Shown one piece after another: positions 1 to 64,000 of a stretch of 64,000 bases of DNA. A model generated the notes under the pieces. That model worked only from the letters and a program-made list of their open reading frames with translations, searched no databases and was not told where the DNA came from. The stretch is taken from positions 124,001 to 188,000 of the forward strand of contig NZ_FOHI01000004.1 of NCBI RefSeq assembly GCF_900111585.1, written 5' to 3'. The position numbers and the translations under genes are program-made. The stretch comes from Nitrosospira multiformis (GTDB lineage: Bacteria > Pseudomonadota > Gammaproteobacteria > Burkholderiales > Nitrosomonadaceae). Each line of letters opens with the position of its first letter. Within the stretch, counting starts at the first letter, position 1.

Positions 1-188
1 GAATCGATCCAGCTTCCCGTTTCGTTGGCAATCGTTCCAAACTCCTTGATCACCGCCGCCATCGTGTCCCGGGAAAAGTCAGCGAGGTCGGAAATATTCG
101 GGTTTGCAGGCAGTTTTCGAGCCATGGCTGCCTGCGCAGCTTCATGCTGCTGCTGATCATGGCGTTTTATGAGATCATCGGGTGTCAT
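1..188 (-). CDS. Hypothetical protein, 5' part only (runs off the window edge)
   Basis: A reading frame starts at an ATG at 188 and stays open to the window edge, giving 62 residues beginning MTPDDLIKRHDQQQ. The N-terminus is hydrophilic and rich in Gln, Ala and charged residues, with no signal peptide or membrane segment. I do not recognise the family. No strong ribosome binding site is seen before the ATG. It is divergent from metY, with only about 45 bases between the two starts. Confidence 0.4.
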   Translation of the reverse strand, partial: MTPDDLIKRHDQQQHEAAQAAMARKLPANPNISDLADFSRDTMAAVIKEFGTIANETGSWID

Positions 189-232
189 GAGAAGCTCGGC
201 GAAGATATTTATTGTAGTTGGGATGAATCATT

Positions 233-1522
233 ATGGAAAAGAATCGCATGAAACTGGAATCTCTGGCATTGCATTACGGATATAAATCAGAAGCTTCGAC
301 GAAGGCCGCGGCAGTACCGATTTATCAGACGACTTCCTATACATTTGACAATACGCAGCATGGGGCCGACCTGTTTGACCTGAAGGTGGCGGGAAATATT
401 TATACCCGGATAATGAATCCGACCAATGCAGTGCTGGAGCAGCGTCTGGCAGAGATGGAGGGTGGAGTGGGTGGGCTGGCAGTTGCTTCAGGTATGGCGG
501 CAATCACTTACGCCATCCAGTGCATCGCCAATGCCGGCGACAACATTGTGAGCACCAGCCAACTGTATGGAGGTACATATAATCTGTTTGCGCATACTTT
601 TCCCAGGCAGGGGATCGAGGTGCGTATGGCCTCACATGAGGATTTTGATGGGATCGAGCAGCGTATAGATGCCAAGACCCGGGCAGTTTTTTGTGAATCC
701 ATCGGAAACCCCTCGGGAAATGTTGTCGATATCGAGAAGATCGCTGGCATCGCTCATCGGCACGGCGTGCCCCTCATCGTCGACAGTACGGTTTCCACCC
801 CCTATCTATGCCAACCTTTCAAGCTTGGTGCGGATATTGTTGTGCATTCCCTGACTAAATATATCGGTGGACATGGTACGACAGTCGGAGGAATGATTAT
901 CGATTCCGGGCAATTCGACTGGGTAAAGCATAAGGATCGCTTTCCCTTGTTGAATGAACCTGATCCTTCATATCATGACGTTGTTTATACAGAAGCATTT
1001 GAAGCTGCGGCCTTTATCGGTCGCTGTCGGGTTGTGCCATTGCGCAACACGGGTGCAGCGCTGGCGCCCCACAGCGCATTTTTGATACTGCAGGGACTGG
1101 AAACACTGGGCTTGAGAATGGAGCGGCACTGCGACAATACCTTGAAGGTAGCGCAGTATCTGGAAGAGCACCCCATCGTCGAACGCGTCAATTACGCGGG
1201 TTTGCCCAGCAGTAAATATCATGATCTGTGCAACAGGATCAGCAAAGGGAAAGCATCCGGCCTGTTGAGCTTTGAGATCAAGGGTGGAGCGGTAGCTGGC
1301 AGCCAGTTTATCGATGCTCTGAAGATGATCCTGCGGCTGGTCAATATCGGCGATGCCAAATCGCTTGCCTGTCATCCTGCATCAACCACTCACAGACAGT
1401 TGAGCCCCGACGAATTGAAGGCTGCGGGAGTTTCACCGGGTCTCGTGAGGATATCGGTTGGAATTGAGCATATTGACGACATCATCGGGGATATCGCGCA
1501 GGCGCTTGATGAAATCACCTGA
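233..1522 (+). CDS. metY: O-acetylhomoserine aminocarboxypropyltransferase (sulfhydrylase)
   Basis: PLP enzyme of the Cys/Met metabolism family that makes homocysteine from O-acetylhomoserine and sulfide in the cytosol. Seen: the YTRIMNPTN motif, the phosphate-binding SGMAAI stretch, and the PLP-lysine motif HSLTKYIGGHG with the lysine near residue 209. The C-terminal RISVGIEH/DDII is typical of this branch. Length (429 aa) fits MetY better than the shorter MetB/MetC enzymes. The ATG at 233 has GGGA nine bases upstream; an ATG at 248 gives the common MKLE start and may be the true one. The gene ends 13 bases before the convergent MarR-type gene. Confidence 0.92.
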   Translation: MEKNRMKLESLALHYGYKSEASTKAAAVPIYQTTSYTFDNTQHGADLFDLKVAGNIYTRIMNPTNAVLEQRLAEMEGGVGGLAVASGMAAITYAIQCIANAGDNIVSTSQLYGGTYNLFAHTFPRQGIEVRMASHEDFDGIEQRIDAKTRAVFCESIGNPSGNVVDIEKIAGIAHRHGVPLIVDSTVSTPYLCQPFKLGADIVVHSLTKYIGGHGTTVGGMIIDSGQFDWVKHKDRFPLLNEPDPSYHDVVYTEAFEAAAFIGRCRVVPLRNTGAALAPHSAFLILQGLETLGLRMERHCDNTLKVAQYLEEHPIVERVNYAGLPSSKYHDLCNRISKGKASGLLSFEIKGGAVAGSQFIDALKMILRLVNIGDAKSLACHPASTTHRQLSPDELKAAGVSPGLVRISVGIEHIDDIIGDIAQALDEIT

Positions 1523-1535
1523 CTTTACGCCGAGT

Positions 1536-1934
1536 TCAACCAGCCTGCCAGGATGCCTCCTGAAGCATCGAGACGGAGTGGTCCAGGAAAAGTTCGATTT
1601 TTCGCTTGAGATCGACTGCCATCGTGATTTGCCGGGATCGCTGATCCTGGGGGTCCATGCGTTCGATGAGCAAACCGTGATCAATGGCTGTCTGGATATA
1701 TTTGATTGCTGTCCGCTGGCTGATGTGCGGCATGAGCTTATATAACTCGGATTTGCGGAAGGTATCGTCCTCCGAACTGTCAATCTTGAGCCACATCTGC
1801 GTGAAAAGGTCGTAGTAGTTCAAGTCATGGAAAAGCTTGTTCCCCAGAACCTCTATCCAGTACTCGTCGAGATCTGTCAGCAGTTGAACGAACTGGCGCC
1901 GCCGGGCGTTTGACTGCTTATAAAGTCCGGTCAT
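1536..1934 (-). CDS. MarR-type winged-helix transcriptional regulator
   Basis: 132 aa. The middle part reads as a winged helix: a recognition-helix stretch with SQRTAIKYIQTAIDHG followed by a wing with DPQDQRSRQI, the DxRxxx pattern typical of MarR proteins. The N- and C-terminal helices would form the dimer interface. The start ATG has AAGGAAA just upstream. It is divergent from the desaturase gene, with about 120 bases between them, so it may regulate that gene or itself. It is convergent with metY. The effector is unknown. Confidence 0.75.
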   Translation of the reverse strand: MTGLYKQSNARRRQFVQLLTDLDEYWIEVLGNKLFHDLNYYDLFTQMWLKIDSSEDDTFRKSELYKLMPHISQRTAIKYIQTAIDHGLLIERMDPQDQRSRQITMAVDLKRKIELFLDHSVSMLQEASWQAG

Positions 1935-1959
1935 TTTTCCTTTCTCTTCCTTCCCTTTG

Positions 1960-2055
1960 TTTTGGAATCCGTGAACTTGATTATAGCGCCAAAATAGTGC
2001 ACATATTCATGCATTTTTACATGTATAATTGACATATTAGATTTGACATGCCTCT
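1960..2055. promoter_or_regulatory. Divergent intergenic region with probable promoter
   Basis: AT-rich stretch between the MarR-type gene and the desaturase. It contains TATAAT at about 2021-2026 and a CATG-N8-CATG near-palindrome just before it, a plausible operator/promoter for the MarR-type regulator. The assignment is inferred from position and base pattern only. Confidence 0.35.
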
Positions 2056-3162
2056 ATGGGGCGACTTGTAGTTTCCGGCTGGCGGAGGCGCAAAGGCATA
2101 ACTGTTGAGAGCTATAAAACCATGCTTACGAAAATCGAAGAAATGTACTTTCGCTGTAAAGGGGGCTTGCTTCCGAGTGTTTCAGCCTTGCTTTATTGTC
2201 ATTTGAGCTATCTGGGAGGACTCGGACTTATCCTGTCCCTGCACCCGGTTCTTATGGTAATCGGCACATTTGCCTTGGCTCACGGTATGGTGATTGCCTC
2301 GTACCTGATTCACGAGTGTGGACACAATACGCTGTTCAAATCACCGCGGCATAATGCGTTGTTGGGTAGCATGCTGAACTGGTTGACCGGGGGTTGCTAT
2401 GGCACTTTCAAAGATTTGCGGGAAAAGCATATGCAGCATCATGTCGATAATGCAGATGTGGTTGAGTTCGACTACAGAAGTTACCTTGCCCGTCATCCCA
2501 TCCAACGTAAATTTGTGGAAGTGCTGGAGTGGCTGTATGTGCCCGCTATAGAGCTTCTTATGCATGCCGTGCTCATTTTTGCACCATTCATCTTCAGGGA
2601 GAAGAAAGATCAACGGCTTCGTACAGCACAAATTATTCTTGTCCGTTTCAGCTTGCTTGTGATGCTATTCGTGTATTCCCCGCTTGCCTATCTGTGTTAC
2701 CTGATCGCCTATATCATATTTCTGACAATCCTGCGCTTCATGGATGCGCTTCAGCATAATTATGACATTATTATAGGATTCGATAACGATGCGGAACTGG
2801 TAAAATACCGGGGTGACCGGGATTATGAGCAGGCTCACACATTCAGCAATCCGGTTTCGATCAAGCATCCATGGTTGAATCTCATTACTCTGAATTTTGG
2901 CTATCATAACGCCCACCACAGCCGGCCGACCACGCCCTGGCACGAGTTGCCGAAGCTGCACGGAGCGCTGTATGGGGCGCAGTATGAGAGCCGGCTGCCG
3001 TTTGTCATCCCGTTCCGGAAACAACTCGCGAGCTTCCATAAGAGCAGGGTTGCGCGCGTAATGGGTGATGACAGGGAAGGGCGAGGGAATCTTTTCGCAC
3101 ATCGGCTTCAAAGTGGCTCTGCTGTGGGCGCGAGCGGCGTATCTTTCCTGACTCCATTCTAG
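2056..3162 (+). CDS. Membrane fatty acid desaturase
   Basis: Integral membrane di-iron desaturase. The three histidine boxes are visible: HECGH at residues 86-90, HMQHH at 125-129 and HNAHH at 284-288 (numbered from 2056). Hydrophobic stretches flank them, including residues 40-85 and about 160-235. The family inserts double bonds in acyl chains or hydroxylates related lipids at the inner membrane; the substrate here cannot be read. No ribosome binding site precedes 2056, and the ATG at 2122 (MLTKIEEMYF) preceded by GAGAG may be the real start. It is divergent from the MarR-type regulator. The C-terminal 35 residues look low-complexity. Confidence 0.85.
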   Translation: MGRLVVSGWRRRKGITVESYKTMLTKIEEMYFRCKGGLLPSVSALLYCHLSYLGGLGLILSLHPVLMVIGTFALAHGMVIASYLIHECGHNTLFKSPRHNALLGSMLNWLTGGCYGTFKDLREKHMQHHVDNADVVEFDYRSYLARHPIQRKFVEVLEWLYVPAIELLMHAVLIFAPFIFREKKDQRLRTAQIILVRFSLLVMLFVYSPLAYLCYLIAYIIFLTILRFMDALQHNYDIIIGFDNDAELVKYRGDRDYEQAHTFSNPVSIKHPWLNLITLNFGYHNAHHSRPTTPWHELPKLHGALYGAQYESRLPFVIPFRKQLASFHKSRVARVMGDDREGRGNLFAHRLQSGSAVGASGVSFLTPF

Positions 3163-3176
3163 AAACTGCTGCCCGC

Positions 3177-3196
3177 GCCGCAAGTTTCTTTGCGGC
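3177..3196. terminator. Hairpin between convergent genes
   Basis: GCCGCAA (3177-3183) pairs with TTGCGGC (3190-3196) across a six-base loop, between the ends of the desaturase and the alpha/beta hydrolase. There is no long T-run, so its efficiency as a terminator is uncertain. Confidence 0.4.
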
Positions 3197-3286
3197 AATG
3201 GGCACTTTCCCTTATCGCTTTATCGCTAAAGTCATCTGCTACGGGTGACAAGAGGTGATCGCACGATTAACAGTCAGATCAGAGCA

Positions 3287-4177
3287 TCAGTTTCGCCTAG
3301 GCAAATATCGGTCCAGAAAATCCAGTATGCGATTTTCGTATTCCCTGCCTGCGTAGGTATGCATATTGAAATGCCCTCCGCCCGGAACGATCCATAATTC
3401 TTTTGGTTGACGGGCAGCAGCAAACAGCCTTTCGGTTTCTGCTACTGTCGTATGCCGATCGGCAGTCCCTGAGATCAGCAGAAGAGGCGAGCTGAGATTA
3501 CCGATGCGGTCGATGGGATTCAACTCGTCGGGATTTACATCGAGACGAAAGGAGAGCTGCCATAGCAGCAAGGAGGAGAAAACCGGCCCGAAGTTTCCAA
3601 GGTGAAGTCTGAGGCGGTTATCCACTGCTTCATCGATGGTGGGATGGAGGGATTCAAGCACTATAGCATCGAGCCGCGGTGGATTTTTCGCGAGCACAAT
3701 CGCGGCTGCCCCAAGCGAGACGCCAATCGCGCCGATTCGCTCGCCGGAAAAAGTATTACGTAGCCAAGCGATAGCCGCTTCCACATCTTCAGCTTCCTGG
3801 ACGCCGAAGGTGATGCGTTCTCCCGGCGTTTCACCGTGCGCTCGAAGATCGATGAGGAGCGCGCCATATCCCTGCCGGTTCAAAAATCGGGCACGGCTCA
3901 GCATTTCCACCCGGTTGCTCCTGAGAGAGTGAACTAGCAGTACCATGCCGCGTCCGCGTACTCCACGCACCAGCCAACCATGCACGTTTGAGTTTGCTTT
4001 GTGGGCATCAATGTAGACGGGAATCTCCACTGGTTCGACTGGCAGATCGATCGAGAGCGTATTTACTGCAGTGGGTACTGCTCCGGACAGGAGTTCGCCC
4101 ACACCAAGCGCTGCCAGCAAGATGACAGCAACGCAGGAGGAAAAGAAAAAAATCCCGATCAGGATCCAGCGGCGCAT
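3287..4177 (-). CDS. Alpha/beta hydrolase, membrane-anchored
   Basis: 296 aa. The N-terminus has a hydrophobic segment at about residues 4-30, a membrane anchor or uncleaved signal. The alpha/beta hydrolase core follows: the nucleophile elbow GVSLGA has Ser154, the acid is probably Asp240 in SGTADRHT, and His269 lies in GGGHF, giving a complete triad. LRAHGET before the elbow is common in the BAAT/S9-like esterase branch. Substrate unknown. It reads in the same direction as the MetE-like gene upstream, with about 200 bases between them. Confidence 0.82.
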   Translation of the reverse strand: MRRWILIGIFFFSSCVAVILLAALGVGELLSGAVPTAVNTLSIDLPVEPVEIPVYIDAHKANSNVHGWLVRGVRGRGMVLLVHSLRSNRVEMLSRARFLNRQGYGALLIDLRAHGETPGERITFGVQEAEDVEAAIAWLRNTFSGERIGAIGVSLGAAAIVLAKNPPRLDAIVLESLHPTIDEAVDNRLRLHLGNFGPVFSSLLLWQLSFRLDVNPDELNPIDRIGNLSSPLLLISGTADRHTTVAETERLFAAARQPKELWIVPGGGHFNMHTYAGREYENRILDFLDRYLPRRN

Positions 4178-4382
4178 CTTATAAGAAGATAATGGATCTG
4201 TCTCAGGCAGGGTAATGCGGCTGTGTCCGGGCTTGCTGTAAGTGTCCTATACAAGACTTGCCTCTTCCGTCCATCAAGCTTGATTAATGAGAGAGGGTGG
4301 CACCAGGAGGTTAAGCCCGGTGCCAAAATCAACATATTTAATGGCAGGATCTAGTCTGATACATGCTCTTCGAGAATCTATT

Positions 4383-5477
4383 TCAAGATGTGCAGGATTG
4401 TGCAATTCCGCCGAGTATGCTGGATGCAAGTGCCGTACCTTGCACTCGTGCTGCAATTTTCGCAAACGCCGTCTCCCTGGTGGTAGAGATATCATCACAA
4501 AAAGGCGAAAAACCGCAATCGTCAGTTGTTCCCAGCTGCTCAACCGGTATGAACTCCGCTGCTTCCACGATAAGGTCACAGATGTGCTCGGGCCGCTCCA
4601 CCTCCGGGTTGATTGGGGAGGTTACTCCAATAAAAATTTTTTGATCCGGCTTTAGATGGGCCCGAATCATATTAAGGATACGTAGACGGTCTTTCTCACC
4701 AGCAAAGGCTATATAAAAGTTTTTTGCCTTCAACTGAAACAACTTTGGCAAGAGTTGAGAATAGTCGATATCGGCACTGTGCGTAGAATCGCGGTCCCCT
4801 CCAGGACATGTGTGGACGCCTATTCTGGAAAGCTCATCTGAATTAAATCGGGATAGCGCCATATTATTAAGATCAATAAAACTATCCAGAAGTCTTCCTG
4901 TGGGATCAATTTTCAGTGCCAGGCGTCCCTCGGTAAAATCGACCTGGACTTTGTGGGCGCCTTTATGGAGGCAGCGTCGAACCTCCGTTTCGTGTTCGTT
5001 CAATAAATCCTCGATAAACTGATCCCGAGAGTATCCCTCAATTTCTTGGGCGGGGTACATTAAACTTAATGCAGAAGGGGAAATAACAGCCTGTTTTACA
5101 GGTAGATTTGTGTAACGCATGGCTGTTTCGAGATAATAATCCGCATATATGCGATACCGAAATGGTCCTTTCTTCAACATTGGCATCCTTCGATTATGTC
5201 CCGCGGAGAAGGGAATAATAAAGCCTTCAGGTGTCGTATTTTCCAGTCCATGGACGCAATACGTCCAAAAGTTGTGATATTTACGCTGTTCGCCATCGGT
5301 TATAACAGGGGAGCCCGTCGCTTCAAATCTTCTGATAGTTTCTATTATTGCTGCTTCGTATAGGTGATCAAGTGAGGAATCCATCCGCGGGTTCCAACCC
5401 TTGCTCTCAATGGTCTGGATGAGCTCGAGAGGGCGGGGGATGCTTCCGATCGGCTCGGTCGGTATTGTCAACATCAT
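4383..5477 (-). CDS. MetE-core-like cobalamin-independent methyltransferase
   Basis: 364 aa, about half the length of full MetE, matching stand-alone C-terminal (catalytic) MetE/UroD-fold proteins. Seen: the start motif PIGSIPRP, an ITDGEQ stretch, a zinc-ligand motif HTCPGG (His222, Cys224) and a distal Cys321 in DDCGFSPF. These correspond to the H-x-C and C ligands that bind zinc in MetE. It lacks the N-terminal half that helps bind polyglutamylated folate, so the methyl donor may not be methyl-tetrahydrofolate. The ATG at 5477 is preferred over the TTG at 5486. The metY gene in the same window is a possible source of homocysteine; this link is inferred. Confidence 0.75.
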   Translation of the reverse strand: MMLTIPTEPIGSIPRPLELIQTIESKGWNPRMDSSLDHLYEAAIIETIRRFEATGSPVITDGEQRKYHNFWTYCVHGLENTTPEGFIIPFSAGHNRRMPMLKKGPFRYRIYADYYLETAMRYTNLPVKQAVISPSALSLMYPAQEIEGYSRDQFIEDLLNEHETEVRRCLHKGAHKVQVDFTEGRLALKIDPTGRLLDSFIDLNNMALSRFNSDELSRIGVHTCPGGDRDSTHSADIDYSQLLPKLFQLKAKNFYIAFAGEKDRLRILNMIRAHLKPDQKIFIGVTSPINPEVERPEHICDLIVEAAEFIPVEQLGTTDDCGFSPFCDDISTTRETAFAKIAARVQGTALASSILGGIAQSCTS

Positions 5478-5486
5478 ATATTTCAA

Positions 5487-5827
5487 GTCCCGTTATAGCT
5501 GTGTTTTTCAAAAATCCATTAAATTGAGTTTTTCTCCTTCTGGCTTTAGGTGGGCGCAAAGCCAGAGGTTATGTCATATACTTATTTATTATTATTTGGT
5601 TCTGGCGTATTTTTTTCAAGTCCCCGCAGACCTAGGGATTGAGCTATATACGATAGGGGATTAGGCAGAAAAGCGCCTGGGGATGTCAGGAAATGCGGAT
5701 AAGAGTCAATGGGAGAAGGGTCCGTTCAAGTGGCGTAAACGGAATTACGTTCCCCCTTGGTGATAAAGGGGAGAATTCTTTCTTATATAGAAGCAAAAAA
5801 ACTTATTGAGCTTCCATGAGAGATGAA
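5487..5827. other. Intergenic region with two small hairpins
   Basis: 341 bases between the 3' end of the hybrid kinase and the start of the MetE-like gene, both on the minus strand. It holds TCCGTT/AACGGA (5721-5742 region) and CCCCTT/AAGGGG (5753-5771) inverted repeats, possible weak terminators after the kinase. I see no gene. Confidence 0.4.
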
Positions 5828-7642
5828 TTATGAGAGGGATTGGCCTGGCACGAGGTCTGTGATGGCTGCAATCAACTTAGGCGTGTCCAGGGGCTTGATG
5901 ACATGTTTCTGGTAGCCTGCAATCATCGCTTTTGTCCGGTCTTCGGGACGGGCAAAGCCGGTAAGCGCAATTGCTGGTGTAGATGAGCCTGTACTTTTTG
6001 GCATGCTTCTTACTTCCCGGATAAACTGATATCCATTTTTGCCTGGCATGCTGATATCGCAAATTATCACATCCGGTCTCTTTGCTTTTAGAATTTCCAG
6101 ACCTTCTGCGGCACTGCCCGCAATAATTACTGTGCCACCTTGCGTTGTAAGGGCCTCTTTCGCAACTTCAAGAGAATCTCTCTCATCGTCGATGACCAGA
6201 AGCGTGAGGCCAGTGAGCGGGAGGCGTGTGTCGTCGCACTCTAATAGAATATCGGTTTGATTCTCGATTCCAGTCCCCGTATCGCGATGCTGAATCAAAG
6301 GAAGGCTGATAGTAAAAACCGAGCCTTTACCTTCTCCGTCGCTTTCGGCAATCACGGTGCCTCTGTGAAGCAAGACTAGTTCCTTCACAATGGCAAGTCC
6401 TAGACCGAGACCGATCTGTTGCCGACTGGCAGGAGAATCAGCTTGACGGAAGCGATCAAAAACATGGGGCAGAAACTCTCGTTTAATGCCGATTCCCGAA
6501 TCCTTTACCTTTACTTCAGCGCGAGAACCCACCCTCCGAACATGGATTTCTACTTCTCCTTCCGCAGGGGTAAATTTTATGGCATTAGACAATAAATTCC
6601 ACAGGACTTGCTGAAATCGATTTTGGTCGGCCAGGACAAATCCTACCTCAGAATCGATTATTTTTCGTAGCCGAACTTTTTTTGCTTCCGCCCCTGGTGC
6701 TGCCGAATCTACAACGACTTCCGTAAGACTTGAAAGATCGATTCTCAGCAGTTCCAAGGTAACTTTTCCGGCAGTGATCCTGCTCATTTCGAAAAGATCC
6801 TCGATGAGCTTATTTTGGATCTTGGCGTTTCGCTCAATGGTCTCAATTCCTTTACGAATACTCTCGCTATTCATTGTTCCCTGTAAAATAAGCTGGGACC
6901 ACCCGAGAATGGCATTGAGCGGATTCCTCAATTCATGTGACAGCATTGCGAAAAACTCGTCTTTGGAGTGATTGACTCGTTCCGCGTCTTTACGCATTTC
7001 CCGTTCTTTTGCAAGAAAGCGCCCCAATTCTTCGGTTTTCATCTTTGTTTCGTGGATGTCCATACAATATCCCACCCACATCCAGATCCTATCGCCAGCA
7101 TCGCGGATCGGTATGGCGCAGGATGAGTGCCAGCGATAGCTGCCCGTTGCGTGTCTGAGCCGATTTTCCACCCAGAATGGCTCGCCGGTTCGTAGGGATT
7201 GTTTCCACCGTTTTAAATTCTCTTCTATGTCCTCGATGTGAATAAGATCAACCCATGCCCAGCCTACCAACTTCCCCAGACCCACTCCCGCATATTCGAA
7301 CCAGCTCTCGTTAAAGTAATCCTTGGTGCCATCGACGCGCGCAGTGAATATTTTTAGAGGAGTTTTTTCAGCGACAACGCACGTCCGACATTCGGCTTTC
7401 CGCTTGTATGCTTCCTGATATAGATACCCAGGCATTTTCCTGAACTCCGATCTTTCCCTTTCGACAGTACTTGTAGCACGAAGAATGGTGAGCGAATGAT
7501 CCAATTGTCTTGCCTTATCTTGCAAGTCTAATTTTGCTTGTTCAAGAATGCGCTCAGCCCGGAGACGGGCTCTCAAAATTGTCTGAGCAGTTTGTAAAGC
7601 AACCGATTGCAGTAAAGCGTCTTCATTATCCTTTCTTGACAT
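5828..7642 (-). CDS. Hybrid sensor histidine kinase/response regulator with PAS domain
   Basis: 604 aa. Domain order: N-terminal helical coil (1-75), PAS fold with PAC-like end (about 95-200), HisKA with phospho-acceptor His236 in LSHELRNP, HATPase with N-box NLLSNAIKF (349-357), G-boxes DSGIG (381-385) and GLGLG (411-415), then a receiver with acidic pair DDE (485-487), phospho-acceptor Asp529 in CDISMPG and Lys583. All catalytic residues are present. There is no transmembrane segment, so it senses in the cytosol. No output domain or separate regulator lies beside it. It is closely paralogous to the next kinase upstream (8057-10153). Start supported by AAGGAT before the ATG. Confidence 0.9.
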   Translation of the reverse strand: MSRKDNEDALLQSVALQTAQTILRARLRAERILEQAKLDLQDKARQLDHSLTILRATSTVERERSEFRKMPGYLYQEAYKRKAECRTCVVAEKTPLKIFTARVDGTKDYFNESWFEYAGVGLGKLVGWAWVDLIHIEDIEENLKRWKQSLRTGEPFWVENRLRHATGSYRWHSSCAIPIRDAGDRIWMWVGYCMDIHETKMKTEELGRFLAKEREMRKDAERVNHSKDEFFAMLSHELRNPLNAILGWSQLILQGTMNSESIRKGIETIERNAKIQNKLIEDLFEMSRITAGKVTLELLRIDLSSLTEVVVDSAAPGAEAKKVRLRKIIDSEVGFVLADQNRFQQVLWNLLSNAIKFTPAEGEVEIHVRRVGSRAEVKVKDSGIGIKREFLPHVFDRFRQADSPASRQQIGLGLGLAIVKELVLLHRGTVIAESDGEGKGSVFTISLPLIQHRDTGTGIENQTDILLECDDTRLPLTGLTLLVIDDERDSLEVAKEALTTQGGTVIIAGSAAEGLEILKAKRPDVIICDISMPGKNGYQFIREVRSMPKSTGSSTPAIALTGFARPEDRTKAMIAGYQKHVIKPLDTPKLIAAITDLVPGQSLS

Positions 7643-7768
7643 GGGCTATCCTTTCTGGAGAGACTGATCGCACTATGATCGGGGAATCGCTAAATGAAGC
7701 TACAGGCCCAGGCTCTGGGGTACTACGGCCTCGGGATATTGAATAGAACGGTGTGTAACGGCTGAAGC

Positions 7769-7820
7769 GAAATGAAATGAAATGAAATGAAATGAAATGA
7801 AATGAAATGAAATGAAATGA
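7769..7820. repeat. Pentanucleotide tandem repeat (GAAAT)10
   Basis: Ten perfect copies of GAAAT plus two bases (7769-7820), in the gap between the two minus-strand kinases and about 130 bases before the start of the 5828-7642 kinase. Perfect short repeats of this length are prone to slipped-strand change. The repeat lies outside the kinase frame, so an effect on promoter spacing or mRNA leader is more likely than a coding switch. The rest of the 7643-8056 gap shows no gene. Confidence 0.9.
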
Positions 7821-8056
7821 AGTCAATGCTACTGAGCAAAGAGGAACTGGTTGCAAACTGTTCTTGCAATGCGGCTAGAATGCAGTGGCATAACATGTAC
7901 TGTACCACGTGAAGCGGGTAAACGTGGTAATATTGTAGAGGCTGGGCCGCTGCGTCCATGTAATCGGAGTTGTGCTGGGGGTATTAGGCCCGTGTCCCGT
8001 TCCTTCCGCGTCAACTTGCCTGTCCGCCTGTCCAAGTATTTATTTACCCGCCCACG

Positions 8057-10153
8057 CTAGCTACTTGCTGTTTTTGCTGGCGCCATAAGGCTTCCGATGG
8101 AAGCGATCAGTTCTTTTGATTCCACAGGTTTGGAGAGGTGCACCTGATAACCCGCCATCATTGCACGGGTACGATCTTCCGAATGCGCAAACGCGCTCAG
8201 TGCGATTGCCGGTATCTCCCCTCCCTGGATTGCAGGAAGCCTTCTCACTTCGCGAATAAACTGGTAGCCGTCTTTTCCCGGCATGCCAATATCGCTGATC
8301 ATCACGTCCGGCATCTGGCTTTTCAGTATCAACAGTCCTTCCATGGCGTTTGCTGCGGTAATGACCTCAGCCTGCTGCTGCGCGAGCACCTTATGGATGA
8401 GCTCGCGCGAGTCCCGTTCGTCATCAACGACGAGAATCCTCATACCTGAGAGAAGGATATTGCCATCCTTCTTGGTGGAAGGTGTGGCGTCAGGGAACTG
8501 TTGTCTGTCCATACCGTCCTTGATCGGGGCGGGCGGCAAGGTGACGAAAAATGAGGCACCCTGACCTTCTCCCTTGCTCTCTGCGCGAACCGTTCCACCA
8601 TGCAGTCCCACAAGCTGCTTCACGATGGCAAGTCCCAGCCCCAGGCCCCCATGATTTCGGGTAAGGGAAGAGTCGGCTTGCCGGAAACGATCAAAAACGT
8701 ACCCGAGGAATTCAGGTTTGATACCCACCCCGGAATCTTTTACGATGACCCTAAGCTGCGATGCGGCGCGTTCCACGATTACCTCTACAGTGCCGCCGTC
8801 AGGCGTAAATTTGACAGCATTGGAAAGAAGGTTCCAGATTATCTGCTGAAGGCGATGGTTGTCACCTAGAACCCGTCCTGCAGTGGCATCGATCGTTCTT
8901 CGGATACATATTCCTTTAGCTTCGGCTGCGGGTGCAACAGATTCGACTGCTGCCTCGGCTATTGCGCCAAGGTCCAGTTCCTGCATATCCAATCGGATTT
9001 TGCCAGAAATGATGCTGCTCATTTCAAGAAGATCTTCGATAAGCTTGTTCTGTGCCCGGGCGTTTCGCTCGATGGTTTCCAGACCCCGCTGAATGTCTTC
9101 GTTTTTCATTGTTCCCTGCAAGATGAGCTGCGACCATCCGAGGATGGCATTAAGCGGTGTTCTAAGCTCGTGGGACAGGGTTGCCAGGAAATCATCCTTG
9201 ATGCGGTTCGCACGTTCGGCTTCGCTTCGCGCAATCCGTTCATTTTCAAGGAGCTGTTTTTTCTCTTCATTTGCGCGTTTGAGCGTATCGATATCCGTGT
9301 TCGAACCGACCCACATGGATATATACCCTTTCGCGTCGCGCCGCGCTTGTGCCTGAAGCAGGTGCCAGCGGTAAGTGCCATTCGCTTGGCGGAAACGGCA
9401 CTCCATCTGCAGATGCTCTCCAGTGTTAAGCGAGTGTTGCCAGTGCCGCACGCACTCCGGGACGTCGTCGGGATGGATGAGCTTGATCCATTCCCAGCCC
9501 TGCATTTTCTCAGGAGCAAGACCGGTGTAATCCTTCCATTGCTGATTGAAATAATCCACGGCTCCATCCGCGCGCGCAGTGAATATTTTCTGGGGCATGG
9601 CCTCAGCCATGAAGTGGAGGCGCTCGGTACTTTCCTGCAACGCTTCTTCGGCATGTTTACGCGCCGTGATATCTCTAAAGCTCCATACACGGCCTACGCA
9701 TAATCCCTTTGCATACTGAATCTTCGAAAACCGTTCAAACATCCGGCCATCGGTAAGTTCCAGCAAGTCGTACGTTTCAGGCGGCCAGACAGCATATATT
9801 TCCTCTATTCTCTCAAGATATTGCTTCGGGTTCGCCAAGTACTTGCAACTAAGCTTCTGCAGTTGCTTATGCTGATGCAATTCAACGATATCGGGGAGCT
9901 TAATCTGCCACATCTGTAGATACCGTTCATTGTAGCGAAGCATATGGCCATACTCATCGGTAACCAGAATTCCGTCGGCAGTGGATTCTATGGTCGCTCG
10001 CAGGATAGAGAGTGACTCATCAAGCTGCTTCGTTTTATCCTCAAGGGCCCTTTTGACCTGCTGGAGCTCATGCTCGACCCGTTGACCGGCCTGAAGTACG
10101 GCGTTTGTATGCAAGGTAACTGAGGGCGGCAGGCTTTCATCATTATTATCCAT
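8057..10153 (-). CDS. Hybrid sensor histidine kinase/response regulator with two PAS domains
   Basis: 698 aa. Domain order: coiled N-terminus (1-50), PAS1 (about 52-165, ending in a PAC-like RDITARKHAEE), PAS2 (about 180-290), HisKA with His328 in LSHELRTP, HATPase with NLLSNAVKF (441-449), DSGVG (473-477), GLGLG (504-508), and a receiver with Asp577/Asp578, phospho-acceptor Asp621 in SDIGMPG, and Lys675. No membrane segment. From the second PAS onward it matches the neighbouring kinase almost motif for motif (for example NAILGWSQLILQGTM), so the two arose by duplication; this copy has one more PAS domain. Confidence 0.9.
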   Translation of the reverse strand: MDNNDESLPPSVTLHTNAVLQAGQRVEHELQQVKRALEDKTKQLDESLSILRATIESTADGILVTDEYGHMLRYNERYLQMWQIKLPDIVELHQHKQLQKLSCKYLANPKQYLERIEEIYAVWPPETYDLLELTDGRMFERFSKIQYAKGLCVGRVWSFRDITARKHAEEALQESTERLHFMAEAMPQKIFTARADGAVDYFNQQWKDYTGLAPEKMQGWEWIKLIHPDDVPECVRHWQHSLNTGEHLQMECRFRQANGTYRWHLLQAQARRDAKGYISMWVGSNTDIDTLKRANEEKKQLLENERIARSEAERANRIKDDFLATLSHELRTPLNAILGWSQLILQGTMKNEDIQRGLETIERNARAQNKLIEDLLEMSSIISGKIRLDMQELDLGAIAEAAVESVAPAAEAKGICIRRTIDATAGRVLGDNHRLQQIIWNLLSNAVKFTPDGGTVEVIVERAASQLRVIVKDSGVGIKPEFLGYVFDRFRQADSSLTRNHGGLGLGLAIVKQLVGLHGGTVRAESKGEGQGASFFVTLPPAPIKDGMDRQQFPDATPSTKKDGNILLSGMRILVVDDERDSRELIHKVLAQQQAEVITAANAMEGLLILKSQMPDVMISDIGMPGKDGYQFIREVRRLPAIQGGEIPAIALSAFAHSEDRTRAMMAGYQVHLSKPVESKELIASIGSLMAPAKTASS

Positions 10154-10603
10154 TATCTTTTTTATTCCCCTTTATGAAGTTTGTCCAAGCCAGGGTAGCT
10201 TTAAGCGGTAATCACCGGCAGCAGACACGCGTGTAAACTGATCTGTTCAAGAGTTTTGACAGCCATATATAGAGGAGGTTTTACTTATTGGGTCTCTGCA
10301 AACTCAAGACTGCCCCTGACGCTGGCCGTCATGAATGATTCAAGCAGGACTTGAGGGGGGCCTGCCTTGTTGATGTCGTGGTTGTGCGCAGAAGGAGGGG
10401 AAGTGTGCTCCTTGTGTATGGTGTGGCGAGAACCGGAGCGATTTTACGGATATTCGCATTAGAGCGCTCCAGATCATATTGAAATCAGTCAGGAATCGGA
10501 AATTTGGAGAGCTTCGTCAGGCTCCGGAGCATGAGTTATGCTAGGCTTTGAACAGGATTCTCCACAATGCGTAATATCAATATTGTGTCAGAAAGAGGAA
10601 GGG
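10154..10603. other. Divergent intergenic region between two kinase genes
   Basis: About 450 bases separating the minus-strand kinase (start 10153) from the plus-strand kinase (start 10604). It must hold both promoters, but I see no clear consensus -35/-10 pair, repeat or small gene. Confidence 0.3.
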
Positions 10604-13045
10604 ATGAACGAGCGGGAAACCACAAGCTCTGCAGAACTGCCCAGTTGGCTTCGAGGCAGCGAGATGGGTGAACTGATTTTTGCCCATGATTGGATCGATT
10701 CGGGTCTTGGACCTATATCGGCATGGTCGCCTGCTCTTCGATTCGCAGTCAACATGATGTTGCTGATGCCTTCGGCCGTCCTGTTACTGTGGGGACCAAA
10801 GCTGATACAAATCTATAACGATGGTTATCGCAATCTGATGGCTGCCAAGCATCCGGATGGATTGGGACAACCTGTTTCGGAGTGCTGGCCTGAGGTATGG
10901 CATTTTCTTGCGCCCATCTGTGAGGGGGTGATGGAGCGATGCGAGTCCTTCAGCTTTGATGATCAACCGCTCGTCATTAATCGGACCGGAAACCCTGAAG
11001 AGGCTTTTTTCAAACTCACCTACAGCCCCGTTCCCGATATCAAGGACAACTTTTCCAGGGATGCTTCCCCAAGTGCGAAGCAAACCGGAGTGTCGGGTGT
11101 ACTGGTGACGGTAACCGAGACAACAGAGCTTGTCCGGGCACGTGCTCATGAAGTGGAGAAAATCAGGTTCAAGGAGGCATTGGCTGAGCAAGCGCTTCGT
11201 GAGAGCGAGCAGCGCTTCTGCCAGGCACTCGAGATTGAAACGGTCGGAATCATTTTCTTCAATAGCGAAAATCGGATTACTGAAGCGAACGACGCGTTCC
11301 TGGAAATGAGCGGCTTCAGTCGGGAAGATGAGCGAGCAGGGTTGCTGCAATGCGATGAGCTAATCCCGCCAGAGTGGCGAATGACTACTTTCCGGGCTGC
11401 GGAGGAACTCAAGGCAATGGGACGTGTCGCCCCTCATGAGAAGGAATTATTTCGCAAGGATGAGTCCCGATGGTGGGCATTAATCGCGATGAAGCAACTC
11501 AATGGCAACGAGGCGGTAGCATATGTGGTCGACATAACGGAACGCAAACGCGTCGAACATAGCCTGCGCGAGAGCGAGGCAAGATTCCGTGCGCTGGCCG
11601 AGGCTTCCCCAGCCTTGATCTGGCAGGTGGATCCACAAGGAAATGCGGTTTATCTTAACCAGCGCTACCAGTACATGTTTGGGAAGAGTCTGGAAGAGTT
11701 GATGCCGACCGGATGGCGCGGGCTTCTTCACCCTGACGATGCACCTGCATATATTGCCGCGTTCGAGCGGGCGCTACATGATCGCGCGCATTTGAGATAT
11801 CGGGTCCGGGCCAGGACAGCCGAGGGAGAGTGGCGCTGGCTGAAATCGTATGCCTTGCCGTGGTTTACCGTCAGGGATGAGTACGCGGGGCATGTGGGCA
11901 TATCGATAGACATTACTGAAGCAGTAGCTGCAGAAACCGCTCTGCTGGAGGCCGACCGTCGGAAGGATGAGTTTCTGGCTACGCTGGCGCATGAGTTGCG
12001 TAATCCGCTCGCACCGATTGTCAGCGCGCTGACACTCATTGCACGCCCCGATGGAGCAGCCGAAATACCTCGTCTGTTGCCCGTTATCAGCCGGCAGGTC
12101 AACTACATGGTGCGACTGGTGGATGATCTCCTGGAGATATCGCGCATCACCAGCGGAAAGGTGGAATTGCGCCAGAAACCCACTGATCTGGCCATTGTCT
12201 TGCACAATGCAGTTGAGGCCAGTATGGATCAGATAAGGGAAAAGGAGCTCGAATTGAGCGTATCCATCACCACTACGCCTTTGATTGTGTATGGGGACAC
12301 GGTGCGCCTGGAACAGATCTTCGCGAATCTGCTCAACAATGCTGTGCGTTACACCGGGAGGGGTGGGCAGATCTGGCTTACCGCCCGTCAGGAAGACTAT
12401 AAAGCTGTCGTATCCGTGAAGGACAATGGTATAGGAATATTACCCGGGATGTTGCCACGTTTATTCGATATGTTTGCTCAGGAGCGACGCAGCGGCATGG
12501 GCACTCAGGAGGGATTGGGCATCGGTCTCAATCTGGTGGACCGCCTTGTCCAGATGCATGGCGGTAGTGTCGAGGCCTCGAGCGAAGGGAAGGATAAAGG
12601 CAGCGAATTTACAGTGCGCCTGCCTTTGTCCGAGATCACTACAAATGGAAAAAGTGGCCAATCCGCGAAGGTGGCATTCGCACCGCATGAACTCCGCGTG
12701 CTGGTAGTCGATGACAATCAGGACGCCGCGGAGGTCCTGTGTATGTTGTTGCAATCAATGGGAGTGGATGTCAAAGCAGTGGATAGCGGGCCTGCCGCAC
12801 TTGCCACGATTCCCCATTACCTGCCTGATGTGGTTCTGATGGATATCGGTATGCCGGGAATGGATGGTAACGAAGTGGCACGACGTATCCGTGCGCAGCC
12901 GCAGTTCAACAATATAAAACTCATCGCGCTGACCGGCTGGGGTCAGGAAAAAGACCGACAGCTGTCGCACGAGAGCGGCTTCGACCATCATCTAACCAAA
13001 CCGGTAAACTTCAAAGTCCTGACAGAACTGATTGCTTCGATCTAA
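10604..13045 (+). CDS. Hybrid sensor histidine kinase/response regulator, multi-PAS
   Basis: 813 aa from the ATG at 10604, chosen because AGGA lies a few bases upstream and the 22 codons before it look non-coding. N-terminal 1-190 is a divergent PAS-like sensor (SAWSPALR, IYNDGYR). Two standard PAS domains follow (about 205-320 and 330-445, the second with HPDDAPAY and a PAC end). HisKA has His463 in LAHELRNP, then HATPase with NNAVRYT and DNGIG, and a C-terminal receiver with DDNQDAAE, Asp747 in MDIGMPG and Lys799. It belongs to a different kinase subgroup from the two minus-strand kinases (HELRNPLAPI rather than HELRNPLNAI). Cytosolic; partner and signal unknown. Confidence 0.88.
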   Translation: MNERETTSSAELPSWLRGSEMGELIFAHDWIDSGLGPISAWSPALRFAVNMMLLMPSAVLLLWGPKLIQIYNDGYRNLMAAKHPDGLGQPVSECWPEVWHFLAPICEGVMERCESFSFDDQPLVINRTGNPEEAFFKLTYSPVPDIKDNFSRDASPSAKQTGVSGVLVTVTETTELVRARAHEVEKIRFKEALAEQALRESEQRFCQALEIETVGIIFFNSENRITEANDAFLEMSGFSREDERAGLLQCDELIPPEWRMTTFRAAEELKAMGRVAPHEKELFRKDESRWWALIAMKQLNGNEAVAYVVDITERKRVEHSLRESEARFRALAEASPALIWQVDPQGNAVYLNQRYQYMFGKSLEELMPTGWRGLLHPDDAPAYIAAFERALHDRAHLRYRVRARTAEGEWRWLKSYALPWFTVRDEYAGHVGISIDITEAVAAETALLEADRRKDEFLATLAHELRNPLAPIVSALTLIARPDGAAEIPRLLPVISRQVNYMVRLVDDLLEISRITSGKVELRQKPTDLAIVLHNAVEASMDQIREKELELSVSITTTPLIVYGDTVRLEQIFANLLNNAVRYTGRGGQIWLTARQEDYKAVVSVKDNGIGILPGMLPRLFDMFAQERRSGMGTQEGLGIGLNLVDRLVQMHGGSVEASSEGKDKGSEFTVRLPLSEITTNGKSGQSAKVAFAPHELRVLVVDDNQDAAEVLCMLLQSMGVDVKAVDSGPAALATIPHYLPDVVLMDIGMPGMDGNEVARRIRAQPQFNNIKLIALTGWGQEKDRQLSHESGFDHHLTKPVNFKVLTELIASI

Positions 13046-13357
13046 CCGTGTGTTTTGTCTTCCGGGTTGCCCGGCTGGTCTTCGATTCGGGTGACCGAAC
13101 TGTTTATCGTCATGCTAAGCTTCCTTGGCCCAATCACGTGAAAGTCTGCCTGGGCCTGAACTTTGTGAATCCCGCCTTTCGAGCTGTTTCATCATCTATG
13201 GCTCGGCACACTCCCGTTAAGGAGTGGTAAGCACCGTTACCCCCGTGGATGTCGAATGCCCGTTATGTGCGATTCTGCACAGTCGAAATATGGGCCAACT
13301 TCTAGCCTTGATACAGCTACCTGATTTTTCCCATGTCATTTTTTCAAGGTGAGAATC
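13046..13357. other. Intergenic region
   Basis: About 310 bases between the hybrid kinase and the broken SDR gene. Only a small CCGGG/CCCGG inverted repeat is visible just after the kinase stop. No gene recognised. Confidence 0.3.
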
Positions 13358-14247
13358 ATGCAAACCTCTCTTAAACCTCTCAACCAGCAAGTGGTTGTGA
13401 TTACCGGGGCATCAAGCGGCATAGGCCTTGCTACAGCAATGCTTGCAGCAGAACGGGGAGCAAAGCTCGTTCTTATTGCCCGTAGTGCTAAAACACTCAA
13501 GCATTTGGTTGCAAGGATAGCAAACACGGGAGGGACGGCTATCGATGTTGTCGCAGATGTTGCCGATCGGGAAAAAATGCGTCTCGCGGCACAAGCCGCG
13601 GTTGACCGTTTTGGCCACATCGATACCTGGATCAATAACGCAGGTGTAGCAATTTATGGACGTCTCGACGAAGTCAACGAAGCCGACAGCCGGCGTCTTT
13701 TCGATACCAACTTCTGGGTGTCGTCAATGGTTCGCTTGCTGCCTTGCCCTACCTGAAAAAGTATGGCGGCGCGCTCATAAATGTAGGCAGCGAAACTTCC
13801 GAGGCTATCGTGCCTCTTTTGGGAATGTATTCCGCATCCAAGCATGCGGTGAAAGGTTTCACTGATGCATTACGTGTGGAAGTCCAGGAATTCGATAAAG
13901 CACCGGTAGTGATTACGCTGATTCAGCCGTCCGCCGTGAATACACCTTTTCCGCAGCATGCCAAGAATTATATGGACAAGGAGCCAAAATTGCCGCCCCC
14001 TCTGATCAACCCCGAGCAGGTCGCTGAAGCGATACTAAAAGCAGCTACTGAAGGAGGACGTGACGTAAAGGTGGGTGCAATGGCAATCGTCAACACGACG
14101 ATATCCAAGCTGGCGCCGAGTCTCGGAGACAAGATGTTCGCCAGGCGTGGAAGCGGTCAGCGGGAAAGAATCCCGCCGCTACATCCACACAGCACTTTAT
14201 ATGAACCGGGAGAATCTGGATCGGCACACGGTCATGCATCATCATGA
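13358..14247 (+). pseudogene. SDR-family oxidoreductase, frameshifted
   Basis: Classical short-chain dehydrogenase. The first part starts MQTSLKPLNQQVV and carries the nucleotide motif TGASSGIG and the NNAG motif. The second part, in another frame, carries the catalytic YSASK and a C-terminus typical of the about 300-aa SDR group ending in TLYEPGESG. The two frames join at 13716-13718: TTCTGGGTGTC reads correctly only if one more G is added (giving Trp-Gly-Val-Val-Asn-Gly). So one base is missing in a G-run. This is either a real inactivating change or a sequence error. AAGG lies eight bases before the ATG at 13358. Substrate unknown. Confidence 0.85.
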
Positions 14248-14518
14248 GTTCCATGGCAGTAGAGACAGGCTATGCATTCATCTTTTATATCCTTTATTTT
14301 CCTTTGATAACTTGCTTGATTTTTTGGAGTATGTGTGGCTCCGTACATAAAACAATCAGTTCGCCAACTAAGATGAAAACTGGGTTTCACCAAAGATTTT
14401 TCCTGAAATTCGTTGGATGGCAGAGATCAGGCTTCCGAGGACATAAAAGAAGATCGCCGGGGATAGTAGAAGCATATGTTCAATGGGATTCTCAATATTT
14501 TTGTACAAGGAGATAAAC

Positions 14519-14752
14519 ATGCCTTCATCAAAAAGCGGTAGCGGCAATACCAGCAAGCGGGGGTTCGCTTCCATGGATCAGGAGAAACAACGGGAAATTG
14601 CGAGTAAAGGTGGAAAAGCAGCTCATGCGAAAGGTACTGCCCATGAATTCTCTTCCGAAGAGGCTCGCGAAGCCGGACGGAAAGGCGGTGAAGCCTCCCA
14701 TGGTGGTGGAAGAGGCAGCTCATCTTCAAGCCGTGGCAGTTCATCCAAGTAG
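14519..14752 (+). CDS. KGG-repeat stress-induced small protein
   Basis: 77 aa, hydrophilic, with the KGG motif twice: IASKGGKAAHAKG at about residues 28-40 and a related AGRKGGEASHGG at about 53-64, then a Ser/Gly tail. KGG proteins (GsiB/YciG type) are small general-stress or desiccation proteins. The ATG at 14519 follows a near-ideal AAGGAGATAAAC. The 270 bases upstream show no convincing gene. It neighbours other stress-type small genes (secreted Gly-rich proteins, hemerythrin, DUF4142). Confidence 0.8.
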   Translation: MPSSKSGSGNTSKRGFASMDQEKQREIASKGGKAAHAKGTAHEFSSEEAREAGRKGGEASHGGGRGSSSSSRGSSSK

Positions 14753-14887
14753 CATGGCAAGGCAGGTGACTGAAATGAACAGAATCATTAGGGGGACTTG
14801 CCAGAGATTCCCTCAGAGATTCCTTGAGTGAAAAAGGTGGATCCATTTACTTTTTTCCGTTCTGAAATTTATTCTCGGGAGATTTCC

Positions 14888-15292
14888 ATGAAACAGCTTT
14901 GGACGTTGAAGAAAGCGATTATCTCATCTCTAGCGACAACGGCATTTGCTCTAGCAGGAGGAGGACTGGTGTACGCCCAGACAGGTACGGGGGCGACGAC
15001 CGGGACACCAAGTCAGGGAGCATCGGGCATGCACTCGGCGCCGGGTCAATATGACGCTGGCTCCGGAGAAAAAGGTCAATATGATAAAGGTCAGTATGGC
15101 CAGAAAGGCGAGCGGTCCAAAAAAGGCACCGATATGGATCGGCGGGGAGACGACAGTAGCACAGGTTACAGGTCAGGTGGTAGCTCTGCTGGCGGTTCGG
15201 GCGGAGGTACGGGGAGTACTGGTGGCGGTTCGGGCGGTAGTTACGGGGGTGGATCTGGCGGGCACTCGGGTGGTGGCGGCAGCAAGTACTAG
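14888..15292 (+). CDS. Small secreted Gly/Ser-rich protein
   Basis: 134 aa. The start at 14888 gives a typical Sec signal peptide (KK, hydrophobic core, cleavage near VYAQ). The mature part is low-complexity: GQYDKGQYGQKG-type repeats, then a long Gly/Ser tail. No catalytic motif. It resembles in plan the proteins at 19416-19913 and 21204-21542 (signal peptide, then G/S/K/D-rich chain), forming a local set of likely periplasmic hydrophilic proteins. GGGAG precedes the ATG. Function unknown; a protective hydrophilin-like role is only a guess. Confidence 0.6.
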   Translation: MKQLWTLKKAIISSLATTAFALAGGGLVYAQTGTGATTGTPSQGASGMHSAPGQYDAGSGEKGQYDKGQYGQKGERSKKGTDMDRRGDDSSTGYRSGGSSAGGSGGGTGSTGGGSGGSYGGGSGGHSGGGGSKY

Positions 15293-16014
15293 TATTTACT
15301 GCCCGTCTGCTGGATTTTGGTTCCTAGCCAGCTCATCTTTTTAAACAAGAAACCAATCAGGGATTGACCATCGGTTGCAAGCAGTAATCAACAACCGTTT
15401 TGATGGCTACAGGACGAACGTGATGGTGCGTGTCCCAGTATCCATTTCCCTCTCCCACCAGTGGGGGAGGGACTGAATAATGTAATGCTTCCCAGCGCTT
15501 CTCCCCATGTAGGAGAAGAGATAAATGTGCTTCCCAAATCCCCCTACCCACTCCCCTTACGCACGAGAGGAGATAACCGGTATTTCTCCAATTCCTCCAT
15601 TCTCCCCTGAGCCGTCATTCTTCTTGAACACCGGCACCTTCCCTCAGTCGCCCCGTCCAGATCGTTCAAAAAAGCCATTTTCCGAGTAAACCTCGAGTGT
15701 GATCCAGCGTTATAGCGGCTGAATCAGTGCGGCTGTATCCGAACGTATAAAACGCATTCGAACCCACTGGCTATTGCTGGAACAGGAGTCAAAACATCCC
15801 TGAATTCGATCAACCAAGAGATCATCCCTTGGATTATCTTGCTCGCCGTTACACAACCGGTGAAGAAAGGCTTCCCTGAATTTCTCCTGTGATGAATATG
15901 TCGATCAAGACCAGCTTCACGCCTCTGGTTTGCAACGAGGCAAAATTGATTCCCATTTGCACCCCCATTTCTAGTCAGACTCCTGTGTTTTTTCAACCCT
16001 GAGGTTCTTTTTAC
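15293..16014. other. Gene-free region with REP-like hairpins
   Basis: About 720 bases before the ABC exporter. It contains two C/G-rich inverted repeats, 15448-15471 and 15498-15518, in a pyrimidine-rich context (runs of CCCTCTCC and TCTCC). This resembles degenerate REP-type intergenic repeats common in proteobacteria. No gene recognised. Confidence 0.45.
15448..15471. repeat. REP-like inverted repeat
   Basis: CCCTCTCCCAC (15448-15458) pairs with GTGGGGGAGGG (15461-15471) around a two-base centre, with one mismatch. A second hairpin, CTTCTCC/GGAGAAG, lies at 15498-15518. Such paired CCCTCTCCC units are typical of scattered bacterial repeats; other copies elsewhere in the genome would confirm it. 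Confidence 0.5.
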
Positions 16015-17844
16015 ATGTTCGCTTTTTTTGAGCAGCGCGTTCGGCCCACTGTCGTCCCTAAAAAATCCCCGCCCCCGGAGTTGCTGGCGTTCTATTGGCA
16101 CTTTATCAGCCAGACGAAAGGTTTATATGCGGCACTGTTTGCTACGGGGTTAGCCGTGGCTCTCATCGACACGCTAATTCCCGTTTTCATTGGGCGTCTT
16201 GTAGAGGTGATGGAGGCGACCGCGAGAGTTGCCGCGTTGCGCGATGCAACTTCAATGCTATTAGGCATGGCATTGCTGGTGCTGGTCGCCAGGCCGCTCG
16301 CGACTCTGATCGATAGTCTTGTGCGTCACAATGCCGTAGTACCTGGGGTAACCAGCATGATCCGCTGGCAGAGCCACTGGCACGTCATCCGGCAAAGTTG
16401 GTCGCTCTTTCAGAACGATTTTGCCGGACGCATGGCAAATCGTGTGATGCACATGGGCGATGCGGTGCGCGAATGCGTAGTGTCGAGCATTCATGCCATC
16501 TGGTACATCGGCGTATATGGCGTTTCCTCGCTGTGGATCATGAGCGAGGCTGACTGGCGGCTGGCGATCCCCACGGTGTTATGGTTTATCGCATATGTTT
16601 TTTTCCTGCGATACTTTGTGCCGCGCATGCGTGACCTGGCAAGAAGCAGCAGCGAGCGGCGCTCCGCGGTGATGGGGCGTGTGGTGGATAGCTATAGCAA
16701 CATCCTTACCGTTAAGCTGTTCTCGCGCGCGAGCGACGAAGATGCTTACGTGCGCGAAGCAATCGAACACCATACGATGGCTATTGCCGCTCACATGCGC
16801 ATGATCACAAAATTCTCCACCACCTTATCCCTGCTCAATGCGTTTCTGCTGGCAGGCACGACTGCGATCGGCATCATGTTGTGGTCCCAGGGAAGAATTG
16901 ATGCGGGTGCGGTGGCTATGGCTGTGCCGCTGGCCTGGACGATCGCCAATGCGGCGGGATGGGTCAGCTGGGAACTGAATCGGGCTTTTGAACACATGGG
17001 CGTGGTCCAGGAAGGCATGCAAACCGTTGCCGTGACGAACGCTCTGGCCGACAAGCCCGACGCGCACGAGCTGGATGCCGGTGAAGTACGCGGAGAAATC
17101 CGTTTCGAGAGATTGACCTTTACATTCGGCCGCAGCGATGGTCGCAAGGTGCTTGACAGTCTCAATTGTGTCATTCGACCGGGCGAGCGCGTCGGGCTGG
17201 TGGGCAGTTCGGGTGCTGGCAAATCCACCTTGATCAATCTGCTGTTGCGCTTCTACGAGATGGAGTCAGGCAGTATCCGGGTCGATGGACAGGATATCCG
17301 TGAAGTCACGCAGGAGAGTCTGCGGCGTTGCATCGGGGTCGTGGCGCAGGATGTATCCCTGCTGAATCGCTCCATTGCCGAAAACATTGCCTATGGCAGC
17401 CCGGGAGCAACCCGGGAACAGATTGAGGCGGCCGCCAGGCGCGCTCAAGCGCATGACTTCATCATAAGCCAGAGGGATTGGCTGGGACGCACGGGCTACG
17501 ACGCCCACGTAGGCGAGCGTGGCGTCAAGCTCAGCGGCGGGCAGAAACAGCGCATTGCCATCGCCCGCGTCATGCTCAAGGATGCACCGATCCTGATACT
17601 GGATGAGGCTACCTCGGCCCTCGATAGCGAAGTGGAGCTTGCGATTCAGGATCAGTTGATGGGGCTGATGGAAGGCAAGACAGTGATTGCAATTGCGCAC
17701 CGGCTCTCCACCATCGCTTGCCTGGACAGATTGCTGGTACTCAAGGATGGATGTATCGTCGAGGAGGGCACGCACGAGGAACTTCTCAGGCAGGGTGGCC
17801 AGTATGCCATGCTTTGGCGGCATCAGTCGGGAGGGTTTCTTTGA
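16015..17844 (+). CDS. ABC transporter, fused membrane and ATPase domains (exporter type)
   Basis: 609 aa half-transporter. The N-terminal type-IV exporter membrane domain has about six helices (residues 30-330). The ATPase domain has Walker A GSSGAGKST (about 397-405), a Q-loop, signature LSGGQKQR (about 505-512), Walker B ILILDEATSALD and the switch histidine in AIAHRLST (about 560). It would work as a homodimer in the inner membrane. Substrate is not readable; this group is near MsbA/multidrug exporters. The ATG at 16015 follows a GAGGTTC stretch. Confidence 0.88.
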   Translation: MFAFFEQRVRPTVVPKKSPPPELLAFYWHFISQTKGLYAALFATGLAVALIDTLIPVFIGRLVEVMEATARVAALRDATSMLLGMALLVLVARPLATLIDSLVRHNAVVPGVTSMIRWQSHWHVIRQSWSLFQNDFAGRMANRVMHMGDAVRECVVSSIHAIWYIGVYGVSSLWIMSEADWRLAIPTVLWFIAYVFFLRYFVPRMRDLARSSSERRSAVMGRVVDSYSNILTVKLFSRASDEDAYVREAIEHHTMAIAAHMRMITKFSTTLSLLNAFLLAGTTAIGIMLWSQGRIDAGAVAMAVPLAWTIANAAGWVSWELNRAFEHMGVVQEGMQTVAVTNALADKPDAHELDAGEVRGEIRFERLTFTFGRSDGRKVLDSLNCVIRPGERVGLVGSSGAGKSTLINLLLRFYEMESGSIRVDGQDIREVTQESLRRCIGVVAQDVSLLNRSIAENIAYGSPGATREQIEAAARRAQAHDFIISQRDWLGRTGYDAHVGERGVKLSGGQKQRIAIARVMLKDAPILILDEATSALDSEVELAIQDQLMGLMEGKTVIAIAHRLSTIACLDRLLVLKDGCIVEEGTHEELLRQGGQYAMLWRHQSGGFL

Positions 17845-17938
17845 TTTGCGGAATGGGAGGGTATTGATGAAAGGCTTTCTCTGGTATCCAATTTTTCTTG
17901 TTACGAACGTGCTCCCAGCATAGATACCCTCTTAACCG

Positions 17939-17958
17939 GGCCCCTGAATAAAGGGGCC
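17939..17958. terminator. GC-rich hairpin after the ABC transporter
   Basis: GGCCCCT (17939-17945) pairs perfectly with AGGGGCC (17952-17958) around GAATAA, about 95 bases after the transporter stop. There is no T-run, so it may be a weak or Rho-assisted terminator or an mRNA 3' stabiliser. Confidence 0.4.
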
Positions 17959-18185
17959 TGCAAGGTTGAAAGAGAGAAAGCGGATTAACACGCAGATGAC
18001 GTCCGGGCTGAATATCTCGGCATTTCTTATCCGGAAGCTGTTCTGATAACGCTGAAGCCGTTCTCAATTAATGCTCAAATTCAGATCGGTACTTCATACC
18101 GAGGGGAAAAACCAGAAACTCGGGACTGGTTTTGAAAAATTCAATTGTTAGTCATTCACCAGTACAGCGACGATGACAGCGGCTC

Positions 18186-18266
18186 CTATAGCCAACCTAT
18201 TCCCAATACGCCCAAGCCAATAACCAGTATCACTATATAAGCAATCCAAGAGAGAGTGCTATTCAC
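18186..18266 (-). CDS. Very small membrane protein (26 aa)
   Basis: A GTG start at 18266 preceded by AGGAGA at ideal spacing opens a 26-residue frame, reading NSTLSWIAY then a run of Ile/Val/Leu/Gly ending GIGWL. Almost the whole chain is one hydrophobic helix, like many single-pass small stress proteins. It lies downstream of, and in the same direction as, the hemerythrin gene. The rest of 17845-18446 shows no other gene. Supported mainly by the ribosome binding site and composition. Confidence 0.4.
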   Translation of the reverse strand: MNSTLSWIAYIVILVIGLGVLGIGWL

Positions 18267-18446
18267 TGCATTCTCCTGTTTGTTAGAAAGATATGACATG
18301 TCTACATCGTTCTTCTTTCTTTTTGCCGGTTATTCCATGTACCAAACCGAAGTGGTTGATCCTTCCCCGAGCGAGGGATCAGCTTCGATTGCGCAAACTG
18401 CTCGGGATCAGGGAACGAACCAGCTTGTAACTCTCCTTCACTTCAG

Positions 18447-18953
18447 TTATTCCTGCTCCTCCATGAGGGCTTCTTTACGCTCCTCTATTTCAGACCCGAG
18501 TTCTTCAAGATCCATTTTTGCTTTCTCCACCTTCGGGAATATCTCGTTCTGTTCTTCCTCTATATGGTGATTAACGTATTCGCCGAGGACGCTTACCATA
18601 GCGTCATACATTGGGTCTGAGCTGCTCGTTGATTGAATTTTTTCGATGAGATCCTTGGCGGCTTGATGCTCCACAGTTGCTTCGTTCATCAGATCATCAT
18701 CATCAATTGCTTCACGCGCGGCAGGATAGAATATTTCCTCCTCCAGCTGCGCATGGATCTTGAGTTCCTGGCAGATCTGCTGCACGAGCTCTTCCTTGCC
18801 TTCCTCCTGCTTTTTGTGCAGTTTTTCGAACTCCTTGAACATCTTCTTGACTTTGTTGTGGTCGTCAGTCAGCAATTTTATTGCGTCATGTTTGGACCTT
18901 CTCGTGGTTTTGTATTCCGTGGTTTTATGTGAAGTGGTTTGCGCAGTTGGCAT
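18447..18953 (-). CDS. Hemerythrin-domain protein
   Basis: 168 aa, helical and highly charged. Hemerythrin-like iron ligands are visible: His in LLTDDHNKVK, His-x3-Glu in IHAQLEEEIF, a further His in EHQAAKD, and HHIEEEQNEIF near residue 135. The family binds a di-iron centre and is tied to oxygen, nitric oxide or redox sensing or storage in the cytosol. The N-terminal 20 residues are Thr/Lys-rich and disordered; the C-terminus is Glu-rich. AGAGGT precedes the ATG. It sits among stress-type genes. Confidence 0.82.
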   Translation of the reverse strand: MPTAQTTSHKTTEYKTTRRSKHDAIKLLTDDHNKVKKMFKEFEKLHKKQEEGKEELVQQICQELKIHAQLEEEIFYPAAREAIDDDDLMNEATVEHQAAKDLIEKIQSTSSSDPMYDAMVSVLGEYVNHHIEEEQNEIFPKVEKAKMDLEELGSEIEERKEALMEEQE

Positions 18954-19415
18954 GATGACCTCTAATGGAATGTAGGGTTGAATGGCTTGCTGTTTATGCT
19001 CAGCTCATGAACGCACAGCATGAACGAAAGATAATCTTAAGGATTGGAGAGTTCTGTACGGCAACCCACACTGTTCTTTTCCCCGCTTCCTCCGTTTTCG
19101 TGATTCGCAAAATAGAAATGAAGCAAGCAGTCAGGAACGAGGAATGGCAGACCGATGACGAGCTATGTATGCTCTCGCACAGAATGAGCCGTTTTGTCAC
19201 TTTATGATGTAGTCATTCTCCCGCAAATTGGAGACAGGAGTCACCACTTGAGATGGAATCGGGAAGATTCGATTGAAAGTGTGAACAGTATGAAAACTCC
19301 GGTAGGGGAATGAGGAAATCGGGGGGATTCAAAATTCAAGGCTTAATGAGGAACAAGAGTTCAAGGAATACTACCCCGTGTCTTTAAGTTCAATATGCAT
19401 TTCAAGGAGAGAAAA
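18954..19415. other. Intergenic region
   Basis: About 460 bases between the divergent hemerythrin gene and the secreted Gly-rich gene. It must hold both promoters; no clear consensus, repeat or gene is seen. Confidence 0.3.
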
Positions 19416-19913
19416 ATGGTGTGTTCATCAATTTTGAACAAGAAAACCTGCATTACGGCAATGGCTGTGCTGGCGTTCGGATTTGCCGGGAGTTCGTATG
19501 CTCAAAGCAGTTCGATGTCGACCGGCGCGACAAGCGGGGCGTCCACCGGCCAAGATAATGCAGGCAAGAAGGGCGAGGGTAGTTACAACAAGAAGGACAA
19601 CCCAACAAGGGGCACGAAAGATACCTTGGGGAGCGACGAGCCTGGCAGCGCGGGAAGCGGAGGGAGCGGTTCCGGTGGTTCAAAATCATCGACGGGAAGC
19701 GCATTGGGTGGATCAACAGGGGATAAGGGGTTCAGCAATGTGAGGGAAAATAAAGGAGGTAAGGGTGCGCGTGGCATCCTGGGCGGCAGCACCGATACAA
19801 AAGCAGGCCATGCCGGAGAAAGCATAGGCAGTGGCGGTACCGGAAAGAGCGACAAGTCGAAGCTTGACGCAAGCGCCCCCGCGGATGGGAGCAGCGAAGG
19901 TGTTGCCAAGTAA
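19416..19913 (+). CDS. Small secreted Gly/Ser/Lys-rich protein
   Basis: 165 aa from the ATG at 19416, which follows AAGGAGAG. It has a Sec signal peptide (core AMAVLAFGFAG, cleavage near SYAQ), then a low-complexity chain with GSGGSGSGG, KGGKGARG and Asp/Ser-rich parts. No catalytic motif. It shares its plan with the proteins at 14888-15292 and 21204-21542. Probably periplasmic; function unknown. Confidence 0.6.
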   Translation: MVCSSILNKKTCITAMAVLAFGFAGSSYAQSSSMSTGATSGASTGQDNAGKKGEGSYNKKDNPTRGTKDTLGSDEPGSAGSGGSGSGGSKSSTGSALGGSTGDKGFSNVRENKGGKGARGILGGSTDTKAGHAGESIGSGGTGKSDKSKLDASAPADGSSEGVAK

Positions 19914-20109
19914 GCAAATTCGCATTCAATGCTTGAGTCCACCCGCACCTGAGATTAGCCTTTCCCTGCTTTAGCCAAGGGAAGCTTCCTCAGTTCTTTC
20001 ATTTTAATCCATGAAAGGTGTTTGTACTGATACTGCCTTCGAGCAACAGCGGGGGTACGGAAACCCTCCACTGCGATAATCCTCTATTCACTACAAGGGA
20101 AAGTGAAGG

Positions 20110-20520
20110 CTATCCTCCAAAAGTCCGGTCTTGCCGTTTGAACCAAGAAAGTGCCTCATCAAAATGCCGGGCTTCAAAATCCGGCCAGAATTCGTCCCGT
20201 ATATAAAAATCCGCGTAGACTGATTGCACAGGCAGGAATCCACTTGAGCGGCATCCGCCTCCCCATCGCACGATCAGGTCAAGGCGAGATACGTCACTTG
20301 AACACAGCTCCCCCTTTGTTAAGCCCGGCGAGATCCCATTCGCAGTCGTAATTGATAAGTAGGTTCACCTTCATGCCACTCCCCCGGCGAATCCTGAACG
20401 TTTTCAAAATTTCTGGAAATTGCGCCGAGGTCTCATCTCCCACTACCAGAAGGGCTGCTCCGCGCTGCGCAATTTCAAAAGCAAATGCCACTGATGCATC
20501 GGTAAAGGCACGTTTTTGAG
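20110..20520 (-). pseudogene. Cis-prenyltransferase (UppS-like) fragment, N-truncated and frameshifted
   Basis: The minus strand encodes the C-terminal half of an undecaprenyl-diphosphate-synthase-like protein. One frame gives VNLLINYDCEWDL; the next gives DLIVRWGGG, SVYADFY, WPDF and FGG, matching the order of the conserved C-terminal motifs of the family. The two frames join at a five-base C-run on the plus strand (20310-20314), where one base too many breaks the reading. The N-terminal part with the catalytic Asp (DGNGRW motif) is missing: homology stops where the metallo-beta-lactamase fragment on the other strand begins. It cannot make an active enzyme. Confidence 0.75.
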
Positions 20521-21003
20521 CGTCAGGCCGTCGAGAAAGGCAACGCCTTACTTCGGGTAACTGCCATGCCGGGGCGCAATGGACCACCCATTGTTGCTAA
20601 ATTGCTGCCCAAAGTAATGGGTTCGATGCTGGATTTTGGAAGCAAGAATTCGTTGCGCAGCTACCGGATGTATATCAGTGGTGACATGATGGTTTTTGAC
20701 GATATCAAGGACATCCCAAAGCGCTACCCAGGGGTCGACCTGGCTCTATTGCACCTGGATGGCACGCGGCTGCTTGGCCTTGTCACCGTAACAATGAATG
20801 CCAAAGAGGGTGTCAGAATTATGCAAATCATTATTCCCAACAAAGCTATTCCTATCCACTACAACGATTATGATGTTTTCAAGTCTCCTCTAAGCGATTT
20901 CAAGGAGGAAATAGAGCGCGCGGGACTCCAGGAAAAAATAATTTATCTGGAGCATGGCGATACCTACAAGTTTGATTCGGAAGAGAATAATCAGAGCGGC
21001 TAA
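20506..21003 (+). pseudogene. Metallo-beta-lactamase-fold hydrolase, C-terminal fragment
   Basis: An open frame from about 20506 encodes RVTAMPGRNGP, then YISGDMMV, LALLHLDGTR and AIPIHYNDYDVFKSPLSDF. This is the C-terminal half of an MBL-fold family whose full members carry an N-terminal HxHxDH metal motif. That motif is absent, because the frame abuts the prenyltransferase fragment on the other strand. The ATG at 20566 lies inside the homologous region and has no good ribosome binding site. Most likely a broken gene left by a deletion. Confidence 0.65.
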
Positions 21004-21203
21004 CTCCTTCCTCCCTGCATTTGCCAGTTTTCAGCGGGCAGTGCTGTTCAATCTTCACATTTCCCATAATGACCTTTTCTTTGTTTTTCCTGGTTTGAGC
21101 GCTTCGATTTTTTCTGCTTTGTGTGTAAACGTACGGAAAGACCCTTTGATCTGAGTAGCATTTCAATTCAGCAATTTTGCTGGATTAATCGTGAGGAATT
21201 CCT

Positions 21204-21542
21204 ATGAAAAACATTTTCATACTGAAAAAAGCGGCACAGGTTGCTGCGCTTGCTGGCGTAATCGTTTTCAGCGCTGCCGGGATGGTTCAGGCAGCGGGGA
21301 CACCAGAGCAGACTGGTGAATATGGAGACATGTCCAAGCACGGAAGCGGAAGCACGGCGCCTGAGCCCCATGGTTATAAGCAGCAACCCGACTCTACCTC
21401 CGGCGGCTATGATAAACCGCATGACAAGCGGCATGATAAACCCCACGGTAAGTCCGGGGATAAATCATACGATAAACCGTATGACAAACCTGCTGGTCAG
21501 AGCGGGGGATCATCGGGCCAGTCAGGCAGCGGAGGGTATTAG
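21204..21542 (+). CDS. Small secreted protein with Asp-Lys-Pro repeats
   Basis: 112 aa. Signal peptide (KK, core LAGVIVFSAAG, cleavage near VQAA), then a hydrophilic chain with about six imperfect repeats of the type YDKPHDK / HDKPHGK / YDKPYDK (about residues 72-97) and a Gly/Ser tail. The His-rich repeats could bind metal, but this is only suggested by composition. AGGAATTCCT precedes the ATG. Same plan as the two other small secreted proteins nearby. Confidence 0.65.
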   Translation: MKNIFILKKAAQVAALAGVIVFSAAGMVQAAGTPEQTGEYGDMSKHGSGSTAPEPHGYKQQPDSTSGGYDKPHDKRHDKPHGKSGDKSYDKPYDKPAGQSGGSSGQSGSGGY

Positions 21543-21685
21543 ATTTTCAAATCCGGGGTCAAGGCGATAAATCCGCCTTGTCCCCAGCTTTACTGGCGAC
21601 TGCTTTTTTCAGTAACTAATATTGCGCACCGGTGACGCAACATTCTATTTTTCTCTCATGGGGTTCCCACAGAAAAACCAGAACA

Positions 21686-21705
21686 GTGAGGAAGTGTTTC
21701 CTCAC
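21686..21705. terminator. Hairpin terminator between convergent genes
   Basis: GTGAGGAA (21686-21693) pairs with TTCCTCAC (21698-21705) around GTGT, lying between the convergent secreted-protein gene and the DUF4142 gene. T-rich stretches occur on both sides, so it could act in both directions. Confidence 0.6.
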
Positions 21706-21716
21706 CGGCTTTTCTG

Positions 21717-22247
21717 TTACTTGAGAGTAGATTTGATTTTTTCTGCGTGCTCAAGGTGCGAGACGAGTGTTGGACGTGTTTTAACCAGCAATGCCTTCAG
21801 TTCCTCGTTCTTGACACTGGGCACGAGTTTATTGTCGGCAACTTCGATCACCTTCTTATGAAGCGCGATTTCGCCGTCAATATATGCTTTGTCGAATTCC
21901 TTTCCGCTCAAGCCTTTAAGTTTTTCGAGACCGGCTTTGGCGTCGTCCTTCAAGCTCTGACTGATGGCGTTGTCCTTAGGGGTGACATTGAGTTTTTTCG
22001 CAAGCTCAGTCGCTTGCTGATTGCTGTCCGTATGGTCCGCGATCATTCGATGTGCGTAGCCATGAACGTCTTCGTTCGAGGCCTTTTTCTTGGCCAGGTT
22101 TCCGTTTTCAATATCAGCGGTGTTCGCAGTTACCACAATGTGTGCGATTTCCGCGTCAGTGAGAGCACCTTGAGTATCTGCCGCTTGTACGCTGACGGTA
22201 AACGCAGGAAGCATCAGAGCCATTGCCAGTACGACCGATTTTTTCAT
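21717..22247 (-). CDS. DUF4142-domain exported protein
   Basis: 176 aa from the ATG at 22247, preceded by AGGAGAAG; a GTG further upstream has no support. Signal peptide MKKSVVLAMALM with cleavage near VQAADTQ. The mature part is a helical bundle with the DUF4142 features: TDAEIAHIVVTANTADIENG, MIADHTDSN and a late HLEHAEKI. The family is periplasmic, related in fold to ferritin-like bundles, and often sits near stress genes. Exact role unknown. Confidence 0.8.
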   Translation of the reverse strand: MKKSVVLAMALMLPAFTVSVQAADTQGALTDAEIAHIVVTANTADIENGNLAKKKASNEDVHGYAHRMIADHTDSNQQATELAKKLNVTPKDNAISQSLKDDAKAGLEKLKGLSGKEFDKAYIDGEIALHKKVIEVADNKLVPSVKNEELKALLVKTRPTLVSHLEHAEKIKSTLK

Positions 22248-22499
22248 AATTCTTCTCCTAAGTATGAGTGTTTGGAATGCTTGCATTAATAAAAATGCCA
22301 CTTGATAAGGGATATGCAGCGGGAACCGCCACTGACAATGATGGGACTGAGCTACGAAAGTTTCTGTGCGCTACCAGACACAACAATGTGTAGGTAAGGT
22401 GGGAGGTTGTGCGCTATCGCACTGAGTTTTGGTTGTCAGTGAGAGGAGAATAAGACATATGTAGATTGTAATTGACCGATAAACCTTGCAGGGGCCATC

Positions 22500-22760
22500 A
22501 TGGAAGATCCACGAGAAAACAAAGATGAGGAATTGAGGGAAGATGAGACAATGGCTCAAATGCCGGATGAAGCGGATGAGGGTGTGCCCGTTGATGAAGA
22601 AACCCACGGAAACAGAGTTCAGGAAAAGATAGGAAACCGTGGAACCAAGAAACAGGAAACTCAGGAGGAAGCGAAAAAATCAATTACCGGAACTGAAGCA
22701 CATCACGATCCGAGAAACGAGCATCCCGATTCCGGTCCGGCTCCTCTGAAACGGTATTAA
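22500..22760 (+). CDS. Small highly charged hypothetical protein
   Basis: 86 aa with no hydrophobic segment. The first half is strongly acidic (Asp/Glu), the second half mixed (KIGNRGTKKQ, KKSITGTEAHHD). Probably disordered. AGGGG precedes the ATG at moderate spacing. It is divergent from the DUF4142 gene. Family not recognised; coding status rests on composition and clean ends. Confidence 0.5.
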   Translation: MEDPRENKDEELREDETMAQMPDEADEGVPVDEETHGNRVQEKIGNRGTKKQETQEEAKKSITGTEAHHDPRNEHPDSGPAPLKRY

Positions 22761-23683
22761 TTTTTCATCCCTTTTGTTCGATGGAACTGCACATACTACT
22801 TTCCGCTTGGCAATTCCCTCCAGAATGCACGTTCTCGGCGCGTGGAGGCACGGGGCAACCAAGAGTGATCGTAGGCACGCGCAGACTTCTGAGGGATATC
22901 TTGCCCACGCCGTTAAGTCTACTCAACAGTTATTTCTTCGAACACATCTCATTTCCAACGGAAAAACATCCTTTTGCGGGGGCGCTGTTATTTGTAATCG
23001 CCCCATGTATGACGAGTGAGAATTAGAAAAACTTCTATGACGAAGAGGTTTTTCTAATTCTCACATCAGAGAACCTGCAAATAATATGACACTCATTCTC
23101 ATCTGGATTAATGTTCTGCCCCCAGACAGGAGAGGTTTTTGCTATGGGGCTGATAGTCCTATTTTTTCTCTTGTTACTAAGAACACGATTGATCCCTTCG
23201 GAAGAGAGTAAGAGGATAACGGATGCGCAATTCCAAGGCACAAGAAAGGCCAGGGACTACTAAGGATAAAGGGCCAAGGGGTTGCTTTAAGTGTCGCTCT
23301 ATCATATGCTCATGGATTAACAACGGATTCTATTTGAATCCGTCTGTAGCTTACTCTGATTCCATCATGTGCCGTTGTCATTTGCCCGTCAAATATCAGG
23401 AAAACTTTCCGATAAATTCACCTCATTGTCTGCCTGAGTACGTTTCCGCATCTTTTCAAGAATTACCTCAATCCGGGTGTAACGCCCCGCCGTCATAACT
23501 TCCACCACCGTCATAACTTCAGCTTTCGATCTTTGAAAAGTTGCAGGGCCGGTAGTTGCCTCAGTTCAAATTTATTTCTGCCGTGAACCGCATTTCCGGC
23601 TGCGGTAGGACATTTCTACTACCGTCAATCTGGACGCTCCCCGGAAGAGGGGGGGAGCCAGGGCTGGATTATTCCTGTAGAGC
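22761..23683. other. Gene-poor region of about 0.9 kb
   Basis: No convincing gene. Reading frames here lack ribosome binding sites and family motifs. Two structural features stand out: a 21-bp hairpin (23016-23064) and a 13-base direct repeat CCGTCATAACTTC (about 23490-23502 and 23508-23520). Confidence 0.4.
23016..23064. repeat. Long perfect hairpin (21-bp stem, 7-base loop)
   Basis: Bases 23016-23036 pair with 23044-23064 over the full 21 positions, with one G-U wobble in RNA. The stem contains AGAAAAAC/GTTTTTCT. It could be a two-way terminator, but it lies about 255 bases from the nearest gene end and is longer than usual terminators. A miniature mobile-element end or processed RNA is equally possible. 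Confidence 0.8.
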
Positions 23684-25636
23684 ATGGCAAAAAGAAAAAA
23701 ATCAGCTTCTCTTTCTCTGTGTACGAAATTCATCATTGCTTTGTTGGTGACTACGGTTGCACCGTTATCCTCTCGGGCTCAGCAAGGGCTTATCTGGGAT
23801 GTAAGCAGTATCGAGAAGGGAATGAGCCGTAATAACGATACCCGGAGCACAATTTCTGCCACTTTGCCTAATGGCATAAGTTCTCAGTCATGGCTCCACA
23901 AAACGCGGTTTAGCGGTGCCGAAGATACATTTCAGAATAATACGAATAATGTGAAGGACTCCTCCCACCTGATATTCAATCAGCCGGACAGTATCCACTA
24001 TGACGGTACGATTTCGGGTTCGGGCTTCCTGAATAAAGCCGACTTAGGTATGCCGATATTATCAGGAGATTCGGGTGCATTCGGGGGGCATACCACTGCC
24101 CAAAGCAGCATCCTGACGGTAAATGGAATGATGGACGGCGCCCTGCACGTGTTGCACCATGCTTCCCTTCACGGTACCGGACATATAGGAGCCACGACGG
24201 TCGAAGGGACGGTGTCCCCGGGAAATTCGATTGGCATGCTTACGGTTCACGGCAATTATGTCCAGCTTCATGGTTCCACTTATGAGGTAGAAATTCATCC
24301 CGACGGTGCCAGCGACCAGGTCATTGTCACAGACCTTGCTGATATACAAGGGGGAACAGTTTCTGTTATTCCCGCAGGTGAGGAGTTCACACCTGGCAGT
24401 CGCTTCACCATCCTGACAGCGAATAGCGGCTTGACCGGAAAATTCGATTCACTCACGCATGGCCTAATCAACCTGGGTATCTCCTATGATCCTACTCACG
24501 TCTACCTCGATGTTTTGCGCTTTTGCGATATCGGGGAGACGCCTAATCAGTGTGCGACAGGAAGCGCAGCCGAGCAGTTGGGTGCCAGCAATCCTATCTA
24601 TAAAGCGATTGTTCATCAGCCGGATCAGGAGAGCCTGCATCAGGCTTTTAATAGTCTTTCCGGCGAAGGGCACGCGAGTATTCAGGGTATGATCATTGAA
24701 GACAGCCGTTTTATACGGGAAGCGGTTTCAGACCGGGTCAGGCAAGCTTTCCATCTGGTGGGTGCGCAGTCCTCGGATACTCCAGGACATATCCTTCAAC
24801 AGAACTCTGCTGCCGATGGAGCATTATGGGGACGTGTCCTGGGTTCGTTTGGTCACCGGGATGGAGGTCTTAATGCGGCCCGTATCGGGCGTGCGCTTGC
24901 TGGAATTTTTGTGGGCGGAGATATGCAGATCGCCGATAAATTTCTTCTCGGCTTTGCCGGAGGATACACGCAGGGATCCTATGAAGGAGCGCGTCTTTTC
25001 ACCGCTTCAAGCGACAATTATCACGTTTCCGTTTATGGCGGCGGACAATGGGGGCCTCTTGGCTTACGCGTGGGTTCCGCATACATCTGGCACGATCTGG
25101 AGACAGGGCGGGACGTAATCTTTCCAGGTTTTTCAAATCACCTCAATGCCGAATACAATGCTCGCGGAGTACAGGTGTTCGGCGAGGTTGGGTATGGTTT
25201 GCCCCTGAACGTCATCTCACTCGAACCGTTTGCACGGCTCGCTTACGTAAACCTGCGTACAAAAGGTTTTCAGGAGCGTGGAGGGATATCAAGTCTGCGC
25301 AGCGGTAGCAGTCAGCAGGATACCGCATATACCACTCTGGGCGTCAATATGGCGAAGACGCTATCCCGACTGGAGAAGATAGTTACCACGCTTCGCGGGA
25401 GCATTGGATGGCGGCATGCCTTCGGTGAGATGACGCCGGTTTCGACTTTTGCTTTTGCCGATGGCTCACCCTTTGCCACAGCCGGTGTGCCTATTGCCCG
25501 CAATGGAATAGTCCTGGGCGGAGGCGTGGATGCGCATGTCCTCGGAGCTGCGACCTTGGGTATTTATTATCAGGGACAAATTCTTCACAACATTGCCGAT
25601 CACGGTGTACGTGCCAACTTCAGTTGGAGATTCTGA
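23684..25636 (+). CDS. Autotransporter (type Va secretion) outer membrane protein
   Basis: 650 aa. Signal peptide (KRKKS..., hydrophobic core about 15-28, cleavage near SSRAQ). The passenger (about 35-365) has the usual HGTGHIG / VSPGNSIGMLTV / YEVEI pattern of autotransporter-associated beta-strand regions. A C-terminal 12-strand beta barrel (about 375-650) contains GRVLGSFG and ends in aromatic NFSWRF, the outer-membrane targeting signal. The passenger is short. I see no catalytic or RGD motif. Likely surface or adhesion role. Confidence 0.88.
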   Translation: MAKRKKSASLSLCTKFIIALLVTTVAPLSSRAQQGLIWDVSSIEKGMSRNNDTRSTISATLPNGISSQSWLHKTRFSGAEDTFQNNTNNVKDSSHLIFNQPDSIHYDGTISGSGFLNKADLGMPILSGDSGAFGGHTTAQSSILTVNGMMDGALHVLHHASLHGTGHIGATTVEGTVSPGNSIGMLTVHGNYVQLHGSTYEVEIHPDGASDQVIVTDLADIQGGTVSVIPAGEEFTPGSRFTILTANSGLTGKFDSLTHGLINLGISYDPTHVYLDVLRFCDIGETPNQCATGSAAEQLGASNPIYKAIVHQPDQESLHQAFNSLSGEGHASIQGMIIEDSRFIREAVSDRVRQAFHLVGAQSSDTPGHILQQNSAADGALWGRVLGSFGHRDGGLNAARIGRALAGIFVGGDMQIADKFLLGFAGGYTQGSYEGARLFTASSDNYHVSVYGGGQWGPLGLRVGSAYIWHDLETGRDVIFPGFSNHLNAEYNARGVQVFGEVGYGLPLNVISLEPFARLAYVNLRTKGFQERGGISSLRSGSSQQDTAYTTLGVNMAKTLSRLEKIVTTLRGSIGWRHAFGEMTPVSTFAFADGSPFATAGVPIARNGIVLGGGVDAHVLGAATLGIYYQGQILHNIADHGVRANFSWRF

Positions 25637-25974
25637 GTTTGACGCCTGGCATTTTTCCAATCGGCTGTCCGTCACTTTTTACCTTTCCAGGCTCGCAAAA
25701 ACCTCTGTCGGTGCGGGGATATGCCAGGGAATGTAAGTTATCAAGCAAACTCAACCTTAATCACTGAATCGTTTTTCTAATGTCATAGACGTCTGTTACA
25801 GTGTTTCCATCAACTCAAAACCGTAGGAAGAGGGCGATGCAACCTATAATAAAAATTGACGGCGGAACAAGGTAAACTCCACATTTTATCCACGTAAACA
25901 TTAAGGTGTATCCGTAACCAGGCGATAAGGCAATGAAATGTCTTTTCGACTAAGATTCTGCCTAGAGGAATAAT
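25637..25974. other. Intergenic region upstream of the pch operon
   Basis: About 340 bases between the autotransporter and the cytochrome gene. It should hold the operon promoter; no clear consensus element is seen. Confidence 0.3.
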
Positions 25975-26304
25975 ATGAGAAAGACAAACCCCGTGAGGAC
26001 TGTGACTGCGCTCATGCTCTCCATGTCAGTGGCCGCGGCGATGATGGCGGATATCGCGTGCGCGGCTGCGGAAACCAACGCTGACAAAGGGTTCCGGTGG
26101 AGAGATGGTGTAGAAGTTTATTCCAAGGTTTGTGGTTATTGCCATGGAGGTCAGGTAGGGCCTCGCATTCTGGGTCGAGAACTTCCGCCGGAATACATTC
26201 GTGCCATCGTACGAAACGGGAGCAGGGCAATGCCTCCATTCCGGCCGTCGGAAATCGACGATGAGTCGCTGGCGAAATTGGCCGAATATATCCAGCGCAA
26301 TTAA
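25975..26304 (+). CDS. pchC: Cytochrome c subunit of p-cresol methylhydroxylase-like enzyme
   Basis: 109 aa with a signal peptide (core about 10-30, cleavage near CAAAE) for periplasmic export. One haem-c motif CGYCH at about residue 53 and a likely axial Met in RAMPPF. In p-cresol methylhydroxylase this small cytochrome accepts electrons from the flavoprotein and passes them to the respiratory chain. The identity rests on the strongly PchF-like flavoprotein two genes on. GAGGAA precedes the ATG. First gene of a tight three-gene operon. Confidence 0.85.
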   Translation: MRKTNPVRTVTALMLSMSVAAAMMADIACAAAETNADKGFRWRDGVEVYSKVCGYCHGGQVGPRILGRELPPEYIRAIVRNGSRAMPPFRPSEIDDESLAKLAEYIQRN

Positions 26305-26329
26305 TCGACAGCGCGGATTGAGGAGGGAA

Positions 26330-27352
26330 ATGGTGAACGTACGCAGACGTAATCTCATGAAAGGCTTGGTGACGGGAGGAGCGCTATTGGCGCTTGGAAT
26401 CCCTCTACGAGTGTTTGCAAGTACAACGGCTGGAAGCGTGCGGAAATTTGGATTAATCCTGGGAAATACTCCAGCAGACGCGGCATTCGCAGCCGGAGTG
26501 CGTACTGCTTACGCTCTCAGCAGTAATGTACGGCTAAACGGAACTGCTGAAAGTGAGGCGGCAGGGCGAACGGAGTCGATTGGGAAAGTCTGGTTCTCTC
26601 CACCCCGCGTGATAAAACTGACAGGCGGATTACTTAATGAGTATGAGGCGGTGGCGAAACTGCTGGAAGGTGCTCGTGGAGTACGTTGGATTGCCGTCAT
26701 GGATGATGGCAGTGCGGCAGTTTTTATGGAATTGATGCGCAGTGCCGGTGCAGGACTGATTCTTCGGGGTTCACACGCATTTTCCGGTCATGGCGCCTTC
26801 GGCCGCTCCAGCTTCTCCCGGGATGTTCCCGAGCTTCGGCATGTGTGGACTGCCGCATCCCCAGAATTCAGCGCGGGCGATGTCCTCGCGGAGAAACTTC
26901 TTCCGGGTTACAGCAGTTTTTCTATTGTAGAGGATTTTCTTTCAAGCCCACATTCCGCTGCTGGGATGTTGGCTCGCAGAGTAAATAAGCCTAAACCGGG
27001 CTTCTTCAGTTACCGATTGGATGGGTTTGATGATATTCATCTTCATTGCTCCGGTCTTTCAGCAGCCGATGGCTGTGAGTCGGTGGGGTGGAGCAAGGCC
27101 GGCACGTGGGTGCCCCTCAAAGGACAGGAGCTCGAATCGGAGGAGGGCCCAGCGCCACCGAGGCATCCACAGTTGCAATTCACCGGCTGGATTGAATCCG
27201 TAGGATATGCTGCCATGACTGCCGCGATAGGGTTGCATTCATATCAAATTCCGTGCTCCCGACGCGCATTTGTACATCAGCTACCGCTCGTTACACGTCC
27301 TCGACGGAATATACGAACCGAACGATTTGCCTCATTCGTGATAGAGACCTAA
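26330..27352 (+). CDS. pchX: Exported protein in the PchX position of the pch operon
   Basis: 340 aa from the ATG at 26330, which follows AGGAGGG. The N-terminus RRRNLMKGLVTGG with a hydrophobic core looks like a Tat signal, so the protein is probably exported folded. No catalytic motif recognised. In Pseudomonas putida p-cresol operons a gene of unknown function, pchX, lies between pchC and pchF; this gene has the same place and spacing (25 bases after pchC, 25 before pchF). The name is positional. A role in assembling the flavocytochrome is an inference. Confidence 0.6.
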   Translation: MVNVRRRNLMKGLVTGGALLALGIPLRVFASTTAGSVRKFGLILGNTPADAAFAAGVRTAYALSSNVRLNGTAESEAAGRTESIGKVWFSPPRVIKLTGGLLNEYEAVAKLLEGARGVRWIAVMDDGSAAVFMELMRSAGAGLILRGSHAFSGHGAFGRSSFSRDVPELRHVWTAASPEFSAGDVLAEKLLPGYSSFSIVEDFLSSPHSAAGMLARRVNKPKPGFFSYRLDGFDDIHLHCSGLSAADGCESVGWSKAGTWVPLKGQELESEEGPAPPRHPQLQFTGWIESVGYAAMTAAIGLHSYQIPCSRRAFVHQLPLVTRPRRNIRTERFASFVIET

Positions 27353-27377
27353 CCCGGATAGGAGCAAGGGACTCAAA

Positions 27378-28922
27378 ATGTCAAATAAATACATCGCATT
27401 GCCGAAAGGAATATCCGAAAAGACTTTCGATTCTGCCATAGCGGATTTTCGCAGTGTACTCGGCGACGCAGCCGTGTTTACCAGTGCACAGCAGCTTGCC
27501 CCTTACATCAAAACGATGATGCCCGTGCCTGATTCGGATCACGCTCCATCCGCCGCGTTGATGGCGACGACGGTGGAGGAGATTCAGAAAATTGTCGGGA
27601 TATGTAACCGGTACAAGGTTCCCATCTGGACCATTTCCACTGGAAAAAATCTGGGCTATGGCTCAGCGGCACCGGCTGAACGCGGACAGGTTGTGCTCGA
27701 CCTCAAGCGAATGAACCGCATACTGGAAGTCGATAAAGATCTGGCCTATGCCCTGGTTGAGCCGGGAGTGACTTATAAGCAGCTTTATGACTATATCGCC
27801 GAGCACAAGCTGGGACTGTGGTTATCCATGCCCGCTCCTTCCGCAATTGCAGGACCGGTTGGCAATACGCTTGATCGTGGAGTCGGCTATACCCCCTACG
27901 GAGAACATTTCCTGTTTGCCTGCGGTATGGAGGTGGTCCTGGCAAATGGCGAAGTGCTGCGCACCGGAATGGGGTCGATGCCGAATTCCAATACCTGGCA
28001 AGTGTTCAAGTGGGGATACGGACCCTATCTGGACGGGATTTTCACTCAATCCAATTATGGCATCGTCACCAAGTTTGGCTTCTGGCTTATGCCCGCCCCA
28101 CCTGCTTTCAAGCCCTTCGTCATTCAGTACGAGAATGAGGAAGATATCGTGGAGATCGTGGAAATCATTCGTCCGCTGCGCATCAGCGGGGTAATCCCAA
28201 ATGCGGTTGTCATTGCCCACGCATTATATGAGGCCCCGGTCAAGGCCCGCCGCAGTGACTATGTGACCGGCCCCGGGTCTATTCCGGATGCAGCAGTGCG
28301 CAAGCTCGCGAAGGATCATCACTTGGGAATCTGGAATGTGTATGCAGCCCTGTATGGTACGCAGGAGCAGATCGACCTCAACTGGAAAATTGTGACGCAG
28401 GCGTTCGGTAAATCCGGCAAAGCGAAGATTCTGACCGAGCGGGAGGTGGGTGACGATCCTGCCTTTAAATATCGTGCAGCTCTCATGCGCGGCGACATGA
28501 CACTTCAGGAGTTCTCATTGTACAACTGGCGTGGGGGCGGTGGCTCCATGTGGTTTGCGCCGGTGTCTCAAGCAAGGGGAAGCGAGACACTGAAACAGAT
28601 GGCGTTAACCAAGCAGATCCTTGCCAAGTACGGTCTGGATTATTCCGGGGAATTCATCGTCGGAATGCGCGATATGCATCATATCGTAGACGTGCTCTAT
28701 GACAAGACCGACCCAGGTCAGGTCAAGGCGGCATACCAGTGTTTCGATGAACTGCTGACGATCTTTTCTGCGCAGGGGTATGGGACCTACCGCGTCAATA
28801 CGGCGTTTATGGACAAGGTGGCGGAAACATACGGACCGGTACAACGTCAAGTCCACAAGACGCTAAAGAAGGCGCTGGATCCGAACGGTATTCTGGCGCC
28901 GGGAAAATCCGGTATTCGCTGA
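27378..28922 (+). CDS. pchF: p-Cresol methylhydroxylase flavoprotein (4-cresol dehydrogenase)
   Basis: 514 aa, vanillyl-alcohol-oxidase/PCMH family FAD enzyme. The sequence follows known PchF closely throughout: TISTGKNLGYGSAAP, LVEPGVT, SAIAGPVGNT, RGVGYTPYGEH, SNTWQ, WNVYAALYGTQEQ, LYNWRGGGGSMWFAP and RVNTAF. Tyr382 in LYNWRGGGG corresponds to the tyrosine that holds FAD covalently in PchF. The family oxidises 4-alkylphenols such as p-cresol at the para-methyl group with water, yielding 4-hydroxybenzyl alcohol and then the aldehyde. It has no signal peptide of its own, as in the known enzyme. GGAGCAAGG precedes the ATG. Confidence 0.92.
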   Translation: MSNKYIALPKGISEKTFDSAIADFRSVLGDAAVFTSAQQLAPYIKTMMPVPDSDHAPSAALMATTVEEIQKIVGICNRYKVPIWTISTGKNLGYGSAAPAERGQVVLDLKRMNRILEVDKDLAYALVEPGVTYKQLYDYIAEHKLGLWLSMPAPSAIAGPVGNTLDRGVGYTPYGEHFLFACGMEVVLANGEVLRTGMGSMPNSNTWQVFKWGYGPYLDGIFTQSNYGIVTKFGFWLMPAPPAFKPFVIQYENEEDIVEIVEIIRPLRISGVIPNAVVIAHALYEAPVKARRSDYVTGPGSIPDAAVRKLAKDHHLGIWNVYAALYGTQEQIDLNWKIVTQAFGKSGKAKILTEREVGDDPAFKYRAALMRGDMTLQEFSLYNWRGGGGSMWFAPVSQARGSETLKQMALTKQILAKYGLDYSGEFIVGMRDMHHIVDVLYDKTDPGQVKAAYQCFDELLTIFSAQGYGTYRVNTAFMDKVAETYGPVQRQVHKTLKKALDPNGILAPGKSGIR

Positions 28923-28930
28923 CCCTTTAC

Positions 28931-28953
28931 TGGCCGATAAATTCAATCGGCCA
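28931..28953 (+). terminator. Hairpin after pchF
   Basis: TGGCCGAT (28931-28938) pairs perfectly with ATCGGCCA (28946-28953) around a seven-base loop, 8 bases after the pchF stop, with a T-run at about 28965. It separates the pch operon from the convergent PEP-CTERM gene. A second hairpin (CCTCC/GGAGG) lies at about 28981-28999. Confidence 0.6.
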
Positions 28954-29007
28954 GCAGGACGTACATTTTTAGTGAGGGTACCTCCACTGAGGGGAGGTGC
29001 TTCTTAA

Positions 29008-29682
29008 TCAGGATAACCCGCGACGACTCCTTCTTGTCCCGATCCACCCGATCAATGTAAGACCGGCGAGCATCATAGCGTAGGTAGCGGGTTCGGGAGC
29101 AGGGGACACCGGCCCTTCTTCGATGGCAAGATTCACGCGGGCAGAAGTGGAAGGATTGAACTGAAGGTTCTCGACATTAATCAGCAGTTCATCCCCCACC
29201 AGACGCACATCCGATGGTTGCAATCCCAATGTTGTCACGCTGTTGTCAATTTCTGCTGCGGCAATGCTCCTCGCGGTCTCGCTGTCAAACTGAAAAACAA
29301 TTGTATTCTGGAACCCGGCACCCAGCCGTGCGAAAGGGGTTGAGTTGGCAAAGTCGATGGTAATGTGGTCGTTGGCGATATCGATAGCAGCATTAACAAG
29401 ATTTGGCGCGAATTCAGACTGTCCTCCTGTTGCCGGATTGAGGAGGTTCATGATGAACTGCGTCGGGCTGGCATGCTCGGGAATCAGCTTGCGGGTCGTT
29501 ATTGCCACCTGGGGGTATTCGACTCCAGGTCCCGCCGTCACTGTCCGCTCGATAGAGGTAATGACCGGGGAACTGGATGATGTATCCTGAAGGACTGTTC
29601 GAAGGGTGACATCGGCACCGTTCAGCCCCGCATAGGCGGGCATGGTTAACAGGAGAGTTGTTGTCAGAACAAGCTTTTTCAT
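29008..29682 (-). CDS. PEP-CTERM sorting-domain secreted protein
   Basis: 224 aa. Signal peptide (KKLVLTTTLLLTMPAYA) at the N-terminus. The C-terminus carries the full PEP-CTERM signal: PEPATYAMMLAG, a hydrophobic helix, then Arg-rich RRSRRG. Such proteins are processed by exosortase and exported with exopolysaccharide or to the surface. The middle is beta-rich without a recognised domain. AAGGAG precedes the ATG. No exosortase gene is in the window. Confidence 0.88.
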   Translation of the reverse strand: MKKLVLTTTLLLTMPAYAGLNGADVTLRTVLQDTSSSSPVITSIERTVTAGPGVEYPQVAITTRKLIPEHASPTQFIMNLLNPATGGQSEFAPNLVNAAIDIANDHITIDFANSTPFARLGAGFQNTIVFQFDSETARSIAAAEIDNSVTTLGLQPSDVRLVGDELLINVENLQFNPSTSARVNLAIEEGPVSPAPEPATYAMMLAGLTLIGWIGTRRSRRGLS

Positions 29683-29829
29683 CTTTCGCTCCTTGTATTA
29701 TTAATGTTAGAGAGTTACGAATCAGCTAAAACATTTTATGAATGTGGCACTTGGAATTCAATTCTATAGCTAAAATTGAGGATAAGGTAATTTTTTATAT
29801 GGGCAGAAATTTCTGCCGCTTCTACGCAT

Positions 29830-30927
29830 ATGATGAAAATCCGGGCAGCGACAATTCGACAGAAGGGCGGACCATTCAGGATCGAGAATTTGACTCTGGA
29901 TGAGCCACGGCCCGACGAGGTGCTGGTTCGTATCGCGGCTACTGGCATGTGTCATACCGACATGGTAGTGCGCGATCAGCTCTATGATGTCCCCCTGCCG
30001 ATCGTGCTCGGGCATGAAGGCGCGGGTGTTGTCGAACGGGTAGGCAGCAACGTGAAAAAGTGACGGCTGGAGATGCTGACCTATATGCGGTGTGGACACT
30101 GCAGTCCGTGTCTCAATGGAGATTTAACCTATTGCCGGAATTTCTATGCACTGAATTTTGGCGGCGCCAGGGAAGATGGCAGCAGCTCCACTCGCGATGC
30201 GAGGGGTTCGCTTCATGACCATTTCTTCGGTCAGTCGTCATTCGGGACTTTTGCTCTTACCCACGAACGTAATGCGATCAAGGTGCCGAGGGAAGCTCCG
30301 CTGGAACTTCTTGGTCCGCTTGGCTGCGGCATTCAAACTGGTGCCGGTGCAGTGATGAATGCGCTTAAAGTCAATCCAGGCGCCAGTCTTGCGGCTTTTG
30401 GCGGGGGAGCGGTAGGACTGAGTGCGGTAATGGCGGCTCGCGTCACGGGCGCCACAACGATTATTGCTGTGGATGTCGTTCCGTCCCGGCTCGAGCTGGC
30501 GAGAGAGCTCGGGGCAACTCACACGGTGAATAGCCGCGAAACCGATCCCGTTGCGACGGTGCGCAAGATCAGTGGCGGGGGGGTAGAGTACACTCTTGAA
30601 TCCAGCGGTCGCCCGGGGGTATTGCGCCAAGCCATCGATGCGCTGGGTATCCGCGGCACTTGCGGCATTGTCGGCGCACCCGCTCTTGGGACAGAGGCCA
30701 GCTTTGACGTGAATGGCGTAATGACCACCGGCAAGCGCATCCTGGGGATCATCGAAGGCGATAGCATACCGGACCTCTTCATACCAGCCCTTGTCGAGCT
30801 TTATATGCAGGGACGCTTTCCATTCGACAAGCTCGTGAAGTTTTACCCTTTTGACAGGATCAATGAGGCGGCAGAGGATAGCGAGAAGGGTATCACTATC
30901 AAGCCGATTATCAGGTTGGCATTATAA
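29830..30927 (+). pseudogene. Zinc-dependent aryl-alcohol dehydrogenase, broken by an in-frame stop
   Basis: MDR-family alcohol dehydrogenase. Before the stop: catalytic zinc ligand in GMCHTD and GHEGAGVVE. After it: structural-zinc cysteines CGHCSPC...C, LGCGIQTGAGAVMN (typical of benzyl/aryl-alcohol dehydrogenases), NAD motif FGGGAVGLSAV and IIAVDV. The two parts are in one frame, split by TGA at 30061-30063. The local DNA reads AAGTGACGGCTGGAGATGCTG; adding one G after AAG restores Lys-Val-Thr-Ala-Gly-Asp, and about eight bases (His-Val-Val region) then seem lost. So two small deletions are likely. It would oxidise the alcohol made by the pch enzyme. Confidence 0.82.
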
Positions 30928-30995
30928 GAATCCTATGCTTCCGCTTCTTGCATATGCGGGAAAGGCAGGGAAAACCGCTTCCGTGAATATTGCAC

Positions 30996-31901
30996 TCAAT
31001 CCTCATGCAGTAAGCGAAAACGCTCTGCGAGAAAATCAATGAGCGTTCGCACCGATGGCAGAAGGCCGCGCCGAGATGGAAATACAGCGTGGACAATTTC
31101 CCGGTGAGGGGTCCAATCAGGTACGAGCCTGACCAGCGAACCTGCCGCCAAATGATCACGTACCATCAGCACAGGCAGCTGTACGATTCCCACACCGGCC
31201 AATGCCGCATTTCTTAAGGTAATCATATCGGTGGTGATTAAACGCGGCATGTGATGAAGTGTTGCCTGGGCGCCATCCGGGCCATGCAGTACCCATTTAT
31301 GGATTTGTTGAGGCGTTCCCAGTCCGAGGCTAGGCCAGTTGCTCAACTCGCCGGGTGTGCGAGGAAAACCGAAGTGCCGTACAAGCGCCTGATTCCCCAC
31401 CAGACACTGTCCCCGATCAGCCAGGACCCGCATGACCAGATCACTATCCTGCAAGGGTGGTGGTCGCACGCGAATGGCTACATCCACTGCTTCGCTCAGC
31501 AAATCCACACGCCGATTGGTGGCCTCGAGATGGAGCGTGATATGGGGATAATGCACCATAAAATCGGCCAGCATCATCCCGACATTCACATGCAGTAGCG
31601 CCACGGGACATGTTAGACGGACGACACCCCGAGGTTCCGCTTGCATTGCGTCTATTGCTTCCTGAGCGGCCTCTGCTTCCACCAGCATCGCCTTGCAGTG
31701 CTCGTAATAGGTTTGCCCGACTTCAGTAACCGTAAAGCGACGTGATGAACGTTGGATCAAGCGCACTCCTAGCCGCTCTTCCAACGTTGCGATGCGACGG
31801 CTGAGCTTTGATTTCGGTATTCCCAGCGCTCGGCCTGCCTGGGCAAAGCCACCATGATCGACTGCCTGGACGTAGTAGTAAAGATCATTCAAATCTTGCA
31901 C
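30996..31901 (-). CDS. LysR-family transcriptional regulator
   Basis: 301 aa. N-terminal winged HTH with the LysR pattern (DLYYYVQAVDHGGFAQAGRALGIPKSKLSRRIATLE), then a substrate-binding-like effector domain with HLEATNRRVDLLSEAVDVAIRV. The GTG at 31901 fits the family N-terminus and has AGGG upstream. It is divergent from the pirin gene with about 110 bases between; LysR/pirin divergent pairs are common, so it probably controls that gene. Effector unknown. Confidence 0.9.
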   Translation of the reverse strand: MQDLNDLYYYVQAVDHGGFAQAGRALGIPKSKLSRRIATLEERLGVRLIQRSSRRFTVTEVGQTYYEHCKAMLVEAEAAQEAIDAMQAEPRGVVRLTCPVALLHVNVGMMLADFMVHYPHITLHLEATNRRVDLLSEAVDVAIRVRPPPLQDSDLVMRVLADRGQCLVGNQALVRHFGFPRTPGELSNWPSLGLGTPQQIHKWVLHGPDGAQATLHHMPRLITTDMITLRNAALAGVGIVQLPVLMVRDHLAAGSLVRLVPDWTPHREIVHAVFPSRRGLLPSVRTLIDFLAERFRLLHED

Positions 31902-32013
31902 TGCAATGCCCTATCGTCCTAAAAATAGGACTCTGATAGCTATTTTAGCAGTCTACACACTTACTGGCTTCGAATCTATACTTTTACTACATTCTATTAA
32001 TCAGGAGTTCGAC

Positions 32014-32880
32014 ATGAAAAGAATTCTCGGTATCTACAATGCACCTCGTCCCCATTGGGTGGGAGATGGCTTCCCTGTGCGTTCCATGTTCTCGTACCAA
32101 AGTCACGGCAAGCAACTCAGTCCTTTCCTGTTGCTCGATTATGCAGGGCCAGCCGATTTTTCACCTGCTGACACGCCTCGTGGTGTGGGTAAGCATCCCC
32201 ATCGTGGTTTTGAGACCGTTACTATCGTTTACAAAGGCGAGGTGGCGCACCGCGACTCGACCGGACAAGGTGGAACTATCGGTCCAGGTGACGTGCAATG
32301 GATGACAGCGGGCGGCGGTATCCTGCACGAGGAGTTCCACTCCCCAACATTCACTGAATCCGGCGGCGTACTGGAAATGGTACAGTTATGGGTGAATCTG
32401 CCAGCCAGGGACAAAATGACTGCACCCCGCTATCAAGCCATCCTCGACCGTGATATTCCAAGGGTAGCGCTCCCTGGCGAGGCGGGAACGGTTCGCGTGA
32501 TTGCAGGCGAGTATGCTGGTCATGCGGGTCCAGCCAGAACCTTCACGCCAATGCACGTCTGGGACATGCGGTTGAAACAGGGGGGGTTGAGCGAATTGAC
32601 ACTTCCTGAAGGATGGAACGTGGCAGTGATTGTTCTGCATGGGACCGTGCTCGTGAATGACGAAACAGTTGCTCGTGAGGCGCAGATGGTGGTGTTGGAT
32701 CGGGCGGGTCGAGGCCTCTCGATTGAAGCCAACAACGACGCTGTAGTATTGCTGCTAAGTGGCGAGCCCATTGACGAGCCCATTGTCGGTCATGGCCCAT
32801 TCGTGATGAACAGCCAGCAGGAAATTATCCAGGCCATGAATGATTTCAACAGCGGTCGCTTCGGGCAAATAACCCACTAG
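32014..32880 (+). CDS. Pirin-family protein
   Basis: 288 aa from the ATG at 32014, preceded by CAGGAG; the longer upstream frame overlaps the promoter region. Double cupin with pirin motifs: PHPHRGFETVT-like GKHPHRGFETV (metal-binding His), GDVQWMTAGGGILHEE and HVWDMRL. Pirins are cytosolic iron proteins; some have quercetinase activity, others act in redox regulation. Divergent from the LysR regulator. Confidence 0.9.
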   Translation: MKRILGIYNAPRPHWVGDGFPVRSMFSYQSHGKQLSPFLLLDYAGPADFSPADTPRGVGKHPHRGFETVTIVYKGEVAHRDSTGQGGTIGPGDVQWMTAGGGILHEEFHSPTFTESGGVLEMVQLWVNLPARDKMTAPRYQAILDRDIPRVALPGEAGTVRVIAGEYAGHAGPARTFTPMHVWDMRLKQGGLSELTLPEGWNVAVIVLHGTVLVNDETVAREAQMVVLDRAGRGLSIEANNDAVVLLLSGEPIDEPIVGHGPFVMNSQQEIIQAMNDFNSGRFGQITH

Positions 32881-33050
32881 TCCCAGTTTGCTGTTTCCGG
32901 CGGAGCAACAGTTATTTTCAGTCGGGCAGGGATGATTCGGTCCAATCGCACATTCCTGCGCGCGTCAAATGAGGGGCAGGATCGGGCGGGGACGGATAGC
33001 AGGAGTTCGTTCCTTCGCTTTTAGCTATCACAATGAACGAAAGGAAAAAC

Positions 33051-33617
33051 ATGACTCTTAGACTTCACATCATTATCTGCAGTACTCGGCCCGGCCGGGT
33101 GGGACCCTCCGTTGCCAGATGGTTTCATGAATTTGCCGTACAGCACGGAAAATTTGAGGCCCTGCTGGTCGATCTGGAGGAATTCAATCTGCCGGTATAT
33201 GATGAACCCGAACATCCAGTCCGTCAGCACTACCAGCATGAGCATACGAAGAAGTGGGCGGCGAGCGTGAGTTCGGCAGATGCCTATGTATTTGTGACGC
33301 CGGAATATAATTTCGGGGCGCCGCCTTCTCTCCTGAATGCGCTCAATTATGTTTACAAGGAGTGGAATTATAAGCCTGCGGCATTGGTAAGCTACGGTGG
33401 AGTCTCAGGTGGCATGCGCGCGGCGCTGGTTGAAAAACTTACTCTTACGACACTGAAAATGATGCCCATGATGGAGGCGGTCGCGATCCAGAATGTGTCG
33501 GCACATCTGGATGATGTCGAAAATTTCGTTCCGGACGACCACCATATGAGTTCGGGTACATCCTTGCTCAACGAACTCCATAAATGGGCGGTGGCGTTGA
33601 AGACAATGCGGCAATGA
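33051..33617 (+). CDS. NADPH-dependent FMN reductase
   Basis: 188 aa flavodoxin-fold protein. The FMN phosphate loop is near the start (ICSTRPGRVGPSVARW) and the second motif is TPEYNFGAPPSLLNALNYV with a following GGVSGG, the usual order for this family. Cytosolic reductase of quinones, azo dyes or flavins; substrate not readable. The start at 33051 follows AAGGAA; an in-frame ATG at 33033 would add six residues. Confidence 0.88.
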   Translation: MTLRLHIIICSTRPGRVGPSVARWFHEFAVQHGKFEALLVDLEEFNLPVYDEPEHPVRQHYQHEHTKKWAASVSSADAYVFVTPEYNFGAPPSLLNALNYVYKEWNYKPAALVSYGGVSGGMRAALVEKLTLTTLKMMPMMEAVAIQNVSAHLDDVENFVPDDHHMSSGTSLLNELHKWAVALKTMRQ

Positions 33618-33662
33618 ACTTTAACCCTGTTTATCGTAGTCAACTTCATTATCACTCTTGAA

Positions 33663-34064
33663 ATGTCCCGGATCGGCGCATTGCTCTCGTTATCCCGTGA
33701 ACACCATACTTCACTGGTAGTGGCGCGGGATGCGCGACGTGCAGCCAGTACCGGCGACCCCGCCGTATTATCCGCAGCTATCAGGGATATCGAGAGCCAT
33801 TGGGCTACGCTTCTAGTCCGGCATTTCGAGGTGGAGGAACGGTTGCTGGAAACCGTGGGGAGCGCGTTCGCTGCAGAAGTGGCAGCACGAATCCGCGCAG
33901 AACACGAAGAGCTGCGGAGGCTGGCGTGCAATACCTGCGAGCTTACTCCGATAGACCGGTTACGCCGGTTCGGCGAGCTTCTTGGTTCGCACGTGCGTTA
34001 CGAGGAACGAATCGCTTTTCCACAGTTGCAATCGCATTCATGCATCACCAAGGCGGATATATAG
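33663..34064 (+). CDS. Hemerythrin-like HHE-domain protein
   Basis: 133 aa four-helix protein. Metal-ligand pattern: REHH near residue 13, HF-x-VEERLLE (about 54-62), AEHEELRR (about 79-86) and HVRYEER (about 110-116), which fits a complete HHE di-iron site. Cytosolic, likely tied to oxygen/NO or iron handling. No clear ribosome binding site. It is the second hemerythrin-type gene in the window, and differs from the one at 18447-18953. Confidence 0.8.
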   Translation: MSRIGALLSLSREHHTSLVVARDARRAASTGDPAVLSAAIRDIESHWATLLVRHFEVEERLLETVGSAFAAEVAARIRAEHEELRRLACNTCELTPIDRLRRFGELLGSHVRYEERIAFPQLQSHSCITKADI

Positions 34065-34130
34065 CATAGCCTGTGCAGACCGCTCACGTTTTTCCAGAAA
34101 ACCTGTTAGTCAAAAGTCAAAAGGAGACGT

Positions 34131-34742
34131 ATGCATTTTCCCGATTTCTATGAAAAAGCACCTGTGATACGCACTCGCGATCCATTCGCCGCTATGCTCG
34201 GGGCGGCGCGCGACGGCGTGCTGGAATACCGTTATGTTGATGCCGTACGTCTCGCTGGACATTCCTGCCCTACAGTTGGGGGCGCGTTCCTGGTGGGGCG
34301 TGCAGCATTGGCCGCTCTGTACCCTGATGAGCCCGCGGAACGCGGTAATATTGCCGTGTATATGCCGGCGCCAGAGCACGAAGGGGTGACGGGTGTCATG
34401 GCGCAAGTGCTGACTTTGCTCACAGGGGCTGCTTCCAGCAACGGTTTTCATGGCATTCGCGGACAATTCCGGCGCCAGGGTTTGCTCACTTTCGCAGAGC
34501 AACAGGAAGGGGAGGCGATTATCTTCAAACGCCTCGATACGGGTGCAAGCGTAGCGGTGCATCTCAACGTCTCGCCGGTGCCGGCGAATCCTGCTCAGGG
34601 AGAACGGTTGACGGCCATCCTGGAGGGTCATGCCAACGACCTGCAGCGGGGGACGTTTGCCCAGGCATGGCAGGAACGTGTACGCCGCTTGCTATTGGAG
34701 TTTGCGGATGATCCCGACGTGATAAGAGTGAGGCCTGTATGA
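34131..34742 (+). CDS. FmdE-like metal-binding protein
   Basis: 203 aa. GHSCPTVGGAFLVG near residue 43 resembles the Cys/His motif of proteins related to formylmethanofuran dehydrogenase subunit E. The later part (EHEGVTGVMAQVLT, GFHGI, FKRLDTGASVAVHLNV) shows no catalytic motif I know. Stand-alone FmdE-like proteins occur in many non-methanogens with unknown roles. The ATG follows AAAAGGAGACGT, a strong ribosome binding site. It lies between a hemerythrin gene and a TPP enzyme gene, all on one strand. Confidence 0.55.
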   Translation: MHFPDFYEKAPVIRTRDPFAAMLGAARDGVLEYRYVDAVRLAGHSCPTVGGAFLVGRAALAALYPDEPAERGNIAVYMPAPEHEGVTGVMAQVLTLLTGAASSNGFHGIRGQFRRQGLLTFAEQQEGEAIIFKRLDTGASVAVHLNVSPVPANPAQGERLTAILEGHANDLQRGTFAQAWQERVRRLLLEFADDPDVIRVRPV

Positions 34743-34897
34743 CAGTCCTGCATTAGCATTTGGCACTCCAATCCGGATAGCAGGGGAAAATGCTGACAAA
34801 AGTCCGGATTTATGTTGCTACCGTGAGCTACCGCACAATGTTTCGTGCACGTTTATGCGATGTTTGGGAGCAAGAATATTCCCAACAGAGTTCAATC

Positions 34898-36664
34898 ATG
34901 AAAGAAACGGTCAGCGATTTCCTGGTTCGACGTTTGTCCGAATGGGGGGTAAAACGTATCTTCGGCCTTCCTGGCGACGGCATCAACGGCATTATGGGGG
35001 CAATCAATCGAGCTTCAGATAAGCTCGAATTTATCCAGGTCAGGCATGAAGAGATGTCGGCGTTCATGGCGTGCGCCCATGCCAAGTTCACGGGGGAAGT
35101 GGGCATTTGCCTGGCCACCTCGGGCCCAGGAGCCATCCACCTGCTCAATGGTTTATATGATGCCAAGCTCGATCATCAGCCGGTGGTGGCGATAGTAGGT
35201 CAGCAGAAACGTACCGCTCTGGGGGGCAGCTACCAGCAGGAAGTCGATCTTGTTTCGCTCTTCAAGGATGTGGCGCATGAGTATGTTCATATTGTGACAA
35301 CACCGGGGCAAGCGCGCCACGTGCTCGATCGGGCTATGCGTATTGCAAAGGCCGAGCATAACGTATGCTGCGTTATTGTTCCCAATGACATCCAGGACAT
35401 GGAGTTTGTGAAACCCCCTCACGAACATGGCACGATTTATTCGGGAGTAGGATATCGGCCTCCCCAGGTGATTCCAGAGGTTGAGGACCTGCAACGGGCT
35501 GCGGATGTCCTGAACGATGGGTCGAAGGTGGCGATTCTGGTTGGCGCGGGAGCATTGAACGCAACAAGTGAAATTCTCCAGGTGGCTGATCTGCTCGGCG
35601 CGGGAATTGCCAAGGCGCTACTGGGAAAAACCGTGGTCCCTGACGATCTGCCTTATGTGACAGGGACAATCGGCATGCTGGGCACAAAGCCGAGCTACAG
35701 CATGATGACCGAGTGCGACACACTCCTGATGATCGGTTCCAGCTTTCCCTATTCCGAATTTCTGCCTGAGGAGGGGCAGGCACGCGGCGTCCAGATCGAT
35801 ATCGATGGACGAATGATGAGTATGCGGTACCCGATGGAGGTAAACCTCGTCGGGAATAGTGAGGATACGCTAAAGCTGTTGATACCGTTACTCAAAAGGA
35901 AGGAAGACCGTACGTGGCGCAACCGTATCGAGAGCAATGTCGACGAGTGGTGGAAGAAAATCGAGGCAAGAGCGATGGAGCCGGCAAACCCCATCAATCC
36001 CCAGCGTGTATTCTACGAGTTATCCCCACGGCTTCCGGATAATTGCATTCTCACAGGCGATTCGGGTTCTTCAACTTTCTGGTATGCGCGAGATATTCGA
36101 ATCCGTAAAGGCATGATGGCTTCGCTCTCTGGCGGTCTTGCTACGATGGGATCAGCCGTGCCCTATGCGATCGCGGCTAAATTTGCGCACCCTGACAGGG
36201 TGGTAATAGCCGTGACAGGAGATGGCGCCATGCAAATGAATGGCATGAACGAACTCATTACCGTCGTCAAATACTGGCGGCATTGGAGCGATCCACGACT
36301 AGTGGTACTGGTTTTGAATAATCGCGATCTGAACCTGGTAACCTGGGAGCAGAGGGCCACTGAGGGTGATCCAAAATTCGATGCCGCTCAGGATCTTCCG
36401 GATGTCCCATACGCAAGTTATGCAAAATTGATTGGTTTGCACGGTATACGCGTCGATCGCCCGGAAAATATCGCCAGCGCGTGGGATTGTGCCTTGGCCG
36501 CAGATCGGCCGGTGGTGCTCGAGGCATGTACCGATCCGAACGTGCCACCGTTGCCACCCCATGTCACTTTCAAACAGGTGAGAGCCTATACCTCAGCAAT
36601 CATGCAAGGTGATTCAGACTCGAGGGAAATCTTCAGGGAGACAGTCAAGCAGATTTTTGCCTGA
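34898..36664 (+). CDS. Thiamine-diphosphate-dependent enzyme (pyruvate oxidase/acetolactate synthase-like)
   Basis: 588 aa from the ATG at 34898 (MKETVSDFLVRRL); the 36 codons before it look non-coding. Three-domain TPP enzyme: N-terminal Pyr domain with FGLPGDGING and the cofactor-activating Glu51 in RHEEMSAF, a central domain, and a PP domain with the metal motif GDGAMQMNG (441 on) and NN at about 473. Closest in style to PoxB-like oxidases and catabolic acetolactate synthases. Whether it binds FAD or acts as an oxidase cannot be told. Confidence 0.82.
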   Translation: MKETVSDFLVRRLSEWGVKRIFGLPGDGINGIMGAINRASDKLEFIQVRHEEMSAFMACAHAKFTGEVGICLATSGPGAIHLLNGLYDAKLDHQPVVAIVGQQKRTALGGSYQQEVDLVSLFKDVAHEYVHIVTTPGQARHVLDRAMRIAKAEHNVCCVIVPNDIQDMEFVKPPHEHGTIYSGVGYRPPQVIPEVEDLQRAADVLNDGSKVAILVGAGALNATSEILQVADLLGAGIAKALLGKTVVPDDLPYVTGTIGMLGTKPSYSMMTECDTLLMIGSSFPYSEFLPEEGQARGVQIDIDGRMMSMRYPMEVNLVGNSEDTLKLLIPLLKRKEDRTWRNRIESNVDEWWKKIEARAMEPANPINPQRVFYELSPRLPDNCILTGDSGSSTFWYARDIRIRKGMMASLSGGLATMGSAVPYAIAAKFAHPDRVVIAVTGDGAMQMNGMNELITVVKYWRHWSDPRLVVLVLNNRDLNLVTWEQRATEGDPKFDAAQDLPDVPYASYAKLIGLHGIRVDRPENIASAWDCALAADRPVVLEACTDPNVPPLPPHVTFKQVRAYTSAIMQGDSDSREIFRETVKQIFA

Positions 36665-36890
36665 TCAATTTGGTATGCTGGTGCAGCACGGATAATTCAG
36701 CTCGCAATCCAGTTTGCGGTGAATTCGTTGTTGAAAATCGACGCACTGCTTTCGAGTAGGGCGGTCTAGCTGGTAAGCCATTCACAGTTCCGAGTGCCTG
36801 TTAGTGCGTCCGCAAGCGTTTGACCGTTACTGGAACCACACTATTTGATGGACAGACCGGCTGCAAAGAGATAAGCATTGAGTACTGCTA

Positions 36891-37484
36891 TCATTGATGC
36901 TCCCCTTGTTGTCGCGTAGGTGGCGTTCTACGAGGCAAAGTTGTGCTATGACTTTTCTGCGGTGGAAGCTCGCCATTTATCGTGTAGATAGGGCATGGTC
37001 CTGAATACCCTGGTATCGAGGGGGATCGCGTTGAGGTGATCTTGATGACTTGTCGGGCACCGGTTCCTGTCCCTGCTTCCGCAGTTGCATCTCTGTTCAG
37101 GTTTGGGGGATTACAAATGATATAACCATTGAATCTGTGAAGAGGCGTCCCGTGCGGCATGTAACTGCCGGGGTATTGAAAGCCGGATACCGTACCAATA
37201 TAAGGCTGTATAGGCAGCACAATGACCGGCCGGCCAAATGAATACGCGTTGAACTGGGTGTCATGATGAGCTTGTGCGGATACACCAGGCTGATTTATGA
37301 GGGCCGGAGAATAAAGAGACGAGTAAAAAGAGCTGCCAAGGGTACTTGGTGCCTCTTCCGCTAGGGATCCGGCTACCGGAACAATGCCTTCTGGCACACC
37401 CATTTCCCCCGCTCCCAACTCTTGTGCTGTAGCGTTTGAATATGGCAGACCAAATATAAGAAGCGTTACGAGTTTTTTTATCAC
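36891..37484 (-). CDS. Secreted hypothetical protein
   Basis: 197 aa. Signal peptide (KKLVTLLIFGLPYSNATAQ). The mature part is rich in Pro, Gly, Ser and Tyr, with PYIGTVSGFQYPGSYMPHGTP and only two cysteines (CNPP, GPCP). The C-terminus is Arg/Thr/Pro/Gln-rich. No known family. Last host gene before the phage block, on the opposite strand to it. Confidence 0.6.
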   Translation of the reverse strand: MIKKLVTLLIFGLPYSNATAQELGAGEMGVPEGIVPVAGSLAEEAPSTLGSSFYSSLYSPALINQPGVSAQAHHDTQFNAYSFGRPVIVLPIQPYIGTVSGFQYPGSYMPHGTPLHRFNGYIICNPPNLNRDATAEAGTGTGARQVIKITSTRSPSIPGYSGPCPIYTINGELPPQKSHSTTLPRRTPPTRQQGEHQ

Positions 37485-37661
37485 AGAATTTCGTTTAAAA
37501 GTATGAATAAGGCTTTGGAAGCAGGAGAGAGGAGGGTGTTTAGTCGACTCAACGACCTCTAATTTATAGCACTGGCGGGGGGAAAATCAATTTTGCTGTG
37601 GTTGGATAATTCAGGGGAAAAATCCCTTTCTCTTAAGGTCAAGTTGGTAGCAACAAATAGC

Positions 37662-37689
37662 TTGACAATGGTGAGTAACGGTGTATAAT
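37662..37689 (+). promoter_or_regulatory. Consensus sigma70-type promoter
   Basis: TTGACA at 37662-37667 and TATAAT at 37684-37689, both perfect, with a 16-base spacer. It points toward the phage block and lies about 70 bases before the first of two terminators, so its main product may be a short RNA. Confidence 0.75.
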
Positions 37690-37695
37690 ATGCCT

Positions 37696-37779
37696 CCATA
37701 TTGTGGATTTTCGTGCACGGACACAAAACTAAAAACTCGTTGTAGCGCTTGTACATAGCCCGCCTCGTGCGGGTTTTTT
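37696..37779 (+). ncRNA. Candidate small RNA (promoter plus terminator)
   Basis: A transcript from the perfect promoter at 37662-37689 would start near 37696 and end at the first terminator (37759-37779), about 84 bases, with no reading frame. It may be a phage-border regulatory RNA or a terminated leader that needs antitermination. Inferred from signals only. Confidence 0.4.
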
Positions 37780-37807
37780 ATTGCCTGCTTTTTAAGCGGG
37801 TTTTTTA
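37759..37807 (+). terminator. Two tandem intrinsic terminators
   Basis: First: CCCGC (37759-37763), five-base loop, GCGGG (37769-37773), six T. Second: CCTGCTT (37784-37790), TTT loop, AAGCGGG (37794-37800), six T. Both are classical. Confidence 0.85.
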
Positions 37808-38221
37808 TTATCCGTCGAAGCCTAATATTATCCATGCACAGTATCAAATAAGAAAAATCGGCAAGTAAGTTGTTTTTTTACTTGTAGTAGCAGGGGTAAT
37901 GAAACTTTGGCAGAAGATAAAAATGTTTGCAAGAAACTGTACCCTGGCTATCGGGTCAGGAAATAATTGAACCGGTATGATCGATATGTCGTGCCTGCCT
38001 ATTGGCCTTACAGCTTCATTTATTGATGTCAGAAGACGAAGCGAAGCTGAAACAGTGCGATAGGCTCGGTGCTTCAATAAACATCCCCTGAGTCTCGTTC
38101 ATCACCTCGATCCTTGCAACCCAGATCAGAGCGAATGAGAGACAAAGGAGGGCCTAGGATCAGCTTATTCATATGTTCAGTTAATTCTAAACCCGTATCC
38201 GGTCTTTGCAGTAACAGTCAA

Positions 38222-38243
38222 CCCGCCTGGAGCGGGTTTTTTT
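38222..38243 (+). terminator. Intrinsic terminator before the first phage gene
   Basis: CCCGC (38222-38226), CTGGA loop, GCGGG (38232-38236), then seven T. It lies about 50 bases before the i-spanin gene, so phage genes need a promoter or readthrough beyond it. Confidence 0.8.
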
Positions 38244-38295
38244 ATGTCCGCTTCTCGCGGATTTTCGAGGCAATAATACAAATGTTTATCAGAAA

Positions 38296-38730
38296 ATGAT
38301 TACGGCACTCAAACCAGTGATTAACGCCATCGAACCAGTAATTGAGGCAATCAGACCAAGGATTACGGTAATCCTGACTGCCATTTTTGCAGCGTTTGCT
38401 TTTACCGGTGGATACTTTGTCAGTGATTGGCGATCTGCATCGCAGCTGCAGCGCTTGAATTCGCAGAATGCAATATTGTCGGCGGCAAGCGAAAAGTGCG
38501 CATTGGATATCCGATCGGTGAGGACAGCGATGAGTACGCTGACAGAAGTGGCGGCTGAGAGAGAGAAGAATGCAACTGAGGCAATGCGTCATGCGGCGGC
38601 TGTTGCGGCAAAGCACACGAGTCGCGCAAAGAAAATCCGTGCCCTTCCAGCAGTAGCAGCCGAACATCAATATGAGGCAATCACGAGAGAGCAGATAGAG
38701 TATGTGCAGAGCCGCCATCAGACCGATTAG
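38296..38730 (+). CDS. Putative i-spanin (Rz-like)
   Basis: 144 aa. One transmembrane helix near the N-terminus (about residues 28-48, VILTAIFAAFAFTGGYFV) followed by a long charged coiled coil (SQLQRLNSQ ... EREKNATEAMRHAAAVAAKHTSRAKK). This is the layout of inner-membrane Rz spanins that join an outer-membrane lipoprotein to fuse membranes at lysis. The next gene, in another frame, overlaps its end by 29 bases and encodes a lipoprotein, the usual Rz/Rz1 arrangement. An unusual 30-residue stretch precedes the helix. Confidence 0.7.
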   Translation: MITALKPVINAIEPVIEAIRPRITVILTAIFAAFAFTGGYFVSDWRSASQLQRLNSQNAILSAASEKCALDIRSVRTAMSTLTEVAAEREKNATEAMRHAAAVAAKHTSRAKKIRALPAVAAEHQYEAITREQIEYVQSRHQTD

Positions 38731-39061
38731 ATCCAACCCCGCGTATTCCCGTAGCACCTCCTCGCGACTCAATCGCTGCCTACCAGTCCACCTGGCGCTA
38801 GTTTTTGCGACCCTATTGGCCGGTTGTGCGGGGAAGCCGGTGATTCAGACTCAGGTGATCGAGAAACCTGTTGCTGTCCCTTGTCTCGTTGACAGTCCAC
38901 CCGAGTGCAAATCGGCCTACGCGGTTGATCGCGTGTCAGTCAAGGACGACCCTCTGACGATCAATAGAGCGCTACGTACGGAAATAGAAGAAAGATCGGC
39001 ATGTGAGGTCAAATTACTTGCCGCATTGAGAGGATGCAAGAAGGGTATGAGGAGCATGTAA
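38702..39061 (+). CDS. Putative o-spanin lipoprotein (Rz1-like)
   Basis: 119 aa with a lipoprotein signal: hydrophobic core VHLALVFATLLAGC, lipobox LAGC with Cys42. The mature part begins AGKPVIQTQVIEKPVAVPC and has three more Cys. It overlaps the end of the i-spanin gene in another frame, as Rz1 does with Rz. The Arg-rich N-terminus before the core is long; a later start is possible. It ends seven bases before the terminase small-subunit gene. Confidence 0.7.
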   Translation: MCRAAIRPIRSNPAYSRSTSSRLNRCLPVHLALVFATLLAGCAGKPVIQTQVIEKPVAVPCLVDSPPECKSAYAVDRVSVKDDPLTINRALRTEIEERSACEVKLLAALRGCKKGMRSM

Positions 39062-39067
39062 AAGGAA

Positions 39068-39640
39068 ATGGAAAGGGAAGCGCTGATAAAGCCGGCCATG
39101 TGTAAATTTGAGGGTGAAGTATCCAGCGAGGAAGCAGAAAAAGGTGCAGTAAGCGTAGAGCCCGCGAGTCCGAAAAAGAGCAGTCGAGCCATAAAGAGGC
39201 GTGAGGTACTTGATGCGATCTTTGCTGGCATTTCACTTGGAAAATCGGCTCGTGCGATGTGTGTGGAGGTCGGTATCAGTCAGAGGGTTTTATGGAACTG
39301 GCTGGCGAGTGACGAAGAACTCATGCGCCAATATCAACGCGCCAAGGAGCTTTGCGTGGATGCCTATGCGGAGGAAATCATCGAAATTTCGGACGAGGGA
39401 TCGAGAGATACGTATGTTGATGAAAAGGGACGGGAGGTCATAAACCGGGAGGTTATTGCGCGTGCGCAATTGCGCATCGATGCACGCAAATGGTATGCCG
39501 CCCGGCTTGCACCAAGGAAATATGGCGACAAATTACCTGCTACCAACGAGGGCGGCGATGCCAAGAAATCTGTGCATAACATTGCGATAGCTTTTGTCGC
39601 TCCGGAAGATAGAGGCAATGAGCCAAATGTGTCGTCGTAA
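39068..39640 (+). CDS. Phage terminase small subunit
   Basis: 190 aa. N-terminal acidic/basic tail, then a helix-turn-helix (IFAGISLGKSARAMCVEVGISQRVLWNWLASD, about residues 50-83) followed by QYQRAKELCVDAYAEEI and DARKWYAARLAPRKYGDK, a C-terminal signature shared by terminase small subunits of this type. It recognises phage DNA for packaging. The large subunit follows directly. Confidence 0.88.
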   Translation: MEREALIKPAMCKFEGEVSSEEAEKGAVSVEPASPKKSSRAIKRREVLDAIFAGISLGKSARAMCVEVGISQRVLWNWLASDEELMRQYQRAKELCVDAYAEEIIEISDEGSRDTYVDEKGREVINREVIARAQLRIDARKWYAARLAPRKYGDKLPATNEGGDAKKSVHNIAIAFVAPEDRGNEPNVSS

Positions 39641-39657
39641 ATGGCGGCTCAAGTGAT

Positions 39658-40911
39658 ATGACCCCCCATAGAGCTGAATTTCCGATAAAGCTCAGGTTTT
39701 TGTTTGAACCGGCACGCTACAAGATTTTATACGGGGGAAGAGGGGGTGCAAAAAGCTGGGGCGTTGCCAGGGCATTATTGATTCAGGCGGCTGCAACCCC
39801 ATTGCGCATCTTGTGTGCGAGAGAGTTTCAGAATTCTATCGTCGAATCCGTGCATCATTTATTGAAAGCACAGATAGAGGCCATCGGCTTAAACTCATTT
39901 TACGAGGTGCAAAATAACGTTATACGGGGAACAAACGGTTCCGAGTTCATCTTTGCCGGTCTGCATAGCAACATAACCAGGATCAAGTCGTTCGAGGGTG
40001 TGGACAGGGTCTGGGTGGAAGAAGCCCAGACAGTGAGCAAGACAAGTTGGGATACGCTTATTCCGACTATTCGTAAAGAGAGGTCGGAAATCTGGGTGAC
40101 TTACAACCCTGAGCTCAATACCGACGAGACTCATCAGCGATTTGTAGTCAATCCTCCTGCTGGCGCTGTCGTAGTAAAAATCAATTGGAATGACAACCCA
40201 TGGTTTCCGGAGATACTGCGACGGGAGAAGGATGAACTGAAAGCGCGTGACCCGGATGCTTACCAGAACATATGGGAAGGGAATTGTAGGGTAGCGCTGG
40301 AGGGAGCGGTTTATGCGAAGGAGCTTCGATTGGCACAGGAAGAAGGAAGGATACGAAGCGTGCCATATGATGAGGCAAAGCCGGTACACACCTTCTTTGA
40401 TCTCGGTTGGGCCGACAACACCAGCATCTGGTTTGCGCAGACTGTTGGCAACGAACTCAGATTGATCGATTACTACAGTAATAGCCAGATGCCAATTCAG
40501 CATTATATCGGAGTGCTGCAAAACAAAGGGTATATGTATGGTACAGACTGGTTACCGCACGATGCCAGAGCCCGGACGCTGGCAACCGGACGCAGCGTGG
40601 AGGAAATTATGGTTGCGGCGGGGCGAAAAGTAAGAATCGTGCCAAATCTCTCCATCCATGATGGTATCAACGCGGCGAGAACGGTCTTTCCACGTTGCTA
40701 TTTTGATGAGCTGAATTGTGCAGAAGGCCTGCAGAGCCTGCGGCATTATCGATTTGATGTCGATCCTGATTCCGGTCAATTCAGCGCAAGGCCCTTACAT
40801 GATTATCACAGCCATGCAGCCGATGCCTTTCGCTATTTTGCCGTGGCAATCGAGGAGGATAAACCGGCTGTGAGCGCACGAGGTATTAATATGAAAGGTT
40901 GGCGGGCATGA
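39658..40911 (+). CDS. Phage terminase large subunit
   Basis: 417 aa packaging motor, PBSX-type. Walker A GGRGGAKS at residues 26-33, Walker-B-like VDRVWVEEAQ at about 115, and the C-terminal RNase-H-like nuclease domain with FFDLGWADNTSIWF and the final DYHSHAADAFRYFAVA. It cuts and pumps DNA through the portal. Its stop overlaps the portal start by four bases (ATGA). Confidence 0.93.
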   Translation: MTPHRAEFPIKLRFLFEPARYKILYGGRGGAKSWGVARALLIQAAATPLRILCAREFQNSIVESVHHLLKAQIEAIGLNSFYEVQNNVIRGTNGSEFIFAGLHSNITRIKSFEGVDRVWVEEAQTVSKTSWDTLIPTIRKERSEIWVTYNPELNTDETHQRFVVNPPAGAVVVKINWNDNPWFPEILRREKDELKARDPDAYQNIWEGNCRVALEGAVYAKELRLAQEEGRIRSVPYDEAKPVHTFFDLGWADNTSIWFAQTVGNELRLIDYYSNSQMPIQHYIGVLQNKGYMYGTDWLPHDARARTLATGRSVEEIMVAAGRKVRIVPNLSIHDGINAARTVFPRCYFDELNCAEGLQSLRHYRFDVDPDSGQFSARPLHDYHSHAADAFRYFAVAIEEDKPAVSARGINMKGWRA

Positions 40912-42899
40912 CTGAGGCAGGTGTTACGGCAGATATTTCGATTGAGGCTTACGACAAAATATGCCGGGATATTCGGGATCAACCGAAGTGGCGGTCGGAT
41001 TCGGACACGGACTGTGATTATTACGACGGCGCACAGACCAGTTCGGAGGTGATCGAACGACTGAAGATGGCCGGTATCCCGCCTCAGGATTCCAATCTGA
41101 TCAAACCGACGATCAACGCAGTATTGGGGTTGGAAGCGCGTAGCCGAGCGGATTACAGGGTGACGGCGGACGATGAGAGTCAGGCAGAGATTGCGGAAGG
41201 TCTTTCCGCAAAAATCAAGGAGGCCGAGACCGAGTCACGCGCTGACCGGGCCATGTCGGACGCGTATTCCAGCATGATTCGGGCGGGCATTGGGTGGGTA
41301 GAAATATCCCGGGAATTTGATGCGCTCAAATATCCATATCGTATCCGGGAGGTGCACCGTAACGAAATTTATTGGGACTGGAGTTCAAGGGAGCCGGATT
41401 TGTCCGATGCGCGATATCTGCGACGCGATAAGTGGATAGACCGGCTTCAGGCTGCACTTATGTTCCCTGACCGGGCGGAAATCATTGCAAATAGCTGGAA
41501 GGGATGGAACGGAACCGACGTATACGAAGGTTATGACAATGGCTTGGCGAGAGCGTATGAAATCGAGCAGGCCTGGAATCGCAACCAGGAAGATTACCTG
41601 AACCGGAACTCGGGTATGGTCAGGCTCTCCGAGTTATGGTATCGGCATTTCGAGGATGCATACGTCCTGGTATTGCCCGATGGAAAGATAATCGAATACC
41701 GCGAGGATAACCCATATCATCAGGCAGCGGTTGCCCAAGGTCTCGTGCAGGCCCAGAAATCGGTTCTCACCAGGATGCGGGTCTCGATCTGGTTGGGGCC
41801 GCATAAACTCATGGATGTTCCGAGTCCATTACCTCATTCAGATTTTCCATATGTTCCATTCTGGTGCTTTCGCAAGGATAGGAGTCGAGCTCCTTACGGA
41901 TTGATTCGTGATATGCGGGGACCGCAGGATCAGATTATCGATCTGGATATTCTTCTCTATGAAGTCCTCAATTCGGTAAAAGTCGAAGTGGACAATGATG
42001 CGCTCGATCTCAGCCAGAATTCTTATCAGGAGGTTGCGAATAATATAAGCAGTCTGCGCTCGATGACCATCCTCAACTCTCAGCGAAGGAATACCAGTGG
42101 CTTCAGGGTAATACGTGAGCATCAGCTTGCGGCTCAAGTGTTTCAGCTCGTGCAGGAACGCAAGCGCAGGATCGAGGAAGTGGGCGGAATCTACCGCACT
42201 ATGCTGGGAGCGCATACCTCAGCAAGCAGCGGTGTTGCGATCAACAGTCTGGTGGAGCAGGGGTCGACCGTGTTGGCGGAGCCCAATGATAATTTTCGCC
42301 ATGCTCGCCGACTTGTTGGCCAGCAACTTCTTGCGCTGATCAAGGAGGATCTGATTGGAAGACCCGCTCAAATTACAGTCCAGCAAGGTAATAAACCCAA
42401 GGTGGTTTATTTCAATCGCCAGTTGGATGACGGGTTGGTACACAACGACATTGCTTCTGCAATGGTCAAAGTTGTGCTTGAGGATATTCCTGCTACTCCG
42501 ACATTTCGGGCGCAGCAGTTGCAAGCCATGTCGCAAATCGTACAAGCTGCGCCCCCTCGGTTCCAGGCCGTACTTTATCCGGTAATGCTCGAGCTGTCCA
42601 ATGTCCCGAACCGGCATGAGTTGGCCCATCAGTTAAGGCAAGTGGCCGGCATCGACGATAATCCCCGATTCCAGGCTTTGCAGCAGCAAGTGCAGCAGAT
42701 GATACAGGAGGCGCAAGGGCAGATTGATGAGTTGCAGCAGAGATTGGGAGAGGCTGAGCAGCAGCTTAAGGATAAGGCATGCGAACTTGACTTGAAAGCG
42801 TATGCGCAGGCGCATAAAGAGGATATGGATGATGCGAAACTCCGTCTGGAGGCGGAGAAGATTGCTGATTGTCATATAGGTAACGCATTATCCGCATAA
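40908..42899 (+). CDS. Phage portal protein (P22-type)
   Basis: 663 aa from the ATG at 40908 in an ATGA overlap with the terminase. The sequence follows long podovirus portals: KICRDIRDQPKWR, DCDYYDGAQ, IKPTINAVLGLEARSRADYRV, EISREFD, IYWDWSSREPDLSDARYL and SSGVAINSLVEQG. The last about 80 residues (Gln/Glu-rich QQQVQQMIQEAQGQIDELQQRL) form a coiled coil, fitting the barrel of long portals. Confidence 0.9.
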   Translation: MTEAGVTADISIEAYDKICRDIRDQPKWRSDSDTDCDYYDGAQTSSEVIERLKMAGIPPQDSNLIKPTINAVLGLEARSRADYRVTADDESQAEIAEGLSAKIKEAETESRADRAMSDAYSSMIRAGIGWVEISREFDALKYPYRIREVHRNEIYWDWSSREPDLSDARYLRRDKWIDRLQAALMFPDRAEIIANSWKGWNGTDVYEGYDNGLARAYEIEQAWNRNQEDYLNRNSGMVRLSELWYRHFEDAYVLVLPDGKIIEYREDNPYHQAAVAQGLVQAQKSVLTRMRVSIWLGPHKLMDVPSPLPHSDFPYVPFWCFRKDRSRAPYGLIRDMRGPQDQIIDLDILLYEVLNSVKVEVDNDALDLSQNSYQEVANNISSLRSMTILNSQRRNTSGFRVIREHQLAAQVFQLVQERKRRIEEVGGIYRTMLGAHTSASSGVAINSLVEQGSTVLAEPNDNFRHARRLVGQQLLALIKEDLIGRPAQITVQQGNKPKVVYFNRQLDDGLVHNDIASAMVKVVLEDIPATPTFRAQQLQAMSQIVQAAPPRFQAVLYPVMLELSNVPNRHELAHQLRQVAGIDDNPRFQALQQQVQQMIQEAQGQIDELQQRLGEAEQQLKDKACELDLKAYAQAHKEDMDDAKLRLEAEKIADCHIGNALSA

Positions 42900-42912
42900 A
42901 AGGAGTAACAAG

Positions 42913-43488
42913 ATGATTCGGTTTCTGAATGATGAAACTGTGGCGGGATACAGATACGGTAAGGGCGCAATTTCCAGGTTTGATGATGTGACTGAGGCGA
43001 TTTTGATCGCTCAAGGTGATGCTGAAGATTATCCGGCAGTTACTAAGCCGGTAGAGGTACTGTCGAGTTCGGCTGTGGCTGCCTCATGCGCCTTGACAGC
43101 GGCGGATGAAGTTTTGGGGTCGTTTACGGTTCATGCGGGAATCATCGGCGTCAACAGCATCCTCCAGATCGAGCCGGTGTGGACATTCAGCAGTAGCGCG
43201 AACAACAAGATTCTGAAAGTCAGGGTTGGTAGTGTGACAGTTTACAGTGCCACCCGCACTATGTCTGTCAAAGAAGCGCCACTGATCGTTCTGGCAAATC
43301 GTAATTCCCTGACGTCGCAAATACAACCTTACGACAATGCGTACGTAACGGCAGGATCGGATACTCCAGCAACTTACACTATTAACTTTGCAAACAGTGT
43401 GACGGTCGATATTACCGGACAGAGAGCAAGCAATGGCGATGCGCTTAAACTCGAATACTATCGAGTGCTGCATTTCGTGGGGGATTAA
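42913..43488 (+). CDS. Phage structural protein with shared N-terminal module
   Basis: 191 aa. The first about 40 residues (MIRFLNDETVAGYRYGKG...FDDVTEAILIAQGDAEDY) match the N-termini of the proteins at 45568 and 47269. The rest is beta-rich and different (SSSANNKILKVRVGSV, LTSQIQPYDNAYVTAG). It follows the portal behind a strong AAAAGGAGTAAC site. The module may attach different beta-structured domains to the virion; this is an inference. No catalytic motif. Confidence 0.6.
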   Translation: MIRFLNDETVAGYRYGKGAISRFDDVTEAILIAQGDAEDYPAVTKPVEVLSSSAVAASCALTAADEVLGSFTVHAGIIGVNSILQIEPVWTFSSSANNKILKVRVGSVTVYSATRTMSVKEAPLIVLANRNSLTSQIQPYDNAYVTAGSDTPATYTINFANSVTVDITGQRASNGDALKLEYYRVLHFVGD

Positions 43489-45069
43489 ATGGCAGAGTGG
43501 TTCATTCGTCCTGACACGTCACACAGCGGAACGCGCAACGGGCAGTCTTATGATTTTGCCTGGGGAGGCTGGTCTGAGATTGTTTGGGGCAGTGCGGGAG
43601 TGGTCGGCGGTGATACTCTCTACGTGTGCGACTCACATTCATATGCCGCAATCCTTACCATAGGTGCGCACGGCGCAACGTCAGGCAGCCGCGTGACTAT
43701 TCGGGGGGATTACACGGGCCATCCGGGTGTAATCACGTTTTCTTCCGGAACTTACTACATTGATGCCAACAGAAATTATACGACTATAACTGCGCTGACA
43801 ATCAACGCGGGGAATAACGCTTGCATCTCTCCAGGGGGCGCACCACTAAAAGCCCTTTGGATCACAAACTGCACATTTTCGTGCGGCGCAGAAGCTGCAA
43901 TCAGATTCAGGACATTCAATACCTGGGCCTACGAAGATTGCATCATCAGCGGGAACTCTTTCAACGGGGGCTCAGGCTCGACTGGTGGCTCTGCAATCCA
44001 ATGGTATAACACGGCAGCCGTGGTGAGTACGATAAGCAACCTTCAGATTTACGGCAACACTTTTACCAACTGCTCATCGCAACGAGCCGTGATCCTGCTC
44101 AGGGCGCTGAATACGGTAGCCGTCGGGACCAAGCTGTCTGACATTGTGATCCGGGACAATACCTTTACCAATTGCTCTGCGGTCGCGGTGGAGGCGTATG
44201 GGCCGGAAACATATGGAGTGCATGCGGGAATACGAGTTTACAACAACAGGATAACCAACCAGTCCCAAGTCGGTATTTTGGGCGGCGGGTTTTCAATTGG
44301 TGGCTTTGGGCCATCAGCAACCCCGGGATTCGGCACAAACGACATTTACAACAACTGGTGTTCAGGGCTTCACGGGTTAACAGGCTTCTGCAACCCGATG
44401 TATGGGACATACCGCATTTTCAATAATTACGCGGAGAACATTACCAGTACTGACATAGATGGGTGCGGTGTGCTGTTCGATCATCAATGCAAGGATTCGG
44501 TGGCTTTTTCAAACGAATTCAGAAACATTACCGGCGACAGTTCGACCGGCAACTACAGAAGCGGATTCGGCATACTCGTACTTGATGCGACGAATGTAAC
44601 AGCCTTCGGAAACTTGATCGTAAATTGCGTGACGGGTATTGCATTCGGAAACAAGGGTCCGGGGCAGTCATCTAATATTCACAACAATACTTTTGTTAAT
44701 TGTTTCCAAAGTGGCGTGTATCTCGTCGGTGGCGCTAACAATACGACAAATATTGTGCGCAACAACATATTCACCACAAACAACAAGGCTCTTCCGGCAG
44801 TGAAGGTAGATTCGGCTGCGTGGACCGGCGAATCTAATAACTGCTTTTATGGATTTGGCGCACCATCCAAGCATACTCTGGCAGCATCGACAATTACAGC
44901 CGATCCACAACTGAATAATTCCTATCGCCCTCTGGCAGATGCGACAAAGCGCAAAGGCGTTTACCTAGGGGGCAAGGACTTCTACGGAAAACAGTTTTAT
45001 AACACTCCCAATATTGGGGCAGTGGAAGACGTAACGAACACCCCGCGTTATACATTGAGATATAGATAG
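43489..45069 (+). CDS. Right-handed beta-helix tailspike/depolymerase-like protein
   Basis: 526 aa starting directly after the upstream stop. A DUF-like N-terminal cap (about 1-60) is followed by many short repeats with Asn/Thr/Ile stacks (IYGNTFTNCSSQ, IRDNTFTNCSA, VYNNRITNQSQ, IHNNTFVNC), the pattern of a pectate-lyase-type parallel beta-helix. Such proteins bind or cut host surface polysaccharide. It has no classical head-binding domain. A C-terminal stretch with GAVED...TPRYTLRYR closes it. A terminator follows at 45091. Confidence 0.78.
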   Translation: MAEWFIRPDTSHSGTRNGQSYDFAWGGWSEIVWGSAGVVGGDTLYVCDSHSYAAILTIGAHGATSGSRVTIRGDYTGHPGVITFSSGTYYIDANRNYTTITALTINAGNNACISPGGAPLKALWITNCTFSCGAEAAIRFRTFNTWAYEDCIISGNSFNGGSGSTGGSAIQWYNTAAVVSTISNLQIYGNTFTNCSSQRAVILLRALNTVAVGTKLSDIVIRDNTFTNCSAVAVEAYGPETYGVHAGIRVYNNRITNQSQVGILGGGFSIGGFGPSATPGFGTNDIYNNWCSGLHGLTGFCNPMYGTYRIFNNYAENITSTDIDGCGVLFDHQCKDSVAFSNEFRNITGDSSTGNYRSGFGILVLDATNVTAFGNLIVNCVTGIAFGNKGPGQSSNIHNNTFVNCFQSGVYLVGGANNTTNIVRNNIFTTNNKALPAVKVDSAAWTGESNNCFYGFGAPSKHTLAASTITADPQLNNSYRPLADATKRKGVYLGGKDFYGKQFYNTPNIGAVEDVTNTPRYTLRYR

Positions 45070-45090
45070 AACCAAACAGATCAATCAGGA

Positions 45091-45119
45091 GCCGCCTCTG
45101 GAAACATTGGCGGCTTTTT
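45091..45119 (+). terminator. Intrinsic terminator (copy 1 of 3)
   Basis: GCCGCC (45091-45096), loop, GGCGGC (45109-45114), five T. The same sequence recurs at 47206 and 48907, at the ends of the duplicated cassettes. Confidence 0.85.
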
Positions 45120-45273
45120 ATTGGCTTTCGCTCATGCGAATGCGCTAGCGGCGATTATGCAGTTGTAGTGTTGAAACCCCTGATCAATGTGCTTCTTGTG
45201 CTTGCTCGGGGGTTTCTTTTTGAACCCTGCTCAAGGCAGGCCCGCTCACTGGGTTAAGTAGTTTGGAGGAAAG

Positions 45274-45540
45274 ATGGAAGTGGATCAGCTTAATTCGCAA
45301 ATCTTACCCCGGAACAAATCGAGATATCGGAAAGCGGCTTGGGCAAGCTTGCGGAGGTTCTAGGCAGGCAGGAAGCACCGGAGGAAGAGGAAAAGGAGAA
45401 ATCCGGCCCCGATGTGAAGGATGCCATGCTCAGCAAGGAGAGCGACGATGAAGGTGAAGATAGTCTGTCATTCTGAACAAGAGCGGCAAGGGAACTGCTC
45501 CCTATAGAAGCACAAGGAGTTGCGGGTAGAGAACTATTTA
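45274..45540 (+). pseudogene. Decayed copy of the scaffold gene 5' end
   Basis: From the ATG at 45274 the DNA matches the start of the scaffold gene at 49080, including the upstream TGGAGGAAAG. It has lost bases (a 14-base stretch near the start is shortened) and has early stops. Homology runs through GTAGAGAACT near 45537 and then ends sharply where the LamG/lyase cassette begins. The leader 45174-45273 also matches 48980-49079. This is a remnant of a duplication that took in the front of the scaffold gene. Confidence 0.85.
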
Positions 45541-45567
45541 ATATTTGGATAAACGGAAAGGGCAAAT

Positions 45568-46446
45568 ATGATTCGATTTCTGAGCGATACAACTTTATCA
45601 GGATATCTTTACGGGAAGGGAACTGCTGTGTCCTTCGATAAAAGTGTTGAGGACAGTCTGATAGCACTGAAGAGTGCTGAAGCGTACGATCCTGACGGAT
45701 TCCATCCTTATTACCACTTTCACGGCTTCACGGGAAACCAGGTTGCAGACGACGATAAATTTTACGATCTGACAGGAATAAACCATGCTTCGCGCGGCGT
45801 AAACCTGTCGGTCTCGCAACTGTGGACGCCGAATTCCGGCTATGCGTCCACGATTGACCCGGCAAGCGGTGCAACCGATTCCGTATTGCGCATTCCCAAT
45901 CTGAACTATGACTATGCGGGTGGCGAGAAGCTGATTATCTGGTGGCTTGGCAAGGTTACGGCAGAAACAATACCTGCCCGGATGATGGGCGATGGTTATG
46001 GTACGTCCCCAGGACAGGGAGGCATTCGTATCGCATTATACACAACCGGATTTGTCGGTTTCGTACTGTCGGGTGCTACCGAAGTTTACTCTTCAAATGG
46101 GCACAAGAGCATTTCCGGCGGCGTGCACAGTTTTGCCATAGCCATAAGCGGTGGTGGGCAGAAGGGGCAGCACGGCATATGGGTGGACGAGGAATATTCA
46201 TTCTCTGAAGGCTCATATACCTCGCTAGCCGGCGGGATAGATACACGCAATTCCAACACGTTCAACATCGGCACATCCTACCCTGCGTCTGCCAAATCCA
46301 CTTTGGGTATCGCAACGGCTACGAGGGCTTTGGTAATACTCAAGCTTCCTGCCAGCTATCCCATGCCTTCTGTGGGAACTCTGACAAGTGTTTTTCAACA
46401 GCTTCGCTCGAATCCGGGCAATCCCATTTTGAGGAGCGCGTTCTGA
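45568..46446 (+). CDS. Phage LamG-like protein, cassette copy 1
   Basis: 292 aa. The N-terminal about 40 residues (MIRFLSDTTLSGYLYGKG...) are the module shared with the post-portal protein at 42913. The rest reads as a concanavalin/LamG-type beta-sandwich (WWLGKVTAETIPARMMGDGYGTSPGQGG, HSFAIAISGGGQKGQHGIWVDEEYSF, TFNIGTSYPA). It could bind host polysaccharide. About nine in ten residues match the copy at 47269. Its TGA overlaps the ATG of the next gene. Confidence 0.72.
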   Translation: MIRFLSDTTLSGYLYGKGTAVSFDKSVEDSLIALKSAEAYDPDGFHPYYHFHGFTGNQVADDDKFYDLTGINHASRGVNLSVSQLWTPNSGYASTIDPASGATDSVLRIPNLNYDYAGGEKLIIWWLGKVTAETIPARMMGDGYGTSPGQGGIRIALYTTGFVGFVLSGATEVYSSNGHKSISGGVHSFAIAISGGGQKGQHGIWVDEEYSFSEGSYTSLAGGIDTRNSNTFNIGTSYPASAKSTLGIATATRALVILKLPASYPMPSVGTLTSVFQQLRSNPGNPILRSAF

Positions 46447-47183
46447 TGACTCAGTTATCCAATTTTCCTCTTGACGTCGACTTCGCCGGTACGTATTTAC
46501 AGGCAAATGGCATCGAGGGCCCGGGAAATAAGATGCTGAGCGGAATTTCTGATCGACTTGAGATTATCAACGGAGCAGCCAGAACAACGTTATACGGTGC
46601 GGACCGGCAAACAAACTACGGGTACAGAACCGAAATACGACTCGGAACATTTCCTAATTCCGGCGAATGCTGGTCCTCAGTAGATTTCATGATTGATCCC
46701 TCGTGGACAACTAACGGAGTTTCTGGTCTCGGTTCCTGGTATCCGACACCGGATGCCGGGGAAGAGTTGCTTGTTAAGCACGTCAATATCGGTTTGCGTC
46801 TCGTGAATAGAGATACGCTCTTTGTGAATGTCCCTGCTGCGGTGTTGCCTGCTGTAAGTAGTACGGGCAAGACAGTTGCGATTGCCAAGATACAGCAAGG
46901 GCAGTGGCATACTGTAACGATCAGAGTAAATCTGCAAACAACTGCTGTTGGATGGCGCGAGGTTTATCTGGACCACGTGAAGATTTTCGGGGAATACAAC
47001 GTACCCACGGCTTATGAGGACGCAGTTGGTCCCAGTTTCAAGATGGGGCCAAGAACGCTCGTCCAGGACTATGACAAGGTGAGAATGTGGGTACGGAACG
47101 CCAAGCAATGGATTGGCAATGAAAGTTTCTCGACGGTGATGAGGGAAGCGCCAGTGTCGCCCTCGAGAATGCTGCGGCAATAA
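46446..47183 (+). CDS. Phage polysaccharide-lyase-like jelly-roll protein, copy 1
   Basis: 245 aa, start coupled (TGATG) to the LamG-like gene. Beta-rich, with YRTEIRLGTFPNSGECW, WHTVTIRVNLQ, GWREVYLDHVKIFGEYN and FKMGPRTL, a pattern like heparin-lyase/family-20 polysaccharide lyases of the concanavalin fold. No family match can be proven by eye. The sister copy at 48147 is about three-quarters identical, clearly less than the LamG pair, with differences in patches. Likely a receptor-degrading or -binding domain. Confidence 0.6.
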   Translation: MTQLSNFPLDVDFAGTYLQANGIEGPGNKMLSGISDRLEIINGAARTTLYGADRQTNYGYRTEIRLGTFPNSGECWSSVDFMIDPSWTTNGVSGLGSWYPTPDAGEELLVKHVNIGLRLVNRDTLFVNVPAAVLPAVSSTGKTVAIAKIQQGQWHTVTIRVNLQTTAVGWREVYLDHVKIFGEYNVPTAYEDAVGPSFKMGPRTLVQDYDKVRMWVRNAKQWIGNESFSTVMREAPVSPSRMLRQ

Positions 47184-47205
47184 CGTTTTAATCAGACTCT
47201 ATCGA

Positions 47206-47235
47206 GCCGCCTCTGGAAACAGTGGCGGTTTTTTT
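47206..47235 (+). terminator. Intrinsic terminator (copy 2 of 3)
   Basis: GCCGCC (47206-47211), loop, GGCGG (47224-47228), seven T. It forms the boundary between cassette units 1 and 2. Confidence 0.85.
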
Positions 47236-47268
47236 ATTTGGATAAACGGAAAGGGAAAGGGTAAATAT

Positions 47269-48147
47269 ATGATTCGATTTCTGAGCGACACAACTTTGTC
47301 AGGATATCCTTACGGGAAGGGAACTGTTGCGTCCTTCGATAAAAGTGTTGAGGACAGTCTGATAGCACAGAAGAGTGCTGAAGCATACGATCCTGACGGA
47401 TTCCATCCTTATTACCACTTTCACGGCTTCACGGGAAAGCAGGTTGCAGACGACGATAAATTTTACGATCTGACAGGAATAAACCATGCTTCGCGCGGCG
47501 TAAACCTGTCGGTCTCGCAACTGTGGACGCCGAATTCCGGCTATGCGTCCACGATTGACCCGGCAAGCGGTGCAACCGATTCCGTATTGCATATTCCCAA
47601 TCTGAACTATGACTATGCGAGTGGCGAGAAGCTGATTGTCTGGTGGCTTGGCAAAGTCACACCCGAGGGTTCGGTCGCTCGAATGATGGGCGATGGTTAT
47701 GGTACGTCCCCAGGACAGCGGGGCATTAATATTGTATTGCAAACAACCGGACTTGCCGGTTTCGTACTGTCGGGTGCTACCGAAGTTTACTCTTTAAATG
47801 GGCACAAGAGCATTTCCGGCGGCCTGCACAGTTTTGCTATAGCCGTAAGCGGTGGGGCGCAGGGGGGGCAGCACGGCATATGGGTGGACGAGGAATATTC
47901 ATTCTCTGAAGGCTCATATACTTCGCTAGCCGGCGGGATAGATACACGCAATTCCAACGCGTTCAACATCGGCACATCCTACCCTGCGTCTGCCAAATCC
48001 ACTTTGGGTATCGCAACGGCTACGAGGGCTTTGGTAATACTCCGGCTGCCTGCCAACTATCCCATGCCCTCCGTGAAAACTCTGACAAGTGTTTTTCAAC
48101 AGCTTCGCTCGAATCCGGGCAATCCCATTTTGAGGAGCGCGTTCTGA
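47269..48147 (+). CDS. Phage LamG-like protein, cassette copy 2
   Basis: 292 aa, same length as copy 1. Differences cluster at about residues 131-160 (PEGSVARMM, GQRGINIVLQTTGLAG) and in scattered single changes; the N-terminal module and the HFHGFTG...FYDLTG part are almost unchanged. Intact, with a TGATG link to the next gene. AAAGGGAAAGGG before the ATG can serve as ribosome binding site. Confidence 0.72.
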   Translation: MIRFLSDTTLSGYPYGKGTVASFDKSVEDSLIAQKSAEAYDPDGFHPYYHFHGFTGKQVADDDKFYDLTGINHASRGVNLSVSQLWTPNSGYASTIDPASGATDSVLHIPNLNYDYASGEKLIVWWLGKVTPEGSVARMMGDGYGTSPGQRGINIVLQTTGLAGFVLSGATEVYSLNGHKSISGGLHSFAIAVSGGAQGGQHGIWVDEEYSFSEGSYTSLAGGIDTRNSNAFNIGTSYPASAKSTLGIATATRALVILRLPANYPMPSVKTLTSVFQQLRSNPGNPILRSAF

Positions 48148-48884
48148 TGACTCAGTTATTCAATTTTCCTCTTGACGTCGATTTCGCCGGTACGTATTTA
48201 CAGGCAAATGGCATGGAGGGGCCTGGAAATACCATGCTGGCCGGGATGAGCGATCATATCAAGATTGTGGATGGAGCGGCACAACTGACGCTGTATGGCA
48301 CAGACGCAGAAACAAATTTCGGTCATAGAACCGAAGTCAGTTTTCCTGCATTTCCTAATTCCGGCGAATGCTGGTCCTCAGTAGATTTCATGATTGATCC
48401 TTTGTGGACAACTAACGGGGTTTCTGGTCTCGGTTCCTGGTATCCGACACCGGATGCCGGGGAAGAGTTGGTTGTTAAACACGTTAACATCGGTCTGCGC
48501 ATTGTCGATCAGGAAACGCTTTTTGTGGCCGTCCCCGCGACTACGCTTCCGGCAGTAACTTCAACCGGAAGGATTGTAGCAGCAAGGAAGGTGGAAAAAG
48601 GCAAGTGGCATAACGTCACGATTCGCGCAAATCTACAAACAAACGCTACCGGCTGGCGCGAGGTTTATCTGGACCGCATGAAGATTTTCGGGGAATACAA
48701 CGTACCCACGGCTTATGAGGACGCAAATGGTCCCTATTTCAAGGTGGGACCAAGAACGCTTTCTCAGGACTATGACATGGTGAGAATGTGGGTACGGAAC
48801 GTCAAGCAATGGACTGGCAACGAAAGTTTTCCGGCGGTTATGGAGGAAGTGCCAGTGTCGCCCTTAAGAATGCTGCAGCAATAA
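48147..48884 (+). CDS. Phage polysaccharide-lyase-like jelly-roll protein, copy 2
   Basis: 245 aa. Identical to copy 1 in blocks (PNSGECWSSVDFMIDP, SGLGSWYPTPDAGEEL, FGEYNVPTAYED) and clearly different in others (HIKIVDGAAQLTLYGTD, EVSFPAFP, TTLPAVTSTGRIVAARKVEKG). The patchy pattern suggests gene conversion between copies or selection for change on exposed loops. Both copies are open, so both may be made. Confidence 0.6.
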   Translation: MTQLFNFPLDVDFAGTYLQANGMEGPGNTMLAGMSDHIKIVDGAAQLTLYGTDAETNFGHRTEVSFPAFPNSGECWSSVDFMIDPLWTTNGVSGLGSWYPTPDAGEELVVKHVNIGLRIVDQETLFVAVPATTLPAVTSTGRIVAARKVEKGKWHNVTIRANLQTNATGWREVYLDRMKIFGEYNVPTAYEDANGPYFKVGPRTLSQDYDMVRMWVRNVKQWTGNESFPAVMEEVPVSPLRMLQQ

Positions 48885-48906
48885 CGTTTTAATCAGACTC
48901 TATCGA

Positions 48907-48936
48907 GCCGCCTCTGGAAACAGTGGCGGCTTTTTT
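48907..48936 (+). terminator. Intrinsic terminator (copy 3 of 3)
   Basis: GCCGCC (48907-48912), loop, GGCGGC (48925-48930), six T. It is followed by the scaffold leader. Confidence 0.85.
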
Positions 48937-49079
48937 ACTGGCTTTCATGCGAACGCTAGCGGCAATTGCAGTAGTAGTCCTGGAAACCTCTGATCAACGC
49001 ACTTCTTGTGTTGCTCGGGGTTTTTTTGAACCCTGCTCAAGGCAGGCCCGCTCACTGGGTTAAGTAGTTTGGAGGAAAG

Positions 49080-50042
49080 ATGGAATTGGATCAGCTTACG
49101 GATGAGCAAATCGCAAATCTTACGCCGGAACAAATCGAAATATTGGAAAGCGACCCGAATAAGCTCGCAGAAATTCTAGGCAGGCAGGAAGCACCTGAGG
49201 AAGAGGAAACGGAGAAATCCAGCTCCGATGTGAAGGACGGCATGCCCGGTAAGGCGAGCGGCGATGAAAGTGAAGATGAGCCTGTCGTTCTGAACAAGAG
49301 CGGCAAGGGGACCATTCCCTACCAGAAGCACAAGGAACTGCGGGTAGAGAACTCGGCGCTGCGTGAGCAGCTAAAATCCGCGCAAGGCAAACTCGATGAA
49401 TTCCTGATGCGGAAAGAGGAAGCAAAGGAAGTAGAGACCGTTGCGCTGGATGAAAAACTCAAGACGCACCTGGAGGCTCTGAAAGAAGAAATGCCTCAAC
49501 TTCATCAGGTACTCAGCGCGCTACTCGAGGGAAGTCGGAAGCAAGGCGAAAGGCTGGAGCAAACGCTGCGGGAGCTGGAGCGCGAAAAGGAGGAATCGGA
49601 GCGCACAAGCCAAGTGAGTACTGCAGAGCAAGTCGCCGAGGCAAAGGACAATAACCCAGATCTGGTGCATTGGGAAAGTAATGACCCTGGCGCCTGGGAA
49701 GAAGCGCTGAAGCAGGACGAAATTCTGAGAATCAATACGAAGTGGGCAGAAAAGCCTTATGCAGAGCGGTTCCAGGAGGTTGTCCGTCGTGTCAGGGCGA
49801 TTATGCCGGAAGCCTCCACTCCAAAAAAGAAATCCGATCCGGGAATGATGAAAGCGGATGTGCAAGCCAAGCTTGAGGCAGCCCCGGTGAGGAAGCCTGT
49901 AACTCTATCAGACATTCAGGGTGGAGCAAATCCAGCCTCTGAACGTGAGCAGCTTGAGAGTCTGAGCCCATTTGAACTTGCTCAGAAGCTGATGAAGATG
50001 CCCACGCATCAGGCGGCAGCCTTGAGAGCCGAACTTGATTAA
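49080..50042 (+). CDS. Phage scaffold-like head assembly protein
   Basis: 320 aa, acidic and helical: N-terminal LTDEQIANLTPEQIEIL, a Glu/Ser-rich linker, a long coiled coil (KELRVENSALREQLKSAQGKL to LERTLRELEREKEESERT, about 85-180) and a C-terminal helical region (LSPFELAQKLMKMPTH). The place between portal and capsid, with this composition, fits a scaffold protein. GGAGGAAAG precedes the ATG. Confidence 0.75.
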   Translation: MELDQLTDEQIANLTPEQIEILESDPNKLAEILGRQEAPEEEETEKSSSDVKDGMPGKASGDESEDEPVVLNKSGKGTIPYQKHKELRVENSALREQLKSAQGKLDEFLMRKEEAKEVETVALDEKLKTHLEALKEEMPQLHQVLSALLEGSRKQGERLEQTLRELEREKEESERTSQVSTAEQVAEAKDNNPDLVHWESNDPGAWEEALKQDEILRINTKWAEKPYAERFQEVVRRVRAIMPEASTPKKKSDPGMMKADVQAKLEAAPVRKPVTLSDIQGGANPASEREQLESLSPFELAQKLMKMPTHQAAALRAELD

Positions 50043-50056
50043 GGATTATTGATTAA

Positions 50057-51328
50057 ATGGCTGAAACAAACGTAGCAAGCGGAAGTTCACTGGCAGTCAA
50101 ACATTATAGCGCGGCGCTCTTCGCCAACACGCTCAAAGGATCCACAGCGATTGACAGCCTTGTCGGCCCGGTCGAGCCTTCAGTAGCAATGCAGAAAATT
50201 GCCGGTCAAACAAATCCGGGCATGCCTATTGTGCGTATCGATAATTTAATGAAAAGTGCTGGCGATGTCGTATCGCTCGATCTGGTCGATACGGTGGGCG
50301 GTGAACCGTTGATGGGCGATGTCAATCGTGAAGGACGGGGCAGTGCACTTTCGTTTTCCTCGATGGAGATCAAGATCGATCTATCCAGTAAGGTCATCGA
50401 TGCCGGTGGCAGCATGTCGCAGCAACGCACCAAGCATCAGTTGCGTGAAATTGCCCTGGCGCAATTGTCAGGTTATTTTCCCCGTCTCGACGCTCAGGAA
50501 ACACTGGTGCATCTTGCAGGAGCACGCGGTTCGCAAACGGGTTCGGACTGGACAGTACCGCTTCAAACCGCACCGAACTTCAGTTCCATAATGGTGAACC
50601 CCGTGAAGGCCCCTACCTATAATCGTCATTTTGTAGTGAACGGCGCCAATTTGACTTCAGGGGGACAGCAGTTGGGATCCATCGTTTCAACGGATGGCCT
50701 GCGCTTGTCGCATCTGGATCTGCTGCGGAAGAGGCTTGATGACATGGACCAGCCATTGCAATCCGTCAAACTGGCAGGGGATCGAGCCGCCCAGACTTCC
50801 AAGATGTGGGTATTTCTCGCTACACCCAATCAGTACTCGCTCCTTTTGACCGAAGGTTCGTTACGTGCATTCCAGCAGAACGCCATCAATCGAGCGGCAT
50901 ATTTTGACGAGCGCCATCCGCTGTTTGCCGGTGAGGTTGGGATGTGGAATGGCATTCTGGTGATCAAGAATGAGCGTGCGATCCGTTTTATGCCTGGCGA
51001 AAGCACGAAGATAGTTACCGCAGCAAACGCGGCAGCTGCAACAGAAACCGATCAAGCTGTCAATGGAGCATTGACTGCCGGGTACGCGATCGAGCGCGGA
51101 TTATTATTAGGCGCACAAGCACTGGGTGTCGCTTATGGCAAAACCAGGGTCAGCGGAATGCAGTTCGGATGGAAGGAGCATTGGTATAACTTTGAAAGTA
51201 ACCTGGAAGTGATGGGTGAGAAGGTTTGCGGCAAAGCGAAAACCCGTTTCTCTATCGACGATGGAACAGGTTTCAAGGTACCGACCGACTTTGGCGTGAT
51301 TGCGGTTGACTCGGCTGTACCGCTTTAA
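50057..51328 (+). CDS. Major capsid protein (N4-gp56/DUF4043 type)
   Basis: 423 aa. Starts MAETNVASGSSLAVKHYSAALF and carries SLDLVDTVGGEPLMGDVNREG, the KIDLSSKVIDAGGSMSQQRT stretch and ERGLLLGAQALGVAYGK, patterns known from N4-gp56-family capsid proteins. HK97-type fold by family. It follows the scaffold gene by 14 bases. Confidence 0.85.
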   Translation: MAETNVASGSSLAVKHYSAALFANTLKGSTAIDSLVGPVEPSVAMQKIAGQTNPGMPIVRIDNLMKSAGDVVSLDLVDTVGGEPLMGDVNREGRGSALSFSSMEIKIDLSSKVIDAGGSMSQQRTKHQLREIALAQLSGYFPRLDAQETLVHLAGARGSQTGSDWTVPLQTAPNFSSIMVNPVKAPTYNRHFVVNGANLTSGGQQLGSIVSTDGLRLSHLDLLRKRLDDMDQPLQSVKLAGDRAAQTSKMWVFLATPNQYSLLLTEGSLRAFQQNAINRAAYFDERHPLFAGEVGMWNGILVIKNERAIRFMPGESTKIVTAANAAAATETDQAVNGALTAGYAIERGLLLGAQALGVAYGKTRVSGMQFGWKEHWYNFESNLEVMGEKVCGKAKTRFSIDDGTGFKVPTDFGVIAVDSAVPL

Positions 51329-51352
51329 TCCGTTTTAACCAGTTTTATACAG

Positions 51353-51379
51353 TGAAAGCGGAGTTAATGTCCGCTTTCA
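51353..51379 (+). terminator. Hairpin between capsid and next gene
   Basis: TGAAAGCGGA (51353-51362) pairs with TCCGCTTTCA (51370-51379) around GTTAATG. A short T-run follows nine bases later. It may reduce transcription after the capsid gene. Confidence 0.6.
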
Positions 51380-51404
51380 ACCATCACTTTTTCGAGAGAT
51401 ATAA

Positions 51405-51845
51405 ATGGCTACTTTTAGCGCACCAGATCTGAACAGCAAAGTGATGCCCATGGGCAACTATGGCAACGCCGCAGTGGTTTATGGCACAGCAACGCCCTCA
51501 TCCGGGGTGGTTGGAAGCATCTATCGTCCGGTCAGAATTCCGGCTGGCATGAGTGTTACGGCGTTACGGATAGTAAATGACGATCTGGATACAGGAGGCA
51601 CCACGTTTGCTGTAAAAATCGGCTATACCCCAGTCGACTCCGGGCAAGGTCCTGTCGAGGATGATGATTATTTTTCCGCTGCTACAACAATTTTATCCGG
51701 TGTGGCTCTGACCGACCTAAGATTTCAACCTATCAAATTCGAAAAAGATGTCTACGTTATCCTGACGGTAACTGCACCGGCCATTGCATTTATTTCGGGC
51801 AATATCACTGCAATCGTCACGGGCGAGGCGACAGGCATCAAGTAA
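51405..51845 (+). CDS. Phage structural protein, probable capsid decoration
   Basis: 146 aa, beta-rich (GSIYRPVRIPAGMSVTALRIVNDDLDTGGTTFAVKIGY, VYVILTVTAPAIAF). Place and size, directly after the capsid gene, fit a head decoration or head-completion protein. Family not recognised. Confidence 0.5.
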   Translation: MATFSAPDLNSKVMPMGNYGNAAVVYGTATPSSGVVGSIYRPVRIPAGMSVTALRIVNDDLDTGGTTFAVKIGYTPVDSGQGPVEDDDYFSAATTILSGVALTDLRFQPIKFEKDVYVILTVTAPAIAFISGNITAIVTGEATGIK

Positions 51846-51871
51846 AAGCAAGCAGTAATCAGGAAATCAAA

Positions 51872-51906
51872 GGCGATTCCCAGAGCCTCTGGGAATCGCC
51901 TTTTTA
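51872..51906 (+). terminator. Strong intrinsic terminator
   Basis: GGCGATTCCCAGAG (51872-51885) pairs with CTCTGGGAATCGCC (51887-51900), followed by TTTTT. The stem is perfect. It ends the capsid/decoration transcript. Confidence 0.9.
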
Positions 51907-51919
51907 TTGAGGATTTCAT

Positions 51920-52288
51920 ATGCCAAAAGTCAAATATATTGCCACCGGCATCAAGATTGACAGCATCAATGGGGTGGGATTGCGCTGGGAACCGGGCCAA
52001 GTGCGGAATGTAAGCGCTGAAGTTACTGAGAGGCTGCTCGTCTACTCCGATACCTGGATTCGCGTCCACGATGAGACGCTGGATAACGTTGTGCCGATCG
52101 GGCTGGCGCAAGCAGAGAAACCGGTTGAAGAACCGCTGCCGGTGATCGACTTTCATTCCATGGGTAAAAAAGCCCTGCTTGAGTTTGCCGAGCGCAAATA
52201 CAACGAACGGCTGGACAAGCGCCAAAACGAGGGAACGATACGGCATAAAGTGATTGCCCTGTTTTCCAAGAACGAGATGCCGGACTAA
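51920..52288 (+). CDS. Phage head-region hypothetical protein
   Basis: 122 aa. The N-terminal part (KYIATGIKIDSINGVGLRWEPGQVRNVSAEVTERLLVYSD) is like small beta modules of head-associated proteins. The C-terminal part is helical (KKALLEFAERKYNERLDKRQNEG). Stop and start overlap (TAATG) with the next gene. TGAGG lies before the ATG. Role unknown. Confidence 0.5.
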   Translation: MPKVKYIATGIKIDSINGVGLRWEPGQVRNVSAEVTERLLVYSDTWIRVHDETLDNVVPIGLAQAEKPVEEPLPVIDFHSMGKKALLEFAERKYNERLDKRQNEGTIRHKVIALFSKNEMPD

Positions 52289-52620
52289 TGCCATTATCAT
52301 ATCAGTCAATTGTCGAGTTGGCTCGCATCCCGCTCAATGACGACGACAAGACGCGTTATCCGGATACCGTATTATTGTCCTTTGCCAATCAGGGGATGCT
52401 GCAGATACTCAAACGACGACCGGATCTGTTCATAGGCAGGTTCAACAACCTGCCTGATGGGGAACGCGCCTTGGATGATGCTTTTCCGCTACCCCCTATA
52501 TACCTCCAGACAGTAGCGGATTATGTTACGGCCAGAGCAGAAATGTCTGACGATGAGCACGTCAATTCCGGCCGTGCCGCACTGTTCATGCAGTTATTCG
52601 GCTCCGAGGCGCAACCATGA
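52288..52620 (+). CDS. Head-tail adaptor-like phage protein
   Basis: 110 aa, mostly helical: SIVELARIPLNDDDKTRYPDTVLLSFANQGML, YLQTVADYVTARAEMSDDEHVNSGRAALFMQLFG. It has the look of podovirus adaptor/connector proteins (DUF6682-like). It overlaps the neighbours on both sides. Confidence 0.6.
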   Translation: MPLSYQSIVELARIPLNDDDKTRYPDTVLLSFANQGMLQILKRRPDLFIGRFNNLPDGERALDDAFPLPPIYLQTVADYVTARAEMSDDEHVNSGRAALFMQLFGSEAQP

Positions 52621-53240
52621 AATTGTGGAGCGATTTTTATGATCTGCTTATGCCAGAGCTGCCTGGATGTCCTGCAGCTGCAGCCGACAGTGCGTTACGC
52701 CAATCTTCTATAGCGTTTTGTGAGCAATCCCTGGCTTGGCAAACCGAGCATCAGCCTGTCTTCGTAATGGGGGGTATTGCAGAGTATCCCTTTTCTCCAC
52801 CTGAAGGCGCGGCAGTTCATTCCATCATAAATGCAGTGCTGGATGGAGAAGAAATAGAGTCTTTTGCTGGCGAAAAGAACATCACGATCAAAAACTGGAG
52901 TCGCCACACTGGCAAACCGCGGTATGTTCTTGGCGGTCCATCTTCGCTGACCCTGATTCCAACTCCGGATAGTAACGCGGTATTGGCAGTAACGGTTACG
53001 TTAAAACCTTCGGCCACCAGTACAGGGATTGATGACGGGCTATTCCACGAATACCGCGAAGCCATCATTCATGGCGCGATGGCGCGGCTAATGCTGTCAC
53101 CTAAAAAGCCCTATACCAATATCCAGCTAGCTGCCTATCATCAGCAACAGCTCATTATCAAGACGGCGGCAGCAGGCATGAGGGTAGCCAGAAGCTATGC
53201 CAGAGCGCCCTTCCAGACGGCAATCCTGAGACGAGGATAA
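52617..53240 (+). CDS. Head completion/tail connector-like phage protein
   Basis: 207 aa, starting in an ATGA overlap. WSDFYDLLMPELPGCPAAAADSALRQSSIAFCEQSLAWQ and EYREAIIHGAMARLMLSPKKPYTN are typical of a phage family found just after adaptor proteins. Probably part of the neck. No enzymatic motif. Confidence 0.55.
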   Translation: MKLWSDFYDLLMPELPGCPAAAADSALRQSSIAFCEQSLAWQTEHQPVFVMGGIAEYPFSPPEGAAVHSIINAVLDGEEIESFAGEKNITIKNWSRHTGKPRYVLGGPSSLTLIPTPDSNAVLAVTVTLKPSATSTGIDDGLFHEYREAIIHGAMARLMLSPKKPYTNIQLAAYHQQQLIIKTAAAGMRVARSYARAPFQTAILRRG

Positions 53241-53243
53241 AAC

Positions 53244-54140
53244 ATGGGACTCAAGTTCTCGAATTTTGGCAAGGCCATTATCAGTTCCGCCCCGAGCGGG
53301 ACAACAGGATTGAGCTTCACGGTGGAGGCCGGAAAGGGCGTTCTCTTTCCATCGCCCGGCATCGGAGATTATTTCTATGGCATATTCAAGGATGCTTCCG
53401 GCAACCGGGAAATTGTGAAAATCGAGGCACGTACGACCGACAGCTTAACCATCGCGCAAGGAGGGCGAGGACTGGACGGTACGGCTCCCCGTACCTGGGC
53501 AGCAGGCGATTACTTCGTTGCCGGCGTGACCAACATCGCCTTGCAGGAATCCCTTGCAAATCCAAATCTCCAAGCGCTTGGCGCCCTGGAAACGTCAGCC
53601 GATAAGATGGCCTATTTCAGTGGACCGGGCACAGCTGCATTGGCGAATCTGAGTTCCTATATCCGGAGCTTGCTGGATGATGATAATGCAGCGGCTGCAA
53701 GAGCGACTCTAGGCGCTGCGCCTGCGAGCCTCATTCCCCCTGGAACCGTTATGTCATTTTTTCAGGCGACGGCTCCGGCAGGCTGGACTCAGGTCACGAC
53801 GCACCATAATAAGGCACTGCGCGTTGTAGGAAGTGCCGGTGGCGGTTCGGGGGGTTCGGTCGCGTTCACGTCTGCCTTCACGTCGCAGGCAGTTTCGGGT
53901 TGGAACAGCGCGACGACATTGACTTCGGCGCAGATACCGGCGCATACGCACACTTTGAGTGTGTATGGGACATCAGGCGGAGGGGCTAACCCCAGCGGTG
54001 GGGGAGGTGGAATTATTACCGGAATGCCAATTACAGATGCCGGCACAGGTGGCGGTGGCTCGCACAGCCATATTTTTACCGGCACGGCCATCAACCTTGC
54101 CGTGCAGTACATCGACATAATCATAGCGAGTAAGGATTGA
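53244..54140 (+). CDS. Tail fibre protein with collar-type C-terminus
   Basis: 298 aa. The N-terminal half is beta-rich (SNFGKAIISSAPSGTTGLSFTVEAGKGVLFP, IKIEARTTDSLTIAQGGRGLDGTAPRTW). The C-terminal part has PPGTVMSFFQATAPAGWTQV, a His-containing IPAHTHTLSVYG and a Gly-rich GGGSHSHIF, the tail-collar/short-fibre pattern with paired His that may hold metal. It is followed by a small gene and a tail-assembly chaperone. Confidence 0.75.
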   Translation: MGLKFSNFGKAIISSAPSGTTGLSFTVEAGKGVLFPSPGIGDYFYGIFKDASGNREIVKIEARTTDSLTIAQGGRGLDGTAPRTWAAGDYFVAGVTNIALQESLANPNLQALGALETSADKMAYFSGPGTAALANLSSYIRSLLDDDNAAAARATLGAAPASLIPPGTVMSFFQATAPAGWTQVTTHHNKALRVVGSAGGGSGGSVAFTSAFTSQAVSGWNSATTLTSAQIPAHTHTLSVYGTSGGGANPSGGGGGIITGMPITDAGTGGGGSHSHIFTGTAINLAVQYIDIIIASKD

Positions 54141-54490
54141 TGGAAATACGCATAGCGAATTGTCCGCTGGAAGCAAAATGTGAAGAGCTCAAGCTCGAGG
54201 ATGACAAACCTGTCCTTTATCGATGTCCATGGTATGTGCAGGTTCGCGGCGTAAATACCAATACGGGACAGGAAACCGATTCATGGGGATGCGCTATAGG
54301 CTGGTTGCCCACGTTAATGATCAACACTGCCAACGAATCCCGCAAGGGCGCCGCAGCTACAGAATCCTTCCGTAATGAGATGGTGAAGCACAGCGAGAAA
54401 ACGCAACAGGTGTTGCTTGTGGCAGCGCACATGACCAACAGGAAGGTCCAGGGTAACGGTTTATTGGAGCAGAGCGAGATATGCGAGTGA
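54140..54490 (+). CDS. Small phage hypothetical protein
   Basis: 116 aa from the ATG overlapping the fibre stop, after AAGGA. It has CPLEAKCEEL, YRCPWYVQVRGVNTNTGQETDSWGC; the four Cys could bind metal. A helical second half follows. Homologues sit beside tail-fibre genes in other phages, but I cannot name a function. Confidence 0.5.
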   Translation: MEIRIANCPLEAKCEELKLEDDKPVLYRCPWYVQVRGVNTNTGQETDSWGCAIGWLPTLMINTANESRKGAAATESFRNEMVKHSEKTQQVLLVAAHMTNRKVQGNGLLEQSEICE

Positions 54491-55071
54491 CAATCATTCG
54501 GGACGACAGTGTGGTTGGAATCGATGGCGTATTCAGGCGAATCGATTTATCGTCGTTGAGGGCCAACGTGCGCGCTGTTCAGTGGAACGATACAAGCGGC
54601 CATATAGAGTATGACGATACTGCAAATACGCTGCTCAGAAACATGGCGGAGTTTCAGCCATTTGTGGATCTATGGAAAACCGCGGCATCAGAACAAATTA
54701 CCGTGTTGACCGCACCAAGTCCGGATCAAATGAAAGCAGCGGCTGTCGCCCGGATCAACACTGCTTATCAGTCCGACGTAAGGGAATTGACAGCAGTTTA
54801 TCCAGAGGAAGAAGTTAAAAGCTGGGCATTACAGGAAGGGGAAGCAAAGGCATGGTTTTCGAATCCTCAAGCCCATACTCCCTGGCTGGACAGCGCTGCT
54901 GATGCTCGAAATATGAGTAAGGCAGATCTGGCGGCCAAAATTATTGCCAAGGCTGCTGCATTTGCGAGAGTGCATGGCCAACTGACGGGCAAGAGGCAGA
55001 GATTACAGGAGATGATCGTTGCGCTTGGCGATTTTCCCACTCGGCAGCAATTGGATGACATCAAGTGGTAA
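54481..55071 (+). CDS. Tail-fibre assembly chaperone-like protein
   Basis: 196 aa. N-terminal small beta domain (VTIIRDDSVVGIDGVFRRIDLSSL, VQWNDTSGHIEYDD), then a helical tail with MKAAAVARINTAYQSDVRELTAVYPEEEVKSW and PTRQQLDDIKW. This two-part plan is common in phage tail-assembly proteins of the DUF4376 type, encoded next to fibre genes. It overlaps the preceding gene. Confidence 0.6.
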   Translation: MRVTIIRDDSVVGIDGVFRRIDLSSLRANVRAVQWNDTSGHIEYDDTANTLLRNMAEFQPFVDLWKTAASEQITVLTAPSPDQMKAAAVARINTAYQSDVRELTAVYPEEEVKSWALQEGEAKAWFSNPQAHTPWLDSAADARNMSKADLAAKIIAKAAAFARVHGQLTGKRQRLQEMIVALGDFPTRQQLDDIKW

Positions 55072-55107
55072 AGCATGATCGAAATTTTTTGAACGAGACA
55101 ACAAGAT

Positions 55108-55148
55108 GCGGCGTAGCCGCTTTTTTTTTTGCCCGAACGGGCTTTTTT
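55108..55148 (+). terminator. Two tandem intrinsic terminators
   Basis: GCGGC-GTA-GCCGC (55108-55120) with ten T, then GCCCG-AA-CGGGC (55131-55142) with six T. Together they separate the tail genes from the lysis genes. Confidence 0.9.
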
Positions 55149-55172
55149 ATTCAATACCCAGGAGGAATTATT

Positions 55173-55349
55173 ATGACCATGTTTCGACGCGAACGCATCA
55201 AAGCCATCCAGGAAGAGGTGGAAAGTAAACGTGCCGCAGCTGAAGCCCGCGCAGATGGTTTATTGGAAAAGTTGAAGGAATCGAAATGGACCGCTCCAAT
55301 ATTGCTGGGTGCGGTCGTATTTGCAGTAGTTTTATGGGGTTTGTCCTGA
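55173..55349 (+). CDS. Small single-pass membrane protein, possible holin
   Basis: 58 aa from the ATG at 55173, after GGAGGAAT. A charged coiled N-terminus (RRERIKAIQEEVESKRAAAEARADGLLEKL) precedes one C-terminal hydrophobic helix (APILLGAVVFAVVLWGLS). It is the first gene of the lysis cassette. A holin or antiholin role is inferred from place and size only. Confidence 0.45.
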   Translation: MTMFRRERIKAIQEEVESKRAAAEARADGLLEKLKESKWTAPILLGAVVFAVVLWGLS

Positions 55350-55351
55350 TC

Positions 55352-55663
55352 ATGGCTGAGGATGAAGGCGACCATGAGGTCGCGACCAGGGTCGAGAGGC
55401 GGCGTGGACCATCCACCTACACATTATCCTTCGGTGGAATTATTGCAGTGGCGGGTTTGGTTGCATCTGGCGTAGCGACGTACAACACGGTGCAAAATGA
55501 TATTGCGACCCTGAAACGAGGCGAGCTGTATCAGGAAAGAACCAATGAACGCCTTGATGAGGAACTCAAATCGGTGAGAGCCGAGCAGCGTGAAACGATG
55601 AAGGAATTCAATGACAAGCTCGACAGAATCATCGAGAAATGGGCGAGGGGGAGAAAGGCATGA
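55352..55663 (+). CDS. Membrane protein with coiled coil (second i-spanin-like or holin)
   Basis: 103 aa from the ATG at 55352, just after the previous stop. One hydrophobic helix (FGGIIAVAGLVASGVATY, about 27-44) is followed by a coiled coil (IATLKRGELYQERTNERLDEELKSVRAEQRE). The layout could be an i-spanin or a phage holin-associated protein. The next gene, overlapping by four bases, encodes a lipoprotein. Confidence 0.55.
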   Translation: MAEDEGDHEVATRVERRRGPSTYTLSFGGIIAVAGLVASGVATYNTVQNDIATLKRGELYQERTNERLDEELKSVRAEQRETMKEFNDKLDRIIEKWARGRKA

Positions 55664-55935
55664 GGTATTTGCTGGGAGCCTTCTTTCTGGCGTCGTGCAC
55701 CATGCTTACGCCCCTGGTGACGAATGAACCGCCGGTGACGAACGAAACCCCAATTGAGCCAGACGTTTCGACGGTGCAACCGCAAACATCGATGAATCCC
55801 GGGGAGGTTTCGAAGCCAAAATCCAAGCCAGCATCTCCCATTCCGGAAATATCCTCGTGCGCCACACTGAATGCAGGCAATGTGAAGGAGACCATAAAGG
55901 CGAAGCTGGATTGCATCACAGAAACTATTCCCTGA
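55660..55935 (+). CDS. Small lipoprotein, Pro/Thr-rich (second o-spanin-like)
   Basis: 91 aa. MRYLLGAFFLASC carries a lipobox with Cys13. The mature chain is rich in Pro, Thr and Glu (TNEPPVTNETPIEPD, KPKSKPASPIP) and has two late Cys. Starting in the end of the coiled-coil gene (ATGA), next to the endolysin, it fits an o-spanin. Confidence 0.55.
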   Translation: MRYLLGAFFLASCTMLTPLVTNEPPVTNETPIEPDVSTVQPQTSMNPGEVSKPKSKPASPIPEISSCATLNAGNVKETIKAKLDCITETIP

Positions 55936-55986
55936 CACCTGCATACCAATACGCATAAATGAGCATGGAACACGAGGAATCGAAAG

Positions 55987-56541
55987 ATGAGTAAGCCATT
56001 GTTTAGCCAAGGCAGGTCCGCTGTAGCGTTATTAGTGTTGGCTGCGTCAACACTGGTTGGAATCGCGGTGAACGAGGGGTATAAGGATGAAGCATATATC
56101 CCTGTGCGCGGGGATGTTCCCACCATCGGGTTTGGTACGACCACGGGCGTGAAAATGGGAGACAAGACAACTCCTGAGAGGTCTTTGATCCGATTACTGG
56201 ATGAAATCGAGGGTGTTTATGCGGCTGGAGTCAGGCGCTGCGTGACTGTGCCTCTATATCAGCATGAGTATGAGGCGTATGTGAGCCTCGCTTATAACAT
56301 CGGTGTCGGTGCATTCTGCCGAAAAGCCTTACCTGGAAAACCGCCTAATCTTATCGATCTGCTCAATGCCGGACGGTATGCGGAAGCGTGTCAGCGGATA
56401 GAGGCATTCAAGTATGGCCCCGGCAAAAAAGTACTGCCGGGGCTCGTGAAGAGGCGTGCTAAGGAACGGGCATTATGCGAGGGACGAGGAACTGATTTAC
56501 AGCAGGATAGCTCTCCCGGAACAGGAGAGCTGGCGGGGTGA
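55987..56541 (+). CDS. SAR-type phage endolysin (lysozyme)
   Basis: 184 aa. The N-terminal weakly hydrophobic helix (SAVALLVLAASTLVGIAV, about 11-28) looks like a signal-anchor-release segment. Catalytic region NEGYKDEAYIPV...GDVPTIGFGTT with Glu30 as the acid and Thr46; the spacing follows the phage lysozyme group with GDVPTIGFG. YVSLAYNIGVGAFC follows. It cuts peptidoglycan; a holin may only be needed to collapse the membrane potential. Confidence 0.85.
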   Translation: MSKPLFSQGRSAVALLVLAASTLVGIAVNEGYKDEAYIPVRGDVPTIGFGTTTGVKMGDKTTPERSLIRLLDEIEGVYAAGVRRCVTVPLYQHEYEAYVSLAYNIGVGAFCRKALPGKPPNLIDLLNAGRYAEACQRIEAFKYGPGKKVLPGLVKRRAKERALCEGRGTDLQQDSSPGTGELAG

Positions 56542-58574
56542 GCGCATTCAGGATTTCCGGATTCTCCGGCCTTGTGCCGCGGCTGGCAAAGCACTTGCTC
56601 AGCTCGAACCAGGCGCAGACGGCGACCAATTGCAACCTTGCCGCTGGCGACTTGCGGCCCAGGAACGCGCCGCTACTTGTTTTCTCTCCCCAGATCAATG
56701 GTGAAATCCAGTCGATGTTCAGGATGGAAAAGGATGGGAGCGAAAAGTGGCTCGTCTGGAGCAGGGATGTCGATGTAGCCCGTTCGCCTGTTGCAGGGGA
56801 TACGCTTCAGCGATTCTACTACACGGGTGACGGGGAGCCGCGCACCTCCAATTTTGAAATGGCAACAGCGGGCGCCAATGCTTATCCGTCCACCTGCTAT
56901 GTACTTGGGGTTACACCCCCGGTTAGCGAACCACTGGTGACTGCATCGGGTGGCAGCGGAGTAATGACTTCCCGTGCCTATGTTTATACATTTGTCACGC
57001 AATGGGGAGAAGAGTCGCAACCTTCCCCCGCTTCGATAGCGACCAGTGGAAAGACAGACGCACCCTGGATGATTTCAAATCTAGACGCAGCACCCCCCAA
57101 TTCCGGGACAATTACTGCTGTTTCCAGGAATTCTCCAGTTGCCGGCCAAATGGAAATCAACCTCGATACCGTCTTTGGTTTAAGAGCGCACGAGGAAATC
57201 CAGTTTGAATCGGTATCGGGCATGACTGACTTGAACGGTCAATTCATTCTGATAAGCGTGGATCCGGTAACTAAAAAGGTGGTCATATCCCTTTCTACAG
57301 ATCAGGTCTACGCCGGTGGTGGGAGGTGGAAGCGCCAAGCGCCACACAATACCGGGGGGATGAACAAGCGCATCTATCGAACGCTTACCACTTCGTCAGG
57401 GACCGAGTATCGCTATGTCGCAACACTTTCTGGGATTACAAAAAGTTACAGCGATACTGTCCCTGATACGGTTATTGCACTGGGAGAAACATTGACCTCC
57501 ACAAGCTGGGAAATGCCCCCGGCAAACATGAGAGGCATCGTTGTACTTGCGAATGGAATCGCCGCAGGATTCGCGGATAATGAGGTGCTTTTCTCAGAAC
57601 CGTTCAAACCTTATGCCTGGCCCACTTCATATCGACAAACATACGACCAGGAAATTGTAGCCATCGCTGCAATGGGAACCACATTGATTGGCATGACCAA
57701 GGGCAATCCCTTCACCCTGACCGGGGTTGAGCCTGCGACCATGAGCGGAGGAATGGAGAAGCTGGGGGTGGCGTGGCCTTGCATGTCGAAACGAGGAGTA
57801 GCGAATTTTGCATTTGGCATCGGGTATCCCGCTCCGCAAGGGATGGTAATGATCGGGGCAAGCAGCGATATTGTCACAAAAGACTTGTTTACCCAGAAGG
57901 AGTGGTCCGAACTGAATCCCGATACCTTTATCGCCACCTCTGCCGATAACCGCTATTACTGCGGCTATTCGGCTGGCGATAGCTCCCTGATGTTCGTGAT
58001 CGATAAGGCGGAGGATGCATCCTTTACAAAAATCAACCAGAACATCAGTTGCATCTGGACAGATCCCATAACCGGCAAGCTTTACATCGCCACAAACAAG
58101 AAAATCTACGAATGGGAAGGGGATAAGGGAACCAAGCTTTTCTATGAGTGGAAAAGTAAACGGTTCGTTGCTGCGTCACCGGTTAATTATGGTGCGGGGA
58201 AGATTGATGCCGATTTTGAAATGACGGAAGAAGAAAGAGCAGCGGCGCAATCCTCCTACAAGGAGGCTATCGCCGCCAACCAGACATTGATCAGTTCTTA
58301 TTCCATGAATGACGGACTGGCAGATACATGCCTCGGTGAATACGAGATTGGGGGTGATGCGACACAGGATATTCCCCTCTTATCCATAGATTCCCTGCAA
58401 TTTCAATTATGGAGCGATGGCATGCCGAAATTTACCAAACAGGTCAAGAATAACAGGGCATTTCGGCTTCCCGCCGGCTATAAGGCCGATAACGTGGAGT
58501 TTGTGCTATCCGGCAATGTGAAGGTGAACAGCCTCGTCCTGGCTGAAACAATGGATGGATTGAAGCAGGCATAA
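56538..58574 (+). CDS. Large phage structural protein (tail/stabilisation-like)
   Basis: 678 aa with a GTG start overlapping the endolysin stop, after GGAG. Begins SAFRISGFSGLVPRLAKHLLSSNQAQTATNCNL, a pattern seen in large structural proteins of short-tailed phages, then many beta repeats (ITAVSRNSPVAGQMEINLDTV, YAWPTSYRQTYDQEIVAIAAMGTTLIGMTKG, like a beta-propeller). No enzymatic motif. Probably a tail tube or needle-support component. Confidence 0.6.
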   Translation: MSAFRISGFSGLVPRLAKHLLSSNQAQTATNCNLAAGDLRPRNAPLLVFSPQINGEIQSMFRMEKDGSEKWLVWSRDVDVARSPVAGDTLQRFYYTGDGEPRTSNFEMATAGANAYPSTCYVLGVTPPVSEPLVTASGGSGVMTSRAYVYTFVTQWGEESQPSPASIATSGKTDAPWMISNLDAAPPNSGTITAVSRNSPVAGQMEINLDTVFGLRAHEEIQFESVSGMTDLNGQFILISVDPVTKKVVISLSTDQVYAGGGRWKRQAPHNTGGMNKRIYRTLTTSSGTEYRYVATLSGITKSYSDTVPDTVIALGETLTSTSWEMPPANMRGIVVLANGIAAGFADNEVLFSEPFKPYAWPTSYRQTYDQEIVAIAAMGTTLIGMTKGNPFTLTGVEPATMSGGMEKLGVAWPCMSKRGVANFAFGIGYPAPQGMVMIGASSDIVTKDLFTQKEWSELNPDTFIATSADNRYYCGYSAGDSSLMFVIDKAEDASFTKINQNISCIWTDPITGKLYIATNKKIYEWEGDKGTKLFYEWKSKRFVAASPVNYGAGKIDADFEMTEEERAAAQSSYKEAIAANQTLISSYSMNDGLADTCLGEYEIGGDATQDIPLLSIDSLQFQLWSDGMPKFTKQVKNNRAFRLPAGYKADNVEFVLSGNVKVNSLVLAETMDGLKQA

Positions 58575-58684
58575 CTGTCATAAGTTTCAATCGAACGGCC
58601 GATTGGCCCTCCAAGGAGTGCCCTCGAGCCGCTAAAGGTATTTCAAGCAGTTTTTTCTTCTGATTTTTGTCGCCCAAACACGAG

Positions 58685-58710
58685 CCGCCCCTATCCGGGC
58701 GGTTTTTTTT
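58685..58710 (+). terminator. Intrinsic terminator
   Basis: CCGCCC (58685-58690), CTATCC loop, GGGCGG (58697-58702), eight T, lying between the 678-aa gene and the next small gene. Confidence 0.9.
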
Positions 58711-58733
58711 GACTATAAGAAAAGGAATTTTGT

Positions 58734-59117
58734 ATGGCGAAGTATGTTCATTCCGATGTGCTGGATGGTGGATTGAATGCGATAAAAAACAATGCGGGCC
58801 GCATGCTGCTGTTAAAGGCATATTCCTTTGCTGACAGCTATGCAACCGTTAATGCTAATGCAATTTGTGCGGTTGCAATGGCGCCCGGAGATTATGCACT
58901 GTCAGGTGCCGATGGCGCAGCACGCGTGCTGACAGTCGCGGCACGCAGTGGAACAGCCTCAGCCAATTCGGGCACCGCACCGGATCTTCACATTGCATTC
59001 ACGGACAACGTGAGCAAAGTCTTGCTGGTGACCGATGAAACCACCGATCAGGTGGTAACGAGCGGCAATACAGTCAATTTCCCAAGCCTGACTTACACGA
59101 GCTCCCAGCCCACCTAA
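58734..59117 (+). CDS. Phage hypothetical structural protein
   Basis: 127 aa. KYVHSDVLDGGLNAIKNNAGRMLLLKAYSFADSYATVNANAICAVAM is an opening common in small phage proteins of unknown role; the rest is beta-rich (RVLTVAARSG, KVLLVTDETTDQVV). AAAAGGAAT lies before the ATG. Possibly a fibre-attached or decoration subunit. Confidence 0.55.
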   Translation: MAKYVHSDVLDGGLNAIKNNAGRMLLLKAYSFADSYATVNANAICAVAMAPGDYALSGADGAARVLTVAARSGTASANSGTAPDLHIAFTDNVSKVLLVTDETTDQVVTSGNTVNFPSLTYTSSQPT

Positions 59118-59150
59118 CTCAACTCCGGGCGATATTCCAGAAATCAAACT

Positions 59151-59585
59151 ATGGCAACATTTACCCAAGCGCAGAGCGCGCGCAGCGTCGTGCTCAATCT
59201 GGGAACGCTGGCAAGCGGCACCTACATAACTTCGTCAGCCATTGATCTCGGACCTGCTATCCCGCTGGATATTACATTAGAGATTGAATGCGATCCGAAC
59301 GGCACTCCAACCGGCAGCCGCCAACTCATATTATTCGCAAAACTGTCGCTCGATAATGTGAATTTCGGGAGTGGCCCGGAAAGCGGAACCGACGCCACCA
59401 ATGAGGCTGACCTGCATTGGATTGGCACATTGCCGTGCAATGACACGAACGTGCACCGGAAGCTTTTCAGCCTGCAAGGTCTGCCAATCAGTCGTTACCT
59501 GAAGTTGGTCGTAAAGAATGACATGGGAGTAGCAGTCAGCTCAGGGAGCATTTACAGGGCCGATATTACCGGTCTTTCCACCTGA
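59151..59585 (+). CDS. Phage hypothetical beta-rich protein
   Basis: 144 aa. SARSVVLNLGTLASGTYITSSAIDLGPAIPLDITLEIE and GLPISRYLKLVVKNDMGVAV suggest a beta-sandwich. No charged catalytic cluster. Placed between two structural genes, so a virion part is likely. Weak ribosome binding site. Confidence 0.5.
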   Translation: MATFTQAQSARSVVLNLGTLASGTYITSSAIDLGPAIPLDITLEIECDPNGTPTGSRQLILFAKLSLDNVNFGSGPESGTDATNEADLHWIGTLPCNDTNVHRKLFSLQGLPISRYLKLVVKNDMGVAVSSGSIYRADITGLST

Positions 59586-59594
59586 TCTGCCGGC

Positions 59595-61115
59595 ATGTCC
59601 CTGATCACCCTACGAAACAGGTTTGTAAGGCAGCCCCCGCGGGCTACGCCCATTGATTATGCCGGCCTTGCCAAAGGGATGCGAATATTGTGGAACCCCG
59701 CTGCAGGGCCGGTCGATCTGGCGACCGGGCGAATCTGGGCAGCGGGCGGCAATGCGGCAATTGTTCCGTCACAAAATGGCAAGGTGTTTTCGTTTGATGG
59801 CGTCGACGACTATTACGCCTATACCGGCTATCCGGAACTGACCGGCAATGTCGGCACCTTTTTTATGTGGTGTCCCATTGTGGGTGGTCCCGATATGCAT
59901 GGCCATTGCCCCTTCGGGGCTTCTTCTCCCAACGCTTTCGCATACCAGATTTATCCTGACTTAAAAGTAGCTATTGGTTCCAATGGCGCCAGTTCTGGCA
60001 CCCTTTCTTCATGGTTCAACACAAAAAACCGGAGTATTGTTTTCGTATCGGGGGGTACGGCAGCGACGTGCAAAGTTTTTCTCGATGGAAAAGAGACCGG
60101 GTTGACCTGGACAAGTCCACCAGTAGCCTGGGGAGCAGGGAACAAGAATTTCAACCTTGGACGATATGTTGGTGGGAATCTATGGGAGTTTGATGGCGCG
60201 ATACTGATAGCCGGCTTTGCCGATACGGTCTGGGGAGCGGCTGAGTCACGGGCTTTTCATGAAAATCCATGGCAGCTATTCAAGGCACCTGCAAGAAAAC
60301 CGTGGCCCGCTGATACAGGGCCTGGATTAAGCGGTGTAGCTGCAATACAAGCAAATAGCGGCAGCGCCGGAGAAATTGCTCAACATCACGCGCTTGCTGT
60401 TGCGGGATTAACACAGGCGGGTGGCGCCAATGCGGGCAAGATCGAGCAGAATCAAACCCTTGCGGCGGCTGCCCTTATTCAATCCAACCTGGATAGCGCT
60501 GCCGGCATTACCAGAGGTATTGCCTTGGCGAGTGCCGTAATTGCGCCGGGCAGAACCTTGAGCACAGGGAAAGTAAGTCAGGCGCATATGCTCAGCGTGG
60601 GCGCATTGACCCAAGGGAAGGTATTCCCAGGCGGAGCAATCACGCAAACTCATACCCTAATTGAAGCCGCCCTGGCGCAGTTCAACGGAGGCGGCGACCT
60701 CCCCATATCCATCGGCAGTGGCACGCTTGTCGGGACGCCCTTCATGCAAGCCAATGCTGGCGGAACGGGTGTTATTACCCAAATACACATTCTTGTCGCC
60801 ACTCTTTGCATTCAAATCAATAAAGCAAGCGCCGAAGCGATAAGTGACGGGGTTGTGATTGAATCCGCGCTTTTCAGCAAACCTGCTGAGGCGACCTATA
60901 TCAAGAAGCCCGGCATTCCAGTTGGAACACCTCCCTGGCTGAAAACCATGCTTGAGATACTGACCGGACGACGCGGAAACCGAATAGCGCTTCCCGCCTT
61001 TCGCGCGCTTACATTCTCTGCTCCCCCTACTCAGGCTGAATGCGAGGCGTTGTATGCGTACATAAATTCTGTTCGCGATTCTCTCGAACAGCTTATTTCA
61101 CGTATGGATGGATGA
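59595..61115 (+). CDS. Phage LamG-domain protein with eight 22-residue repeats
   Basis: 506 aa. N-terminal LamG-type sandwich (about 30-225: KVFSFDGVDDYYAYTGYP, FVSGGTAATCKVFLDGKETGL, NFNLGRYVGGNLWEFDGAI). From about residue 244 to 421 there are eight tandem 22-residue units with the pattern L-x-x-A-x-L-x-Q-x5-A-G-x-I-x-Q-x-H-x. A C-terminal helical part with WLKTMLEILTGRRGNR ends it. Likely a fibre-type protein with a sugar-binding head and a repeated stalk; function inferred. Confidence 0.65.
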   Translation: MSLITLRNRFVRQPPRATPIDYAGLAKGMRILWNPAAGPVDLATGRIWAAGGNAAIVPSQNGKVFSFDGVDDYYAYTGYPELTGNVGTFFMWCPIVGGPDMHGHCPFGASSPNAFAYQIYPDLKVAIGSNGASSGTLSSWFNTKNRSIVFVSGGTAATCKVFLDGKETGLTWTSPPVAWGAGNKNFNLGRYVGGNLWEFDGAILIAGFADTVWGAAESRAFHENPWQLFKAPARKPWPADTGPGLSGVAAIQANSGSAGEIAQHHALAVAGLTQAGGANAGKIEQNQTLAAAALIQSNLDSAAGITRGIALASAVIAPGRTLSTGKVSQAHMLSVGALTQGKVFPGGAITQTHTLIEAALAQFNGGGDLPISIGSGTLVGTPFMQANAGGTGVITQIHILVATLCIQINKASAEAISDGVVIESALFSKPAEATYIKKPGIPVGTPPWLKTMLEILTGRRGNRIALPAFRALTFSAPPTQAECEALYAYINSVRDSLEQLISRMDG

Positions 61116-61726
61116 TGAATATTGAACTGATTTCGCTGCTCAAGGCAAATATGGGCTTGACCTTGACATCTGATCTGGCCGCTGATATCTGCGTTGCCGC
61201 CTACCACATGGAAACGCTTGCGCAACCGAGAGATATTGCACAAATCAAGCCTCGATATAACGGCCGCATAGTATTCGCTGTAGAGCGTATTGAAAACATT
61301 ACAGAAGAAATAAAGCATTTGCATCGCATCCATTGGAATGAAACCGAGGGACACAGACACCGGCTACCGTTTCAACCGGATTACGAGACTTTTATCCGGT
61401 ATGAGCAGGCGGGCCGCTACCTTCTTTTCACCGTAAGAAGCGAAGGAAAGTTACTGGGCAATTGCGCCATGTATCTGGACAAGAGCGCCCACACGCAAAC
61501 ACTTATTGCCACGGAGGACACGCTGTATCTTTTGCCCGAGGCGCGACGCGGCACTATTGCCAAGCGTTTTGTAAGGTATATCGAGAATGCCATGAAATTG
61601 TTAGGCGTTCGGGAAATCAACATTACCGTAAAGACCGTTAATAAGGCTGCACGATTTTTCCGATTGCTCGGCTACAGACACGTAGAAAATGGATTGACCA
61701 AGATATTGGAGATTGAAAATGTGTAG
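61112..61726 (+). CDS. Phage GNAT-family acetyltransferase
   Basis: 204 aa from ATG 61112, overlapping the previous stop. GNAT fold: AGRYLLFTVRSEGKLLGNCAMYL, then the acetyl-CoA region LYLLPEARRGTIAKRFVRYIENAMKLLGVREINITV and AARFFRLLGYRHVENG. Such genes occur among phage structural genes; targets are not known. All expected fold elements are present, so it is probably active. Confidence 0.8.
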   Translation: MMNIELISLLKANMGLTLTSDLAADICVAAYHMETLAQPRDIAQIKPRYNGRIVFAVERIENITEEIKHLHRIHWNETEGHRHRLPFQPDYETFIRYEQAGRYLLFTVRSEGKLLGNCAMYLDKSAHTQTLIATEDTLYLLPEARRGTIAKRFVRYIENAMKLLGVREINITVKTVNKAARFFRLLGYRHVENGLTKILEIENV

Positions 61727-62843
61727 TTCGAAGCCACCAAGACCGGATCCGCTCATTGGGCAGGCGGCAAAACAACAGGCCGATATCGCCCAGCAACAAC
61801 TGGATGTGGCAAGACAACAGCTCGAATGGGAGAAGGACAGAGCCAGGGTACAGGATCCGCTGATCCAGAAAATTGTAGATCAGCAGATTGCCTCAGGCGA
61901 AGCCAATGCAGCGAGGGCCGAATCGCAATGGCAGGCATACCGGAACCTGTTTGCGCCGATAGAAGAGCGCATGGTGAGGGAGGCCAACGAATTCGACTCG
62001 ACTGAGCGTAAAGAGCGGATGGCGGCCGAGGCAGGAGCGGATATCGCAAAAAGTTATGAGGGTGCCCTGGATTCAAGCCAACGGACGATGGGGCGCATGG
62101 GAGTCAATCCTAATTCAGGCAAGTTTCAAGGCCTGGCCCACGAGATCAGCCTTGGGCTTGCCAAAGACACGGCGGGAGCAATGAATAAGGCCCGACGCGA
62201 GACAGAATTGCAGGGCATGGCCATGCGGCAAGGCATGGCCCAATTTGGGCGTAATATGCCCACCATGGGAATAGCTACCGATGCGGCAGCGCTCAATGCA
62301 GGTAACGCCGCCACTGACAATCTGGCAACGAAAGCCGGGCTGCATACCGCCGGCATGAATGCGGCGCAACACTGGTATGACGGCGCTCTCGGCGCGAATA
62401 ACTCATCCGGCAACCTGATGCTGAACCAATATCAGGGACAACTGAATGCATGGCAGCAACAGCAGCAGAATAAAGCGGGAGGGCTCAGCGGGCTAGGCAG
62501 TCTGGTCGGCACCCTGGGCGGAGCTTACCTGATGAGGACCCCGAGCCTGCGAACGGGCGGTGTCATCAAGAACTATAGTGCCTATGGCTTATCCACATCC
62601 AAGCGCGAAGGCTATGCGGACGGTGGCATAGTACAAGGCCCCGGTACCGGCACCAGCGATTCCATTCCAGCTTCGATTGAAGGCGTGCAACCTATTCGGT
62701 TATCGAATGGCGAAGCGGTACTCAACAGGAAAGCGGTGGAACTTGTAGGAGAGGATTTCATTCACCGCCTCAATGTCGCGTCAGGGTTGATGAAGCGCAA
62801 GGCGACAGTGAACAAACACAATAGGGAGGGGGGACATGCTTGA
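61719..62843 (+). CDS. Putative internal virion/ejection protein
   Basis: 374 aa, start at 61719 inside the end of the GNAT gene. A coiled N-terminus (QQADIAQQQLDVARQQLEWEKDRARVQ), Ala/Gln/Asn-rich middle (DAAALNAGNAATDNLATKAGLHTAGMNAAQHWYDGALG), a Gly-rich short hydrophobic part (GLSGLGSLVGTLGGAYLM) and a C-terminal ADGGIVQGPGTGTSDSIPA with NGEAVLNRKAVELVG. This fits podovirus ejection or tail-hub proteins. The DGGxVxGPGTGTSDSI element is common at C-ends of phage virion proteins. Confidence 0.6.
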   Translation: MCSSKPPRPDPLIGQAAKQQADIAQQQLDVARQQLEWEKDRARVQDPLIQKIVDQQIASGEANAARAESQWQAYRNLFAPIEERMVREANEFDSTERKERMAAEAGADIAKSYEGALDSSQRTMGRMGVNPNSGKFQGLAHEISLGLAKDTAGAMNKARRETELQGMAMRQGMAQFGRNMPTMGIATDAAALNAGNAATDNLATKAGLHTAGMNAAQHWYDGALGANNSSGNLMLNQYQGQLNAWQQQQQNKAGGLSGLGSLVGTLGGAYLMRTPSLRTGGVIKNYSAYGLSTSKREGYADGGIVQGPGTGTSDSIPASIEGVQPIRLSNGEAVLNRKAVELVGEDFIHRLNVASGLMKRKATVNKHNREGGHA

Positions 62844-63468
62844 AAGCCTGGGCGCATTTGCTGGCGGCCTTGCACAAGGTATACGCACGGGGCAGGATAT
62901 GAGGCTCCGGCAGCAGGATGCCAACCGGTTGAGAAAGACGGATGAGCGCGAGGCGGAGTTGCATCGGGCGAGGATCGATAAGGCAGATTTTAACAGGGAA
63001 AAACGCGAGCGGCTTCGTGCCGCCAACGATGAGATAGCGATTCCATGGCAGCAGGATAAGCAGAAGCCATCTACTCCTGGTTACCCGACGCCTGGCCTGA
63101 GCACCGGGTTGACGAAAACACCTGCTGTCGTAGAAGCCGACATCGGGGGCCTTTCCAGCCTGAGCAAACCAGCAACACAAATTCCATCGGATGAAATGAT
63201 TGCTAAGCGCATGTTGACTGGCAACCTGCTTGAAGATGCGGATGAACTGACGCGCATGGCGAACATTTACAAGAAATACGGCCTTCTGGAAGAAATGGCG
63301 CCCTGGATGAACAAAGCCTACGCAGCGAAGAAAAGGGGAATTCCCGATGCGCTGAGTTCCCTGTTAACCGGGAATGCCGGGAAAGCCAGAGAAATCCTGG
63401 AAAAAGGCGGATTGGCGCTTGCAGATGACCCTTTGCAACTGGATTCAGACGAGCAACAGAATGTATGA
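62836..63468 (+). CDS. Putative internal virion protein
   Basis: 210 aa, overlapping the previous gene. N-terminus LGAFAGGLAQGIRTGQDMRLRQQDANRLRK followed by a highly charged helical region and a Pro-rich linker (KPSTPGYPTPGLS), then a helical end (ELTRMANIYKKYGLLEEMAPWMNK). Order and composition fit the second of the ejection proteins in this phage type. No known domain. Confidence 0.5.
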   Translation: MLESLGAFAGGLAQGIRTGQDMRLRQQDANRLRKTDEREAELHRARIDKADFNREKRERLRAANDEIAIPWQQDKQKPSTPGYPTPGLSTGLTKTPAVVEADIGGLSSLSKPATQIPSDEMIAKRMLTGNLLEDADELTRMANIYKKYGLLEEMAPWMNKAYAAKKRGIPDALSSLLTGNAGKAREILEKGGLALADDPLQLDSDEQQNV

Positions 63469-63566
63469 GATTCCGATTCAAGGATGGCGGCGAGACGGAA
63501 ATCGACCTGAGGGAATTTGCGAGAAGGTTTTTTCCTTCGTCAATACTTCCTCCAGCAACTCAATAA
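63465..63566 (+). pseudogene. Truncated start of a phage gene at the right border
   Basis: Starting in the end of the preceding gene (ATGA), a frame reads MRFRFKDGGETEIDLREFARRF and stops after 33 codons. In phages of this layout the gene here is usually a very large internal or transglycosylase-like virion protein, so this is probably its first piece, cut at the prophage border. Identity is inferred from place. Confidence 0.5.
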
Positions 63567-63644
63567 CGATTCCGATAAAAGTCTATAGATTGGAATTACA
63601 GTCTGCATACTCTCGTCTGAACATTATCGCTACAATAATCCCAA

Positions 63645-64000
63645 ATGCATCAACCCCAAGAAAATAAGCTTCCAGTTTTTCAAATACTGTTTTTTTCCAA
63701 TCTTGTTGTGCTCGCACTTTTTCTATGGCAGAGGGATAAAGGATTCTCACTATGGGATGAAGGTTTTCTTTGGTATGGGGTTCAACGTGTGATGCTAGGT
63801 GAGGTGCCCATCCGCGATTTCATGTCTTACGACCCCGGCCGTTACTACTGGTCCGCTACACTCATGAGGCTGTGGGGAGACAATGGCATAGTGGCCTTAA
63901 GGGGTAGCGTGGCGGTTTTTCAAGTGATGGGATTATTCGTCGCTCTACTGTTAATTGCTCGAAATGCAAGAACGCTAAATTTTCCCTATTTACTTCTTTC
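63645..64000 (+). CDS. Membrane glycosyltransferase-like protein (GT-39/ArnT-like), 5' part
   Basis: An ATG at 63645 opens a frame to the window end (118 residues). It has a membrane helix ([14 protein letters not shown]), then [22 protein letters not shown] and [17 protein letters not shown]. The acidic DEG-x-GEVP-x-RDF-x-Y-x-P-G pattern after the first helix is that of GT-39/ArnT-like lipid-linked sugar transferases. A second hydrophobic helix follows. Host gene just past the phage border. Confidence 0.7.

Follow-up and report, generated by a model that had tools for sequence, protein, structure and literature searches.

Between the portal and scaffold genes of a phage-derived element of Nitrosospira multiformis lies an array of two-gene cassettes. 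We take this array, with a probability of roughly 60 %, to represent receptor-recognition spike modules of a vertically inherited element of podovirus type, and infer both their attachment to the virion and their function. Each cassette consists of a gene A, starting with a common N-terminus of about 41 amino acids (the tag), followed immediately by an untagged gene B. The tag would be an interchangeable anchor that docks the A protein on the virion, the remainder of A being a domain of sugar-binding type. The enzyme-fold protein B, translated directly behind A, would work with it, putatively as a complex, on a surface polysaccharide as the presumed ligand. The array itself would have grown by recombination.

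The window, i.e. the whole stretch of 64,000 nucleotides that was analysed, holds the element from position 36891 to its last position, 64000, all features given here being on the forward strand. PHROG and Pfam matches include terminase, portal, coat, tail, lysozyme and spanin genes. The element continues past the window and is smaller than 30 kb; on one side it is flanked by a TPP-enzyme gene that ends at 36664 and on the other by a glycosyltransferase gene near 66.4 kb (window numbering), its exact boundaries being presumed. The small (39068..39640; phrog_1482, E 1.5e-34) and large (39658..40911; phrog_3717, E 4.3e-67) terminase subunits are followed by a portal protein (40899..42899; PF16510, E 9.5e-105) of the kind that characterizes P22-type podoviruses. 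The scaffold (49080..50042) is assigned by position and by family (phrog_479, E 1.1e-52, which has no PHROG function; PF06810 is weak and under the cut-off). The major capsid protein (50057..51328; E 3.9e-158) matches PF13252, Phage_capsid_3, not a coat family named after P22. Further downstream are a 122-aa protein (51920..52288), whose type of N-terminus replaces the tag as anchor where relatives have displaced cassettes, and a separate tail-fibre-like protein (53244..54140; phrog_8469, E 1e-17), the existence of which means that the cassettes may be accessory.

The first cassette (42913-45069) was overlooked in the original prediction. It comprises A0 (42913..43488; 191 aa), in which the tag HMM places the N-terminal tag at 42913-43035 in front of a cargo domain, and B0 (43489..45069; 526 aa), a right-handed beta-helix (PF13229, E 7.3e-11). 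Its tag is that of the cassettes downstream, as is the kind of terminator hairpin past it (45087..45118; MFE -18.4, z -3.9). Next come two tandem units (45542..47236 and 47235..48937) that are 87.3 % identical over 1704 aligned columns. Unit 1 holds A1 (45568..46446; 292 aa, tag 45568-45690), B1 (46446..47183; 245 aa) and a terminator hairpin (47204..47231; MFE -18.1 kcal/mol, z -5.4). Unit 2 has the same layout with A2 (47269..48147; 292 aa, tag 47269-47391), B2 (48147..48884; 245 aa) and its hairpin (48905..48932; MFE -20.5 kcal/mol, z -4.6). In both units the A and B reading frames overlap at TGATG. This gene pair, repeated in adjacent units that end at the same terminator, had been described correctly, and protein identities estimated at about 90 % and 77 % were computed as 90.8 % for the 292-aa and 75.9 % for the 245-aa proteins. 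Chance or an assembly error as the source of the tandem is excluded by the length of the units, the divergence between them and an independent two-unit copy in a second genome (G097, locus L163, on a contig of 3,184,243 bases). The metagenome-assembled genome G101 may also have two units, its contigs breaking inside A at unit positions 330 and 659.

The original prediction regarded this location as unusual. Within the family, however, cassettes usually sit in the portal-scaffold gap: 47 of 53 family elements have one or more tagged cassettes there, against one of 9 more distant elements. The counts derive from 194 loci, reduced to 130 portal-scaffold pairs by dropping loci that lack either gene and to 62 by collapsing shared 600-base scaffold ends; the rows include close relatives and partial contigs, and the contig of L069 stops shortly past the scaffold, too early to place its cassette. 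Tagged genes were detected with a profile HMM, a stricter regular expression having found a single gene. Behind every tagged gene in the slot (61/61), a B gene of at least 150 aa begins at -26 to +12 nt, and among these tagged genes three A-cargo clusters combine with five B clusters. The number of tandem units at the site, proposed earlier as a check, varies among relatives: six family elements have an empty slot, L005-L008 and L106 have one unit, and G097 has two. In three of the empty-slot elements (L179, L180 and L067) a gene of the second-anchor type (227 aa) lies downstream of the coat gene, the A0 cargo being identified on this anchor in L179 and L180; in L120, another empty-slot element, the second anchor is followed by a PL-type gene.

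These displaced cargoes bear on the question of whether the cassettes are instead lysogenic-conversion genes (morons) that the bacterium expresses in order to modify its own surface and that have nothing to do with the particle. In favour of morons, every cassette is closed by a terminator of its own, and the portal-scaffold gap of two of five isolated phages inspected contains unrelated small genes, one in H66 and 11 in Y7. However, the cargo moves to another slot within the virion-gene block, and a scan for sigma-70-like promoters gave none, against a chance expectation of 6.3. Moreover, the same tag (E 1.5e-9) heads a 554-aa protein of L093 with a pectate-lyase-like PF12708 domain and a C-terminal S74 chaperone domain, an architecture that, judged from its domains, is that of a tailspike. 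Morons thus seem quite improbable, and spike modules, possibly with a role in host range, are preferred. The tag belongs to no named family; a search of 50,697 phage records gave a single match, which is unrelated (E 5), and 299 further genomes from the order gave four weak matches only (E 0.0026-0.0089). No tblastn match to A0, A1 or B1 was obtained in the isolated-phage collection.

Sugar-binding and lyase-type folds had been predicted for the tandem proteins, and the second of these is borne out. B1 (48.5 bits, E 1.3e-12) and B2 (42.5 bits) both exceed the gathering cut-off of 29.9 bits for the polysaccharide lyase family PF14099, and the B family profile matches 2zzj (E 4.4e-12), which presumably uses H53, Q91 and Y200. 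The fold assigned to A1 is more tentative: in a poor structural model (mean pLDDT 52), its cargo resembles, with low confidence, a concanavalin/LamG-like beta-sandwich, a fold type of sugar recognition. With E values up to 1 allowed, A1 matches neither a Pfam family, LamG/concanavalin profiles included, nor any PDB sequence.

Whether B1 and B2 are active lyases that degrade the host capsule, i.e. the depolymerases originally proposed, depends on residues other than the Arg motif R-T-E, which is kept in 18 of 18 members along with the PL7/PL20-type fold. According to PMC9410210, the catalytic His and Tyr of PL7 enzymes lie in the motifs QIH and YFKAGVYNQ. Neither QxH nor YFKAGxY is present in B1 or B2: at these positions all ten members of their subgroup read SWY and (S/Y)FK(M/V)GPRT, with Tyr and Arg replacing His and Tyr, whereas the catalytic Tyr is kept in the eight other family members. 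Active lyases therefore have little probability, and with both catalytic residues missing, B1 and B2 are probably likelier to bind than to cut. The array would then show how an enzyme fold may turn into a binding protein.

A further piece of the array, absent from the original prediction, records how it was built. Between cassette 0 and unit 1 lies a decayed duplicate (45089..45535) of the terminator, the leader and the scaffold gene as far as codon ~91, which is 84 % identical to 48905-49353 and contains two in-frame stops. Its endpoint, scaffold nt 272-273, is identical in 7 of 7 close relatives. In the ancestor of these relatives, a single duplication would have inserted a cassette together with the scaffold start into the 5' part of the scaffold region, leaving the dead fragment behind.

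Along the tandem units, blocks of identity alternate with blocks of change, as had been noted. Among the four units of the two double-unit strains, 119 sites group by position, 65 by genome and 3 otherwise, in a mosaic of only 16 runs, a number so low in 0 of 20,000 permutations. The part of the original prediction that invoked duplication and conversion agrees with this mosaic, in which the strain-grouped blocks are best read as conversion and the position-grouped blocks as a pair of ancient alleles that purifying selection maintains. The divergent, position-grouped blocks of B1 (46520..46647 and 46799..46977; B2 counterparts 48221-48348 and 48500-48678) have dS values of 3.05 and 1.60 and dN/dS of 0.12 and 0.18, against a dS of 0.05 between units for A codons 1-116. 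They are thus old alleles rather than the rapidly changing sequences once suspected; rapid diversifying selection was dropped as an explanation because every block in which the units were compared has a dN/dS under 1.

The earlier view was that one unit duplicated in place and the copies then diverged, single-unit relatives having lost one. Two strains do share both units with the same divergent blocks, and the single unit of L005, which tracks unit 1 as far as roughly position 570 and switches to unit 2 thereafter (187 of 207 sites), fits a collapsed pair. However, the dS of 1.6-3 in the B blocks far exceeds the 0.14 found for portal and coat between the two double-unit strains, and the single-unit relatives are split, with type-1 blocks in L006-L008 and type-2 blocks in L005 and L106. 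Bringing two old alleles into tandem needs fewer steps than an early duplication with later losses, and in-place duplication appears rather unlikely. According to the preferred scenario, the LamG/lyase-fold module would have come to stand as two divergent alleles side by side after the scaffold duplication, and conversion would continue to homogenise some blocks while others persist as two fixed alleles. The array would thereby display stepwise addition of modules, marked by the dead scaffold fragment, then duplication and partial homogenisation.

The element is present in all 23 genomes of the genus Nitrosospira, each with an open, full-length terminase large subunit. The same host genes adjoin it in 19 of the 23; for the other four a common location was not demonstrated. 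Five of these 19 have a rearranged region, in which the gene that flanks the other side is 192-398 kb away and reversed. Element distances correlate with host gene distances (Mantel rs 0.51-0.71, equalled in 0 of 2000 permutations each), the TonB receptor gene being an imperfect host marker, and coat and portal are under purifying selection (dN/dS 0.04-0.08 against L163). For the cassette genes, A0 compared with the host gives rs 0.35 (43/2000, n=11). B0 is much more divergent than the portal of the same seven genomes (distance 0.53 vs 0.17); its incongruence with the host is not shown by the Mantel test (rs 0.67, 65/2000, n=7).

Could this ubiquity reflect an ordinary active prophage, with normal tailspikes, whose infecting ancestors integrated at one preferred site? 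A review reports that cadmium induces prophage in N. multiformis 25196, in a passage that does not name the prophage (PMC9502458, citing Choi et al. 2010), and additional, non-syntenic terminase copies occur in G103, G110, G113 and G114. However, divergence of the element tracks the host gene, no tRNA gene is present in the window or the following 40 kb, and of the 34 ORFs scanned in the window copy (a set without small or overlapping antisense ones), many of which have no assigned family, none was recognised as an integrase, repressor or replication gene. A search for inverted repeats of at least 14 bases found none. An active prophage is an unlikely source, and vertical inheritance of the element is favoured.

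Gene transfer agents (GTAs), particles that package mainly host DNA and deliver it, are known from few groups, mainly alphaproteobacteria, Brachyspira, Desulfovibrio and Methanococcus. Three of the features by which they are recognised, i.e. capsid, portal, tail and terminase genes in one cluster, inheritance within a clade at one chromosomal locus, and lack of integration, lysogeny and replication genes, are found here, the last among the ORFs scanned in the window copy. The podovirus-type particle is thus possibly a GTA. A fuller version of this reading, tentative and short of an even chance, is that Nitrosospira makes a podovirus-derived GTA or similar domesticated particle, with a chromosomally inherited backbone and swapped spikes. 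Some strains would have locked two spike alleles in tandem, as a permanent heterozygote with two specificities, and the second gene would be a former lyase turned lectin. Neither a GTA in Nitrosospira nor these cassettes appear among the literature matches listed; a genus-wide, chromosomally fixed particle with a P22-type portal in ammonia oxidisers would, if true, be a new GTA candidate.

Several known systems resemble parts of this element. PL7 alginate lyases and the PL20 glucuronan lyase have the beta-jelly-roll fold and the Arg motif, but their catalytic His and Tyr positions are replaced in the ten LamG-paired members here. Sepvirinae (Stx phages) and Hollowayvirus (H66/F116 group) share the terminase-portal-scaffold-coat order and a portal 36-37 % identical; however, those among the records listed are 57-66-kb phages, and the tagged cassette was seen in none of five inspected. 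Like alphaproteobacterial GTAs, as defined in PMC6209664, the element is a defective-prophage-like head, tail and terminase cluster at one locus under purifying selection, but it has a P22-type portal and belongs to a betaproteobacterial ammonia oxidiser. The head spikes of RcGTA, a capsid base protein with a capsule-binding fibre, resemble the proposed spikes in having two components, one a sugar-binding-type protein, on a phage-derived particle (PMC10218006). In RcGTA the first ~10 residues of the fibre attach it to the base protein, whereas in the present cassettes the tag belongs to the first gene. Finally, tailspikes combine an N-terminal docking domain, an enzyme fold and an S74 chaperone; here too a short N-terminal domain is common to varied carbohydrate-active cargo, and one tagged relative has both PF12708 and Peptidase_S74, but anchor and enzyme fold are carried by two adjacent genes sited between portal and scaffold.

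The original prediction of two tandem units of about 1.69 kb is borne out: at 45542-47236 (unit 1) and 47235-48937 (unit 2) the window carries two stretches of 87.3 % identity, each with a 292-aa ORF (gene A) overlapping a 245-aa ORF (gene B) at TGATG and ending in a hairpin terminator identical in kind. Between units, the A proteins are 90.8 % and the B proteins 75.9 % identical. Two upstream features had been overlooked. The first is a further cassette (42913-45069), consisting of A0 (191 aa), whose N-terminal ~40 residues are the same as in the 292-aa proteins, and B0, a beta-helix protein of 526 aa (PF13229, E 7.3e-11), with a similar hairpin at its 3' side. The second is a decayed scaffold copy (45089-45535; 84 % identity, two in-frame stops) comprising the terminator, the leader and the first ~91 codons. 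Sigma-70-like promoters were not found within 42800-49200 of the window, against 6.3 expected by chance.

The N-terminal ~41 residues common to the A genes (the tag) are widespread between portal and scaffold genes. From 194 loci, 130 portal-scaffold pairs and finally 62 non-redundant elements were obtained, and their ORFs were searched with a tag profile. In the 53 elements whose scaffold is at least 45 % identical to that of the window, this gap holds one tagged gene in 36, two in 9, three in 2 (the window's element and L163) and none in 6. With at least one such gene in 47/53 elements, the place of the cassette, thought to be unusual, is the common one within this family. Among the 9 more distant elements, one has a single tagged gene there and 8 have none. 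Behind every one of the 61 gap-located tagged genes, at a distance of -26 to +12 nt, comes a gene of at least 150 aa. The remainder of the A proteins, their cargo, forms 3 clusters and the B proteins 5, with A cluster 0 partnering three B clusters. Since the gap is empty or contains small unrelated genes in the five isolated relatives inspected, it is an insertion site of a known kind, which here serves a dedicated purpose.

An assembly artefact is ruled out by a second two-unit copy at the same place, L163, located on a contig of 3,184,243 bases in genome G097. Comparison of unit number in related elements, as initially proposed, gives two in L163 and one in each of five relatives from IMG/VR (L005 to L009). 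In the MAG G101, contigs C20 and C15 (loci L188 and L106) break within the LamG-like gene, at unit positions 330 and 659, which could be an effect of a collapsed tandem repeat. The dead scaffold fragment stops at scaffold nucleotide 272-273 in all seven elements of the window's group, and this common end point traces it to a single ancestral event; the fragment was not found (E 1e-4) in the other multi-cassette elements L121, L031, L041 and L043.

The suggestion that the locus diversifies by duplication and conversion finds support in the mosaic that emerges when both units of the window are compared with both units of L163. Of the informative sites, 119 unite the units by position, 65 by genome and 3 in some other way, and the first two classes form 16 runs, so few being reached in 0/20,000 permutations. 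Between blocks grouping by position, 22 sites at unit positions 1112-1208 group by genome, a tract that bears the mark of within-genome conversion between copies. The divergent B blocks have dS values of 3.05 (near saturation, hence rough) and 1.60, with dN/dS of 0.12 and 0.18, and same-position dS between the two strains is 0.02-0.31; judged from these rates, the blocks are old alleles under purifying selection. Blocks as in unit 1 occur in the single-unit L006-L008, and those as in unit 2 in L005 and L106. An old duplication followed by losses might also account for this distribution, and the single unit of L005, unit-1-like to about position 570 and unit-2-like beyond (187/207 sites), has the pattern that would be expected of a collapsed pair. 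We nevertheless favour the union of two alleles as the origin of the pair.

Exchange also concerns what the tag carries. L093, with its slot unoccupied, carries the tag (E 1.5e-9) at the start of a 554-aa protein that combines PF12708 with a Peptidase_S74 domain at the C-terminus, the layout of a tailspike. The cargo of A0 is found downstream of the coat gene in L179 and L180, on a different N-terminus, related to a 122-aa protein of the window (51920-52288), with beta-helix genes next in the stretches seen. Another such displaced gene, of 227 aa, is present in L067, and in L120 the alternative anchor is followed by a PL-type gene. Cargo therefore switches between two slots and between two anchors, and we infer that the particle is the docking site of both anchors. 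Three genomes of the genus gave no match to the tag at E 1e-5: G096, G099 and G102, the genomes that harbour L180, L179 and L181 (a duplicate of L120). A second tagged protein in L073 (18471-20069; 532 aa, without a Pfam family) directly precedes a tail-fibre-like gene, so that the tag is in use at a third position.

The phage-derived element itself, which runs from 36891 past the window end, is a constant feature of the genus. Its scaffold is present in 23/23 genomes, compared to 1/102 other genomes of the family, and the terminase is open and full-length in all 23. The locus was defined by an upstream FAD-oxidase gene (9-22 kb) and/or a downstream TonB-receptor gene (22-39 kb), on the expected side and in the same orientation. 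Markers are in place in 19/23 genomes (both in 7, upstream only in 5, downstream only in 7), the other marker lying 192-398 kb away in 5 of the 19; in the remaining 4, neither is on the element's contig. For terminase, portal, scaffold and coat, the distances are correlated with those of the TonB-receptor gene (rs 0.60, 0.71, 0.55 and 0.51; 0/2000 each). Against L163, portal and coat both show a dS of 0.14, with dN of 0.011 and 0.006, indicative of purifying selection; B0 is saturated or almost so against 5/6 relatives. No integrase, repressor or replication genes were recognised among the 34 ORFs of the window's copy compared with PHROGs. On these grounds the element is chromosomally fixed, without recognisable means to move itself, while its recognition genes get exchanged. 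Second, non-syntenic terminase copies of the same element type exist in G103, G110, G113 and G114 and may belong to real mobile relatives. In the right flank, at about 66.4-68.6 kb (L259:4380-6627, - strand), lie a family-2 glycosyltransferase gene (PF00535) and an O-antigen-ligase-type gene (PF04932), with matches downstream of the element in several other genomes.

The best-supported mechanism is an anchor-plus-cargo spike module carried on a podovirus-type particle. According to the review PMC9502458, cadmium triggers prophage induction in N. multiformis 25196, which means that particles may be produced, be it from this prophage or from a different one. Residing at one locus in at least 19/23 genomes, the element is possibly a gene transfer agent or another domesticated particle, the first of these options being the bold reading. 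The nearest working analogy for the spike module, proposed as an analogy only, is the capsule-binding head spikes of the gene transfer agent RcGTA (PMC10218006). The position of surface-polysaccharide genes next to recognition genes is also reminiscent of the RcGTA spike gene, which adjoins capsule genes.
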